Positions 1 to 47,386 of a stretch of 47,386 nt of DNA are shown piece after piece. The notes under the pieces were generated by a model. That model had not been told where the DNA came from, did not search any database, and was given only the letters and a program-made list of their open reading frames with translations. This DNA is from Lachnospiraceae bacterium (GTDB lineage: Bacteria > Bacillota > Clostridia > Lachnospirales > Lachnospiraceae), in assembly GCA_016285575.1 (NCBI GenBank), contig JAEEQX010000008.1, forward strand, positions 1 through 47,386. The letters are read 5' to 3'. Numbering within the stretch: the first letter of the stretch is position 1; each line of letters opens with the position of its first letter. A program made the position numbers and the translations under genes.

Positions 1-804
1 CACTCCGACCCTGATGGGAAGTGCCTTTCTGTAACAACATTTTTTCCACTCATCAAAAAGAGCATGTGTCATCTCAAGGCTGTGGTCCTCATCCGTAAAA
101 ACGACGAAGTGATCCTGTACAAAACGACTGGAATTGGCATCTCCGAAAATACGCGCCAAAACTTCGGCAAATGATTTTAAAACTTTATCACCCTCTGCAA
201 AACCATATTGGTGATTAAAGTTTTTCATACCGCACAGATCAAAGAATAATATTGCGGGCACTTTTCCTTCACGAATCATACTGAGGCATCCTGCCTCCGC
301 AATATCCAAAAAACAGGTCATCGTCTGAAGTCCGGTCAGATGATCGTACAAGACCTTCGAAGACTTTCTTTCCCCCTTAACGACTCTGTCAAATGTCTCC
401 TTATGAGTGCCTTCAGAGTATTCACCTTCATCCGTATACCAAACCTGCGAAAGCCTTACACCTTCTTTGGTCTCAAAGTGTTCACCAACCGCATGAATGA
501 TGTTAAAAGAATCTCTGCCTTTTTTCTTCGTTCTGTATACTACATCATACTTTCCGCCTTCAGTAGCAAAACGATGCGCTGCTTCGGCTATCCTGGCGAC
601 ATCGTCAGGATATGCTTCGGCATACATGTTATGATTCATGTCATAATATGCTTCTTCTCTGTTGTCATAGTGAAATAATCTACAGAAACCGTCAGAAATA
701 ATAAGCGCAACGACACGCTTATCTATAAATTGATATATCGCAAACGGAATAACAGATTTCTCCAACAATTCGCGACTTTCGTTGCTGAATTCGTATCTTT
801 CCAT
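1..804 (-). CDS. PAS/GGDEF-like signalling protein, C-terminus cut off by the window edge
   Basis: The frame is open from an ATG at 804 to base 1 (268 codons), so the C-terminus lies outside the window. An AGGGGGG ribosome-binding site precedes the ATG. Residues about 10-140 resemble a PAS sensor (FAIYQFIDKRVVALIISDGF, then a Y-D-D-V-ARI stretch). A GGDEF-type domain starts near YDHLTGLQ at about residue 155, with the usual LFFDLCGMKNFN and GFAEGDKVL blocks. The signature that should read R-x-GGDEF reads S-R-F-V-Q-D-H-F-V-V-F instead, so both glycines and the acidic metal and substrate residues are lost. It is therefore probably an inactive GGDEF domain acting as a sensor or scaffold, perhaps with a further domain (EAL?) beyond the edge. 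The family call is fairly sure; the loss of activity is inferred from the motif. Confidence 0.75.
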   Translation of the reverse strand, partial: MERYEFSNESRELLEKSVIPFAIYQFIDKRVVALIISDGFCRLFHYDNREEAYYDMNHNMYAEAYPDDVARIAEAAHRFATEGGKYDVVYRTKKKGRDSFNIIHAVGEHFETKEGVRLSQVWYTDEGEYSEGTHKETFDRVVKGERKSSKVLYDHLTGLQTMTCFLDIAEAGCLSMIREGKVPAILFFDLCGMKNFNHQYGFAEGDKVLKSFAEVLARIFGDANSSRFVQDHFVVFTDEDHSLEMTHALFDEWKKCCYRKALPIRVGV

Positions 805-999
805 ACTTCCCCCCTATGAAAAGACTGTTTACACATTTCTTGTTAGTATTTTACCCTATCACAGCCAATATGTACACTAAAAAAAATCGTAAACCGGTTC
901 AGGGTATTAGTATCACGAAACGGCTACAAAAAATATTTCCTTCTCGGACATATTCTTATAGATCTTTGCATCCGTTTCGGCGAGTCGTATCCTCAATAT

Positions 1000-2271
1000 C
1001 TAGTCAAGCCACTGTGATGCGTCTTTTTCGGATATATATCCATCATCAACCATCTGCCTTATTCGTTTCTTAAGATCTGTTGCATTGTCGGCGTCATTAT
1101 CCAAAGCTCTTCCAAACCAAGATAAAGCATGCTCATAATCTTTTCTCGCATAGCACGCGATACCTGCATTGGTCATGTCCATTGTATCATTACCCAATGC
1201 CACAGCTCTGGAATAATAGAACGTGCTCTGAACATAGTCTTCTTCTTCGTAATAGTAAAAGCCTAAGTTTCTGTAGATATCAACATCAAGATATTCCTGA
1301 TCAAGAGCTGCCAGATAATACTCAACAGCTTTGGCATCATTAATGTCAACGCCGTATCCGTTATGATACATATCACCAAGTATCTTGCAATTCTCTCCTG
1401 ATAATCCATCGTAGTCGTCTGACTTAATCAGATAATATAATGCCTTGGAATAATCCTTATCACATTCTATACCATAGTAATATCTTCTACCTATTTCACC
1501 GTAGCCGGCAGCATCAAGCTGATTGTTTTTCTCGAGTTCTTCAAGATCAGCCAAAGAAAAATCTTTTAATGCTTCTTCATCGTACAACACACCTGTCTCA
1601 GGTGGCACAGGTATATCGGGAGTAACTGTTGTAACATTGCTTTCCTGCTGTGAATTCTGAAGCATACTTGCTTTATTGTACATCTTCACAAAGTGATACA
1701 TAAAGGCAGCCGAACCAGCAAGTGCGAGAACAACAAAGACTACTGTGATTAATCTATACGAGCTTTTGATAGTTGCAGGATTAACATACTTTTCAAATGC
1801 AGTGCCTTCAACAGGATTAACCAATTCGATGGTTTTTGTATCAGTCATCGAATCTTTTTTCTCAAGAAGCTTTGATACATAGAGTCGTAATTCTTCGATA
1901 GCCTGTGGAAGAGTCTTATCAAGTGCATCAAGCCAATGCACACGTGTAAGATAGTATTCCAACTCGCTGCTCATTTTTGTATCACAAAGTCTAAACGGAA
2001 CTATGGGTTTGTTAGCATTGAACTGAAGTGCTATCTCATTCATAACCTGACGTGACTCATTGGAATCATCAGTGTATATGAGAACTAATACACTCGAATG
2101 ATTGAGAGCTTCTGTAATCGCAGTTACCCACTCAGTTCCGGGCATAATATTTCTGGGCGCATACCAGCACTTGATACCATGTGATTCAAGATCTGATACC
2201 ACCGCATCCGCAACACTTTTATTTTTTGTAGAATAACTTATAAAAACATCAAAGTTTTCTGATTGATACAT
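1000..2271 (-). CDS. TIR domain - transmembrane - Sel1/TPR repeat protein
   Basis: 423 residues. Residues 6-135 form a TIR domain: DVFISYSTKNK at the start, then CWYAPRNIMPG, and SNESRQVMNEIALQF where Glu79 sits at the catalytic position of NAD-cleaving TIR domains. A linker leads to one membrane segment at about 174-195 (LITVVFVVLALAGSAAF). From about 250 to 415 there are Sel1/TPR-like repeats (YGEIGRRYYYG, ILGDMYHNGYGV, NLGFYYYEEEDY, NAGIACYARKDY). The topology suggests a cytoplasmic TIR and an outside repeat domain that could sense a ligand. TIR proteins in bacteria act in antiphage NAD depletion or in signalling; neither role is shown here. It is a single gene after a terminator, with a downstream neighbour (the GGDEF-like gene) about 195 bases away. 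Confidence 0.85.
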   Translation of the reverse strand: MYQSENFDVFISYSTKNKSVADAVVSDLESHGIKCWYAPRNIMPGTEWVTAITEALNHSSVLVLIYTDDSNESRQVMNEIALQFNANKPIVPFRLCDTKMSSELEYYLTRVHWLDALDKTLPQAIEELRLYVSKLLEKKDSMTDTKTIELVNPVEGTAFEKYVNPATIKSSYRLITVVFVVLALAGSAAFMYHFVKMYNKASMLQNSQQESNVTTVTPDIPVPPETGVLYDEEALKDFSLADLEELEKNNQLDAAGYGEIGRRYYYGIECDKDYSKALYYLIKSDDYDGLSGENCKILGDMYHNGYGVDINDAKAVEYYLAALDQEYLDVDIYRNLGFYYYEEEDYVQSTFYYSRAVALGNDTMDMTNAGIACYARKDYEHALSWFGRALDNDADNATDLKKRIRQMVDDGYISEKDASQWLD

Positions 2272-2309
2272 ATCATTCTCACCGCATATAATATATGATT
2301 CACAAAACG

Positions 2310-2329
2310 CTAAATCATACTAAATCATA
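2310..2329. repeat. Tandem 10-bp repeat upstream of the TIR gene
   Basis: CTAAATCATA occurs twice head to tail, 40 bases upstream of the TIR start. A related inverted segment (ATATATGATT) lies at 2291-2300. The period is one helical turn, so this may be a regulator site. No regulator is known. Confidence 0.4.
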
Positions 2330-2390
2330 TTATATATTATTCTCAAATATATTTATACTATTCTTTTCCATATGTAAATGTGTGAAAAAA

Positions 2391-2415
2391 AGTCTCCCGA
2401 CATAATCGGGAGACT
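2391..2415 (-). terminator. Terminator after the lipoprotein gene at 2497
   Basis: A perfect 10-bp stem (AGTCTCCCGA with TCGGGAGACT) and a 5-base loop are followed on the minus strand by a run of seven T. It separates the lipoprotein gene from the TIR gene. Confidence 0.85.
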
Positions 2416-2496
2416 TTTCGCAATAATCTATTGCATCTATACGTCACAAAACAAACAAATATTAAGTCTTTGTATCAATACTTTTTATCAATCAAA

Positions 2497-3078
2497 CTAT
2501 TTAACTCTTGTAAAACGACTTACTCCGCCGTTACCAATATAGTACACATCGGGGTCTGTTGCGGGAATATAGCATCCTACCCAATGTTCATCATTATTAT
2601 CAGTGAATTCTATGTACTGAAGACTGAATCCATCGAACTCTTCTACACCTTTTGTAATCTTACCCTCGTGTATTTTATCAACATCATCCTTGTCATCTGC
2701 AACATATTTATATGTTCCGTCAGCTGAAACTGTCATTGTACCTACAGCCTTGAATGAATTGTCATCCTGTTCTTTTTCTAATTTCCAAGTACCAACCATT
2801 GCTGCGATTGCATCCTTTTCTTCAATATTTTCTGCATCGGCTATCCCATTATCTTCTTCGGGTGCCACTTCGATCTCTCCTTCCGAACTAAGAATAACCA
2901 CGTTGTCTTCAACTTCTTCTTTATTGTATTCAACAATAGGTTCAGCACCACCTGCTTCTATATTGATAATCTCGGGTTCTGATTTTAATCCAAGATCAAT
3001 GCTTGGTGTGCATGCTGTAAAGGCTAATATGATTACGCCTGCAAGCATTGCTGATGTTATTAACGCAAACTTTTTCAT
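2497..3078 (-). CDS. Predicted lipoprotein with a C-terminal beta-rich domain
   Basis: 193 residues. The N-terminus is a lipoprotein signal: MKK, a hydrophobic stretch and FTAC with the lipid-accepting Cys at residue 23. A low-complexity acidic linker (many E, D, I and V) runs to about residue 90. The rest (VGTWKLEKEQDD, then TMTVSADGTYKYVADD) looks like a small lipocalin-like or DUF4595-type domain in which a WKL block is followed by repeated beta strands. It should be anchored to the outer face of the membrane. The function is unknown. An AGAGGTG ribosome-binding site precedes the ATG. A strong hairpin with a T-run sits 30 bases upstream of the start. Confidence 0.75.
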   Translation of the reverse strand: MKKFALITSAMLAGVIILAFTACTPSIDLGLKSEPEIINIEAGGAEPIVEYNKEEVEDNVVILSSEGEIEVAPEEDNGIADAENIEEKDAIAAMVGTWKLEKEQDDNSFKAVGTMTVSADGTYKYVADDKDDVDKIHEGKITKGVEEFDGFSLQYIEFTDNNDEHWVGCYIPATDPDVYYIGNGGVSRFTRVK

Positions 3079-3101
3079 TTTTATTCACCTCTCAAACTTA
3101 T

Positions 3102-3149
3102 AAAAAAGTGTTATAGTCAATCTCCTTAAAACGAAATTGATTATAACAC
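3102..3149 (-). terminator. Hairpin with T-run: end of the DUF436 gene or leader of the lipoprotein gene
   Basis: Arms at 3108-3121 and 3136-3149 pair over 14 bases with one G-T pair (GTGTTATAATCAAT on the minus strand). A run of six T follows on that strand. It is 77 bases after the DUF436 stop and only 30 bases before the lipoprotein ATG. It is most simply the DUF436 terminator, but a lipoprotein promoter would have to lie upstream of it or overlap it, so attenuation is possible. Confidence 0.7.
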
Positions 3150-3226
3150 CTTGATTTCAAAACGGGGGTCTTTTTTTATTATGTATATATTAAGATTTTA
3201 TTAAGACCGTTTTTGCTGCACATGTA

Positions 3227-3772
3227 CTATAAAAGTTCCTGATCGTAATGTGCTCTCTCTCCGCCGATAAACTTAGGACGTACTCTAGCAGAAGTAATAT
3301 GCGCACTTCCTATATGATTGTGCTCAAGACGAACAGGCACTGCAACTTTTTTAAGATGCATTCCTATAAAAGTATCACCTATGTCGATACCTGCATCTGC
3401 CTTAATCTCCTCAAGTGCAACTGGATGCTTGAATGTCTGATATGCAGTTGTTGCAAAAGAGCCACCTGCCTTGGGCTGGGGAACTACATTAACATACTCT
3501 GCATTAGGAACCGCTTCTGCCTCTACAATGATTGCTCTGTTGAGATGCTCACAACACTGTGCCGCAAGATAGATTCCTTTTTCATTAAGTGCTTTGTAGA
3601 TACCCTCGAATACCGCCTTGGCTACATCGAGGTTGGAGTTGCTGCCGATTTTATCTCCGCATACTTCTGATGATGAACATCCGATAACCATGATTTGCTT
3701 TTCGTGAAGCTTGGCTTTTTCTATAAGCTCGCTCGCTGTCTCGTACGCTTCTTTTGTAATGTCTTCGTACAT
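3227..3772 (-). CDS. DUF436 / TIGR01440 family protein (YwlG-like)
   Basis: 181 residues, the full usual length of the family. Recognisable blocks are VIGCSSSEVCGDKIGSNS near the N-terminus, AAQCCEHLNRAIIVE in the middle and KHPVALEEIKADAGIDIGDTFIGMHLK near the C-terminus. The conserved Cys and His residues suggest metal or thiol chemistry, but the activity of the family is not established. It follows the ECF transporter gene by 68 bases on the same strand and may be co-transcribed with it. Confidence 0.85.
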   Translation of the reverse strand: MYEDITKEAYETASELIEKAKLHEKQIMVIGCSSSEVCGDKIGSNSNLDVAKAVFEGIYKALNEKGIYLAAQCCEHLNRAIIVEAEAVPNAEYVNVVPQPKAGGSFATTAYQTFKHPVALEEIKADAGIDIGDTFIGMHLKKVAVPVRLEHNHIGSAHITSARVRPKFIGGERAHYDQELL

Positions 3773-3840
3773 ATATATCCCTTCTTTCCAAATAAATCAT
3801 ATATAATATATGACAATTTTTCAAAATATGGAATATTAAT

Positions 3841-4374
3841 TTATGAAATATCGTTCTGACCAATCATCTGATCAAATATCTTTTTAAGATGGCACTTGAA
3901 TACGAGTAGTATTCCAAATACAGCTCCGACTACAGCCTGCGCTATCTCGTAAGGAAGCTTGATAATTGCATACTCAGGTGTACTGTAGATGAACGCCTTA
4001 CCAAATGTATATCCGGCTACCATTATCACTGCGCCGACTGTTACACCGATAATTCCCGCAACCATCTTGTGCTTCTTAAATGTATAGTGCGCGATGTAAG
4101 AAATAACCAATGCCTGAATACCATGTGTAAAAAGCGATACCCACATGGGAAGGGGATAAAAAATTATATCTCCTATAAATGATCCAAGGCCGCCGACCAC
4201 AAATGCCTCCAGGGGATTAAGTAAAAGAGCTGCTGTACAGATAGCTATATCGCATAAGTACAAATGTCCGCCGGGAACCGGTACTCCAAATGATGAAAGT
4301 GCGATATTCATTGCCATGAAAAGCGCTGTTGCCGTTATTCTGATTGTTGTTAATTTTACTTGTCTCTTAGTCAT
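3841..4374 (-). CDS. ECF-type transporter S component (substrate-binding membrane protein)
   Basis: 177 residues from the ATG at 4374, chosen because GGAGG sits 7 bases before it. A longer frame to 4551 would run through the terminator at 4486-4513. The protein has about six hydrophobic segments and the signature of small vitamin-binding S components: ALFMAMNIALSSFGVPVP, then GHLYLCDIAICTAALLLNP and GGLGSFIGDIIFYPLPMW. S components bind a vitamin or metal and share an energising module encoded elsewhere. The substrate cannot be read from the sequence; riboflavin-type or related ECF families are closest. Upstream, a palindrome at 4415-4436 (TTGGTC and AACCAA half-sites) and a further GGTCAT at 4453-4458 may be operator sites. 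Confidence 0.75.
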   Translation of the reverse strand: MTKRQVKLTTIRITATALFMAMNIALSSFGVPVPGGHLYLCDIAICTAALLLNPLEAFVVGGLGSFIGDIIFYPLPMWVSLFTHGIQALVISYIAHYTFKKHKMVAGIIGVTVGAVIMVAGYTFGKAFIYSTPEYAIIKLPYEIAQAVVGAVFGILLVFKCHLKKIFDQMIGQNDIS

Positions 4375-4478
4375 AGTCTTTCCTCCGTAAGTTTGAGACA
4401 AGAATACTTTTATTTTGGTTCTATTAAAATGACCAATTTTTGAGTTTTTTATATGACCAGATTTTCTTACCCCTTCTA

Positions 4479-4513
4479 AAAAACGGGTGCCGGAAACAGT
4501 TATTACCGACACC
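4479..4513 (-). terminator. Terminator after iscU
   Basis: Arms at 4486-4493 and 4506-4513 (GGTGTCGG with CCGGCACC on the minus strand, with G-T pairing) are followed by a run of six T. It separates the iscS-iscU pair from the ECF gene. Confidence 0.8.
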
Positions 4514-4565
4514 TTATTCTTTGTAATCCCTTTCACATATAGTTTGAACAACTACTATTTTTTAT

Positions 4566-4940
4566 TTATTTTTTTCTTGACTCATAGTCTTCAAGTGCGG
4601 ACTTAATAGCCTCCTCCGCAAGTACTGAGCAGTGCATCTTATAATCAGGAAGTCCATCAAGTGCCTCTGCAACTGCTTCATTGGTAAGCTTCATCGCGTC
4701 TTCAACGGGCTTACCCTTGATAAGTTCTGTTGCCATGGAACTGGATGCTATAGCACTACCGCAACCGAATGTCTCGAACTTAACATCCTCGATGATGCCG
4801 TCCTCAATCTTAAGATACATCTTCATGATATCGCCGCACTTAGCGTTACCAACTTCTCCTATACCATTAGCATCTTCGATAACACCAACGTTTCTGGGAT
4901 TACGAAAATGATCCATAACTTTTTCACTGTATAATGCCAT
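4566..4940 (-). CDS. iscU: Iron-sulfur cluster scaffold protein, IscU/NifU N-terminal type
   Basis: 124 residues. The protein is a cluster assembly scaffold: iron and sulfur are built into a cluster on three Cys and an Asp before transfer to client proteins. The Cys residues are Cys35 (NAKCGD, with Asp37), Cys60 (FGCGSA) and Cys104 (HCSVLAEEA). It lies 16 bases after iscS on the same strand, and the two genes form one operon. The N-terminus (MALYSEKVMDHFRNPRNVG) is typical of clostridial forms. The usual partner mnmA is not next to it; an ECF transporter gene follows after a terminator. Confidence 0.95.
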   Translation of the reverse strand: MALYSEKVMDHFRNPRNVGVIEDANGIGEVGNAKCGDIMKMYLKIEDGIIEDVKFETFGCGSAIASSSMATELIKGKPVEDAMKLTNEAVAEALDGLPDYKMHCSVLAEEAIKSALEDYESRKK

Positions 4941-4956
4941 TGTTTTATCCTCCGTA

Positions 4957-6144
4957 TTACAATATGAATTCTGCTTTGCCTGCTACAAGATTTCTCCATA
5001 CAGGTGAAAAGCTTCTTAGATACTCAACAACTTCTTTTACATTTTTAATAATATATTCAACATCTTCATCCGTGATGTCTTCACCGATGCTAAGTCTGAG
5101 CGAACCATGAGCGACATCGTGAACTCTGCCTATTGCAAGTAATACGTGGCTTGGATCAAGTGAACCGGATGTACACGCACTACCTGATGAAGCTGCGATT
5201 CCTCTGTCATCAAGAAGTAAAAGCAATGACTCGCCTTCAATACCTTCGAAACAGAAGTTAACATTGCTCGGAAGTCTCTTGGTCTCATCACCGTTAATTG
5301 CTGAATGCTCTATCTCTTTCAATCCCTTGATAATGCGGTCTCTTTTTTCACTGAGTTTTTTCGCATTGTCATCAAGATTATCAAGCGCCTCTTTAAGTGC
5401 TGTGCCCATTGCAGCAATACCTGCTACATTCTCTGTACCCGCACGTTTGCCACGCTCCTGTGCACCACCCTCTATGATATTGGTAAGAGCGATTCCTTTT
5501 TTAACATATAAGAAACCAACACCCTTGGGACCGTGGAACTTATGAGCCGATGCTGAAAGCATATCAATGTTTTCATCTGCAACATTAATAGGAAGGTGTC
5601 CGATAGCCTGGACAGCATCCGTATGGAAAAGAACACCCTTCTTATGACATATCTCTCCAATCTCTTTGATTGGCTGAATAGTACCTATCTCATTGTTGGC
5701 ATACATAATAGTTACAAGGCAGGTGTCTTCCTTGATTGCTGCTTCAACTTCCGAAGGAACAACAAGTCCGTTCTCATGCACATCAACAAGTGTGATTTCA
5801 AAGCCTTCTTTCTTTAACTTCTCAAGGGTATGTAATACAGCATGATGTTCGAATGCTGATGATACGATGTGCTTCTTGCCCTTTCTCTCTCCGAGTCTGG
5901 CTGCTGATATAATCGCCTGATTATCAGCCTCGCTCCCTCCCGATGTGAAGAATATCTCACGAGGAAACTCTGCGCCGATAGCCTTGGCTATATCTTCTCT
6001 GGTACCCTCTAAGATCTCTTTGGCCTTCTGACCGAATGTGTAGAGGCTCGAAGGGTTACCCCATGTTTCCTCATTTACTTTTATAAAAGTTTTCAAAGCG
6101 CCCTCGCTTATTGCTGTAGTGGCCGCATTGTCTGCATATATCAT
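4957..6144 (-). CDS. iscS: Cysteine desulfurase, NifS/IscS type
   Basis: 395 residues from the ATG at 6144. AAGGAG lies 8 bases before this ATG, whereas the upstream TTG at 6150 is too close to it. The enzyme takes sulfur from cysteine with pyridoxal phosphate and passes it as a persulfide to the scaffold. [12 protein letters not shown] carries the PLP lysine at about residue 202. [17 protein letters not shown] carries the catalytic Cys at about 324 in a flexible loop. The start (IYADNAATT) is standard. It heads an operon with iscU and diverges from the Rrf2-type gene at 6279, with palindromes in the shared promoter region. Confidence 0.96.
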
Positions 6145-6176
6145 AGTCAATACTCCTTTCGTTTGGCTGCTTTATC

Positions 6177-6205
6177 ATATTATACCTATTTACCTATAGT
6201 GTCAA
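6177..6205 (-). promoter_or_regulatory. Promoter of the iscS-iscU operon
   Basis: On the minus strand TTGACA (6200-6205) is followed, 15 bases on, by TATAAT (6179-6184) or, 17 bases on, by TAATAT (6177-6182). The left arm of the 6186-6216 palindrome and part of its right arm lie within this promoter, so a bound regulator would block it. Confidence 0.65.
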
Positions 6206-6216
6206 TAGGCAAATAG
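6186..6216. promoter_or_regulatory. Palindromic operator between iscS and the Rrf2/IscR gene
   Basis: Arms CTATTTACCTAT (6186-6197) and ATAGGCAAATAG (6205-6216) pair over 12 bases with one mismatch. A second, shorter palindrome (ACCTAT and ATAGGT, 6237-6254) covers the -10 box of the regulator gene. Both contain the ACCTAT/ATAGG core. This fits autoregulation and control of iscSU by the Rrf2 protein; the binding itself is inferred. Confidence 0.6.
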
Positions 6217-6220
6217 AGGG

Positions 6221-6250
6221 TTGATAAACCTACTAAACCTATGGTATAAT
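6221..6250 (+). promoter_or_regulatory. Promoter of the Rrf2/IscR gene
   Basis: TTGATA (6221-6226) and TATAAT (6245-6250) are 18 bases apart. The -10 box lies inside the palindrome at 6237-6254. Confidence 0.7.
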
Positions 6251-6278
6251 AGGTCGAGATTTTGAAAGGGGTATTGCT

Positions 6279-6704
6279 ATGATTTCAACCAGAGGCAGAT
6301 ACGCTCTACGCGTAATGATAGATATCGCACAAAATGAAAAAGAAAACGGCTCTTATATACCGCTTAAGGATATTGCTGAGAGGCAGAATCTCTCCAAGAA
6401 GTACTTAGAGATAATTGTAAAAGATATGGTATCCGGTAATCTCTTGAAGGGTGCAAGCGGAAAAGGTGGTGGATATAAGCTCTGCAGAAAGCCTGATGAA
6501 TACAGCGTAGGAGAAATCCTTGAATTAATGGAAGGCTCTCTCTCATCCGTAGCATGTCTTGCAGAAAAAGATTTCGAATGTCCAAGAAAAGGCGAGTGCC
6601 AGACACTTCCGATGTGGGAAGAATTTGATGATATGGTTCACGACTTCTTCTTCAATAAAAAGTTAAGTGATCTTATACATCAGGTTAATAACGCTAAAAA
6701 ATAA
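6279..6704 (+). CDS. iscR: Rrf2-family regulator, IscR-like
   Basis: 141 residues. An N-terminal winged helix (MISTRGRYALRVMIDIAQ, then KKYLEIIVKDM) is typical of the family. Cys93, Cys101 and Cys107 (VACLAEKDFECPRKGEC) match the three-Cys cluster site of IscR, so it probably senses iron-sulfur status by holding a cluster. Position supports this: it diverges from iscS-iscU and has palindromes in both promoters. A cysteine-metabolism regulator of the CymR type normally lacks these Cys residues, so IscR is the better reading. GAAAGGGG lies before the ATG. A terminator follows at 6741. Confidence 0.88.
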   Translation: MISTRGRYALRVMIDIAQNEKENGSYIPLKDIAERQNLSKKYLEIIVKDMVSGNLLKGASGKGGGYKLCRKPDEYSVGEILELMEGSLSSVACLAEKDFECPRKGECQTLPMWEEFDDMVHDFFFNKKLSDLIHQVNNAKK

Positions 6705-6740
6705 TAAGTGACCAAATTACATATAATACTAAAACAAAAA

Positions 6741-6766
6741 GCAGGTGCATACGCGCCTGCTTTTTT
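6741..6766 (+). terminator. Terminator after the Rrf2/IscR gene
   Basis: GCAGGTGC and GCGCCTGC pair with one G-T pair across a 4-base loop, followed by six T on the plus strand. Confidence 0.88.
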
Positions 6767-6836
6767 GAAAGGGGTAAATGAATGAATTCGTTTAGATATC
6801 TATATAAATATATCTATCTACATTAGTTATACGTTT

Positions 6837-7862
6837 TTACTTGAACATTTTTTTGGTATCTTCAAGCGAATTTATTACTTTATCGCACCAAGCATCGAAT
6901 TCAGGATCCTCTACTTGGCATTCAGGATGTGACAATACGTAATAAAGTGATTGTCTTACACCTATACTAAAAGGAACTTTGGTCTGCATCGTCGGTACTA
7001 CTCTTTTAAGCTTGCTGTTGTCAAATACTACCGATACAGCCTTATCTCCAATAAGACTTCCCTCGAAATCAAATCCATACTTATCACCAACCGCACTTAA
7101 GTACTCCGATGATACATGGTATGCATTGAGTTTAACACCAAGCGCATCTGCGATTGTCTGATATATCTGATTCCAAGTAAGTACTTCATCACCTGTTATC
7201 TGGAATGCTTCTCCTATCGCATGACGATTACCCATAAGGCCTGTATAACCGATAGCAAAATCGGAGTTATGTGTTACAGTCCACAATGAAGTTCCATCGC
7301 CTTGAATAATAACCGGCTTACCTTCAAGCATACGTTTGATAACCTGGTAAAAGCCCTTCTTGCCGTGTACTCCAAGAGGAACATTTCTCTCGTCATATGT
7401 GTGACTCGGTCTAACGATAGTAACAGGGAATCCTTCCTCGCGATATTTTTTCATAAGGAATTCTTCACACTTAATCTTGTTGCGTGAATATTCCCAATGA
7501 GGATTGGAAAGCGTTGTTCCCTCTGTGATTATATAGTTAGCTGCGGGCTTATTATAAGCGGACGCCGAACTGATGTACATATACTGATTGGTCTTATCCT
7601 TGAAGAGTCTATAGTCTCTCTCAACCTGCTCAAGCGTAAATCCAATGAACTCATTAACCACATCAAAATGCATACCGGATAATTTTTCTTCGGCTTCTTT
7701 TTCATTGGAAATATCGCACACTATCTGATGTACATTTTCAGGAAGCACATCCGATCTGTTGCCTCTGTTAAGTACCCATACTTCCCACGAAGGGTCATTG
7801 GCCAGACGCTTAACTATAGCTGTACTGATTGTACCCGTTCCGCCTATAAATAACGCTTTCAT
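6837..7862 (-). CDS. NAD-dependent epimerase/dehydratase (extended SDR family)
   Basis: 341 residues from the ATG at 7862. The GTG at 7868 overlaps the AAGGAG ribosome-binding site and is rejected. The Rossmann nucleotide-binding motif GGTGTIS is at the N-terminus. An SSASAYNK block and YSRNK supply the Ser and Tyr-x3-Lys of the active site. The C-terminal half (VTHNSDFAIGYTGLMGN, then GEAFQITGDEVLTWNQIY) resembles sugar-nucleotide epimerase or reductase relatives of the CSP41 branch. The substrate is unknown. It lies 9 bases after the alcohol dehydrogenase gene, so the two are probably one operon. Confidence 0.82.
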   Translation of the reverse strand: MKALFIGGTGTISTAIVKRLANDPSWEVWVLNRGNRSDVLPENVHQIVCDISNEKEAEEKLSGMHFDVVNEFIGFTLEQVERDYRLFKDKTNQYMYISSASAYNKPAANYIITEGTTLSNPHWEYSRNKIKCEEFLMKKYREEGFPVTIVRPSHTYDERNVPLGVHGKKGFYQVIKRMLEGKPVIIQGDGTSLWTVTHNSDFAIGYTGLMGNRHAIGEAFQITGDEVLTWNQIYQTIADALGVKLNAYHVSSEYLSAVGDKYGFDFEGSLIGDKAVSVVFDNSKLKRVVPTMQTKVPFSIGVRQSLYYVLSHPECQVEDPEFDAWCDKVINSLEDTKKMFK

Positions 7863-7871
7863 ATTCACTCC

Positions 7872-9047
7872 TTATATCATCAACTTATATATATTTGTGC
7901 AATCTTCTTCATTAAGTGTTACGAAACCTGAAATAGAGCCATTACGTCCCGATGTACGGCATAATGTATTGACAAGCTTGGGAATATCGTCCGCATCACC
8001 ACCGAGGTCTTCCAAGTTTCCGGGCATACCGATGCTGTATAAAAAGTTTTCCAAGGCATCAATACCCTCTAACGCTGTTCTCTCGGGATTTTCATAATCC
8101 ATCTCGCATCCCCATACTCTGACAGCAACCTTGGCAAATCTCGTTACGTCATGCTTGTATACATACCTGAATACTGCAGGCATCGTAACCGCAAGGCCTG
8201 CACCGTGCGCACAATCATAGAGTGCCGAAAGTTCATGCTCGATGGTATGACTGTTCCAGTCCTGACTTCTTCCCACGCCGCATGAATTATTATGAGCCAT
8301 CATTCCTGCCCACATAATATTGGCTCTGGCTTCATAATTATCAGGATTCTCGATTACTCTGGGGCCTTCATGCTTCATTGTAAGCAAAAGCGCTTCGATC
8401 AATCTGTCGGTTACTTCAACTTCCTTGGAGTTGGTAAGATATCTCTCATAAAGATGTGCCATTATATCTGTGATACCTGCCGCACTCTGATAGGGCGGAA
8501 GAGTCTGTGTAAGTGCAGGATTAAGAATACTGAACTTAGGTCTTATTGCATCACCGCTTGCGCCACGCTTAAGCATGCCTTCTTCCTTGGTAATAACCGA
8601 ATCGGGACTTCCTTCGCTGCCTGCTGCCGCAATGGTAAGAATTGTACCTATCGGAAGCGCTTCTTCGACTCTCTTGCCTTCATAAAAATCCCAGAAGTCT
8701 CCGTCATATAAAACACCTGCTGCGATTGCTTTTGCAGAATCGATTGTACTGCCGCCGCCAACAGCAAGAATAAAATCTATCTTTTCTTTTTTACATATAT
8801 CAATACCTTCGTATACAAGTCCACTTCTGGGATTGGGCTTGACTCCACCGAGTTCTATAAAAGGAACTCCTGCCTTATTAAGTGATTCCTCTACTCTATC
8901 AAGAAGTCCTGACTTCTTAGCAGAGCTTCCGCCAAAATGAAGCAATACTTTGCTTCCTCCAAAACGCTTAACCAATTCCCCTGCTTTTTGCTCTGCATCC
9001 TTACCGAATTCAAAAAATGTCGGTGAGTAAAAAGAAAAATTCTCCAT
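7872..9047 (-). CDS. Iron-containing alcohol dehydrogenase (butanol dehydrogenase-like)
   Basis: 391 residues, the full length of group III iron alcohol dehydrogenases. The NAD(P)-binding GGGSTIDSAKA motif is present. Metal ligands are expected in ITDIMAHLYERY (Asp, His), SHTIEHELSALYDCAHGAGLA (two His) and the preceding region. It would interconvert an aldehyde and an alcohol with NAD(P)H. It closely resembles the BdhA/YqhD branch found in fermentative clostridia; the real substrate is open. It diverges from an AraC-type gene at 9171, which is the natural candidate regulator. Confidence 0.9.
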   Translation of the reverse strand: MENFSFYSPTFFEFGKDAEQKAGELVKRFGGSKVLLHFGGSSAKKSGLLDRVEESLNKAGVPFIELGGVKPNPRSGLVYEGIDICKKEKIDFILAVGGGSTIDSAKAIAAGVLYDGDFWDFYEGKRVEEALPIGTILTIAAAGSEGSPDSVITKEEGMLKRGASGDAIRPKFSILNPALTQTLPPYQSAAGITDIMAHLYERYLTNSKEVEVTDRLIEALLLTMKHEGPRVIENPDNYEARANIMWAGMMAHNNSCGVGRSQDWNSHTIEHELSALYDCAHGAGLAVTMPAVFRYVYKHDVTRFAKVAVRVWGCEMDYENPERTALEGIDALENFLYSIGMPGNLEDLGGDADDIPKLVNTLCRTSGRNGSISGFVTLNEEDCTNIYKLMI

Positions 9048-9170
9048 AGATTGCTACCTCCGTTTTCATATTCCTATTTTAAGATAATGGATACTCTGAA
9101 AAAATTATAGCAGATATTTATTGTGTTTTGCCCATTTTTTGCTATCATTAATTACAAGGGGGAAATGCAT

Positions 9171-10034
9171 ATGGATAAAGAGATTATCAGATTTCCTGAG
9201 AATAATGATGTAGTCTTTACCGAGTACGGTATTCCTACAGAATTTCCATCTCACTGGCATAACGCTGCCGAATTCACGGTAATATTAAAAAAGGGATGCA
9301 TATATAGAATCGGCGATACCGACTATGAACCCGCTCCGGGAGATATATTACTCGTATGGCCCAGAGAACTTCATGAGATAGTTCGTATTCCAAAAGACAG
9401 TTCCGCATTCGTACAGTTTTCATCAAGACTAACGGAGAGCAATGCGGATCTTGTTGCAGCCTCGAGATTCTTAAATGAATGCCATTTAATCAGTCACAAG
9501 AAAAATCCTGAGCTTGCAGAAAAGTTACGCGAGATTATCTTTTCCGTAAGAGACTTTTATAAAGACAATCACAATTTCCTCGAGACACGTTCGAAGATAA
9601 TCGTATATGAGATGCTTGTTCTTATAGGCGAACACGTATTGGAAGAGCGAAGGGAGCAGATCGGTTTCGAAAACTTTTCCGACAAATCCTGGGAATATAT
9701 AAGGCATGCCTGCGCATATGTGGCCAAACACTCTTCTGAAGACATATCACAGGCCAAGGTCGCACACGATATAGGTCTCAGCCCTTATTATTTTTCCAAG
9801 CTGTTCAATGAGTATACTCAGATGACTTTCCCTGCATACTTATCAAGCATACGTGTGCAAAATGCGATTAATCTTTTGTCAGACGATAAGCTCTCCATCA
9901 CGGAGTGTGCTTTCTCGTCGGGCTTTCAGTCAACGACTACATTTAACAAAGTCTTTTTTGAACACACAGGATGTTCTCCGAGAGACTACAGGAAACTACA
10001 TAAAAATAACCCCAAGCAAAACGCTCAGGGTTAA
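9171..10034 (+). CDS. AraC-family transcriptional regulator with N-terminal cupin domain
   Basis: 287 residues from the ATG at 9171. AAGGGGG (9156-9162) is 8 bases before it and only 2 before the ATG at 9165; the GTG at 9123 has no site. Residues about 15-100 form a cupin ligand pocket (FPSHWHNAAEFTVILKKG, then PGDILLVWPRELHEI). Residues about 185-285 hold the two helix-turn-helix units of the family (QAKVAHDIGLSPYYFSKLF, then SITECAFSSGFQS-TTFNKVF). It diverges from the alcohol dehydrogenase and epimerase pair and probably controls it in response to a small molecule. The ligand is unknown. Confidence 0.88.
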   Translation: MDKEIIRFPENNDVVFTEYGIPTEFPSHWHNAAEFTVILKKGCIYRIGDTDYEPAPGDILLVWPRELHEIVRIPKDSSAFVQFSSRLTESNADLVAASRFLNECHLISHKKNPELAEKLREIIFSVRDFYKDNHNFLETRSKIIVYEMLVLIGEHVLEERREQIGFENFSDKSWEYIRHACAYVAKHSSEDISQAKVAHDIGLSPYYFSKLFNEYTQMTFPAYLSSIRVQNAINLLSDDKLSITECAFSSGFQSTTTFNKVFFEHTGCSPRDYRKLHKNNPKQNAQG

Positions 10035-10037
10035 TGA
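10008..10037 (+). terminator. Possible terminator overlapping the end of the AraC gene
   Basis: AACCCCAAGC (10008-10017) and GCTCAGGGTT (10023-10032) pair with a 2-base internal mismatch around AAAAC. The T-run after it is short. It lies between convergent genes, so it may serve both. Confidence 0.4.
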
Positions 10038-10054
10038 TTTTTCTATCAAATATA

Positions 10055-11119
10055 TTACACATTAAAACTAATATGGTCTCCTCGACTTGTAACTACGTTG
10101 TAACCAACTTTTTGTACACGAAGAGACATACATCTTATGCACTCGGCTGCTTCATCGCCGGTGCATATTTTATTGTCATAAAGTAAGTACTTGTTTCTTA
10201 CTCCCGTCGGAGAAAGATTGGGCATTACTACATTGGCACCTGCGAGAATTCCTTTTTCTCTGCCAAGAGGATCAATGGTTCCAAGTGCTGTTGTGGATGG
10301 AAGTAAAACTTCAGGTAGAACAAGTCTAACTATTGATAATACTCTGAGTGTAAGCTTAGCACTTCCTGCAGGCTCATCCTTATAATCCGTATCATGATGA
10401 GGAATAAAAGGGCCTATGCCAACCATCTCAGGCTTAAATGACTGAATGAATCTTATATCATTAACGATATGATGTGTCTTTTGATATGGAGAGCCAATCA
10501 TCATACCGCATCCAACCTGGTATCCAATTTCCTTTAAATTCTTAAGACACTGCATACGATGTTCATACGACATCTCTTTCGGATGAATCATTTCGTAGTG
10601 ATCCTTATTGGCTGTCTCATGGCGAAGAAGATATCTATCCGCTCCGGCATCAAACATCTTTTTATAACTGTCGTATTCTCTCTCACCGATTGACAAAGTA
10701 ACTGCACAGTCAGGATGATTCTTTTTGATGGTACGAATTATCTCGCACATCTTATCATCCGTGAAATACATATCCTCGCCACCTTGCAATACGAATGTTC
10801 TAAATCCAAGTTCGTATCCTGAATCGGTAGCACTGATAATCTCTTCCTCACTGAGTCTGTATCTCTCGGCACACTTATTGCCATTTCTGATTCCGCAATA
10901 GTAGCAATTATTCTTGCAATAATTCGTAAACTCTACGAGGCCTCTTATATATACATCCTTACCGTAGATACTCTCTCTGACTTCGCGTGCTCTTTTGAAA
11001 AGATATTCATTAACCTCTTCATCTTCGCACTCCAATATTAATGTCAGTTCCTCATCAGTCAGATCACTAGTGTCCGAAAGCTTATCTATTATATTTTTAT
11101 ATTTATCCGTTAATGCCAT
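10055..11119 (-). CDS. hydE: [FeFe]-hydrogenase H-cluster radical SAM maturase HydE
   Basis: 354 residues. The radical SAM motif CKNNCYYC gives Cys68, Cys72 and Cys75, which hold the 4Fe-4S cluster that cleaves S-adenosylmethionine. VLQGGEDMYFTDDKM, then YLLRHETANKDHYEMIHP and GIGPFIPHHDTDYKDEPAG match HydE blocks. HydE helps build the dithiomethylamine bridge of the hydrogenase H-cluster. Its partners hydF and hydG and a hydrogenase gene are not in this window. BioB and PylB are related but lack this pattern. It is a single gene converging on the AraC gene. Confidence 0.93.
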   Translation of the reverse strand: MALTDKYKNIIDKLSDTSDLTDEELTLILECEDEEVNEYLFKRAREVRESIYGKDVYIRGLVEFTNYCKNNCYYCGIRNGNKCAERYRLSEEEIISATDSGYELGFRTFVLQGGEDMYFTDDKMCEIIRTIKKNHPDCAVTLSIGEREYDSYKKMFDAGADRYLLRHETANKDHYEMIHPKEMSYEHRMQCLKNLKEIGYQVGCGMMIGSPYQKTHHIVNDIRFIQSFKPEMVGIGPFIPHHDTDYKDEPAGSAKLTLRVLSIVRLVLPEVLLPSTTALGTIDPLGREKGILAGANVVMPNLSPTGVRNKYLLYDNKICTGDEAAECIRCMSLRVQKVGYNVVTSRGDHISFNV

Positions 11120-11237
11120 AGTTTAATTTTACCCTGTGCGAATTCTCAGCGCGGATATAATAACTTTTACCCGACCATGTAATACTATAACACGCGAATA
11201 TAATTAATTCCATCGAAACAATGATTCAATTATATTA

Positions 11238-11519
11238 TCACGGTGTCATAACCCATGACAGATATGGGTTGTTACTGTATACTCGCACTAACTTTTCCTT
11301 GCCGAATACATTAATCTTGCATTCGAATACCAATGTGTTGTCAGATACATATACCCCATCCGGCATCTGCCGCGCCCCCTGATGCGATAGGTCCCTGTAT
11401 TCTTTTATCGAATAAGCCTGATACTGCCCGTCTTCATCCCTGACTCTGATTCGAATCGGAGTCACTTCGCCCTTAGTCCCATGACAGCATATCAGGTCAA
11501 TAGGTCTCGGTCTTTGCAT
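11238..11519 (-). CDS. Conserved small protein of unknown function behind an SOS-box promoter
   Basis: 93 residues. No recognised domain. It begins QRPRPIDLICCHGTKGEVTP and contains RIRVRDEDGQYQAYSIKEYR, VFECKINVFGKEK and a C-terminal RVYSNNPYLSWV. The mix of strands and charged turns suggests a compact beta fold. A Cys pair lies at 11-12. The ribosome-binding site AGAGGT is well placed. A LexA-like site (CGAACAAATGTTCT) lies inside its promoter, so it should be induced by DNA damage. I recall similar small proteins beside Y-family polymerase genes in relatives, but no such gene is beside it here; that recollection is unchecked. Confidence 0.7.
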   Translation of the reverse strand: MQRPRPIDLICCHGTKGEVTPIRIRVRDEDGQYQAYSIKEYRDLSHQGARQMPDGVYVSDNTLVFECKINVFGKEKLVRVYSNNPYLSWVMTP

Positions 11520-11546
11520 AAAAATACCTCTTTACGGTGTAAAACG

Positions 11547-11575
11547 ATAATAGAACATTTGTTCGTTTTTGTAAA
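11547..11575 (-). promoter_or_regulatory. Promoter of the 93-residue gene
   Basis: On the minus strand TTTACA (11570-11575) and TATTAT (11547-11552) are 17 bases apart. The LexA-like box occupies the spacer. Confidence 0.7.
11552..11565. promoter_or_regulatory. LexA (SOS) box of the Gram-positive type
   Basis: CGAACAAATGTTCT on the minus strand fits the Bacillus-type consensus CGAAC-N4-GTTC, with a mismatch only at the last base. It lies between the -35 and -10 boxes, where bound LexA would block transcription. The binding is inferred. Confidence 0.65.
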
Positions 11576-11612
11576 GAGGTAATTACATTTTATATTTTCA
11601 ATTTTTGGCCAA

Positions 11613-12083
11613 TCAATATTTGTATTGCATAGCAGTGTATCTGTGTTCTTTATCCTTGAAGCCAATCTTGGAATATATGGGATAGCCTTCCTTGGTTGCT
11701 GACAAGTCCACACGGCCGAGTCCATGAGTCCTGCCGTACTCAACGAGATTACTCATTAACTTGGTGCAAAGCCCCTGGCCTCTATACTCATGCTCTGTGA
11801 ATACGCTTAAAACTTCTCCGTATATACCATTAAGAAGTATCGAGTTAGCCGGCATCTCAATGATATGAAGATATGCAACCGATACTATCTTATCGCCGTC
11901 TCTTGCAACGAACGCTATAAGTTCCGTTCCAAGTTTACGATTGAAATAATCGGGCAATTGCTTTTCCATCGCTTCTCTCTCGAGATCGGATACCGAACCA
12001 AAGTCATCTATCATGTATGCGATTCTTAGACGGATAAGTTCGTCTATATCTTTTTTAGTTGCTTCGTCAAAAATAATAGCCAT
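11613..12083 (-). CDS. GNAT-family N-acetyltransferase
   Basis: 156 residues. The acetyl-CoA-binding motif A appears as VLSVFTEHEYRGQGLCTKLM, with the R-G-Q-G-L core. The tail (SATKEGYPIYSKIGFKDKEHRYTAMQYKY) is typical of the family. It would transfer an acetyl group to an amine of a small molecule or protein. The substrate is unknown. It is a single gene on the minus strand, and the ribosome-binding site AAGGTG precedes its ATG. Confidence 0.88.
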   Translation of the reverse strand: MAIIFDEATKKDIDELIRLRIAYMIDDFGSVSDLEREAMEKQLPDYFNRKLGTELIAFVARDGDKIVSVAYLHIIEMPANSILLNGIYGEVLSVFTEHEYRGQGLCTKLMSNLVEYGRTHGLGRVDLSATKEGYPIYSKIGFKDKEHRYTAMQYKY

Positions 12084-12120
12084 ATAACACCTTCTCTTTT
12101 TTCTAACATTATACTCTCAT

Positions 12121-12534
12121 TTACTGCAATTTTTCGAGAATCTTATTAGCTTTTTTTATCTGATAAAAGAAACAGATATAATAAACAATCGCGCCGCCAA
12201 AGAAAGGAATCGTTATCGAGTAAAACATATCCCAATAGGCCGTCGGTGCATTAATCGAAAACATACCATGAATCCATATGGCTAAAAAAACTATTCCTAC
12301 GGTTACAACATACTGAGCGGCGAAAACCAAAAGGAAAGGAAATCTTTGAAGATAATAATGAACTGAAAGTATCAATGTGATTAATACTGAAAATCCAAGT
12401 ATCGTAAAAATATTGTCGGTGTAATACTTATCAGTAAAATTGCTCAGTCTCTCAAGCAACAATTTTCCGCAGGTAATCAGGGTAAAGAATATGCATACAA
12501 TCGATATGAAATTTTTCTTATTTATTAATTTCAT
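12121..12534 (-). CDS. DUF3021 membrane protein, partner of the LytTR regulator
   Basis: 137 residues with four hydrophobic segments at about 9-27, 42-60, 67-90 and 103-125, then a basic tail (IKKANKILEKLQ). The order and length match DUF3021, the membrane partner in LytTR regulatory systems such as HdrRM and BrsRM of Streptococcus mutans, where the membrane protein holds the LytTR regulator inactive. Its start overlaps the stop of the regulator gene by 4 bases (ATGA), which supports a tight functional pair. The signal it responds to is unknown. Confidence 0.82.
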   Translation of the reverse strand: MKLINKKNFISIVCIFFTLITCGKLLLERLSNFTDKYYTDNIFTILGFSVLITLILSVHYYLQRFPFLLVFAAQYVVTVGIVFLAIWIHGMFSINAPTAYWDMFYSITIPFFGGAIVYYICFFYQIKKANKILEKLQ

Positions 12535-12989
12535 TTTGCTTTCCTCCCCTGAAGTTTATTAAGTCTGTCATAGAATTCATTTTTGTAGCTTCTGTTCATG
12601 ATGAGTTTCTCATCATTTTTCAAAAAGATGATTACTCTCATGTTAATGTCACCTTGAAGCTTTTTTATCTTATATATGTTCACTATCGATGATTTGCTAA
12701 TCCTGGCAAATCCTATGTTGGAATATTCTTCAAGGATATCCCTGAGCGCCTCTTTTATCTCGAAACACATATCCTTGGTGTATGCAAAAGTTTTTCGATC
12801 CACGGTCTCTATGTAAAAGATATCCGTAAGCGCTATCGTAACTTTTCTGTCTTCATATGTTCCTTCGATATATCGAAGCGTATCTCGTAATCTGTCGAGA
12901 ACTGCGTTGGTCTCTTCATCAATCGTATCGTAATGAAGTTCCAGATAATTTTCCTCGAGATTATCCTCTTTTGTCTTAATAAGTTTCAT
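12531..12989 (-). CDS. LytTR-family DNA-binding regulator
   Basis: 152 residues. Residues about 45-145 form the LytTR DNA-binding domain (VTIALTDIFYIETVDRKTFA, then RDILEEYSNIGFARISKSSIVN, then MNRSYKNEFYDRL). There is no phosphoacceptor receiver domain, so it is not an ordinary two-component response regulator. It sits 9 bases after a membrane protein gene and overlaps the DUF3021 gene by 4 bases. Tandem LytTR-like repeats upstream of the operon (13784-13814) suggest self-activation. It is probably freed from its membrane partner to switch on the operon. Confidence 0.9.
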   Translation of the reverse strand: MKLIKTKEDNLEENYLELHYDTIDEETNAVLDRLRDTLRYIEGTYEDRKVTIALTDIFYIETVDRKTFAYTKDMCFEIKEALRDILEEYSNIGFARISKSSIVNIYKIKKLQGDINMRVIIFLKNDEKLIMNRSYKNEFYDRLNKLQGRKAK

Positions 12990-12998
12990 TTGATTCCT

Positions 12999-13706
12999 TT
13001 ATAAAATAAACATTATGCAAAGTAATATGTATGACAGTTTAACATTTCTGTTGGTTAAAAGATATATGCTGCCGAATACAAATCCGCCGACTGCTGTATA
13101 TAATCCTGCGAAGAGTGAACCCTTGGATAACCAATGTCCCAGGCCCCAAGTAAGTGCAACAAGAATTCCACCAAAAGGAATCTTATTGTTGTTGAACCAT
13201 TTTTCAAATGCCATCTGTCCAAAGATTATTATAAGCAAAACAAGCATAACTTCAAACAAATAATAAATATACTGAAATACGAAGAGGAGTGGTCCGCGGC
13301 TGTGAAACTCTGCCAATACCTTGCTGCCGTTCCAATCAATCCATGTAGATATGAGACATAAAACTGCACCAACTACGATTAATATCCACTGCCATGCTTT
13401 AATCTTATTTTCTTTGTTAAAAAATGATACGTTCTTTAAGTTAGCTATGAGATCAAGTCCTGATTTCTTTTTACACTCCTTAACTACAAGGAATGCTCCA
13501 AATCCCCATGCCGCACATGTTACAACCCAGTGAACAATCATCTGCCATGTGTTAAAATCATTAACGCCCCTGTGATATAAAAAAGGTTCAACTACGAATC
13601 CCCAGAGAAGTTCAAATCCTATTACTCCAAATACCTCAAGACCGTAGATTAAGAATCTGAAGCCTTCCATAAATCTGTTGGTTTTCTTTTCTTTAGTGTT
13701 TTTCAT
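12999..13706 (-). CDS. Multi-pass membrane protein, first gene of the LytTR operon
   Basis: 235 residues from the ATG at 13706. AAAGGA is about 10 bases before it, and the ATG at 13715 is too close. About six membrane segments are visible, for example FLIYGLEVFGVIGFELLWGF, WQWILIVVGAVLCLISTWI and YLFEVMLVLLIIIFGQMAF. The C-terminal part (ILVALTWGLGHWLSKGS) has one His in a membrane segment, faintly like CPBP intramembrane proteases, but the glutamate pair of that family is not evident. The function is unknown. It is the probable target gene of the LytTR system. Confidence 0.65.
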   Translation of the reverse strand: MKNTKEKKTNRFMEGFRFLIYGLEVFGVIGFELLWGFVVEPFLYHRGVNDFNTWQMIVHWVVTCAAWGFGAFLVVKECKKKSGLDLIANLKNVSFFNKENKIKAWQWILIVVGAVLCLISTWIDWNGSKVLAEFHSRGPLLFVFQYIYYLFEVMLVLLIIIFGQMAFEKWFNNNKIPFGGILVALTWGLGHWLSKGSLFAGLYTAVGGFVFGSIYLLTNRNVKLSYILLCIMFIL

Positions 13707-13774
13707 CTTAAACATTTCCTTTCTGTTTTCTTTCGATGAACACACGATATCGTAAAAAGAAAGGTAAAACAATA

Positions 13775-13829
13775 AATCCTGTGCTAAGTTGCGTTAGGTC
13801 ATGTCTAAGTTGCAATTTGGCACAGGATT
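13775..13829. repeat. Inverted repeat enclosing the LytTR sites
   Basis: Arms AATCCTGTGC (13775-13784) and GCACAGGATT (13820-13829) are a perfect 10-bp match around 35 bases that hold both direct repeats. It may be a weak terminator for the NUDIX gene or a DNA structure at the operator. Confidence 0.55.
13784..13814. promoter_or_regulatory. Tandem LytTR-type binding sites
   Basis: CTAAGTTGC occurs at 13784-13792 and 13805-13813, exactly 21 bases apart with a 12-base gap. LytTR regulators bind 9-bp direct repeats of this spacing. A candidate promoter (TTGTTT, 17 bases, TATCGT on the minus strand, with -35 at 13767-13772) lies 11 bases downstream, a usual activator distance. Confidence 0.65.
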
Positions 13830-13857
13830 ATATCTATTTTTATACGTAAAATACTAT

Positions 13858-14439
13858 TTAAAAAAGTTTATTAATTAATGTAATATCCGCCGGCAACCAA
13901 TCCACACTGTCTAGTTGTTCCTTAGTCAACCACTTCGCAGCTTCATGTTCCTTGAGTACAAGATTGCCACTAAGTAACTTGCAGAAAAAGCAATCCATCG
14001 AAAGATGAAATGTCGGATAATCATACTCGATAGTATCAATTAAATCTTCAACCACTATCTCAGTATCAAGTTCTTCTTTAATCTCTCGTACCAAGGCATC
14101 TTCAGGTGTCTCGCCTTCTTCAATCTTGCCGCCCGGGAATTCCCATCCATCCTTATACTCGCCATAACCTCTCTGTGTAGCAAAAATGATGGGCTCTCCA
14201 TTTTCATTTTTAGATCTGATGACTGCTGCCACCACGCGAACATACTTTAATACTTTTCCATTCGCGATGATGACTTTCTTGCCCTCTTTTATTCCATTCT
14301 TTTCAAGTTCAGCTTCAGATACCTCAACATACTTTGTCGTATCACCAACAAGTTTCAAAAGTGCCATCGGCTCTTTCCTACTTGTCTCCTCGCATCCAAA
14401 GTCTGCTTCAGTAATCTGTTCAACTATATATATTTCCAT
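13858..14439 (-). CDS. NUDIX hydrolase with an extra N-terminal domain
   Basis: 193 residues from the ATG at 14439; GGAG lies 6 bases before it, and the TTG at 14445 is rejected. The NUDIX box reads GGKIEEGETPEDALVREIKE with EEL following, all key Glu residues present, so it should cleave a nucleoside diphosphate derivative using Mg. The front (VVAAVIRS, then IIFATQRGYGEYKDGWEFPG) is close to MutT/8-oxo-dGTP pyrophosphatases. Residues 1-68 form an additional small beta domain not usual in MutT. It begins 12 bases after the helicase stop, so the two genes are one operon and NUDIX activity probably serves the helicase-nuclease function. Confidence 0.88.
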   Translation of the reverse strand: MEIYIVEQITEADFGCEETSRKEPMALLKLVGDTTKYVEVSEAELEKNGIKEGKKVIIANGKVLKYVRVVAAVIRSKNENGEPIIFATQRGYGEYKDGWEFPGGKIEEGETPEDALVREIKEELDTEIVVEDLIDTIEYDYPTFHLSMDCFFCKLLSGNLVLKEHEAAKWLTKEQLDSVDWLPADITLINKLF

Positions 14440-14451
14440 AATCAACTCCAG

Positions 14452-17400
14452 TTATGCATTAACAATGTATTCGTAAATATCTTCTCGTACAGGTTCATCA
14501 AGAATCCACTCAATCTCTACCGCGCTCTTATCAGTATTAGGCATGATAAATTCTTTTGCATTTCCACTGCTATTCATATGTCCGAGATAATAAAATTCTT
14601 TTGATATTTTATCATCCTTATTCTTTCTAACAAACAACTCAACCTGTATTCCTCTCTCATTAGCATTGAGGAAGTTCTGTACGTCATCAGACTCCATACT
14701 TCTTCCGGACTTTGAAATTGCAATCAAAGTCTGTCTGCTCGTAAAATGATCTTCGTATCTCGTAGTATCACTAATGTTTTCTGCTTTATCATAATTAATA
14801 AATACAGGAAATGTTTTGGTCTTCTTATCAAACTTATAACCACCGATGTTTAGAGGAACTTCGTTGTTCTCCCAATTAAGCAATCTACACACATCTTCGT
14901 AAGTGTATTTTTGATACAACACCAGATCTGTTTTACCATATGTATTCTTATAATCTCTCTCGAATCTGCTAATACCAAACTCAACAAGTTCTTTTACGAT
15001 GTTGTAAAAATCATCATTGTTTAAGTGTTTCAAAAACAACTCCGAAGGGAAATAATCCCCATTGTTTTCCTCGATAAAGACACACTTCTCGTAAGTCTTT
15101 TTACCGGAACCCGATGAAAACTCATTAGTTAATATATTTATGAGATTATTCTTTTGTACTTTGCTTAATTCTTTATTATACTTTTGTAAATCTTTTGATA
15201 ATCCATCAAATAATCCAAGTTTTGAAAAGCCTCTGGAATACAGTAATATTCTGTTTAATATTTCAAGTTCTTGGATTCTCTTTCCGCTTGCAAGTTTCTT
15301 AGATATAAACTCTACCATCTTATCTTCATCATCTGATAAACGGACTGTATACTCTTTCTCATACTTTACAAGGAACTTATAATATGAGCCGAGTCTGTCA
15401 TTATCAAAGATTCTAAGAACATCCATTTCGCCATAATCATCAAAATCCTTTAATGCAGGAATATGGCCAATCTTATTCTTAAGATTAGTATAGTTTTCTT
15501 TTATAAGTTTTATATCGCTAAAGTTGGCATTATCAACAGATGAGAAAATACGTTTTTTACTAATCTCATCAAAATGAATAGTTGATGCTCCGGGGATTAC
15601 TCTTCCTCCCTCTAAAACATATCTTCGTATATTATCTTTGTTATATGTTCTGTCTCCGGATAGAGCGATTGGAATCATGAAATTGTTGTTATAATTTCCG
15701 ATGAAATCCAAAATAACAACAAACTCTTTTCCATCTGCTTTTCTAAGTCCTCTACCAAGCTGTTGAATAAACACAATAGGAGATTCCGTAGGGCGAAGCA
15801 TAATAACCTGATTAACTTCGATAATATCCACACCTTCATTTAATATTTCAACAGACAAAATGTAATCAAGCGGACTAATCTCTCCTTTGATTACTCTCTC
15901 ATCATCTTCATCTACAGCAAGTCTTTCAAACGCAAGTTGTCTTTCTTCTTCGCTAGCACTGCCATTTAATGAAATCGTTCTGTATTTCTTTCCTGTATCA
16001 GGATTAATAGTTTCATTAAGTTTTTTGGATAGTTCTTCAGATTCATCTATTCTCGAACAGAATATTAAACCTTTAACTTTTTCCCCACTGTAACCAAAAT
16101 AACTCGCTTCTTTTACAATATGATTTACCCTTTCATCAGAAGTAAGAAGCGCAAAGTCTCTAGCAGAAAGTTGTCTTGTTTTTATCTGCTCATCGCCTAT
16201 AATCGATAAATCACTTATGCCAAAATAATGGAAAGGACATAACATGTTTTCTTCCATCGCTTGTTGAAGCCTAATCTCATAAGCTATTTGGTAATCGAAT
16301 ATCTCATATATGTTTCTGCCTTCTATATTGTCATCTCTTTTATCCGGAGTCGCAGTCATACCAAGCCATAACTTGGGCTTAAAGTAACTCATCACTTTTT
16401 GATAAGTATTAGCAGATGAATGATGCGCTTCATCCAAGATAATACAATCAAATTCTTCCGGCTTATATTCAAATAAATGTGAATCTCTGTTTAGTGTCTG
16501 CACTGTTGCGAATACATAGTCTTTATCGTACTCACTGTATCCTGCGCCGACTAAGCCCATTGATACACTCTTATTAAATACTTTCTCATAGGACTTTTTA
16601 GTCTGTCTTGCAAGCTGTCCTCTATGAACTAAAAACAATACTCTTTTGAAACCAAGTTCACGCATGGCAAATGCGGATGCATATGTCTTACCAGTTCCGG
16701 TTGCGGATATCAAAAGTGCACGCTCCCCACCGGCAGCAATAATCTTACGTAGGTTCGTTATGAAGCCAACCTGCATACTGTTAGGCTGAAGCTTATATTT
16801 TTCTAATGAAGTAATCTCATCCTGTCTTGCAACTTCTCGCTGATGCTTGATGATCTTAAACTTCTCTTTGTAGTTTTCAATAAACTCGTCATAATCAGTA
16901 GCATATTCAGACGTCCATAAGTCATTAAATTCATTAATGATTTCTGTGGCCATCTCTCCCTGCTGTGTAGATACAATCTTGGTATTCCATTCACGGTTGG
17001 TAGTAAGAGCAGTCTTAGTCATGTTGGAACTACCGATAATGATTCTATATATTTCTTCTTTTTTGAAGATATATCCTTTAGTGTGGAATCCGTTCTCAGC
17101 CAATTCCACATCATACATTTTTAATGTTATATTTGATAACTCGTTGAGTTTTTCAAGCGCCTTAGGTTCGCTAAAGTACAGATAATTGGTTGTTAGTATC
17201 TGTCCCTTAACACCCTTCTTTTCGAGTTCGCGTAATGTAAGTAATAACGGTTCAATTCCACCAAATGTAATAAAAGCTACACTTATGCAAAATTGCTCGC
17301 ACGACAAAAGCTCATCCTCGATGGATGAGAATACTTTCTTTCCTTCTTTGTAATTGTTAGAAACAAACTGCGGAGTATAAAGAGGATTCGAAACCACGGA

Positions 17401-17454
17401 GCCATCTATGAATGCAGTTTCAAGTCCTTGTCGCAGATATTCGTTCTTACTCAT
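14452..17454 (-). CDS. PLD-like nuclease - DEAH helicase - DUF3427 protein
   Basis: 1000 residues. Residues about 40-180 form a phospholipase D-like nuclease domain with one HxK motif (FHTKGYIF, His124 and Lys126) followed by GSSN at 141-144. Residues about 220-640 are a superfamily 2 helicase: Walker A ATGTGKT (251-257), DEAHH (341-345), WLGMTATP and QQLGRGLRKADGKE. The C-terminal 300 or so residues match DUF3427, with the NYNNNFMIPIALSGD and RRYVLEGG blocks before it. Such proteins are often defence-like, sometimes fused to or beside NUDIX enzymes. The start has GAGGAAT before the ATG. Confidence 0.9.
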   Translation of the reverse strand: MSKNEYLRQGLETAFIDGSVVSNPLYTPQFVSNNYKEGKKVFSSIEDELLSCEQFCISVAFITFGGIEPLLLTLRELEKKGVKGQILTTNYLYFSEPKALEKLNELSNITLKMYDVELAENGFHTKGYIFKKEEIYRIIIGSSNMTKTALTTNREWNTKIVSTQQGEMATEIINEFNDLWTSEYATDYDEFIENYKEKFKIIKHQREVARQDEITSLEKYKLQPNSMQVGFITNLRKIIAAGGERALLISATGTGKTYASAFAMRELGFKRVLFLVHRGQLARQTKKSYEKVFNKSVSMGLVGAGYSEYDKDYVFATVQTLNRDSHLFEYKPEEFDCIILDEAHHSSANTYQKVMSYFKPKLWLGMTATPDKRDDNIEGRNIYEIFDYQIAYEIRLQQAMEENMLCPFHYFGISDLSIIGDEQIKTRQLSARDFALLTSDERVNHIVKEASYFGYSGEKVKGLIFCSRIDESEELSKKLNETINPDTGKKYRTISLNGSASEEERQLAFERLAVDEDDERVIKGEISPLDYILSVEILNEGVDIIEVNQVIMLRPTESPIVFIQQLGRGLRKADGKEFVVILDFIGNYNNNFMIPIALSGDRTYNKDNIRRYVLEGGRVIPGASTIHFDEISKKRIFSSVDNANFSDIKLIKENYTNLKNKIGHIPALKDFDDYGEMDVLRIFDNDRLGSYYKFLVKYEKEYTVRLSDDEDKMVEFISKKLASGKRIQELEILNRILLYSRGFSKLGLFDGLSKDLQKYNKELSKVQKNNLINILTNEFSSGSGKKTYEKCVFIEENNGDYFPSELFLKHLNNDDFYNIVKELVEFGISRFERDYKNTYGKTDLVLYQKYTYEDVCRLLNWENNEVPLNIGGYKFDKKTKTFPVFINYDKAENISDTTRYEDHFTSRQTLIAISKSGRSMESDDVQNFLNANERGIQVELFVRKNKDDKISKEFYYLGHMNSSGNAKEFIMPNTDKSAVEIEWILDEPVREDIYEYIVNA

Positions 17455-17478
17455 TTGATTCCTCGAAATACTGTATCG

Positions 17479-17955
17479 TTATTCTACGCTGTCAGCCCAC
17501 TTCTTCAAGTCAGCCTCGGATACACCTGAAGAAAATTTCTTGCCATCTATTACTTTTGCGCCAGCTGCTAATGCCTGCATATTCTTAGCTGAATCGCCAA
17601 GTCCGCTTCCGCCTGATGTGCAGAATGTTATTACTTTCTTGTCGGTGAAATCGTACGCTTCCATAAATGTATCTATGATTGAAGGCTCGCGATACCACCA
17701 TACAGGAAAGCCTACATACACAGTGTCATACTTAGACATATCATCAACCTTAGATGCTATCTCAGGTCTACAGTTTCTATCATTCATCTCAACGCTGCTT
17801 CTACTCTTTTTATCCATCCAGTTAAGATCTGCGCTTGTATATAATTCCTTAGGAACTATCTCAAAAATATCTGCTCCTATAGCAGATGCCAACTTAGTTG
17901 CAACCTTTTTTGTAACTCCACTTGCACTAAAATATGCTACCAATGACTTGCCCAT
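17479..17955 (-). CDS. Flavodoxin
   Basis: 158 residues. The phosphate-binding loop YFSASGVTKKVA is at the N-terminus, and the FMN-ring loops YVGFPVWWYREPS and CTSGGSGLGDSAKN follow. This pattern belongs to the short Flavodoxin_4 group that serves as an electron carrier or reductase component. A GGAGG ribosome-binding site precedes the ATG. It lies 24 bases before the helicase gene and may be read into it, but a functional link is not evident. Confidence 0.9.
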   Translation of the reverse strand: MGKSLVAYFSASGVTKKVATKLASAIGADIFEIVPKELYTSADLNWMDKKSRSSVEMNDRNCRPEIASKVDDMSKYDTVYVGFPVWWYREPSIIDTFMEAYDFTDKKVITFCTSGGSGLGDSAKNMQALAAGAKVIDGKKFSSGVSEADLKKWADSVE

Positions 17956-17986
17956 ATGCTACCTCCATTCGTTATTCTAGGTATTA

Positions 17987-18490
17987 TTATACTCTACTCT
18001 TATTCTTCAGTATATTTTTTCTTAATATTTTATATTGTCTATTAATCTCATCCTCATCCGATATTAGCAGCCCCTTTGCCTCTAGAATGCGTTCTATTGC
18101 TTGGGAGGGATCTAATGAATGATATGGTAAAAATACTCCTCTCAATTCCTTAGGTTTTATTATCTTGTACACCTGCTTAGATGGGATATCATATGTATAC
18201 GAATAGTAACGATATATATAACCTATCCAATAAAGCTCGTTTTTTGAATACTTTACTGAGCCGTATTCAGATAAACCATATTCTTCGTCTACGCATTGTA
18301 AAACGTCTTTTTCTTGCAGATTGGATTGCAATATCCCAAGATTGTCAAATTGCGTAACAATCTTACTATTCATAAATCTTCTTATAAATATTTCAGAACT
18401 GCTACTTCCTTTTGAAAATGTGATTTCAAATGTTTTAGCCTGCAATTCGCACAACATTAATCCGTCTTTATCTATCTTTTTCATATTCAC
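17987..18490 (-). CDS. Protein of unknown function paired with the HTH-DUF3990 gene
   Basis: 167 residues from GTG at 18490; an ATG at 18484 is equally possible. No domain recognised. It has a beta-rich front (CELQAKTFEITFSKGSSSSE), an aromatic middle (YWIGYIYRYYSYTYDIP) and a helical end with many Lys and Arg (RQYKILRKNILKN). It follows the HTH-DUF3990 gene by 18 bases and is almost certainly co-transcribed with it. The arrangement suggests a toxin-antitoxin-like or effector-immunity pair, but which product neutralises which is not shown. Confidence 0.65.
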   Translation of the reverse strand: MNMKKIDKDGLMLCELQAKTFEITFSKGSSSSEIFIRRFMNSKIVTQFDNLGILQSNLQEKDVLQCVDEEYGLSEYGSVKYSKNELYWIGYIYRYYSYTYDIPSKQVYKIIKPKELRGVFLPYHSLDPSQAIERILEAKGLLISDEDEINRQYKILRKNILKNKSRV

Positions 18491-18508
18491 ACATTCTTTC
18501 CGGTATTC

Positions 18509-19363
18509 CTACTTCAACAATTCGTCAATGTATTTACCCTTACCTCTATATTTAATCCTGGCAAGTTTTACCTTATCGTCTCCTAATCTAGATTCGGAAC
18601 TTCTAATATTTCTGTAGTAATCTCTTTCCTTTTCTGATATATAACATCTCTCTAGTAGCTTGATTTTATTTACTGATTTATCACTAACGAATACATATTG
18701 GTATCCAAGATTAGTCGCAGACAAACAATGTTTACACTGTTCATCGGTAATTTCTCCCGAAATAAATGAATTAATTATCTGAAACATTCTGTTATCAGCA
18801 ATTGGAGCAACTATATAGTCGCATTCACGGGACTGCTTAACTAACTTTTTTACAATAGGATGCGATTCATACTCTTCCAGCGTTCCTCTATAGTACGCTA
18901 TTGTAAGCATCCAATCCCTATTGACTTCATACCTTTTTTCAACAAGTCCTTTGTTATCAAAATCCAAAAAATACACCGATGATTTTGGAAAGCCGGAAAT
19001 AAACGAAGCTGCCTGGTCATAGTTTTCTCCGGTATAAAATCCCGTTCCAAAGTCATTGTTATCGCGACTCTTTTTTACACTCAATCGACCTTCGATTATG
19101 TCCTTAGCACCATGGCACAACATCTTATGCCCATCCCTGGTTTCATCAATATAGAACATTTCTTTTAACTTGTTTATCTTGATGTTTTGCTCAAAAGCAT
19201 ATGAATATACTTTTTCCAAAAGATTAAATGTCGGTGCAGTCTTTTCCAATTCATTTCTTGATATTGTTACTCTTTGAGTATCTATGCGCGAGGCAAGCTC
19301 GTCCTGAGTCAAACCAAGTATTTCTCTTATTATTTTTAGATCTTGAGAAAAATTGTATTCCAT
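18509..19363 (-). CDS. XRE-type HTH fused to a DUF3990 (ADP-ribosyltransferase-like) domain
   Basis: 284 residues. Residues 8-62 are an XRE helix-turn-helix (LKIIREILGLTQDELASRID). From about 80 the protein matches DUF3990: LCHGAKDII with His84, EGRLSVKKSR, DFGTGFYTG (104-112), then DYIVAPIADNRMFQIINSF. DUF3990 has the fold signature of ADP-ribosyltransferases (a His near the start and an aromatic G-F-Y block). The likely role is a toxin or effector that modifies a target with NAD, controlled by its own DNA-binding domain. A strong RBS (AAAGGAGG) precedes the ATG. A palindrome lies at 19414-19445 in its promoter. The 167-residue partner follows. Confidence 0.82.
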   Translation of the reverse strand: MEYNFSQDLKIIREILGLTQDELASRIDTQRVTISRNELEKTAPTFNLLEKVYSYAFEQNIKINKLKEMFYIDETRDGHKMLCHGAKDIIEGRLSVKKSRDNNDFGTGFYTGENYDQAASFISGFPKSSVYFLDFDNKGLVEKRYEVNRDWMLTIAYYRGTLEEYESHPIVKKLVKQSRECDYIVAPIADNRMFQIINSFISGEITDEQCKHCLSATNLGYQYVFVSDKSVNKIKLLERCYISEKERDYYRNIRSSESRLGDDKVKLARIKYRGKGKYIDELLK

Positions 19364-19383
19364 TAGTGTCCTCCTTTAACTTA

Positions 19384-19412
19384 CTTATATCATATTACTC
19401 ATACTAGTTCAA
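19384..19412 (-). promoter_or_regulatory. Promoter of the HTH-DUF3990 gene
   Basis: On the minus strand TTGAAC (19407-19412) is followed, 17 bases on, by TATAAG (19384-19389). The palindrome at 19414-19445 abuts the -35 box, so bound protein could block or assist polymerase. Confidence 0.6.
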
Positions 19413-19413
19413 T

Positions 19414-19445
19414 AACTTCTTTGAGTAACATTACTCAAAGAAGTT
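19414..19445. promoter_or_regulatory. Perfect 14-bp palindrome, candidate operator of the HTH-DUF3990 gene
   Basis: AACTTCTTTGAGTA (19414-19427) and TACTCAAAGAAGTT (19432-19445) match exactly around a 4-base centre. No T-run follows on the minus strand, which argues against a terminator. A further ATTACTCA half-site lies at 19395-19402. The XRE domain of the adjacent gene is the likely binder. Confidence 0.65.
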
Positions 19446-19565
19446 TTGTTGTATCTTAATAAATCTTTTTAATATTTCTTTTTTCGTGCTGAAAAACGTC
19501 CGAATCGGGCAACAGAAAACTGGATGATGTAACTATATTATTATCACAACATGAAAAAGTCAAAT

Positions 19566-19648
19566 CGAGTAGGGAAGATTTATCTTGCCCTACTCGCCGC
19601 GCCTCCCGCATGCTGCGTAGCAGCAAATTTCCTCGTGCGGGAGTGCGC
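19566..19648. repeat. GC-rich multi-hairpin element
   Basis: This stretch is much richer in G+C than its surroundings. Hairpin A: CGAGTAGGG (19566-19574) with CCCTACTCG (19588-19596), plus inner AAGAT/ATCTT. Hairpin B: GCGCCTCCCGCA (19599-19610) with TGCGGGAGTGCGC (19636-19648), enclosing TGCTGC/GCAGCA (19611-19616 and 19620-19625). No second copy was seen in the window. It may be an extragenic repetitive palindrome unit or a small structured RNA. Confidence 0.6.
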
Positions 19649-19650
19649 AT

Positions 19651-19679
19651 ATAAAAACAGCCACCGTATTGGTGGCTGT
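19651..19679 (-). terminator. Terminator after the lipoprotein gene at 19698
   Basis: ACAGCCACC and GGTGGCTGT pair perfectly around GTATT. TTTTT follows on the minus strand. Confidence 0.88.
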
Positions 19680-19697
19680 CTGTATATCAACTGTAAA

Positions 19698-20504
19698 TTA
19701 TTGTTTCTTGTATTCTGCAAAAGGCTTCCACTTGAGGATTTCATATTTTGCATCGTTGTATAAATCCCAGAATGCATCCTCTTCCATGTCTAATTCCTCT
19801 GCCGCATCGACATCATACACACCTGTCTTGTTGTGGTAGAAGCCTATTGATCCGTCTGCCTTCTCATCGCTGAAGTAGAAGTCATCCCACTTAATCTCGC
19901 AGTTGGAATCAAGATACTTCTGACCGAATAATGAACTGTATACACCGTTGGAACCATAGTAATATATCTTGCCATTGCCCATCCAGATGTTAGAACTTCT
20001 AGCCCATCCATCGATTACGCAAACAAGTTCTCCATCCTTATATGTATAGACGCCAAGGATGTAACTCTTATCGCCCTTCTCATCATAGTTAGCAGTCTCT
20101 CCCATAAGGAACTCAGGTACATCATCTCCATTGATATCCATGATCACGTAACCAATCTGTTTCATAAGAGTATCTTTATCTGAATATGCTACCTTCTCTG
20201 CGATACCATTGGAGAGATACTTATGCTCTGCATCCATGTTATATCCATACTCTATAGTCTCGATGTTCTCCTCGATAATGGGAGCATATATCTTCTCGTA
20301 ATCAATCTCTTCTACGGGTTCAGGTTCAGGCTCTTTTTCATCAGGTTCTTCAACATTAACGTCTGTCACATCAACTGCAGGCTTAACAGGATCGGGCTCA
20401 ACATTCTGTGCAAAAGGATCTGCTTCTTGTCCAAAGCATCCTGTAAGAAGTGACATAGTAAGCACTGCTGCCATAATACCGGCAAGTCTATTCATTTTCT
20501 TCAT
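19698..20504 (-). CDS. Predicted lipoprotein with acidic linker
   Basis: 268 residues. A lipoprotein signal (MKK, hydrophobic core, LLTGC with Cys23) is followed by an acidic linker rich in Glu, Asp, Pro and Val to about residue 65. The rest includes VIMDINGDDVPEFLMG, a calcium-loop-like block like those of VCBS or dockerin segments, and GVYTYKDGELV. A surface-anchored binding role is plausible; the function is unknown. The ribosome-binding site GAGAGGAT is well placed. A strong terminator follows. Confidence 0.78.
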   Translation of the reverse strand: MKKMNRLAGIMAAVLTMSLLTGCFGQEADPFAQNVEPDPVKPAVDVTDVNVEEPDEKEPEPEPVEEIDYEKIYAPIIEENIETIEYGYNMDAEHKYLSNGIAEKVAYSDKDTLMKQIGYVIMDINGDDVPEFLMGETANYDEKGDKSYILGVYTYKDGELVCVIDGWARSSNIWMGNGKIYYYGSNGVYSSLFGQKYLDSNCEIKWDDFYFSDEKADGSIGFYHNKTGVYDVDAAEELDMEEDAFWDLYNDAKYEILKWKPFAEYKKQ

Positions 20505-20601
20505 GTTTCTATCCTCTCAACCTATCATTGTTCACAACAATGTATTATACCAAACATTAGCGTAAATACAATTCCAAACTTGCCGACTACAAATAGATAT
20601 T

Positions 20602-21981
20602 CTAGTAATGCCTGATTACTTCAAATCTCTGAAGCTTATACTTCTCTCCATCAAGTATTCCTGCCTTGGACTTGGCAATCGCTATCTGATCTTCGACAGT
20701 ATCCACGCCATCAAGGTCCGGTAGTAACAGTCCTCTCTTGGTATTGGTACTTACAATTACTCCGTATCTTTTCACATCAAGAAGTGAAGGTGAATCGATA
20801 TCTTCTGCTTCGCCAAGTACATCCACCGATATCTCAAGTGCATCCAATTCATCCTCTGTTATAGGAGAGAATCTCGGATCTTCTGTTGATGCAGCAATCG
20901 CATTATGAATAATCTCTTTTGCTAAGTTTTCTCTTGTCGCACAAATTGTTCCAATGCAACCTCTTAGATTATCATTCTTATGTATTGATACAAATGCACC
21001 TGCTTTTCTGCCCGTAATCTCGTCAGGGCAATCGCTAGGTATATCAATAATCTTACCTGTCCTTATATACGTATTAATAGTCTCTCTGGCAAGTCTTACA
21101 TATGCATCTTCATTGGCTCTTCGTTCAGCAAATTCTTTTTCTTTTTTGATTAATCTAATTCGTAAAAACTCTCGCTCTGTATTTTTCTCTGTTGGATAAA
21201 AAGAGCCTATTCCATAACCAACACCTGTTACATCCTCGTGCGAATATACTCTTGCTTTTACATCGTATCCATCAAGCGCACCTGACATTATGATAAAAGA
21301 TCTGTGTCCGCACTCTGCTGCCCTGTCGCAAAAATGGCTGTTGAATTCCATCAACTCTCCAAGCGCGCCACGTTCGCATACATCCATTAACTTTTTGTCG
21401 TATTCTACGCCTTCTTTTGCGAATCCATAAGGACCGTATTCCTGTAACTTATGCGATAAATCTCCGCTTGCTACGAATACTATCTTACGATTAAGTTCCT
21501 CTGCTGCCTCAGCGATTCTTTGGCCAAGTCTATAATGATCTTCAAAAGGAAGTCCTGATAATCCAATTCTTACAATCTTGCCTTCCTTGTATTTTTGCCT
21601 GATAAAATAAAGAGGAACCAATGTACCATGATCAAGAGATGCATCTCTCTCGCCAAGCGTTGTAGCCATTGGATCCTTATATGATATTTCCGTTATCTTT
21701 TGTACGAGTTCTCTATCATACTCTTCTGAAAATGAAACACTTCCCGCACCAAACTTAGCAAACGATCCGCTTGCTTTTTCACCGGGCGAAACATGAAAAC
21801 AATCCGCATACATTACTGAATGCGGAGATGTTATCACTATGGTATCAGGCTTAAGTGCTGCAATCTCATCTGCAACACTCTCGTATGCCTTAACCGTTTT
21901 TTCTATTGTCTTAACTTCATCTTTTCCAATCTCCGGAATGATAAGCGGAGGATGTGGAACCATGAATGCTGCAAGTACCAT
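20602..21981 (-). CDS. AmmeMemoRadiSam-type protein: LigB-like domain fused to AMMECR1
   Basis: 459 residues. Residues 1-270 are a LigB/MEMO-like domain ([16 protein letters not shown], then [17 protein letters not shown] and ASGDLSHKL) with conserved His residues that bind metal in dioxygenase relatives. Residues about 285-459 are an AMMECR1 domain ([19 protein letters not shown], then [20 protein letters not shown]). In the AmmeMemoRadiSam system these two occur with a radical SAM protein; none is next to this gene. HydE at 10055 is a different radical SAM family. The biochemical role of the system is not established. Confidence 0.88.
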
Positions 21982-21990
21982 TTTCTTTTC

Positions 21991-22695
21991 CTACTGTTGT
22001 AGATCAAAATATTTTGCAGGATAGATAGAGAATATACTTCCTCTTGCTGTCTGGCCTGCGTAGTATACACCTTCACCTTCGAATCTCGAGAACAAGACTT
22101 TGCTTACTGATAACTTCTTATCATTTTCATCAATGTAATAGTAGTATACATTGGTTCTGGTCTCGTAATGATCTTCATTCCAATACTCTTCTTTTTCTTC
22201 TTCCCTTACGGCGTCTTTTATATTGAGCGTGTTAAAATAGTATGCTTCCTTTTCAGGTTGGACAGCTGTAAGGCGGGGAACCAAAAACTTAAGTGCCACA
22301 ATTGAAAATGATCCAAGCATAAATATCAACACTACAAAACTGGCTATCATTATAACAAGTTGAGTACCGGCTCCATCCTCCATGCCCTTCATAATCATTG
22401 AGAAAATATACATAACTATGAAAAGAACTATCGCAGCGCCAAAGCATACAAGAAGCGATATAAATGTTTGCTTCGCCTTCTCTGTATCTTGAACGTATTT
22501 GTTATAATCCTCGCTAAGAATGTCATCAGTAAGAGTTGTCTTGCCACCCTCGGTTATCATGCTCTCATAACGTTCATTCTGAAGTTTCTCGTCCTTGTTC
22601 TGATCGATTAATCCTTTTACCATCATTCCAAGCATTATCACAAAAATCAGAATGAACGACCCGTAAAAGATCCTGGATGCTATTTTCTTGGTCAT
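21991..22695 (-). CDS. Membrane protein of unknown function
   Basis: 234 residues with three hydrophobic segments at about 9-27, 78-97 and 113-135, then a soluble C-terminal domain rich in Tyr and Glu (VYYYYIDENDKKLSVSKV, then EGEGVYYAGQTARG). No family recognised. It sits 9 bases before the LigB-AMMECR1 gene on the same strand and is probably in its operon. Confidence 0.65.
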   Translation of the reverse strand: MTKKIASRIFYGSFILIFVIMLGMMVKGLIDQNKDEKLQNERYESMITEGGKTTLTDDILSEDYNKYVQDTEKAKQTFISLLVCFGAAIVLFIVMYIFSMIMKGMEDGAGTQLVIMIASFVVLIFMLGSFSIVALKFLVPRLTAVQPEKEAYYFNTLNIKDAVREEEKEEYWNEDHYETRTNVYYYYIDENDKKLSVSKVLFSRFEGEGVYYAGQTARGSIFSIYPAKYFDLQQ

Positions 22696-22713
22696 ATACT
22701 AATTCCCCCTTAC

Positions 22714-22932
22714 CTATATATTATACAATAAAAAAGAATCAACTCCAAATCCACTTCCGGATTCCTTGTTGATTCTTCTCATTTCTTCTTTTGCTTTCTT
22801 TCTGTTGTACGTCTTTCCACTCGGTACACTTCTTGTTACGGGATTAAGTTCTCCCCAAGTGACTCTTCTCTTGGAATAGTACTCTTTTTGTGCTTTCTTG
22901 CTTCGCTTATCAAGCGATACGTACTTTTGCAT
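22714..22932 (-). CDS. Small basic protein of unknown function
   Basis: 72 residues from the ATG at 22932, where GAGAGG lies 9 bases upstream; the earlier ATG at 22953 has no such site. The sequence is highly basic (QKYVSLDKRSKKAQKEYYSK, then TWGELNPVTR). I think similar short proteins occur in related Lachnospiraceae. The charge suggests nucleic-acid or ribosome binding, which is only a guess. Confidence 0.6.
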   Translation of the reverse strand: MQKYVSLDKRSKKAQKEYYSKRRVTWGELNPVTRSVPSGKTYNRKKAKEEMRRINKESGSGFGVDSFLLYNI

Positions 22933-22963
22933 GATGTCTAACCTCTCTTTCATTGCAGTACTA

Positions 22964-23422
22964 TTATAGTAAAGACATAATATAGATTTGGCAAGGGTTG
23001 GCTTCATCCCACAAAAGGGGGAATACTTCGAGTTCCTTGAAGCCGCAACCTATGTAGAAATAGTTCGTCTTGTCGTAGTCTTCGTACATTCCCATCTGTA
23101 CGGTCTTAACCTGCATGAATTCATAGCCTGCAGTCTTGACAACTTCCTTAGCCTTTTCAACAAGTTCACGACCGACACCGTTTCTATGGTATTCCTTCAA
23201 AACTCCCATAACAGCGATTTCTACTGTGGCATTACCCGTTTCCTTCAAGCAAAGGAATCCCATTACCTTGTCGTCTTCTTTTGCTGCAAGGAATGTCCAA
23301 TCTACGCAATCTCTAATATAGCCTTCCCTGCTCTCTTCAACCTCAAACCATTGGGTTAAGGCTTCCAGAACCGTTCTTGCTATAACTCTTTTTTCTTCTG
23401 AATCTTTTATCTGTACTATCAT
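22964..23422 (-). CDS. GNAT-family N-acetyltransferase
   Basis: 152 residues. Motif A is visible as VMGVLKEYHRNGVGRELVEKA, with R-N-G-V-G binding acetyl-CoA. YFYIGCGFKELEVFP near the C-terminus is the usual final strand and loop. The substrate is unknown. Only a weak ribosome-binding site is visible. It is 12 bases after the diguanylate cyclase gene and is probably in the same transcript. Confidence 0.85.
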   Translation of the reverse strand: MIVQIKDSEEKRVIARTVLEALTQWFEVEESREGYIRDCVDWTFLAAKEDDKVMGFLCLKETGNATVEIAVMGVLKEYHRNGVGRELVEKAKEVVKTAGYEFMQVKTVQMGMYEDYDKTNYFYIGCGFKELEVFPLLWDEANPCQIYIMSLL

Positions 23423-23434
23423 TTATACTTCGTA

Positions 23435-24823
23435 TTAATCTCTTTTTCTTCTTGATAATTCAGGATGATTCCTATAGAACTGTGACTTATCCGCGTACAT
23501 ATTTACATCTGCTTCGTGCATTGCCTTTCTTATATCGAAAGAAGAATCTACGAAGCAGGAGCCTATCGCGAATTTCACTGTTTCAGAAGTTTCTGACAAC
23601 TCCTTAATCTTTCCAATTAAAGCGTTGAACTCTTCTTCTGTTTTATTCTCAACAATAACAAGGAATTCATCCCCACCGACTCTATAAACATCGCAGCCGG
23701 CAAATATATTTTTAAGTGTTTCAGCTCCATTCTTAAGAAGATTATCCCCTGCCCCATGTCCTTGCTTATCGTTTACGGTTTTAAGGCCATTCATATCCGC
23801 AAAAACAACACCGTAATGATCACTTAATTGATAGCTGCCTTCAATGATCTCCGTAATCCTGTTGTTCATTGCATTACGGTTGTATGTATTCGTCAAAAGA
23901 TCCGTAACGCTGACCTTTTCCATTTCCTTGTAAAGTATGTAATTGCTTACTTCGGAAGTAAGAAGAAATGATGTCAGTTCAAGCACCTGTCTGGTATGAA
24001 GCATATTTGCGGTATCAAAATTCGTAACCCAGAAATAACCTATTGTACTTTCTTTTGATCTTAATGGATAAAGGGCAATGTTTTTTATTCCCAACATATC
24101 CATTGTTTTATACCACTCTTTATTATTTTCTTTGAAATCATCCAGATTTCCCATTATAATGTAACCGTTTCCGCCGGCAATCAATTTATCCCAGGTTTCG
24201 ATTACTGTAAAAAACGACTCTTCGTCAAAATCTTTTGTCTTATCAATATCTTCGTCAGCTATGCTGTTTCCGAGGAACCTAAATGTTCTATTTTCAAAAT
24301 CCGTAAGAATGAGAGAACAGCCGCTCGCCTTGCAGTCCTCCCTTATATTATCCATAACGGTCTGCATAGTCTTTTCAAAATTACGGCCTTCTCTTAACAT
24401 TACACTGGTCTTAATAGCTCTAACAGCAGCAAACGGGGTTATGTCGCTTAATTTTTCGGCATCAGATTCCGGAGTCATATCATATGTAAAAAGAGTATAC
24501 TTTGTATCCTCATTGTCTGAAGCAAGAGGTATGAAATAATTATCAAGCCAGCCATTATAGGTTTGGTCATACAAATAGTTATGAATCAATATATTAAGAC
24601 TGGAACTTCTTAAGGTAAAGCCCTCAAAACTTATTTTTTTAGAAACATAGTAGTAATAAGGACGTCCGGGCTCAAAATCTTTAGAATCCATATTTACGGA
24701 TTTTAAATACAATTCATTTGCAGCCTCTATGCATAATTCACCGGGTGTACCATCCGAATTGTTCTTTTGTGAAATGACGCATGCACATTTAGTTATCGCG
24801 TTAACTAATGACTGATAATCCAA
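23435..24823 (-). CDS. GAF-like sensor - GGDEF diguanylate cyclase
   Basis: 462 residues from a TTG at 24823. GGAGGG is 6 bases before that TTG, whereas the ATGs at 24841-24844 lie upstream of the ribosome-binding site. The N-terminal 290 residues are a sensor; 150-290 looks GAF-like (GCSLILTDFENRTFRFLG). The GGDEF domain follows, with LLTNTYNRNAMNN, VFADMNGLKTVNDKQGHGAG and the intact RVGGDEF. The product would be cyclic di-GMP. The inhibitory RxxD site ahead of GGDEF is missing (F-A-G-C there), so feedback control by that route is unlikely. Confidence 0.9.
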   Translation of the reverse strand: MDYQSLVNAITKCACVISQKNNSDGTPGELCIEAANELYLKSVNMDSKDFEPGRPYYYYVSKKISFEGFTLRSSSLNILIHNYLYDQTYNGWLDNYFIPLASDNEDTKYTLFTYDMTPESDAEKLSDITPFAAVRAIKTSVMLREGRNFEKTMQTVMDNIREDCKASGCSLILTDFENRTFRFLGNSIADEDIDKTKDFDEESFFTVIETWDKLIAGGNGYIIMGNLDDFKENNKEWYKTMDMLGIKNIALYPLRSKESTIGYFWVTNFDTANMLHTRQVLELTSFLLTSEVSNYILYKEMEKVSVTDLLTNTYNRNAMNNRITEIIEGSYQLSDHYGVVFADMNGLKTVNDKQGHGAGDNLLKNGAETLKNIFAGCDVYRVGGDEFLVIVENKTEEEFNALIGKIKELSETSETVKFAIGSCFVDSSFDIRKAMHEADVNMYADKSQFYRNHPELSRRKRD

Positions 24824-24893
24824 AATATTCCCTCCTATCATCATACACTCTGTTATTATACCACTTTTTCAGCCAATAATACTAGGTAGCAAC

Positions 24894-24919
24894 AAAAAAG
24901 CCTTCCGTACTCGGAAGGC
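24894..24919 (-). terminator. Terminator after the membrane GGDEF gene
   Basis: GCCTTCCG and CGGAAGGC (24900-24907 and 24912-24919) form a perfect 8-bp stem. A run of T follows on the minus strand. Confidence 0.9.
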
Positions 24920-24965
24920 TTGAATTTATTAATCTTTCTGCTGATTATTCGTATCTTATTATTCC

Positions 24966-26192
24966 TTATGCTCTGGCAAAATTGGGATAATTCTTCTTAA
25001 TCTCATTCTTATTTTCATACATCATGTTATCTACAACTTGAATAGCATCGTCGATGCTTTCATCCTGAACAATGTAGTAAGCACTGCCCACAGAAAAAGG
25101 ATAATCTACCTCTTTGTTCTTCTCTGCAACTTTATCTATGAATTTTTGATACATGCTCTCAAATTCATTTTTGTCGTTGCCAATACTGATAACACAGAAT
25201 TCATCACCGCCGATTCGATAGCAATTCTCTTTATCAGAAAAGGATTCTTTTATGATTGAAGCAACATTTTTAATGGCTTCATCACCTATATTGTGGCCAA
25301 GAGTGTCATTCAAATATTTCAAGAAATTCAAATCTGCCATAAGAATGATGATTGTCTTTTCCTCTCTGATTTTTTTCATATTTGATTTTAAATCTAATAT
25401 CATTTCCTCATAAGCAGTACGATTGGATAATTCTGACATTTGATCATAATGGGCAAGCATATAATATTTTTTATTTAGCTTTTCCAACTCGGATCTTGTT
25501 GACTCCAATTCCTCCAGAGTTGTTTGCAATTTCACATAGTCCGGAGTCTCCAGAGAAAAGAAAGTAACTAACATAATCAGTGAAGCACCAAACATGATTA
25601 TTAAAGTGCTCTGGAAAAATAAGACCTGCAATATTATTGGCAGAACATATAGTGATATGATAATGGTTCCGTATATTATCCGTTCCTTACCAAGTATTTT
25701 TTTGTTTATAATCATGGAGATTCCAGCCATCACAATGAACAAAATCGAAACCAAATGCATGACATAAAAAAGCGCACCATGAGTATATATATTGTCTTCT
25801 GTAATATAAAAGAAAAAGCCAAAAAATACATTTAATACAATTGCAATTTCCTCTATTATAAGCAATATCAACTTGGTCTTTAAAAGGAGCTTTTTACCAT
25901 TTTCAGGAATAATATAATGATCAATATAAGCACCGAGTAAATAACAAAGTATCGTACCAAAAAAGAAGTATGCTGTATTTACCAAAAGATTAATAATCCT
26001 TGGAAAGATATCAGTATATGATATTACATAAGCAGATAATATATCGAAGGACTGAGTAAGGATTAGAATTATACTCATAATTCTGAAAAGGATATTTTTC
26101 CTGCTTCTCATTGGATATTCGATACAGGAATACACAAATATAAACAGAACAAATATTTGTGCCGCTATTTCATATTTTACGTCATATAACAT
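24966..26192 (-). CDS. Membrane-bound GGDEF diguanylate cyclase
   Basis: 408 residues. About seven membrane segments fill residues 5-225, then a short coiled coil (LEELESTRSELEKLNKK) leads to the GGDEF domain (ILMADLNFLKYLNDTLGHNI, then YRIGGDEFCV). The motif is intact, so it should make cyclic di-GMP in response to a signal sensed in the membrane. The RxxD inhibitory site is not present (F-S-D-K-E there). A distinct protein from its neighbour: the sensor parts are unrelated. RBS AGAGGAAA precedes the ATG. Confidence 0.9.
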   Translation of the reverse strand: MLYDVKYEIAAQIFVLFIFVYSCIEYPMRSRKNILFRIMSIILILTQSFDILSAYVISYTDIFPRIINLLVNTAYFFFGTILCYLLGAYIDHYIIPENGKKLLLKTKLILLIIEEIAIVLNVFFGFFFYITEDNIYTHGALFYVMHLVSILFIVMAGISMIINKKILGKERIIYGTIIISLYVLPIILQVLFFQSTLIIMFGASLIMLVTFFSLETPDYVKLQTTLEELESTRSELEKLNKKYYMLAHYDQMSELSNRTAYEEMILDLKSNMKKIREEKTIIILMADLNFLKYLNDTLGHNIGDEAIKNVASIIKESFSDKENCYRIGGDEFCVISIGNDKNEFESMYQKFIDKVAEKNKEVDYPFSVGSAYYIVQDESIDDAIQVVDNMMYENKNEIKKNYPNFARA

Positions 26193-26577
26193 ATATGTTT
26201 CCTCTGTTTCAGCCTTAAGTGAGCATGACCTATATAGTAGCTATTAATCTAATTTTCTAAGACTATACATATTAACATATTTCAAGATGTGCCACAATCT
26301 CTATTCGATATTATTCACAGTTTTCCGCATTATTTCGAATACGCTTACTTATGTGTTTAACTCTGAAAAGAGAAAAATACGTATGAAACCAAAAGTCTCA
26401 TACGTCTCTAACTATGCAAATTATCGTTTATTGACCGGAAAGTTCTTCTATAACAAACGGCAACATATATTGTACTTGGTCAATCTTCTTCCGCATGTTT
26501 CATCTTTTTTTCCAGAGTTTTACAAAAAGGTACCGTATCGAACTGATACGGTACCTTTTGGGAAACTATTTACTTTA
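26193..26577. other. Gene-free stretch
   Basis: 385 bases. It holds the upstream region of the membrane GGDEF gene and, at 26525-26559, the terminator of the 67-residue gene. I see no other structure and no convincing promoter. Confidence 0.6.
26525..26559 (-). terminator. Terminator after the 67-residue gene
   Basis: AAAAGGTACCGTATC and GATACGGTACCTTTT match perfectly over 15 bases around GAACT. A T-rich tail follows on the minus strand. Confidence 0.9.
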
Positions 26578-26781
26578 TCAAAAATTGTGCCAATCCGGAT
26601 TATAGTACTCCTCTATTATGTCCCATTCTCTGATTTCTTCCAAGGTGTCTAAAATCTCAATCTGTGAATCCTTAAACTGACCTATGTAACCAAGATTAAC
26701 AGTTCCCTGAATTTTTATCTCGCCGTCTTCAAGATATATTTTCAAAGAATTATTTTTTTGGTTTACTTTTTTGTCAGCCAT
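26578..26781 (-). CDS. Small protein of unknown function
   Basis: 67 residues. After a basic start (ADKKVNQKNNSLKIYLEDGE), the rest is acidic and beta-like (IKIQGTVNLGYIGQFKD, then ILDTLEEIREWDIIEEYYNP). AGAGGTT is a good ribosome-binding site. It starts 12 bases after the 109-residue acidic protein, so the two form an operon. No family recognised. Confidence 0.6.
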   Translation of the reverse strand: MADKKVNQKNNSLKIYLEDGEIKIQGTVNLGYIGQFKDSQIEILDTLEEIREWDIIEEYYNPDWHNF

Positions 26782-26793
26782 TCAAACCTCTTT

Positions 26794-27123
26794 CTAACAG
26801 AAATCAACATCATCGAAATCAACGGATTCATATTCTTCCGTATCGCCTGCGGCATCCATTTCCACAAAGAATGCGCCATCCATTGTTATAAACTCACCCG
26901 TGCATAAAGCATCGCTCTCATCAAGAAGTGCATCGCTTGCCTCCGCGTATTCTTCTTCACTGTCAAAATCACTTTCTGAAATAATTTTGGTAATCTTGCA
27001 CGGTGTATATTCTCTCTCATCCACAATCTGAGCAGCTGCTGCCCCTACCTCAGGTTTTTCAATCCAAAGAATCTGATCGTCATACTCCGATGCCATTCCT
27101 CCGACTACGGTTTTTGTACTCAT
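26794..27123 (-). CDS. Small very acidic protein of unknown function
   Basis: 109 residues from the ATG at 27123, where AAAGGGG lies 7 bases upstream; the longer frame to 27294 runs through a hairpin. The second half is extremely rich in Asp and Glu (SESDFDSEEEYAEASDALLD, then DTEEYESVDFDDVDFC). Cys residues occur at 42, 74 and the very last position. It heads a two-gene operon with the 67-residue protein. No family recognised. A peptide precursor was considered but nothing like a modification enzyme is nearby. Confidence 0.6.
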   Translation of the reverse strand: MSTKTVVGGMASEYDDQILWIEKPEVGAAAAQIVDEREYTPCKITKIISESDFDSEEEYAEASDALLDESDALCTGEFITMDGAFFVEMDAAGDTEEYESVDFDDVDFC

Positions 27124-27485
27124 ATTATTCCCCTTTCTTTTGTTTAAAAAAAACACCGCTGTTTTTATCTGATACATTAAGTTTAACTCTATAATTTTAT
27201 CATAAAATATTGCAATAAAAGAACTCTCACTCACATCAGTAAGTTGAGAGTTCATGTTTTTTATATGATATTCCGTAGAAAGGATATAAATCAAATGTCA
27301 CGCTTTTTCAAAAGTCGGTTTCCATCCTGCGAACTGTATTAACTGCGCATCAGTACGATGATAATATCTCTCCCGTTTAATTCACTGATTAAAAAGAAAA
27401 GAGAACTTGAATTGTTGAAAAACTGTTGAAAAACAATAAAAAAAAGCCTTCCGAAAAAGCTCGGAAGGCTATACTTTTAAGCATA
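27124..27485. other. Gene-free stretch with two hairpins and a direct repeat
   Basis: 362 bases. It holds the lysS terminator (27441-27469), a perfect repeat GTTTTTCAACA seen twice on the minus strand near 27408-27433, and a hairpin GAACTCTCA/TGAGAGTTC at 27221-27253. The last has T-rich tails on both sides, weaker on the minus strand. Confidence 0.55.
27441..27469 (-). terminator. Terminator after lysS
   Basis: GCCTTCCG and CGGAAGGC (27446-27453 and 27462-27469) pair perfectly around an 8-base loop. A long T-run follows on the minus strand. The stem is identical to that of the terminator at 24900-24919. Confidence 0.9.
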
Positions 27486-29114
27486 TTATTTGTCTAAAGA
27501 TTTCATCGTCGGGAACAATAAAACATCGCGGATGGCAGGGCTGTTGGTAAGAAGCATTGTAAGTCTGTCGATACCATAGCCAATACCACCTGTAGGTGCC
27601 ATACCTACTTCAAGTGCGTTGAGGAAGTCCTCATCGGTATGCTCTGCTTCTTCATCACCTGCTGCCGCATTAGCGTCCTGAAGTGCAAATCTTTCTCTCT
27701 GGTCGATAGGATCGTTAAGCTCTGAATAAGCGTTACACATCTCCCAACCATTGATGAAGAGTTCGAATCTCTCTACCTTGGAAGGATCTGTGGGTTTCTT
27801 CTTGGTAAGAGGAGAAATCTCGATGGGATGGTCCATAATGAATGTGGGCTGTACCATCTTGTCCTCACAGTACTCTTCGAAGAAGAGGTTTAAGATATGT
27901 CCCTTGGTATGGAAATCTTCGAATTCGATATGATGCTCTTTTGCAAGTTTTTTAGCTGCTTCTGTATCAGGAACCTGTGCGGGATCATCAAAGTCGATGC
28001 CTGCGTACTTCTTTACAGCCTCTGTCATAGTAAGTCTCTCAAAAGGCTTACCGAAGTCAAGTTCGATATCACCGTACTTGAATGTAGTTGTTCCAAGTAC
28101 TTCCTTAGCAACATGACGGAACATGTTCTCTGTTAAGTCCATCATTCCGTGATAATCTGTGTATGCCTGATAAAGTTCCATTAATGTGAACTCAGGGTTA
28201 TGTCTTGTATCAAGACCTTCGTTTCTGAATACTCTACCAATCTCGTATACTCTCTCAAGACCACCAACGATAAGTCTCTTTAAGTAAAGTTCAAGAGATA
28301 TACGAAGCTTAAGATCCTCATCAAGTGCATTGAAGTGAGTCTCAAAAGGTCTTGCAGCAGCACCACCGGGATTAGCAACAAGCATGGGAGTCTCAACTTC
28401 CATGAAGCCCTGATCGTCAAGGTAACGACGAATTGAGCTGATGATTTTTGATCTCTTGATAAATGTATCCTTAGCTTCCTCATTCATGATGAGGTCTACA
28501 TATCTCTGACGATATCTGATATCTGTATTGGTTAAGCCATGATACTTCTCAGGTAAAATCTGAAGTGACTTGGTAAGAAGTGTAACCTTCTCAGCATGGA
28601 TGGAAATCTCACCCATCATTGTACGGAATACATATCCCTCGATACCAACAATATCACCTACATCATACTTCTTGAAATCTGCATATGACTCTTCGCCGAT
28701 TGCATCTCTAGCAACATATACCTGGATGTTACCTAGCTTATCCTGAACGTTAGCGAATGAAGCCTTACCCATAACACGCTTGGACATCATACGTCCTGCG
28801 ATGCTTACATGGATAGGATTGGCATCCATTATCTCGCGTCTCTCGTTATAATCATTCTTCTTAGCTTCCTTAGCTGCTTCTTCATCAAGACCGTCTACAT
28901 TGACTTCTGCTCTGCCTGCAAGAAGCTTAGCCTCAAGTGCCTCATACTCACTCTTACAATCTGTAGAGTGATGAGTCTGATTGTATTTTGTAATGACAAA
29001 AGGATCCTTGCCTGCTTCCTGGAGTGCAGCGAGTTTCTCGCGGCGAACCTTTAAAAGCTGATTGATATCCTGTGATGCCTGATTCTCATTAGAATTCTGA
29101 TTGTTATTGCCCAA
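27486..29114 (-). CDS. lysS: Lysyl-tRNA synthetase, class II
   Basis: 542 residues, a little longer than the usual 490-505. The start is TTG at 29114, placed by AAGGAG 7 bases upstream. The anticodon-binding OB fold (VSIAGRMMSKRVMGKASFA) is followed by the catalytic core: motif 1 with GFMEVETPML, motif 2 FRNEGLDTRHNPEFTLMELY and motif 3 GGIGYGIDRLTMLL. It charges tRNA-Lys. The extra length lies partly in an N-terminal insertion near residues 66-95 (rich in Glu, Ala and Lys). A strong hairpin sits only 19 bases before the start. Confidence 0.97.
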   Translation of the reverse strand: MGNNNQNSNENQASQDINQLLKVRREKLAALQEAGKDPFVITKYNQTHHSTDCKSEYEALEAKLLAGRAEVNVDGLDEEAAKEAKKNDYNERREIMDANPIHVSIAGRMMSKRVMGKASFANVQDKLGNIQVYVARDAIGEESYADFKKYDVGDIVGIEGYVFRTMMGEISIHAEKVTLLTKSLQILPEKYHGLTNTDIRYRQRYVDLIMNEEAKDTFIKRSKIISSIRRYLDDQGFMEVETPMLVANPGGAAARPFETHFNALDEDLKLRISLELYLKRLIVGGLERVYEIGRVFRNEGLDTRHNPEFTLMELYQAYTDYHGMMDLTENMFRHVAKEVLGTTTFKYGDIELDFGKPFERLTMTEAVKKYAGIDFDDPAQVPDTEAAKKLAKEHHIEFEDFHTKGHILNLFFEEYCEDKMVQPTFIMDHPIEISPLTKKKPTDPSKVERFELFINGWEMCNAYSELNDPIDQRERFALQDANAAAGDEEAEHTDEDFLNALEVGMAPTGGIGYGIDRLTMLLTNSPAIRDVLLFPTMKSLDK

Positions 29115-29127
29115 TTTTTTTCTCCTT

Positions 29128-29167
29128 ACAAAAATTGTAATCGTATTTCACTCAATACGATTACAAT
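29128..29167 (-). terminator. Hairpin between greA and lysS: terminator or lysS attenuator
   Basis: Arms at 29134-29147 and 29154-29167 pair perfectly over 14 bases (ATTGTAATCGTATT). TTTTT follows on the minus strand and then the lysS ribosome-binding site. There is no room for a promoter between it and lysS. Confidence 0.8.
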
Positions 29168-29195
29168 CAGTTTAATCTAAGTTTATGAGTTCCTA

Positions 29196-29696
29196 TTACT
29201 TCTTAGAACTCTTGTTATCCTTAACAATCTCGATAACCTTGTACTTGAGTGTTCCGCAAGGAGCTTCAACCGAAATGGTCTCGCCCTTCTTAGCACCGAT
29301 TAAAGCACGTCCAAGAGGAGACTCATCTGAGATACTACCCTCTAAGCACTTAGCTTCTGATGCACCTACTATTCTATATGTAAGCTCTTCTTTTAATTCC
29401 TTATCAAGAATCTTAACTACTGAACCGAACTTAACCTTCTTGTCATCTGTTCCGTCATCGTCAACGACTTCTACGTTCTTTAAGAGTTTTTCGAGTTCTT
29501 CAATTCTGGCCTCGACGTTTCTCTGTTCGTCCTTGGCAGCATCGTATTCTGCGTTCTCGGACAAGTCGCCCTGTGCTCTTGCTTCTTTTAACTTCTGAGC
29601 AATCTCTTCACGCTTGGTAATCTTTAAATAATGTAATTCCTGCTCATATCCTTCGAGACCTTCTCTGGTCAACAGGTTCTTCTTTTCTTCTGCCAT
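29196..29696 (-). CDS. greA: Transcription elongation factor GreA
   Basis: 166 residues from the ATG at 29696, with AAAGGAG just upstream; the ATG at 29714 lies upstream of that ribosome-binding site. An N-terminal antiparallel coiled coil (LHYLKITKREEIAQKLKEA, then ARAQGDLSENAEYDAAKDEQ) carries the acidic tip that stimulates RNA cleavage by stalled polymerase. The C-terminal FKBP-like domain (VKFGSVVKILDK, then LEGSISDESPLGRALIGAK) binds polymerase. It lies upstream of lysS and downstream of the dus gene. Confidence 0.96.
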   Translation of the reverse strand: MAEEKKNLLTREGLEGYEQELHYLKITKREEIAQKLKEARAQGDLSENAEYDAAKDEQRNVEARIEELEKLLKNVEVVDDDGTDDKKVKFGSVVKILDKELKEELTYRIVGASEAKCLEGSISDESPLGRALIGAKKGETISVEAPCGTLKYKVIEIVKDNKSSKK

Positions 29697-29787
29697 GACA
29701 TATCTCCTTTTCATTATTGAGCATTGCTCAAACTACTGCAAATTCATATTATACTCTAACATTGTAAAATGTGTCAACCTGCAGTAA

Positions 29788-30729
29788 TCAGTCTTTTATC
29801 TCCATTACTTTGTTGACAAATTCATCCATTGTCTGAGTCTGATTAATCTCTCTTCTAAAAGAGGCACTGCCCGGCATACCTGCCGTATAAAATGCCGCGT
29901 GTGAGCGCATCTCACGAAGTGCTCTGTACTCATCCTTGGCTATAACAAGTAGGTCAAGGTGATTAAGTATCATATCGCATATCTCTGCCTTGGTGGGCTT
30001 ATATTCCTTGCCTTCTGCGAGGCTCTTAAAAAGCCAGGGGTTTCCTCTGGCAGCTCTTCCTATCATTATGCCGTCAGCACCTGTTTCTTCCTTCATGGCA
30101 TTGGCTGTATCTATACTGCTTACATCTCCGCTTCCGATAACAGGGATGCTTACACTCTCTTTTACTTTTCTGATTATCCCCCAGTCAGCATTTCCTTCGT
30201 AAAACTGCCCTCTGGTTCTGCCATGCACTGCGACAGCTTTTGCACCGCTCTCATAAGCTATATGAGCCATCTCTACGGCATTGATATGTTCCTCATCAAA
30301 ACCGGATCTTATCTTAATCGTAACAGGCCTCGTGGATGCTTTTACAACAGCCTCTATAATCTGACCTGCAAGCACGGGGTCACGCATAAGAGCACTGCCC
30401 TCGCCGTTATCGACTATCTTTTTAACAGGGCAACCCATATTGATATCTAAGATATCATAAGGGTATTCTTCTATCATCTTGGTGGCTTCTGCCATTATCT
30501 GGGGATTGTGTCCAAAGAGTTGGAGAGATACGATGCTTTCATCAGGATGGATTTTAAGCATCTCGAATGTCTTAACATTCTTATAAGTTATAGCCATGGC
30601 GGATATCATCTCCATACATACCATTCCGGCTCCCATCTTGGAACAGATGAGTCTAAACGGTTCGTCGGTGAATCCCGCCATAGGCGCTAATATATATTCG
30701 TTTTTAAGTGTTACATTTCCAATGTTCAT
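29788..30729 (-). CDS. dusB: tRNA-dihydrouridine synthase (Dus family)
   Basis: 313 residues. The flavin enzyme reduces uridine in tRNA. LAPMAGFTDEPFRLIC is the first strand; DINMGCPVKKIVDNGEGSAL holds the catalytic Cys; RSGFDEEHIN, VHGRTRGQFYEGNADW and MIGRAARGNPWLF give FMN- and tRNA-binding residues. The DusB assignment rests on family resemblance and context. It has no clear ribosome-binding site in front of its ATG and follows a membrane-anchored protein gene by 22 bases. The order coaX, unknown gene, dus, greA, lysS suggests one long operon. Confidence 0.93.
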   Translation of the reverse strand: MNIGNVTLKNEYILAPMAGFTDEPFRLICSKMGAGMVCMEMISAMAITYKNVKTFEMLKIHPDESIVSLQLFGHNPQIMAEATKMIEEYPYDILDINMGCPVKKIVDNGEGSALMRDPVLAGQIIEAVVKASTRPVTIKIRSGFDEEHINAVEMAHIAYESGAKAVAVHGRTRGQFYEGNADWGIIRKVKESVSIPVIGSGDVSSIDTANAMKEETGADGIMIGRAARGNPWLFKSLAEGKEYKPTKAEICDMILNHLDLLVIAKDEYRALREMRSHAAFYTAGMPGSASFRREINQTQTMDEFVNKVMEIKD

Positions 30730-30751
30730 ATACGCTAAAACGTATTAGGCT

Positions 30752-31162
30752 CTACTCAACTACGTTGACTATTGTCTCGCCTGATACGGACTCGTGGTTT
30801 TTACCCCACACTGTGATATATACCTTAAGTTGTCCCGTACCTTCTGTTACGGTAATACTGTGTCTAGAATCATCATCGGGTCCAAGACCTGTGGTATTGG
30901 GCTTATCCACATCGTTACTGCCCTCTACCCATTCTGCACCAAGAAGATAACCCTTCTTGTTCTCGCTTACTATTGCTATGTCATCAAGAGTGATTGTGTC
31001 GCCCTCATGAATAGTTATTCCCGACTTCATTGTTACCTTGGGGAACTGTGCCTTGTACTGCATAACAGCAACTCCCGAAGATATAATAACCACTACAAGG
31101 AGTGCGCATATAATAGCCAAAACTAAAGCTATAATCTTAAATGTTTTCTCCGATTTTTTCAA
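30752..31162 (-). CDS. Membrane-anchored protein of unknown function
   Basis: 136 residues from a TTG at 31162, with AGGAGC 8 bases upstream. One membrane segment at about 10-34 (IIALVLAIICALLVVVIISSG) anchors a short outside domain that is mostly beta strands (FPKVTMKSGITIHEGDTITL, then GQLKVYITVWGKNHE). No family recognised. It lies between coaX and dus with short gaps. Confidence 0.68.
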   Translation of the reverse strand: MKKSEKTFKIIALVLAIICALLVVVIISSGVAVMQYKAQFPKVTMKSGITIHEGDTITLDDIAIVSENKKGYLLGAEWVEGSNDVDKPNTTGLGPDDDSRHSITVTEGTGQLKVYITVWGKNHESVSGETIVNVVE

Positions 31163-31174
31163 AACGTAATGCTC

Positions 31175-31945
31175 CTACTTTTTATTTTTCTCGTATATAA
31201 GTCTAAGTCCGTGCATCGTGAGATTACGATCGTACACTTCAATCATATCAGTCTCTTCACTGATGATGCTTCCAAGTCCGCCTGTAGCAACAACCTTGAG
31301 ATTCTCGATGCCGGTCTCTTCCTTGACCTTTTTAATGATGTATTCAGTCTGTCCAATCTGACCGTATACAAGTCCTGCCTGCATACTGGTGATTGTCTCC
31401 TGCGCCAAAATAGATGCAGGCTTTTTAATCTCTATCTCAGGAAGCTTAGCTGTATCTTCCCAGAGTGCCTTTGCTGATATCTTGATACCGGGTGCGGTGA
31501 TACCTGCAGCAAACTCACCTTTTTCTGTAACAAGGTCGTAAGTTGTAGCTGTACCAAAATCAAGTACAAGTACGGGTCCGCCGTATATATCATATGCAGC
31601 TACTGCATCTACAATTCTGTCCGCACCAATTTCCTTGGGTGCTTCTGTGATGATTCTGATACCTGTCTTGATGCCGGGGCCTACGATGAGAGGCTTATGC
31701 TCAAGGTAGCGCTCCATTGCGTTGGTAAGTGAATGCATGATGTTGGGAACAACCGATGATATGATGCATCCGTCGATATCCTTAACTGCAATGTTATTGT
31801 GCTCTAAAAGTTCACAGATGATGGCTCCGAATTCATCCGATGTTCTGGACATCTTGGACATAATCTTGAACTTAACGAGTAACTCCTCGCCCTCATATAC
31901 GCCAAAGTTAATGTTGGTATTACCTACGTCACATACAAGTAACAT
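31175..31945 (-). CDS. coaX: Type III pantothenate kinase CoaX
   Basis: 256 residues, the normal length. It adds phosphate to pantothenate in coenzyme A synthesis. The nucleotide-binding motifs of the ASKHA fold are present: [15 protein letters not shown] at the N-terminus, [28 protein letters not shown] and [18 protein letters not shown] precedes the ATG. It is followed 12 bases later by the membrane-anchored protein gene and preceded by a DUF6145-like gene. Confidence 0.95.
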
Positions 31946-31978
31946 ATCAATCTCCTATCCTTTTACAAAGCGAATTGT

Positions 31979-32353
31979 CTATTCGTCTCCAAGAGACTTA
32001 AGAATCTGAGCAGGGTCTTCCTTGAGTATGAATACTCTGTAGTAAAGTCCCAATGCTTCGAAAAGCTCTCTCTTTTTCTTTTGAACTTCTTTTACCAAAA
32101 GACCTGCGCTGACTTCGTCATAATAAAAATCATCCGCATCCGAATCAGTCTGAATAATGGGAAGACCTTCTTCATCAAAAGCAATCAAAAAGATGCCGCC
32201 AACTTCCTCGGTGAAAAGAACACTCATTATATTGAGTTCTTCTTTTATCGAATCAGGTATTCTGTCAAAGTCCTTGTTAAAGTAATATTTTTTCTCATAG
32301 GCATTGGAGCCGCAGAGTACTATCTTGCCATCATTGGTAGTGTTGCCACTCAT
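31979..32353 (-). CDS. DUF6145-like protein
   Basis: 124 residues. The front (KIVLCGSNAYEKKYYFN) and the middle (LNIMSVLFTEEVGGIFLIAF, then DFYYDEVSAGLLVKEVQKKK) match what I recall of DUF6145, a family of Lachnospiraceae with no known function. No membrane segment or signal is present, so it is cytoplasmic. It lies 33 bases before coaX. The RBS GAGGT is well placed. Confidence 0.75.
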   Translation of the reverse strand: MSGNTTNDGKIVLCGSNAYEKKYYFNKDFDRIPDSIKEELNIMSVLFTEEVGGIFLIAFDEEGLPIIQTDSDADDFYYDEVSAGLLVKEVQKKKRELFEALGLYYRVFILKEDPAQILKSLGDE

Positions 32354-32393
32354 CTAAAGTACCTCTAACCGTTAAACTATTAGTTCGGAATAA

Positions 32394-33404
32394 TTACTGC
32401 TCGTCTTCAAATGCACCGAGTGTTGCAGCCATAACAGCCTTGATGGTATGCATTCTGTTCTCAGCTTCCTCGAATACTCTCGAGTATGAAGACTCGAATA
32501 CTTCGTCTGTAACTTCCATCTCTTCGAGACCGAACTTCTCGCCGATTTCCTTACCAATCTTAGTCTTAAGATCATGATATGAAGGAAGGCAATGTAAGAA
32601 GATGGCTTTCTCGCCTGCGTTTTTCATTACATCCATGGTAACTCGATAAGGTGTTAAGTCATCGATACGCTCTTTCCATACTTCATCGGGTTCGCCCATT
32701 GATACCCATACATCAGTACAGATGATATCTACGTCCTTGGTGCCCTCGTTAACATCCTCTGTGAGACGTATGCTGCCGCCTGATAACTTGCAGTACTCTT
32801 CACACTGAGCAACAAGTTCGGGTGAAGGGAAGTACTTCTTGGGTGCACATGCTGTGAAATGCATACCCATCTTGGAGCATGCTATCATATATGAATTACC
32901 CATGTTGTATCTTGCATCGCCCATGTATGTAAGCTTCTTGCCCTCAAGTGAGCCAAGCTGTTCTCTGATAGTAAGCATATCTGCAAGCATCTGTGTGGGG
33001 TGATATTCGTTGGTAAGTCCGTTCCAGATAGGAACATCTGAATACTTGGCAAGTTCCTCAACTATTGTCTGTTCGAAACCTCTGTATTCGATACCGTCAT
33101 ATATTCTGGAGAGTACTCTTGCTGTATCTGCAATGCTCTCTTTTTTACCAATCTGTGAGCAGCTGGGATCAAGGTATGTTGCATGCATACCAAGGTCAAA
33201 AGCGCCAACTTCGAATGAGCATCTTGTTCTGGTACTTGTCTTCTCAAATATAAGAACGACGTTTTTACCCTTAAGCGCATCCATGGGGATATTGTTTTTC
33301 TTCTTATACTTAAGCTTAGCAGAAAGATCGAGCATGTACTCTATCTCTTCCTTGGTGAAGTCCTTAAGTGTAAGAAAATCCCTTCCTTTTAAACTGATAC
33401 TCAT
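32394..33404 (-). CDS. argF: Ornithine carbamoyltransferase
   Basis: 336 residues. It joins carbamoyl phosphate to ornithine to give citrulline, in arginine synthesis or in the arginine deiminase pathway. STRTR (57-61) binds carbamoyl phosphate; HPTQML, HCLPSYHD and the DVWVSMGE loop bind ornithine and complete the site. The name could also be arcB; no other arginine gene is next to it to decide. RBS GGAGG precedes the ATG. Confidence 0.94.
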   Translation of the reverse strand: MSISLKGRDFLTLKDFTKEEIEYMLDLSAKLKYKKKNNIPMDALKGKNVVLIFEKTSTRTRCSFEVGAFDLGMHATYLDPSCSQIGKKESIADTARVLSRIYDGIEYRGFEQTIVEELAKYSDVPIWNGLTNEYHPTQMLADMLTIREQLGSLEGKKLTYMGDARYNMGNSYMIACSKMGMHFTACAPKKYFPSPELVAQCEEYCKLSGGSIRLTEDVNEGTKDVDIICTDVWVSMGEPDEVWKERIDDLTPYRVTMDVMKNAGEKAIFLHCLPSYHDLKTKIGKEIGEKFGLEEMEVTDEVFESSYSRVFEEAENRMHTIKAVMAATLGAFEDEQ

Positions 33405-33430
33405 TTTATTTTCCTCCGTATGAAAAAAAC

Positions 33431-33460
33431 TACAAAAGCCATATGATGACCATATGGCTT
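33431..33460 (-). terminator. Terminator after the SH3-SleB gene
   Basis: AAGCCATATG and CATATGGCTT (33436-33445 and 33451-33460) form a perfect 10-bp stem around ATGAC, with T-rich sequence after it on the minus strand. It separates the wall hydrolase gene from the carbamoyltransferase gene. Confidence 0.8.
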
Positions 33461-33500
33461 ATTATCGCATATAAACAGACTTTAAATCTAAACCTACGAA

Positions 33501-34622
33501 TTAGTAGAATACATGTGCTCCGATTACAACACCGCTTGAGTCCGAACCGGCTCTGTGGAAACTCTTGGCGTCTCCGACTGTTGTTGCACCTGCAAGTGCC
33601 TCGTTGGCTGCCTGCATGCACTCTGCATTAACACCGTTGGCAAGAATGGTAGCGAGTGTACCGTTGCTTGCAGGACCGAACTGTCCGGGTGCATATATAA
33701 CTTCGGCAATAGTATTAGGGTATCTGGGGCTCTTAACTCTGTTAAGTACTACAGCACCAACAGCAATCTTACCCTCATAACACTGGTTGCCTGCTTCTGC
33801 CTGTATTATGGCACCAAGAAGAGTAGCCTCATCAACGGATGCTGAATATGCACCCTGGTTAGCGGTAAGCTTAGCCTTTTCCTGAGCAGCTATAGCTTCT
33901 CTCGCTCTAATCTCTTCCATGGTCTCGCCATCTTCAATAAAAAGCTCTATATTAACGTATTCGGCAGCTACGTATCTGGTGTTACCCTTGTAATCAACGG
34001 AAACCCATTCACCTAACTCCTCTTTAACGCTCCATTCTGAATTGATTTCGAATAATCCATCAGTAGCATACTCGGTACCGGGGCCCTTTCTGATACGAAG
34101 ACTCTCGACATTGATGATTGCAATTCTCTCGCAATTGGCAACAGCAAATTCTCTGGCTGCATCGCCGAACAAAAGGAAGTCATTTCTGACCCAGCCTTCG
34201 AGTTCTCCTGACTTGATATGTGTCCAACCGTCACCTCTCTCGATTATGTCACCGCCGCACTTTCTATATAACTTACCAACGATTTCACAATCTGTATTGG
34301 GCTCTTTACGCACGTTAACAAAGTCCTGCACTGAAGCCATAAAGAAGTTCGAATAATCAGGCTTCTCTTCTTCGACTTCGACAGTCTCTTCGACTTCTTC
34401 TTCGCTCGAAAGATCTTCTTCTGTGATTTCCACATCTCTCTCAAGCTCACTCGCAGCGCCTGCCTCAAGAACAAATGAGTCATATTCCACTTCAGGAACT
34501 TCGAGTGAATAATCGCCGGATTGTCTGCCGTTAATCTTGAACGGTGCAGCACCAATGCTCGATATTACAAATACAATCACGAACCCTAAAGAAGCGATTC
34601 GCGTCAACATACTTTTTGCCAT
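33501..34622 (-). CDS. Secreted cell-wall hydrolase, two SH3 domains and a SleB-like catalytic domain
   Basis: 373 residues. A signal peptide at the start (FVIVFVISSIGAAPF) leads to a Glu-rich linker, then two bacterial SH3 domains (MASVQDFVNVRKEPNTDCEI and IAIINVESLRIRKGPGTEYA). The C-terminal 110 or so residues are a SleB/hydrolase-2 domain (LLGAIIQAEAGNQCYEG, then VLNRVKSPRYPNTIAEVIYA and FHRAGSDSSGVVIGAHVFY). The Glu of AEAGN is the likely catalytic acid. It should cut peptidoglycan outside the cell; spore germination is one use of the family, but spore genes are not nearby. Confidence 0.9.
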   Translation of the reverse strand: MAKSMLTRIASLGFVIVFVISSIGAAPFKINGRQSGDYSLEVPEVEYDSFVLEAGAASELERDVEITEEDLSSEEEVEETVEVEEEKPDYSNFFMASVQDFVNVRKEPNTDCEIVGKLYRKCGGDIIERGDGWTHIKSGELEGWVRNDFLLFGDAAREFAVANCERIAIINVESLRIRKGPGTEYATDGLFEINSEWSVKEELGEWVSVDYKGNTRYVAAEYVNIELFIEDGETMEEIRAREAIAAQEKAKLTANQGAYSASVDEATLLGAIIQAEAGNQCYEGKIAVGAVVLNRVKSPRYPNTIAEVIYAPGQFGPASNGTLATILANGVNAECMQAANEALAGATTVGDAKSFHRAGSDSSGVVIGAHVFY

Positions 34623-34690
34623 ATATAAAACCTAAATAACCTAAGACCAAAAATGTTGCTTAAAAAAGATAATACCAAAAGAATTATTCA

Positions 34691-34719
34691 TTGTCAAATT
34701 TACCAATAGGCGTTATAAT
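34691..34719 (+). promoter_or_regulatory. Promoter of the YjfB-type gene
   Basis: TTGTCA (34691-34696) and TATAAT (34714-34719) are 17 bases apart. This is the vegetative type, not the flagellar sigma type. Confidence 0.75.
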
Positions 34720-34752
34720 ATATGTACCATTTTTGAAAGGGAGGGTTTTTAT

Positions 34753-34944
34753 ATGGATATCGCTGCTTTATCGATGGCTATGGCCCAGAACAGAATAATG
34801 GAATCATTCGGAGTGGAGATGCTCAGCAAGACACTTGACACTCAGGAACAAATCGGCAATGAAGTTGTGCAGATGATAGACTCTGCCGCAATGGAAAGAA
34901 GCATTAATCCCGCAATCGGCGGCAATATTGATATCTCCATATAG
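34753..34944 (+). CDS. YjfB-family small protein (putative motility protein)
   Basis: 63 residues. The sequence MDIAALSMAMAQNRIMESFG, then VEMLSKTLDTQEQIG, matches the YjfB family, annotated as putative motility protein without a proven role. Helical throughout, no signal. AAAGGGAGGG lies 8 or so bases upstream. It is one of only three plus-strand genes here, with its own promoter, and it converges with the PHP gene. Confidence 0.82.
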   Translation: MDIAALSMAMAQNRIMESFGVEMLSKTLDTQEQIGNEVVQMIDSAAMERSINPAIGGNIDISI

Positions 34945-34977
34945 TGAGAATTGCTTCTATATAATATTACAGCATAA

Positions 34978-35751
34978 TCAGCGGATGGAAACATCCGCTA
35001 TTATTTTACCCATTTTATCTCTCCAGTACAGGCCGTCGGACATTACATAATCCTCTCCGCCAAGCACAGCATTGCAAAAGTCAGATGCATCTTTAAGTCT
35101 TCTCTTAAATGCCATTCCACCTCCGAAGAGTCTTATGGAGTGAACATCCGATCCTGCCGTCATGGGCTTATTGTTTTTAAGTGCAAGTTCCAAAGCACTG
35201 TCATTCCATGAAGGCTCGTTATGAGACTTGCTTAAAGGACTTGAATGCGTAGCATTGAACGCTTCTATTGCATCCGCGTATTGCGAGAAGAGACGTACCT
35301 CGGGAATATATGATTCAACCCTGTAAGGATGAGCCTGTGCCACCATTCCGCCCGCTTCATGAACCAGTTTATACTGATTCTCAATATCGGCAGTTCTGAA
35401 AGCCTCATTTTCAAGGAACCATTCAACACTTAATCCCCATATTAAAAACTCTGTTCCGACAAATCCCGTTTCCATGCCGAAATATACGTCAAAATCATTG
35501 GCATCGCCATATTTTTTTGCATCCAGATATCCGTACGAATACTTGGTCATCCACTCTTTCCAAGGCAGTTCTCTGCTAACCGAAGTATTGCCGCCCCAAT
35601 TGTGATCTGTTATAAAAGCGCCCGTATAGCCGAATTCCTTACACGCTCTCGCCATTTCCTCACCGCTGTTGTTGCCGCATGCACTGCCAAGATTGGTATG
35701 CATATGTGTCTCATACAAATACGGATATTCATTTAATAACTCTATCTTCAT
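34978..35751 (-). CDS. PHP-domain phosphoesterase
   Basis: 257 residues from the ATG at 35751; the ATG at 35778 would overlap the preceding gene by 14 bases. The family is metal-dependent: YETHMHTNLGSACG (HxH), FITDHNWGG, AQAHPYRVESY and AGSDVHSIR supply the His and Asp ligands. PHP proteins cut phosphomonoesters such as histidinol phosphate or oligonucleotides. The substrate is unknown. It is 13 bases after a DUF368 lipid-carrier transporter gene, so the two are probably one operon. Confidence 0.85.
   Translation of the reverse strand: MKIELLNEYPYLYETHMHTNLGSACGNNSGEEMARACKEFGYTGAFITDHNWGGNTSVSRELPWKEWMTKYSYGYLDAKKYGDANDFDVYFGMETGFVGTEFLIWGLSVEWFLENEAFRTADIENQYKLVHEAGGMVAQAHPYRVESYIPEVRLFSQYADAIEAFNATHSSPLSKSHNEPSWNDSALELALKNNKPMTAGSDVHSIRLFGGGMAFKRRLKDASDFCNAVLGGEDYVMSDGLYWRDKMGKIIADVSIR
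34980..35005. terminator. Two-way terminator inside the end of the PHP gene
   Basis: AGCGGATG and CATCCGCT pair perfectly around the tetraloop GAAA, with T-rich tails on the plus side and A-rich before it. It ends the YjfB gene and lies in the last codons of the PHP gene. Confidence 0.75.
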
Positions 35752-35764
35752 CTTAACCGCCTGA

Positions 35765-36688
35765 CTACAGCTCAGCATCGCTGTCTACCTTAAAATTGCT
35801 TAAAAGAAAAGCAAGTGCGAATCCAACCAGAACGCACGTTACGGATATGAACACATCCAAAGCACTGTATTCTCTGAATATGGGGAAAATCATCAAAGTC
35901 GAAGCCAACACTATACCGACAACCGCGTGGAATGCTTCGCTGTAATGCTTTTTAAATATCTTTTCTATTACCCTTGCAAGAAGTGCCGCCGTTACAATCA
36001 TTCCCACAACCCAGGGAATAATAACCGAGAGGTCAAAAGTCGCAAGGCCTGTATTGAACGGCTCATAGATACCAAGGCTCATCATAATCGATGAACTGGT
36101 AAGTCCCGGAATAATAATGCTTAATCCCCACATTACTCCGGAAAATAAGAACCATCCAAGATTGGGTGTGATGTTAACATTGGGAAGAAGCGCAACTGTC
36201 AACAATGATATAAACATTATTACGAATGCAATTCCCATGGAGATAAAGGAGGACTTGCTTCTGCCTTTTTTGCCAGCCTCCTTGTAAAGAGAAGGAACAT
36301 TACCGAATATCATGCCGATAAAGGTCCATATTGTATATGTCTCAAATGAACCGTATGCAACTTTAATAAGATTGGATACGGCAAAAAATCCTATCGCCCA
36401 GCCGATTCCTATCAAAATATAGCCAAAAAGATTGCGCTTTAAGGCCTTGAACGGATGCGAAAACAATTCCATTACCATGGGATACATGCCGAGTACGACG
36501 CATAACACGCCTCCGCTGAATCCGGGAAGTATCGCACCTGCTCCGACTGCAACACCCGCTATAAAATCCATCACCAGTTTGGCTGCCGGGCTCTTTTCAG
36601 AACTGCCCTTTTTGCCGTTACCTGACTCCTTAACCTCTGTTGCATCGGAATCGTCTGTTAAATTAACTATTTCTTCATTATCTGTCAT
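35765..36688 (-). CDS. popT: DUF368 membrane protein (PopT-type polyprenyl phosphate transporter)
   Basis: 307 residues with about eight membrane segments after a charged start. The family marker AVGAGAILPGFSGGVLCVVL is followed by KRNLFGYILIGIGWAIGF and GLSIIIPGLTSSSIMMSLGI. DUF368 proteins move undecaprenyl phosphate, the wall-synthesis lipid carrier, back across the membrane; this role is known for characterised members and assumed here. It lies between deoC and the PHP gene. Confidence 0.88.
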   Translation of the reverse strand: MTDNEEIVNLTDDSDATEVKESGNGKKGSSEKSPAAKLVMDFIAGVAVGAGAILPGFSGGVLCVVLGMYPMVMELFSHPFKALKRNLFGYILIGIGWAIGFFAVSNLIKVAYGSFETYTIWTFIGMIFGNVPSLYKEAGKKGRSKSSFISMGIAFVIMFISLLTVALLPNVNITPNLGWFLFSGVMWGLSIIIPGLTSSSIMMSLGIYEPFNTGLATFDLSVIIPWVVGMIVTAALLARVIEKIFKKHYSEAFHAVVGIVLASTLMIFPIFREYSALDVFISVTCVLVGFALAFLLSNFKVDSDAEL

Positions 36689-36741
36689 TATGTTTCAATC
36701 CTTATACATCCTCGCAGGATGTCTCGGATATAAGAGCAAAT

Positions 36742-37428
36742 TTATTTTTCCATGCCCTTAACTATCTTAACTATACGGCTGGTTCCGAGTCTGTCAGCGC
36801 CTGCTGCCACAAACGCCTTAGCATCTTCTATGGAAGATATGCCACCTGCTGCCTTGATCTTAACAGGTTCTTTAATATACTTGGCAAAAATCTCAACATC
36901 ATGAAGAGTAGCGCCACCTTTAGAAAATCCTGTGGAAGTCTTGATATAATCCGCACCTGATTCATTGACTATCTCGCACATCTTAATCTTTTCTTCATCT
37001 GTCAAAAGACATGTCTCGATGATAACCTTGAGTACTCTGTCACCACATACAGTCTTAACGGACTTGATGTCCTTAAGTACGTCATCGTACTTCTTATCCT
37101 TGAGTGCGCCCACATGAATAACCATGTCTATCTCATCTGCACCATTCATGATGGCTTCTTCTGCCTCGAAGCACTTAACTGCAGTTGTAGAATAGCCGTT
37201 GGGGAATCCAATAACTGTACATACTTTAACAGGCTCTACCTTGCGCTCGCTAGCTTCTTCTTTTATATATTCACTTGCTCTCTTAACATATGCTGCAGGG
37301 ATGCATACCGATGCAGTCTGATATGTAAGTGCATCGTCGCAAATAACCTTAATCTCATCCCATGTTGAATCAACACTTAAAAGTGTGTGGTCAACTTTAG
37401 CAAGTATCTCTTTTAATTCTGTATCCAT
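36742..37428 (-). CDS. deoC: Deoxyribose-phosphate aldolase
   Basis: 228 residues, full length. It splits deoxyribose 5-phosphate to acetaldehyde and glyceraldehyde 3-phosphate. [14 protein letters not shown] carries the Schiff-base lysine (Lys163) and IKAAGGIS carries the second lysine (Lys192). [12 protein letters not shown] gives Asp101. It lies 53 bases before the DUF368 gene. No other deoxynucleoside genes are next to it. Confidence 0.95.
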
Positions 37429-37482
37429 TTCTTTTCCTCTAATTCACAATCCTGTTTGTTATCCAAACAAACTCTCAAATAA

Positions 37483-38733
37483 TTATTCAACAAAAAGTGC
37501 GAATAAGTCATCATATGTCTCACGACGTCTAATAAGCTTATCCTTACCATCCTTGGTAATTAAAACTTCTGCCGCACGAGGACGTGTGTTGTATGATGAA
37601 CTCATGGAGTATCCATATGCACCTGCATCGAGTACGCATACAAGGTCGCCTGTCTCGATATGTGCAAGAGGTCTCTCCTTGCAAAGTAAATCTCCAGACT
37701 CACAGATGTTACCTGTTACGCTTACTTCTTCAAGAGTATCACGACTTACTGCCTTGCCGTTATGAAGTACTTCAATATCATGATATGAATCATAGAGTGT
37801 AGGACGAGCAAGTACGTTCATACCGATGTCAGTACCTGCATATTTCTTGCCTGCATTCTGCTTGGTTGCGTGAACTCTACCAAGGATTACGCCACCTTCT
37901 GCTACACAGTATCTACCGGGCTCACTCTTGAATAAAGGAATATTGTCTTTATGCTTTTCAACATATACATCAAGAAGTGCAGTGAATCTCTCAGTGAATG
38001 ATGCCATATCGAATCTTGCTTCATCATCAAGCTTGTGATAAGGGATACCATATCCGCCACCGAAATCAATGTACTCAAGATCATCGAACTTATCAGCAAT
38101 TCTAAGAAAGTTCTCAACTGCCTGTAAGAAAGGTTCGGGATCAAGATACTGTGAACCAACATGCTGGTTAATCTCTGCAATCTTTAAGTTATGCTTTTTA
38201 GCAATCTCAAAAATCTTATCTACATCTTCTTCTGCAACACCGAACTTAGTCTTTTTACCGGCTGTAACAACCTTCTCATGATGACCTGCACCTACACCGG
38301 GATTGATTCTTACAGAACATTTTCCTCCGGGATTAAGTGAACCAAAAAGATCAAGCTGATCAAGACTGTCGAGGCTGACCATGATGTCATGATCAATAGC
38401 AAACTGTAACTCTGACTTGTCTACGTTGTTAGGTACGAAGAAAATTCTGTCTGAAGGGAAACCTGCTTTTATAAGAAGTCTCATCTCGCCTTCTGACATC
38501 GCGTCTGCGTTAAGTCCTTCTTCAAGTGCCATCTTTAGAATGGTTAAGTTGCTGTTAGCCTTCATGGAGTAGTTGGCACGATAAGGATACTTGGTAATAA
38601 CATTAGCTACTTCACGCATGCACTTTCGTATTGTCTCTTCGTTATATACATATGTGGGTGTACCGTATTTGCTTGCAATGTCTTCCGGATTAATACCTTT
38701 AAAAAAGTTGCTTTCTTCGATGTAAGATCTCAT
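37483..38733 (-). CDS. lysA: Diaminopimelate decarboxylase
   Basis: 416 residues. The PLP enzyme makes lysine from meso-diaminopimelate. YSMKANSNL carries the PLP lysine (Lys58). FGVAEEDVDKIFEIA, NQHVGSQ, FGGGYGIPYHKL, EPGRYCVAEGG and CESGDLL follow in the expected order. Its promoter has an extended -10 box. Together with IscS it fits a normal anaerobic biosynthetic genome. Confidence 0.96.
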   Translation of the reverse strand: MRSYIEESNFFKGINPEDIASKYGTPTYVYNEETIRKCMREVANVITKYPYRANYSMKANSNLTILKMALEEGLNADAMSEGEMRLLIKAGFPSDRIFFVPNNVDKSELQFAIDHDIMVSLDSLDQLDLFGSLNPGGKCSVRINPGVGAGHHEKVVTAGKKTKFGVAEEDVDKIFEIAKKHNLKIAEINQHVGSQYLDPEPFLQAVENFLRIADKFDDLEYIDFGGGYGIPYHKLDDEARFDMASFTERFTALLDVYVEKHKDNIPLFKSEPGRYCVAEGGVILGRVHATKQNAGKKYAGTDIGMNVLARPTLYDSYHDIEVLHNGKAVSRDTLEEVSVTGNICESGDLLCKERPLAHIETGDLVCVLDAGAYGYSMSSSYNTRPRAAEVLITKDGKDKLIRRRETYDDLFALFVE

Positions 38734-38767
38734 TGTCGTTCTCCATTCATATTTTTATGTCTAAACA

Positions 38768-38776
38768 ATTATACCA
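38768..38776 (-). promoter_or_regulatory. Extended -10 promoter of lysA
   Basis: TGGTATAAT reads on the minus strand. The -35 region is weak and A-rich, as expected for extended -10 promoters. Confidence 0.55.
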
Positions 38777-38811
38777 TCTTTTTTCTTTTTTACAGCGACA
38801 AAAAAGGAATG

Positions 38812-40335
38812 TCAGCAAAAAAGATTCTTTTTTCGCTCTATCATCTCGTCTATCTGATTAAGATATAAGTCTATGTCCTTCACGTTATCGCATCTCTCTA
38901 TTCTGCCGTCAGGATATACGCGCTTAGTCACGCTTCCTGCGCCGATGGCGACTATGGATTGTATTTCTTCCATAATGAGAATGTTGTAAAGTCCTTCCTT
39001 GCCTTCTGATGCATAGCCTGTATTCTCTAGGTTACCTGCCATCTGCTTTTGTCTGTACAGATAGTACGGATTAAGACCCATCTTTTTTGCACCCTCGCTT
39101 GATATTCTCATAGCTGCTTCGTAATCCATAGTGGTCTCTAAGTTGTTTTCATCCATCCATCTCTTAAGTCTCGATGCTCTTTTTATAGCAAGAGAATGAA
39201 CTGTAAGAGAGTCCGGCGAAAGCTTGGTCAATTCATCTATCGTATGCTTAACATCATCAATGGTTTCGCCCGGAAGTCCAAGAATAATATCGGTATTGAT
39301 GTTGTCAAATCCCATACTTCTTGCCATGTTAAAAGCTTCAATGAATTGAGCCACAGTGTGATTACGACCGATGGCTTTGAGAGTATCATCACTCATTGTC
39401 TGCGGGTTAACTGATATACGATTGATGGGATACTTTTTTATGACCTCAAGTTTTTCTCTAGTGATACTATCCGCCCTTCCTGCCTCGATGGTAAATTCCT
39501 TAACATTATCCCAAGGAAGTATGCTAGTAATATATCCTAATAATTCATCAAGTTCTTCAGGACTAAGAGTGGTAGGCGTACCGCCTCCTATATATACAGT
39601 ATCAAGGAACTTATCGCCCATGTTGGCAGCTGTCCATTCGAGTTCTTTTTTTAATGCAAGAAGATAGTCCTTGATCTTGTTTTTATATTTGAATATCGGA
39701 TTGGATGTAAATGAACAGTAGAGGCATGTTGAAGGGCAAAAAGGAATTCCGACATACACGCTGTATCCATCCGTGCCATGCACTCTCGACATGATGTTCA
39801 TCTCACGAAGTGCAATGTCTATACCTAAGTTGAGTTTTTCACCACGAAGGCGACGCTCATTATAGAGTCTGTCTGAAATCAAATTCTTGATCTCGGGAAG
39901 ACCGACATAATTACCCATACCATTATGTTCTCTGTCAGTAGAATTAAGGTTGATAAAAGTTCCCGCACCCTTACTTAACTCTTCTTCGAGAATTGTTCTT
40001 ATAAGTTTGGTTGGACGAATACCTGTTAGATTACCCCAGGGTAATTCTTTGCCTGTGCATTCAGAAAGAAAATCATATAAGTCTCTTCCGAATTCTTTCT
40101 TGGCCGCATCCTTTTCTTCAGAAATAATCGTGTATTCTTTCGTCGAATTATATTCTTCAAAATCAAGAGAAATCGCTACTTTCGTGCCCTCTTCCGCTAT
40201 TTCGAATTGACCCTCGAAATCCCCTGTCGCATCCGCTGCCGTGACGACTTCAACTCCCGGAAAGAAAGAAGTCAAAAGCGCATATACATCGTATTCTCTC
40301 TCCCCTTTATTAATCTGAACCTTGATTCTTTTCAT
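38812..40335 (-). CDS. hemZ: Radical SAM coproporphyrinogen dehydrogenase HemZ
   Basis: 507 residues. The oxygen-independent enzyme family oxidises coproporphyrinogen III in heme synthesis. The cluster motif CPSTCLYC (Cys200, Cys204, Cys207) is in the context VYVGIPFCPSTCLYCSFTSN. DTVYIGGGTPTTLSPEELD and RISVNPQTMSDDTLKAIGR are typical of HemN/HemZ. An N-terminal 180 residues precede the radical SAM core, as in HemZ. Other heme genes are not in the window, so the actual substrate could differ. Confidence 0.9.
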   Translation of the reverse strand: MKRIKVQINKGEREYDVYALLTSFFPGVEVVTAADATGDFEGQFEIAEEGTKVAISLDFEEYNSTKEYTIISEEKDAAKKEFGRDLYDFLSECTGKELPWGNLTGIRPTKLIRTILEEELSKGAGTFINLNSTDREHNGMGNYVGLPEIKNLISDRLYNERRLRGEKLNLGIDIALREMNIMSRVHGTDGYSVYVGIPFCPSTCLYCSFTSNPIFKYKNKIKDYLLALKKELEWTAANMGDKFLDTVYIGGGTPTTLSPEELDELLGYITSILPWDNVKEFTIEAGRADSITREKLEVIKKYPINRISVNPQTMSDDTLKAIGRNHTVAQFIEAFNMARSMGFDNINTDIILGLPGETIDDVKHTIDELTKLSPDSLTVHSLAIKRASRLKRWMDENNLETTMDYEAAMRISSEGAKKMGLNPYYLYRQKQMAGNLENTGYASEGKEGLYNILIMEEIQSIVAIGAGSVTKRVYPDGRIERCDNVKDIDLYLNQIDEMIERKKNLFC

Positions 40336-40405
40336 TATGTTTCTCTTTTCTTACACCATGGTTCTGCATTTTACCAATGGCAGATTCAATCTTTTTTGAA
40401 TCATT

Positions 40406-41680
40406 TTATTTAATGGAATCGATAACCCAGTCGGCATCTTCCATTTTATATGTATTGCCGCATGCAGGGCAGTTTTTATGCTTGTATGCATTGAAACTTG
40501 CGCCGCAGGAAGGGCACATGAACTTCGAAATTGAGAACGCAATTCCGGTTTTCTTCGAAAGATTTTTTCTCATGTTAACATGGAATACTCTCTCATTTTC
40601 TCTTGCTTTTCCGTTTGATTCGCTTAAAACTTCCGTATAAACATCCGCGGATACGAAAGCTATATCATCCTTAACTTCAACCGATTTAAAGTCCATCGCT
40701 CCTCTGAAAAACACATCAACAATATCTTTCATTTCAGGTGATAAAGCAGGACCTTCGTAGAAAGGAAGTTCATTTGGATCCTCGCTGTATATTGCCGACT
40801 TCATCTTGGCAACAGTCTGACTCATGAAATATTCCTGCATATAATCCTGGCCGTATTTTTGAAGTTCTTCTTCAAATTTTTTGTGTGATGCGAATGTAGC
40901 CAAAAGCGGAGCGGATTTGGCGGCACCAATTAAAAGTTTGCCCATAAGAATCATTCCGCCGATGAATAAACTCATAAAAGGAGCAGTGAAAATTCCATAT
41001 GCCAAAGCACTTACAGGAAGCATAATCATCTGCATGATCGCCTCGGGATCAGACTTAAGCGCCAACATTACAACAGCTCCCAAACCTCCGAAAATGACGG
41101 CTAAGATGGGTGCACCAACAAGCAGAACTCCGAAAGTTACTGCAGAAACGATTAAATAGAATTTAAGCATTTCTTTTTTCTCTTTGGAATAATCCTCAAC
41201 AATATTGTAAGCCGTTACTTTGGGATATAATTCATCCATCTTAAAAGAGGTACCGCAAAAAGGGCAGCCCTCGGTAAGAGCTTTGATTTTCTCGGGATTA
41301 CCGCAGTTAGGACAGATATATATTTCGTCTCCCATGTTTTGGCCGTTGATATAATTAATTACAACCGACCAAACATTTGCATTCATTTTCTTTTTATTTA
41401 TTCTCTTGCCGTTTTTCTGAAGAAGGCGTGTATACTTTGTGGTGCTGGTCCACATTTTCGCAAAGTAATGTTCATCCTTTGCTTCCCTTCCCATTTCTCT
41501 TCCCTCGGGATTATGTCCTCTCGGAGTGAATTCATAGTCAAGCAAAAGACCCTTTTTCTTAAGACGATCCTTTTGAATATCAACATAATTCTGAACTTCT
41601 CTGTCACATGTGGTAAGCTTTCTGTCTGTACTTAAAGCATCTGAAAGTTCTGAAAGAAAAGCCTGCTGAATATTTGCCAT
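40406..41680 (-). CDS. Membrane protein with two zinc ribbons
   Basis: 424 residues from the ATG at 41680, with GGAGGGG upstream. A first zinc ribbon near residue 125 (CPNCGNPEKI, then CPFCGTSF) precedes two or three membrane segments (about 175-245). A second ribbon lies at the C-terminus (CPSCGASFNAYKHKNCPACG). The middle (about 270-385) may be a Tim44-like domain, with low certainty. The function is unknown. A single gene. Confidence 0.7.
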   Translation of the reverse strand: MANIQQAFLSELSDALSTDRKLTTCDREVQNYVDIQKDRLKKKGLLLDYEFTPRGHNPEGREMGREAKDEHYFAKMWTSTTKYTRLLQKNGKRINKKKMNANVWSVVINYINGQNMGDEIYICPNCGNPEKIKALTEGCPFCGTSFKMDELYPKVTAYNIVEDYSKEKKEMLKFYLIVSAVTFGVLLVGAPILAVIFGGLGAVVMLALKSDPEAIMQMIMLPVSALAYGIFTAPFMSLFIGGMILMGKLLIGAAKSAPLLATFASHKKFEEELQKYGQDYMQEYFMSQTVAKMKSAIYSEDPNELPFYEGPALSPEMKDIVDVFFRGAMDFKSVEVKDDIAFVSADVYTEVLSESNGKARENERVFHVNMRKNLSKKTGIAFSISKFMCPSCGASFNAYKHKNCPACGNTYKMEDADWVIDSIK

Positions 41681-41720
41681 TATCACCCCTCCTCTTTTAC
41701 TTAAAAACTTTTAAACTCAC

Positions 41721-42581
41721 TTATTTTGACTGCTTCGGAAAAATAAACGAAGACTTTATTGCGCCCTCATTACAAGCTTCCTTGCACTTACCGCAACGAA
41801 TACATTCTGTTGAATTGGGTTTCTCCCATACCTTTATATCCATGTCGCATGCTTTTTGACATGCACCACATTTAACGCATTTATCCTCATCAATCTTTAA
41901 TCTGTATAACGATATCGGATTGAGTAATCCATACATTGCACCAAGCGGACATACGTATTTGCAAAAAGGTCTATAGACGATAATCGAAGATAATAAGCAT
42001 GTTACAAGAATCGAAATCTTAAGCCAGAATCTCCAACCTATCGTTGTTCTGAGTGACTCATTGGCAAGCACCAAAGGGATACCTCCAAGAAAAGTTCCCG
42101 AAGGACATATGTACTCACAAAACCAGGGTTGTCCGACACCTGCTATATTCAATACCGTCAATGGAAGAACTATTACGAATACCAATAAGATAATGTATCT
42201 TATGTATTTTAAAAACTTATGACCGTATATGTTTTTATATTTCTTAGGAAAAGGAATCTTATATAAGAGGTCCTGTACCAATCCGAAGGGACATGCAAAA
42301 CCGCATATAAGTCTACCGAAGATTACACCGAACAATCCGATAAAGCCAAGCACATATAATGATACTTTATATCTGCCGCTTCCCAACACCGCCTGCAAAG
42401 AGCCGACGGGGCATGAACCCAATGCTCCGGGGCAAGAATAACAATTAAGTCCCGGCACGCATATACTCTTAAGTTTTCCTTTGTATATCTTTCCGCTTAA
42501 CCATCCTTTGATGTAGCCATTAGTCAGTGCAAATGTTACTGCTTGAATGATAAGTCGGATTGTTTGTCTTTTGGATTTCAT
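41721..42581 (-). CDS. NapH/NosR-type membrane ferredoxin protein
   Basis: 286 residues from the ATG at 42581 (RBS AGGA-like just before it). Several membrane segments hold cytoplasmic or outer Cys motifs: CGFACPFGLVQDLL and CKYVCPLGAMYGL, the twin CX3CP blocks of NapH. The C-terminus has two 4Fe-4S sites (CVKCGACQKACDMD and CIRCGKCKEACNEG). It should carry electrons across the membrane to a partner, likely the CXXC mini-protein upstream whose stop overlaps its start (TAATG). Confidence 0.88.
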   Translation of the reverse strand: MKSKRQTIRLIIQAVTFALTNGYIKGWLSGKIYKGKLKSICVPGLNCYSCPGALGSCPVGSLQAVLGSGRYKVSLYVLGFIGLFGVIFGRLICGFACPFGLVQDLLYKIPFPKKYKNIYGHKFLKYIRYIILLVFVIVLPLTVLNIAGVGQPWFCEYICPSGTFLGGIPLVLANESLRTTIGWRFWLKISILVTCLLSSIIVYRPFCKYVCPLGAMYGLLNPISLYRLKIDEDKCVKCGACQKACDMDIKVWEKPNSTECIRCGKCKEACNEGAIKSSFIFPKQSK

Positions 42582-42754
42582 TATCCTATTCCTATACATT
42601 CAAGGCAGATATTAATTGCCTTAGTTAATACAACTCTTGCTTCACCATTTATTATTCCGATGACTATACAAGCAATAAAAAAGAGAATGAGAAATATTCT
42701 CACAATGTTTCTAATCACAATATTTTTATTGTTAGTATTAGTCGCATCATTCAT
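42581..42754 (-). CDS. CD1871A-family CXXC mini-protein
   Basis: 57 residues, ATG at 42754. One membrane segment (about 18-36: VRIFLILFFIACIVIGIING) is followed by ARVVLTKAINICLECIGIG at the C-terminus, with Cys50 and Cys53 as a CxxC pair. This tail is the marker of the CD1871A family. It probably holds a redox or metal centre next to the NapH-like protein. The two genes overlap by one base (TAATG). Its ribosome-binding site is weak. Confidence 0.85.
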   Translation of the reverse strand: MNDATNTNNKNIVIRNIVRIFLILFFIACIVIGIINGEARVVLTKAINICLECIGIG

Positions 42755-42810
42755 TTTTTATTCGTCTTTATTAATCTATATAAAAATCTCAAATAGCTAT
42801 TTTCAATCTT

Positions 42811-43803
42811 TTAGTACAAAGTTAGTTTCACAGCGCCACGCTCATATGCGGGCTTGGTGATTACCTGAAGAGTATTCTCATTCAATCTGTCCTTGCTGTA
42901 AAAATGCACATGTCCTGCAAGAACCAATCTAACTTTTGCATCATTAAAGCAGTAACTGACAAGAGGAACTGAATCTTCGTTGGGAGGTACTGCCACATTG
43001 CCAAGCAATACTTTTGAACGACCATCTTCAGTCTCACCCCACACTGCTTTGGTTCTCTCTATCAAATCCGAATCATCATAGAGTACCGCATATGGTACAT
43101 GCTGTACTACTATCGTTTCTTTGTTTTCTGCCTGTAATTCTTCCACGGCATCAATGATATCGTCGCTGAATCTATAGTTAAAATCATCTGCTATAAGTAT
43201 ATTAAAAGCATCGTACTTAAGTATTCTGTATCCTGTATCGTAATCATCAAAGAATGCTGAAAGGCGAGGCATGTATTCCTCATAAGCTTTCTCAGAATAG
43301 TATTCGGGATAATATGAAAAATCATGATTGCCTATACAGAAGGCATAAGGAATGCCCTGTTTATCGAGCTTGTCAAGTTCTTTTCTAACATAATCAACTG
43401 ATGCATATGAAATGGAATCAACTATATCTCCTCCAAAAACAACTAAGTCAGGATTATCTTTTCTGACTTGTTCCATTAAAATAGAAAAGTTCTTTTCCGA
43501 TCCCTTTGAATCTCTTTTGAAATACTCATATCTGTCTTTCGCGTAGTCTTTTAAATCCGGATCTCTGTCATCGCAGAGTGATATATGTGAATCGGCAATG
43601 AAGTAAATAGTAAATTCTTCTTCAAGTCCGTCGATGTCAATCTTCTCGTCATAAACATGCACTTCTTTTTCATTAAGTGCTTTTATCTTATTGATTGCTC
43701 TTTTCGGAATATCGAATTTGAGCATAACAATCATAGCTGCACCCGCTATCACAAGCGCAGCTAAAAGTAACACTATTAAGTTGGTGTTCTTTTCTTTTTC
43801 CAT
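42811..43803 (-). CDS. Membrane-anchored metallophosphoesterase
   Basis: 330 residues. A membrane segment at about 8-28 anchors it. The calcineurin-like motifs run FIADSHISL, FGGDIVD, IGNHDFSYY, QHVPYA and LAGHVHFYS, with Asp, His and Asn metal ligands. It should hydrolyse a phosphoester outside or at the membrane. The substrate is unknown. It starts 18 bases before the terminator of the glycogen phosphorylase gene. Confidence 0.9.
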   Translation of the reverse strand: MEKEKNTNLIVLLLAALVIAGAAMIVMLKFDIPKRAINKIKALNEKEVHVYDEKIDIDGLEEEFTIYFIADSHISLCDDRDPDLKDYAKDRYEYFKRDSKGSEKNFSILMEQVRKDNPDLVVFGGDIVDSISYASVDYVRKELDKLDKQGIPYAFCIGNHDFSYYPEYYSEKAYEEYMPRLSAFFDDYDTGYRILKYDAFNILIADDFNYRFSDDIIDAVEELQAENKETIVVQHVPYAVLYDDSDLIERTKAVWGETEDGRSKVLLGNVAVPPNEDSVPLVSYCFNDAKVRLVLAGHVHFYSKDRLNENTLQVITKPAYERGAVKLTLY

Positions 43804-43821
43804 ATTTATGGTTCTTTACAA

Positions 43822-43874
43822 AAATGCCCTTGATGCAAATAACCGCTTAAGCGAGTGTCTGCACAAGGGCATTT
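43822..43874 (-). terminator. Terminator after glgP
   Basis: AAATGCCCTTG (43822-43832) and CAAGGGCATTT (43864-43874) pair perfectly around 31 bases that contain the palindrome CGCTTAAGCG. A T-run follows on the minus strand. Confidence 0.75.
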
Positions 43875-43907
43875 GTTATTTCTGATTATTCAAATATCAG
43901 GTCAAAA

Positions 43908-46703
43908 TTATAATGTTACGTGGTCAAGTTTCCAAATATCATCAACGTATTCCTTGATGGTTCTATCCGAAGTGAACTTGCCTGAACAAGCAACGTTGAG
44001 CATAGCCATGCGAGCCCATTTCTTCTTGTTCATGTATGCTTCTTCTACCTTGCTCTGAGCCTCAGCATAAGACTTGAAATCCTTAAGGATGAAGTATGTA
44101 TCAGCCTTGCTTGTAGAGAGTGTATTAAGAAGTGAATTGTAGAGAGGTCTGAAGAGCTCTGTATCATCGGAATATGTTCCGTTGATGAGCTGCATAAGTA
44201 CCTTTCTGATATCAGGATCGCTGTTGAAAATAGTCATGGGATCATAACCGCCAAAGTTCTCATAACGGATAACCTGATCTGATGAAAGACCGAAGATGAA
44301 TGCATTCTCTTCGCCTACTTCTTCAACGATTTCTACGTTAGCACCATCCATAGTACCGATTGTTACAGCACCGTTTAACATGAACTTCATGTTACCTGTA
44401 CCTGAAGCTTCCTTGGATGCTGTAGAGATCTGCTCAGATACATCTGCTGCAGCGAAGATAATCTCTGCATTGGATACTCTGTAGTTCTCTATAAATACAA
44501 CCTTAATCTTACCCTTGATTGACTTATCATTGTTGATAACATCTGCTACTGAATTGATAAGCTTGATTGTAAGCTTAGCATTTCTGTATCCTGCTGCTGC
44601 CTTCGCACCGAAGATGAATGTTCTGGGATAGAACTCCATATCGGGATGTTCCTTAATCTCATTGTAGAGATACATGATGTGAAGGATGTTAAGAAGCTGT
44701 CTCTTGTACTCATGAAGTCTCTTAACCTGTACATCGAAGATTGATCTGGGATCTACATCGATACCATTATGCTCCTTGATGTATTTAGCAAGTCTGACTT
44801 TGTTCTGATACTTAATGTTCATGAACTCAGCCTGAGCCTTCTTATCATCAACATATACCTTAAGGCCTGCAATCTGTGGAAGATCTGTAATCCAATCATC
44901 ACCGATATGCTCTGTAACCCAATCTGCTAAAAGAGGGTTGCCGTGAAGAAGGAATCTTCTCTGTGTGATACCGTTGGTCTTGTTGTTGAACTTCTTAGGG
45001 AACATCTCATAGAAGTCTTTTAACTCCTGATTCTTTAAGATCTCTGTATGAAGTCTTGCAACACCGTTAACTGAATAACCTGCAACGATTGCAAGGTGAG
45101 CCATCTTAACCTGACCATCATAGATGATAGCCATCTTGGCTACCTTCTCACGGTTGCCGGGATATTTTGCTTCGATTTCTTTTATGAATCTTCTGTTGAT
45201 TTCTTCAACGATCTGATAGATTCTGGGAAGTAATCTTGAGAAGAGTTCGATGGGCCATTTTTCAAGTGCTTCTGCCATGATTGTATGGTTGGTATATGCA
45301 CATGTCTTGGTTGTAACTGCCCAAGCTTCATCCCATGTAAGATAATAATCATCCATAAGTATTCTCATAAGTTCTGCGATAGCAACTGTAGGATGTGTAT
45401 CGTTTAACTGGAATGTAACTTTCTCATATAACTTCTTGATATTCTTATGATTTCTCATATACTTGGCAACAGCTTCCTGAACTGATGCAGATATGAAGAA
45501 ATACTGCTGTTTGAGTCTTAATTCCTTGCCCGCATAGTGGTTATCGTTGGGGTATAATACTTCAACGATATTTCTTGCAAGGTTCTCCTGCTCAACAGCC
45601 TTCTGATAATCACCCTTATCAAAAGAATCAAGTCTGAAGCAGTCAATTGATTCAGCATCCCAGATACGAAGTGTATTAACGATGCCGTTACCATATCCGA
45701 TAATAGGAAGATCATAAGGAACAGCCTTAACTGCCTGATAGCCTTCCTGATAGTAGTTGTTTCTGCCGTGCTCGTCTGTTTTTACGGATACATATCCACC
45801 GAAACGAACTTCCTTAGTGTACTCACCACGACGAAGCTCAAAAGGATTGCCGTTATCAAGCCAGTTATCGGGAACTTCTACCTGGAAGCCATCACGAATC
45901 TCCTGCTTGAACATACCGTATCTGTATCTGATACCGCATCCGTATGCTGAGTAGCCGAGTGTTGCAAGTGAATCAAGGAAACATGCAGCAAGACGTCCTA
46001 AACCGCCGTTACCAAGTGCCGCATCGGGCTCCTGATCTTCGATGACATTGATGTCAACTCCGAGTTCGTCCAGAGCTTCCTTGGCATCCTTGTATGCCAT
46101 AAGGTTAATCATATTGTTACCGAGTGCTCTACCCATTAAGAACTCCATGGAGAGATAGTACACGGTCTTGGGATCTTCTTTTTCGTATGCTTTCTGAGTC
46201 TTCATCCAGTAATCAACTATCTGATCCTTGATAGCATATGATACAGCCTGGAATATCTGCTCGGGAGTAGCTTCTTTCATCTCCTTACGATACAGAGTTC
46301 TTACATTATAAAGCACACTTCTTTTGAATAATTCTTTGTCAAAAGTAATGGTGGGTTTCTTAGCCGAAGGAACTTTTCTCTTAGCAGGTGCCTTCTTTGT
46401 TGCGGCTACCTTAGTTGAAGTCTTTTTAGCTGTAGTCTTAGCTGAAGTTGTCTTCTTAGTTGTAGACTTAGCTGCTGTAGTCTTCTTGGCTGTTGTTGCT
46501 TTCTTTGCTGTAGTAGCCTTTTTAGCTGTAGTTGTTTTCTTAGCAGTAGAAGCCTTGGCTGTTGTAGTCTTCTTTGCTGTTGCAGCTTTCTTGGTTGTTG
46601 CAGCCTTAGCAGTTGTAGCCTTCTTAGCCGTTGTTGTCTTTTTAGCAGTAGTTTTTGTCGAGGTCTTTTTTGCAGTAGTACTTGTTTTCTTGGTTGCTGC
46701 CAT
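43908..46703 (-). CDS. glgP: Glycogen phosphorylase with a long Lys/Thr/Ala-rich N-terminal tail
   Basis: 931 residues. The core (about 120-931) is a full glycogen/starch phosphorylase, with TFDKELFKRSVLYNVRTLYR at its start, GNGGLGRLAACFLDSLATLG, NDTHPTVAIAELMRIL, NGITQRRFLLHGNP and EASGTGNMKFMLNG, whose Lys at about 773 holds PLP. It releases glucose 1-phosphate from glycogen. The first 118 or so residues consist of repeated A-K-K-T-T-like units with no Asp or Glu, like the tail of histone H1. Glycogen phosphorylases normally lack it. It is 16 bases after the ileS stop, probably one operon. AGGAG precedes the ATG. Confidence 0.97.
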   Translation of the reverse strand: MAATKKTSTTAKKTSTKTTAKKTTTAKKATTAKAATTKKAATAKKTTTAKASTAKKTTTAKKATTAKKATTAKKTTAAKSTTKKTTSAKTTAKKTSTKVAATKKAPAKRKVPSAKKPTITFDKELFKRSVLYNVRTLYRKEMKEATPEQIFQAVSYAIKDQIVDYWMKTQKAYEKEDPKTVYYLSMEFLMGRALGNNMINLMAYKDAKEALDELGVDINVIEDQEPDAALGNGGLGRLAACFLDSLATLGYSAYGCGIRYRYGMFKQEIRDGFQVEVPDNWLDNGNPFELRRGEYTKEVRFGGYVSVKTDEHGRNNYYQEGYQAVKAVPYDLPIIGYGNGIVNTLRIWDAESIDCFRLDSFDKGDYQKAVEQENLARNIVEVLYPNDNHYAGKELRLKQQYFFISASVQEAVAKYMRNHKNIKKLYEKVTFQLNDTHPTVAIAELMRILMDDYYLTWDEAWAVTTKTCAYTNHTIMAEALEKWPIELFSRLLPRIYQIVEEINRRFIKEIEAKYPGNREKVAKMAIIYDGQVKMAHLAIVAGYSVNGVARLHTEILKNQELKDFYEMFPKKFNNKTNGITQRRFLLHGNPLLADWVTEHIGDDWITDLPQIAGLKVYVDDKKAQAEFMNIKYQNKVRLAKYIKEHNGIDVDPRSIFDVQVKRLHEYKRQLLNILHIMYLYNEIKEHPDMEFYPRTFIFGAKAAAGYRNAKLTIKLINSVADVINNDKSIKGKIKVVFIENYRVSNAEIIFAAADVSEQISTASKEASGTGNMKFMLNGAVTIGTMDGANVEIVEEVGEENAFIFGLSSDQVIRYENFGGYDPMTIFNSDPDIRKVLMQLINGTYSDDTELFRPLYNSLLNTLSTSKADTYFILKDFKSYAEAQSKVEEAYMNKKKWARMAMLNVACSGKFTSDRTIKEYVDDIWKLDHVTL
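46380..46691 (-). repeat. Degenerate repeat encoding the Lys/Thr/Ala tail
   Basis: About 100 codons repeating a 5-6 residue A-K-K-T-T or A-K-K-A-T-T unit. The codons vary, so the DNA repeats are imperfect, with related stretches such as GTAGTCTTCTTTGCTGT on the plus strand. Confidence 0.85.
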
Positions 46704-46719
46704 TTTATTCTCCTCCGTT

Positions 46720-47386
46720 TTATACTCTCTCTACGCCGAGAGAAATTTTTTCACCATTAATGTTCCATTCTTTTGACTGGTCATTCTTGGTGTTGTAGAT
46801 AACTTCATTAGCAAGAACTTTTCCTGCGATTGCAGCTTCGTTCTTCTTGATAATCTCAGCAAGCTTATCGTTACCATCAATGTATAACTTGATGCGGTCC
46901 ATAACTTCGAATCCGGAATCCTTACGCATGGTCTGAAGTTTGGAGATAATCTCGTTAACGCTTCCTTCCTCAAGAAGTTCATCTGTGAGGTTAGTATCAA
47001 GAACTACTGTAACGTAGTTATCTGCTTCTGTTACATAGCCTTCCTTCTGAGTCATCTCGATTAAGAGATCTTCTTCAGCGAGGCTAATCTCTGTACCGTC
47101 TACATCAAACTTGATTGCGCCGTTGGACTTAAGTTCTGCCATAGCCTTGTTACCGTCAACATTGGCAAGGTATTCTTTGATACCGCCAAGTTGCTTACCG
47201 TACTTAGGTCCGACAGTCTTGAGTTGGGGCTTGAAGTTATATGTAGTAAGTTCGCTTACATCATCTGTGAATGTAACTTCCTTAACGTTTAACTCGTCTT
47301 CAATGATTTCTTTGTAGAACTCATTAAGTGTGAAGTCAGCCTTAACGAACATGTTAGCAATGGGCTGTCTGTTCTTAATAGCTGAT
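46720..47386 (-). CDS. ileS: Isoleucyl-tRNA synthetase, C-terminal part (cut off at right edge)
   Basis: 222 residues of the C-terminus; the frame runs open to the window edge. It begins SAIKNRQPIANMFVKADFTL, the end of the anticodon-binding domain with the usual R-Q-P-I block. The rest (KPQLKTVGPKYGKQLGGIK, then YVTVVLDTNLTDELLEEG and SGFEVMDRIKLYIDGND) matches the DUF5915 C-terminal extension of one class of IleS. The catalytic core lies outside the window. The stop is 16 bases before the glgP start. Confidence 0.93.
   Translation of the reverse strand, partial: SAIKNRQPIANMFVKADFTLNEFYKEIIEDELNVKEVTFTDDVSELTTYNFKPQLKTVGPKYGKQLGGIKEYLANVDGNKAMAELKSNGAIKFDVDGTEISLAEEDLLIEMTQKEGYVTEADNYVTVVLDTNLTDELLEEGSVNEIISKLQTMRKDSGFEVMDRIKLYIDGNDKLAEIIKKNEAAIAGKVLANEVIYNTKNDQSKEWNINGEKISLGVERV

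Follow-up and report, generated by a model that had tools for sequence, protein, structure and literature searches.

Lysine-rich tails on storage-granule proteins and on GlgP

Long polycationic tails are thought to tie storage granules to the nucleoid in Pseudomonas; as described in excerpts of PMC9239181, this role is accepted for PhaF on polyhydroxyalkanoate (PHA) granules and proposed for AlgP of Pseudomonas aeruginosa on polyphosphate granules, and AlgP together with its C-terminal domain is needed for the normal spacing of storage granules. A PHA synthase of Cobetia, PhaC2, carries a comparable extension for which the authors of PMC8686332 speculated about nucleoid anchoring. The Lys-repeat C-terminal domain of actinobacterial TopA is said, in an excerpt of PMC7398561, to confer processivity.

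Here, we analysed a stretch of 47,386 nucleotides from a Lachnospiraceae bacterium (contig JAEEQX010000008.1; hereafter the window), in which glycogen phosphorylase, GlgP, bears a tail of this kind at its N terminus. Tails of this type are already known from PhaF and AlgP; among the open-licence papers listed, judged by title and opening of the abstract, none describes a Lys-rich, histone-like or nucleoid tail on a glycogen enzyme. In PhaF, AAKP/KPAA repeats form the C terminus of a phasin, whereas in GlgP a Lys/Thr/Ala tail stands at the N terminus of a catabolic enzyme and the polymer is glycogen. AlgP and GlgP share a long Lys-rich repeat tail, which in the excerpted account is disordered in AlgP and is probably so in GlgP, but AlgP sits on polyphosphate granules, whereas the window's genome yielded no polyphosphate kinase. 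Cobetia PhaC2, as far as the excerpts describe it, resembles GlgP in that it acts on a storage polymer, carries a basic extension, largely unordered in PhaC2, and gives weak hits to the HC2 family, although this extension of 380 residues is C-terminal and belongs to the synthase of another polymer. The substrate of TopA is DNA, whereas that of GlgP is glycogen.

The glgP gene and its N-terminal tail

The GlgP open reading frame (43908-46703, minus strand) encodes 931 residues. The tail comprises residues 1-120 (46344..46703, minus strand) and consists of 30% Lys, 33% Thr, 24% Ala, 6% Ser, 2% Pro, 2% Val and a single Arg, with neither Asp nor Glu, a net charge of +37 and a pI of 11.9. An earlier note on this DNA had described a tail of about 118 residues made almost only of Lys, Thr, Ala and a few Ser and lacking acidic residues; the composition count agrees with this description, and the measured length exceeds the claimed one by two residues. 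The A-K-K-T-T units that it named do occur (AKKTT, four times), but TTAKK (seven times) and TAKKT (six times) are the commonest pentamers.

Behind the tail, residues 121-931 and the stop codon (43908..46343, minus strand) form a complete phosphorylase core, as had been claimed: the core matches TIGR02093 over positions 2-804 of 804 with 1168.7 bits against a cut-off of 552.9, which places it in that family, and PF00343 over positions 1-713 of 713. The EASGTGNMKF region is invariant across 25 aligned sequences, and its lysine, K773, is presumably the one that binds the PLP cofactor. In contrast to the tail, the 811-residue core has a net charge of -9. Bacterial and animal glycogen phosphorylases match this core at full length; in none of the 46 solved sequences listed (E up to 1e-100) does the alignment begin before query residue 117.

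The glgP ATG (46703-46701) is preceded at a distance of 6 nt by the Shine-Dalgarno sequence GGAGGAG (46710..46716, minus strand), which was graded strong, and lies 16 nt after the stop codon of ileS, the 3' part of which (46720..47385, minus strand) was recognized by its PF19302 match; the two genes are probably carried on one transcript. Between codon 1 and codon 130, the latter already within the core, the frame contains no ATG, GTG or TTG, and hence the start near residue 119 that the earlier note had considered fatal to its view does not exist. A start of translation inside the core, which would leave the tail unmade, is scarcely credible given the strong Shine-Dalgarno sequence, the lack of another start codon before residue 130 and the dN/dS values below 1 in the tail codons, and we regard the tail as probably translated.

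Some candidate features of this neighbourhood were set aside. Four genomes (G054, G131, G141 and G221) show open frames of roughly 1900 aa that hinted at an ileS-glgP fusion, but the two genes proved to be separate frames in all four stretches; adjacency to ileS, which a loose motif indicated at 8 of 22 loci of the genus and 40 of 80 named loci, is not claimed as a rule of the family. Antisense to the tail, a plus-strand open frame of 150 aa (46324-46776), rich in Val, Ala and Phe, mirrors the low-complexity sequence. The window's assembly also holds a second ileS-glgP pair (L002, G000:C95), whose GlgP is 65% identical over the part present and has no tail; this pair may come from a contaminating contig or be a further copy.

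The tail had been called histone-H1-like. In composition this is apt, since about 30% evenly spaced Lys with few acidic or bulky residues places it in the H1-like polycation class, which is a functional class and not a sequence family. Its scores of 21.7 bits against Pfam HC2 (PF07382; cut-off 40) and 27.6 bits against NCBIfam NF038053 (cut-off 80) are below threshold, and thus the likeness is a resemblance and not membership of either family. AlphaFold, run with a 25-row alignment, gave a model too poor as a whole (mean pLDDT 44) to be used, in which the tail has no secondary structure and a pLDDT of 22-28.

Distribution of the tail and signs of constraint

The carriers of the tail form one genus of gut and rumen Lachnospiraceae, sampled here with 26 genomes (G000-G024 and G041). 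A Lys-rich GlgP extension is present in all 22 genomes with a readable start; in G008, G010 and G011 the GlgP N terminus is unreadable, and G007 shows a tail that is cut. Absence from all close relatives, the other finding that would have spoken against the earlier note, was thus not encountered. The 21 measured extensions span 22-165 residues (median 101) with 27-32% Lys, and that of G017, which lies at a contig end and has about 79 residues, is counted among the 22 but stands outside the 21; 19 of the 22 have at least 68 residues, and those of G001, G006 and G020 have only 22. The conservation of length that had been suggested as a check is therefore not found in the genus, and lysine density is conserved instead.

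In the wider family, leaders are mostly short. Among 80 named GlgP loci of relatives, mostly from this wider family, the start was readable in 76, with leaders of at least 50 residues in five, 25-49 in three and fewer than 25 in 68; the short leaders range from 6 to 22 residues (8-22 in 61), and 45 of the 68 begin with Met, up to two further residues and Lys-Lys (MKK/MAKK-like). The five long leaders are identical to those of G005, G014, G019, G023 and G012. One of these loci (L045) belongs to the named strain Lachnospiraceae bacterium G41, the record of which is not marked as a metagenome-assembled genome, and therefore the tail is not an artefact of metagenome assembly. Another named locus (L052) has a basic leader of 37 residues unlike that of any genus genome examined. 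Of 200 genomes searched across the family, in nearly every case a single one for each genus, 193 gave a GlgP match, and among the matches listed a stop-free match starting before query residue 100 occurred only in two genomes of this genus; in 16 genomes from other families of the same order, 15 of which matched, no such match occurred. Tails of at least 50 aa outside the genus were thus absent among the matches listed and the loci read. A search with the tail alone gave a match in only 8 of the 26 genomes and missed known tails, and so it is not exhaustive.

These observations suggest that the tail grew from the short MAKK-like leader of Lachnospiraceae GlgP within a single genus, probably by repeat expansion. 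Such growth may have been nearly neutral, with repeat slippage lengthening the leader and the product being tolerated or, at most, aiding solubility; this is the main rival to the reading that we favour below, and we consider it a real possibility. The variation in length from 22 to 165 aa and the lack of tails of at least 50 aa in what was listed and read outside the genus are both in its favour. The persistence of an open tail frame in all 22 readable genomes is not.

The composition of the tails bears on the same question. In the 18 tails longer than 50 aa, Lys makes up 30.1% and its count varies far less than a binomial would (chi2/df 0.08), whereas Thr (2.92) and Ala (1.70) are over-dispersed. 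The spacing of basic residues is likewise even: in nine tails, the maximum gap is 5-6 against shuffle means of 10.5-12.9 (1000 shuffles each). For the window tail, a largest gap of 6 was reached in 4 of 1000 shuffles and its low gap variance in 29 of 1000, and for eight other tails of the genus the real largest gap was reached in 0-9 and the real variance in 0-18 of 1000 shuffles.

Substitutions show a similar bias. When A/G changes at first codon positions were counted in four pairs of close genomes, T/A changes affected 14 of 196 sites and K/E changes 0 of 109 (Fisher p 0.003), and in eight overlapping pairs the tail exchanges were A/T 43, A/K 9, K/R 5, K/T 3, K/S 1 and E/K 1. Pairs with a core identity below 90%, tails under 60 aa or a tail identity below 80% had been dropped, leaving the eight, from which the four used for the A/G-change and dN/dS tests were chosen by hand. 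The pooled dN/dS of the tail was 0.21 (0.17-0.54 by pair, with one of the four at 0.54), about seven times the value of 0.03 for the opening stretch of the core (138-160 codons). This last ratio suits near-neutral growth, but the retained density and spacing of Lys and the near absence of K/E changes argue against it. Repeat alignments are partly ambiguous and favour identity, the genomes are related and the tail is periodic in origin, and for these reasons the p-values overstate the strength of the statistics; we read them as pointing to constraint on charge and not as proof of function. From these sequence comparisons, what selection seems to retain is the density of lysine and its even spacing, while the sequence and length are free to drift.

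Thr, which accounts for 33% of the window tail, might instead be a site of regulation. In animal phosphorylase, an N-terminal segment is regulated by phosphorylation, and by analogy the modification of tail Thr by phosphorylation or of Lys by acetylation could act as a switch on GlgP. However, the Thr content ranges from 9 to 33% across the genus tails and no amino-acid change is more frequent than T/A among the eight overlapping pairs; since the Thr sites are not kept, we judge such a switch very unlikely.

Transfer of tail DNA between genes was also considered and rejected. The likeness of the window-tail DNA to seven other tails beats that of codon-shuffled versions (0 of 300 shuffles reach the real score in six tails and 9 of 300 in one), but it is no higher than after in-place shuffling of synonymous codons, where 21-269 of 300 reach the real score; the likeness is thus one of protein pattern and not of recent DNA copying.

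Tailed proteins of the genus and the possible partner of the tail

Among the glycogen enzymes examined, only the GlgP tail is constant in this genus. In its 21 full-length rows, two of them with an internal stop, the second phosphorylase (43-48% identical) shows open frames of 773-799 aa, too short to accommodate a long tail; none of the 25 readable GlgA proteins carries a tail, and neither do the four GlgC frames inspected. Of 23 readable GlgB proteins, those of G012 (L034) and G023 (L038) carry a long Lys/Thr/Ala tail much like that of the window GlgP, that of G041 has a mixed tail with many acidic residues, and at least four other genomes have short basic leaders; the GlgB of the window's genome has no tail. 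RpoD bears a long N-terminal Lys/Thr/Ala/Glu extension in 7 of 25 rows (L256, L257, L259, L260, L262, L277 and L278) and none in the window's genome, which encodes two small DUF6465-type proteins with long Lys/Ala tails (L042, G000:C140, whose DUF6465 match is below the Pfam cut-off, and L164, G000:C33); DUF6465 is not named in any paper of the open-licence library searched. C-terminal or internal Lys/Ala or Lys/Ser/Thr tails occur in L166, L190, L200 and L213, and a tail of Lys/Ala or Lys/Ser/Thr in a DUF937 protein (L215). L166, the only one of the former four that was scanned, is an SCP2 protein, in which a sterol-carrier domain is joined to an H1-like tail. The pattern KK[TAPS]3KK gave 123 matches in the 26 genomes against 101 for its reversed control, which matched in 24 of 26, and is thus little above background, although the window's own genome had 9 matches against 0; the frames were read at only part of these matches, and therefore the list of tailed proteins is not a census.

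The genus is thus prone to such tails, and their patchiness cuts both ways, fitting a shared biochemical use as well as a lineage-wide habit of growing tails. The scattered occurrence on GlgB, RpoD, SCP2 and DUF937 proteins favours near-neutral growth, against which stands the lack of a comparable tail on the second GlgP paralogue and GlgA of the same genomes.

Our preferred, though tentative, reading of the sequence comparisons is that the tail is a disordered polycation, grown by repeat expansion, that loosely and non-specifically ties GlgP to nucleic acid, whether the DNA of the nucleoid, RNA or both, by electrostatic contact. The tails of related composition on RpoD and on the small DUF6465 proteins were counted in its favour. 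Counted against it were the three of 22 genus members that keep just 22 residues, the coming and going of tails on GlgB, RpoD, SCP2 and DUF937 proteins, the acidic residues (up to 11) in the tails of relatives, the lysine exchanges, the one pair with a dN/dS of 0.54, and the tail-less GlgA (25 of 25) and four GlgC. Glycogen phosphorylases are dimeric, and a dimer with two tails (about +74) could therefore place the enzyme, and the glycogen held by it, beside the nucleoid or polysomes, as has been proposed for the granules of PhaF and AlgP. Anchoring to the nucleoid or to other nucleic acid is, by analogy with PhaF, AlgP and TopA, plausible.

The high and even positive charge and the near absence of bulky hydrophobic residues would also suit a tail that brings about complex coacervation, with either RNA or acidic proteins as its partner, in ribosome-associated or mixed condensates, and that does not bind DNA as such. 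In excerpts of PMC12706056, the condensates that glycogen itself forms in vitro under E. coli-like conditions keep proteins out in part, and glycogen in E. coli collects at the poles while the nucleoid position turns asymmetric. The sequence does not separate such a scaffold from DNA binding, and we consider the scaffold improbable. Given this behaviour of glycogen, the site of its breakdown could be affected by any link between nucleic acid and an enzyme of glycogen metabolism.

In a more specific form of the tether, GlgP would serve glycogen as PhaF serves PHA and, besides its catabolic role, would use its self-grown H1-like tail to position the polymer and distribute it when cells divide, with GlgB taking part in the sub-lineage of G012 and G023; this strikes us as rather unlikely. 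Tethering of granules to the nucleoid by tails is, in the excerpts of PMC9239181, accepted for PHA and proposed for polyphosphate, and for glycogen none was found among the open-licence papers listed. With tails that run from 22 to 165 residues against a background of short leaders, this enzyme offers a natural experiment on the birth and retention of a polycationic tail; it makes testable the idea that a housekeeping metabolic enzyme can gain an association with nucleic acid by simple repeat growth.

Polyphosphate, another target named in the earlier note, whose interpretation is partly supported overall, has lost ground. A comparable tail, that of AlgP, sits on polyphosphate granules according to the excerpted text of PMC9239181, but the search of the window's genome (91.9% complete) turned up neither PPK1 nor PPK2, which makes polyphosphate an unlikely target. 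Furthermore, the 10 genomes that lack PPK1 have longer tails (76-165 residues) than the 11 that possess it (22-102; p 0.0005 by a Mann-Whitney test not corrected for kinship), and the PPK1-less G017, with its extension of about 79 residues, stands outside this test. On this evidence, we consider polyphosphate binding by the tail highly improbable. PPK1 occurs in 11 of the 26 genus genomes and PPK2 in 8 of 26, one of the latter being a weak match with a stop; both kinases are thus patchy within one genus.
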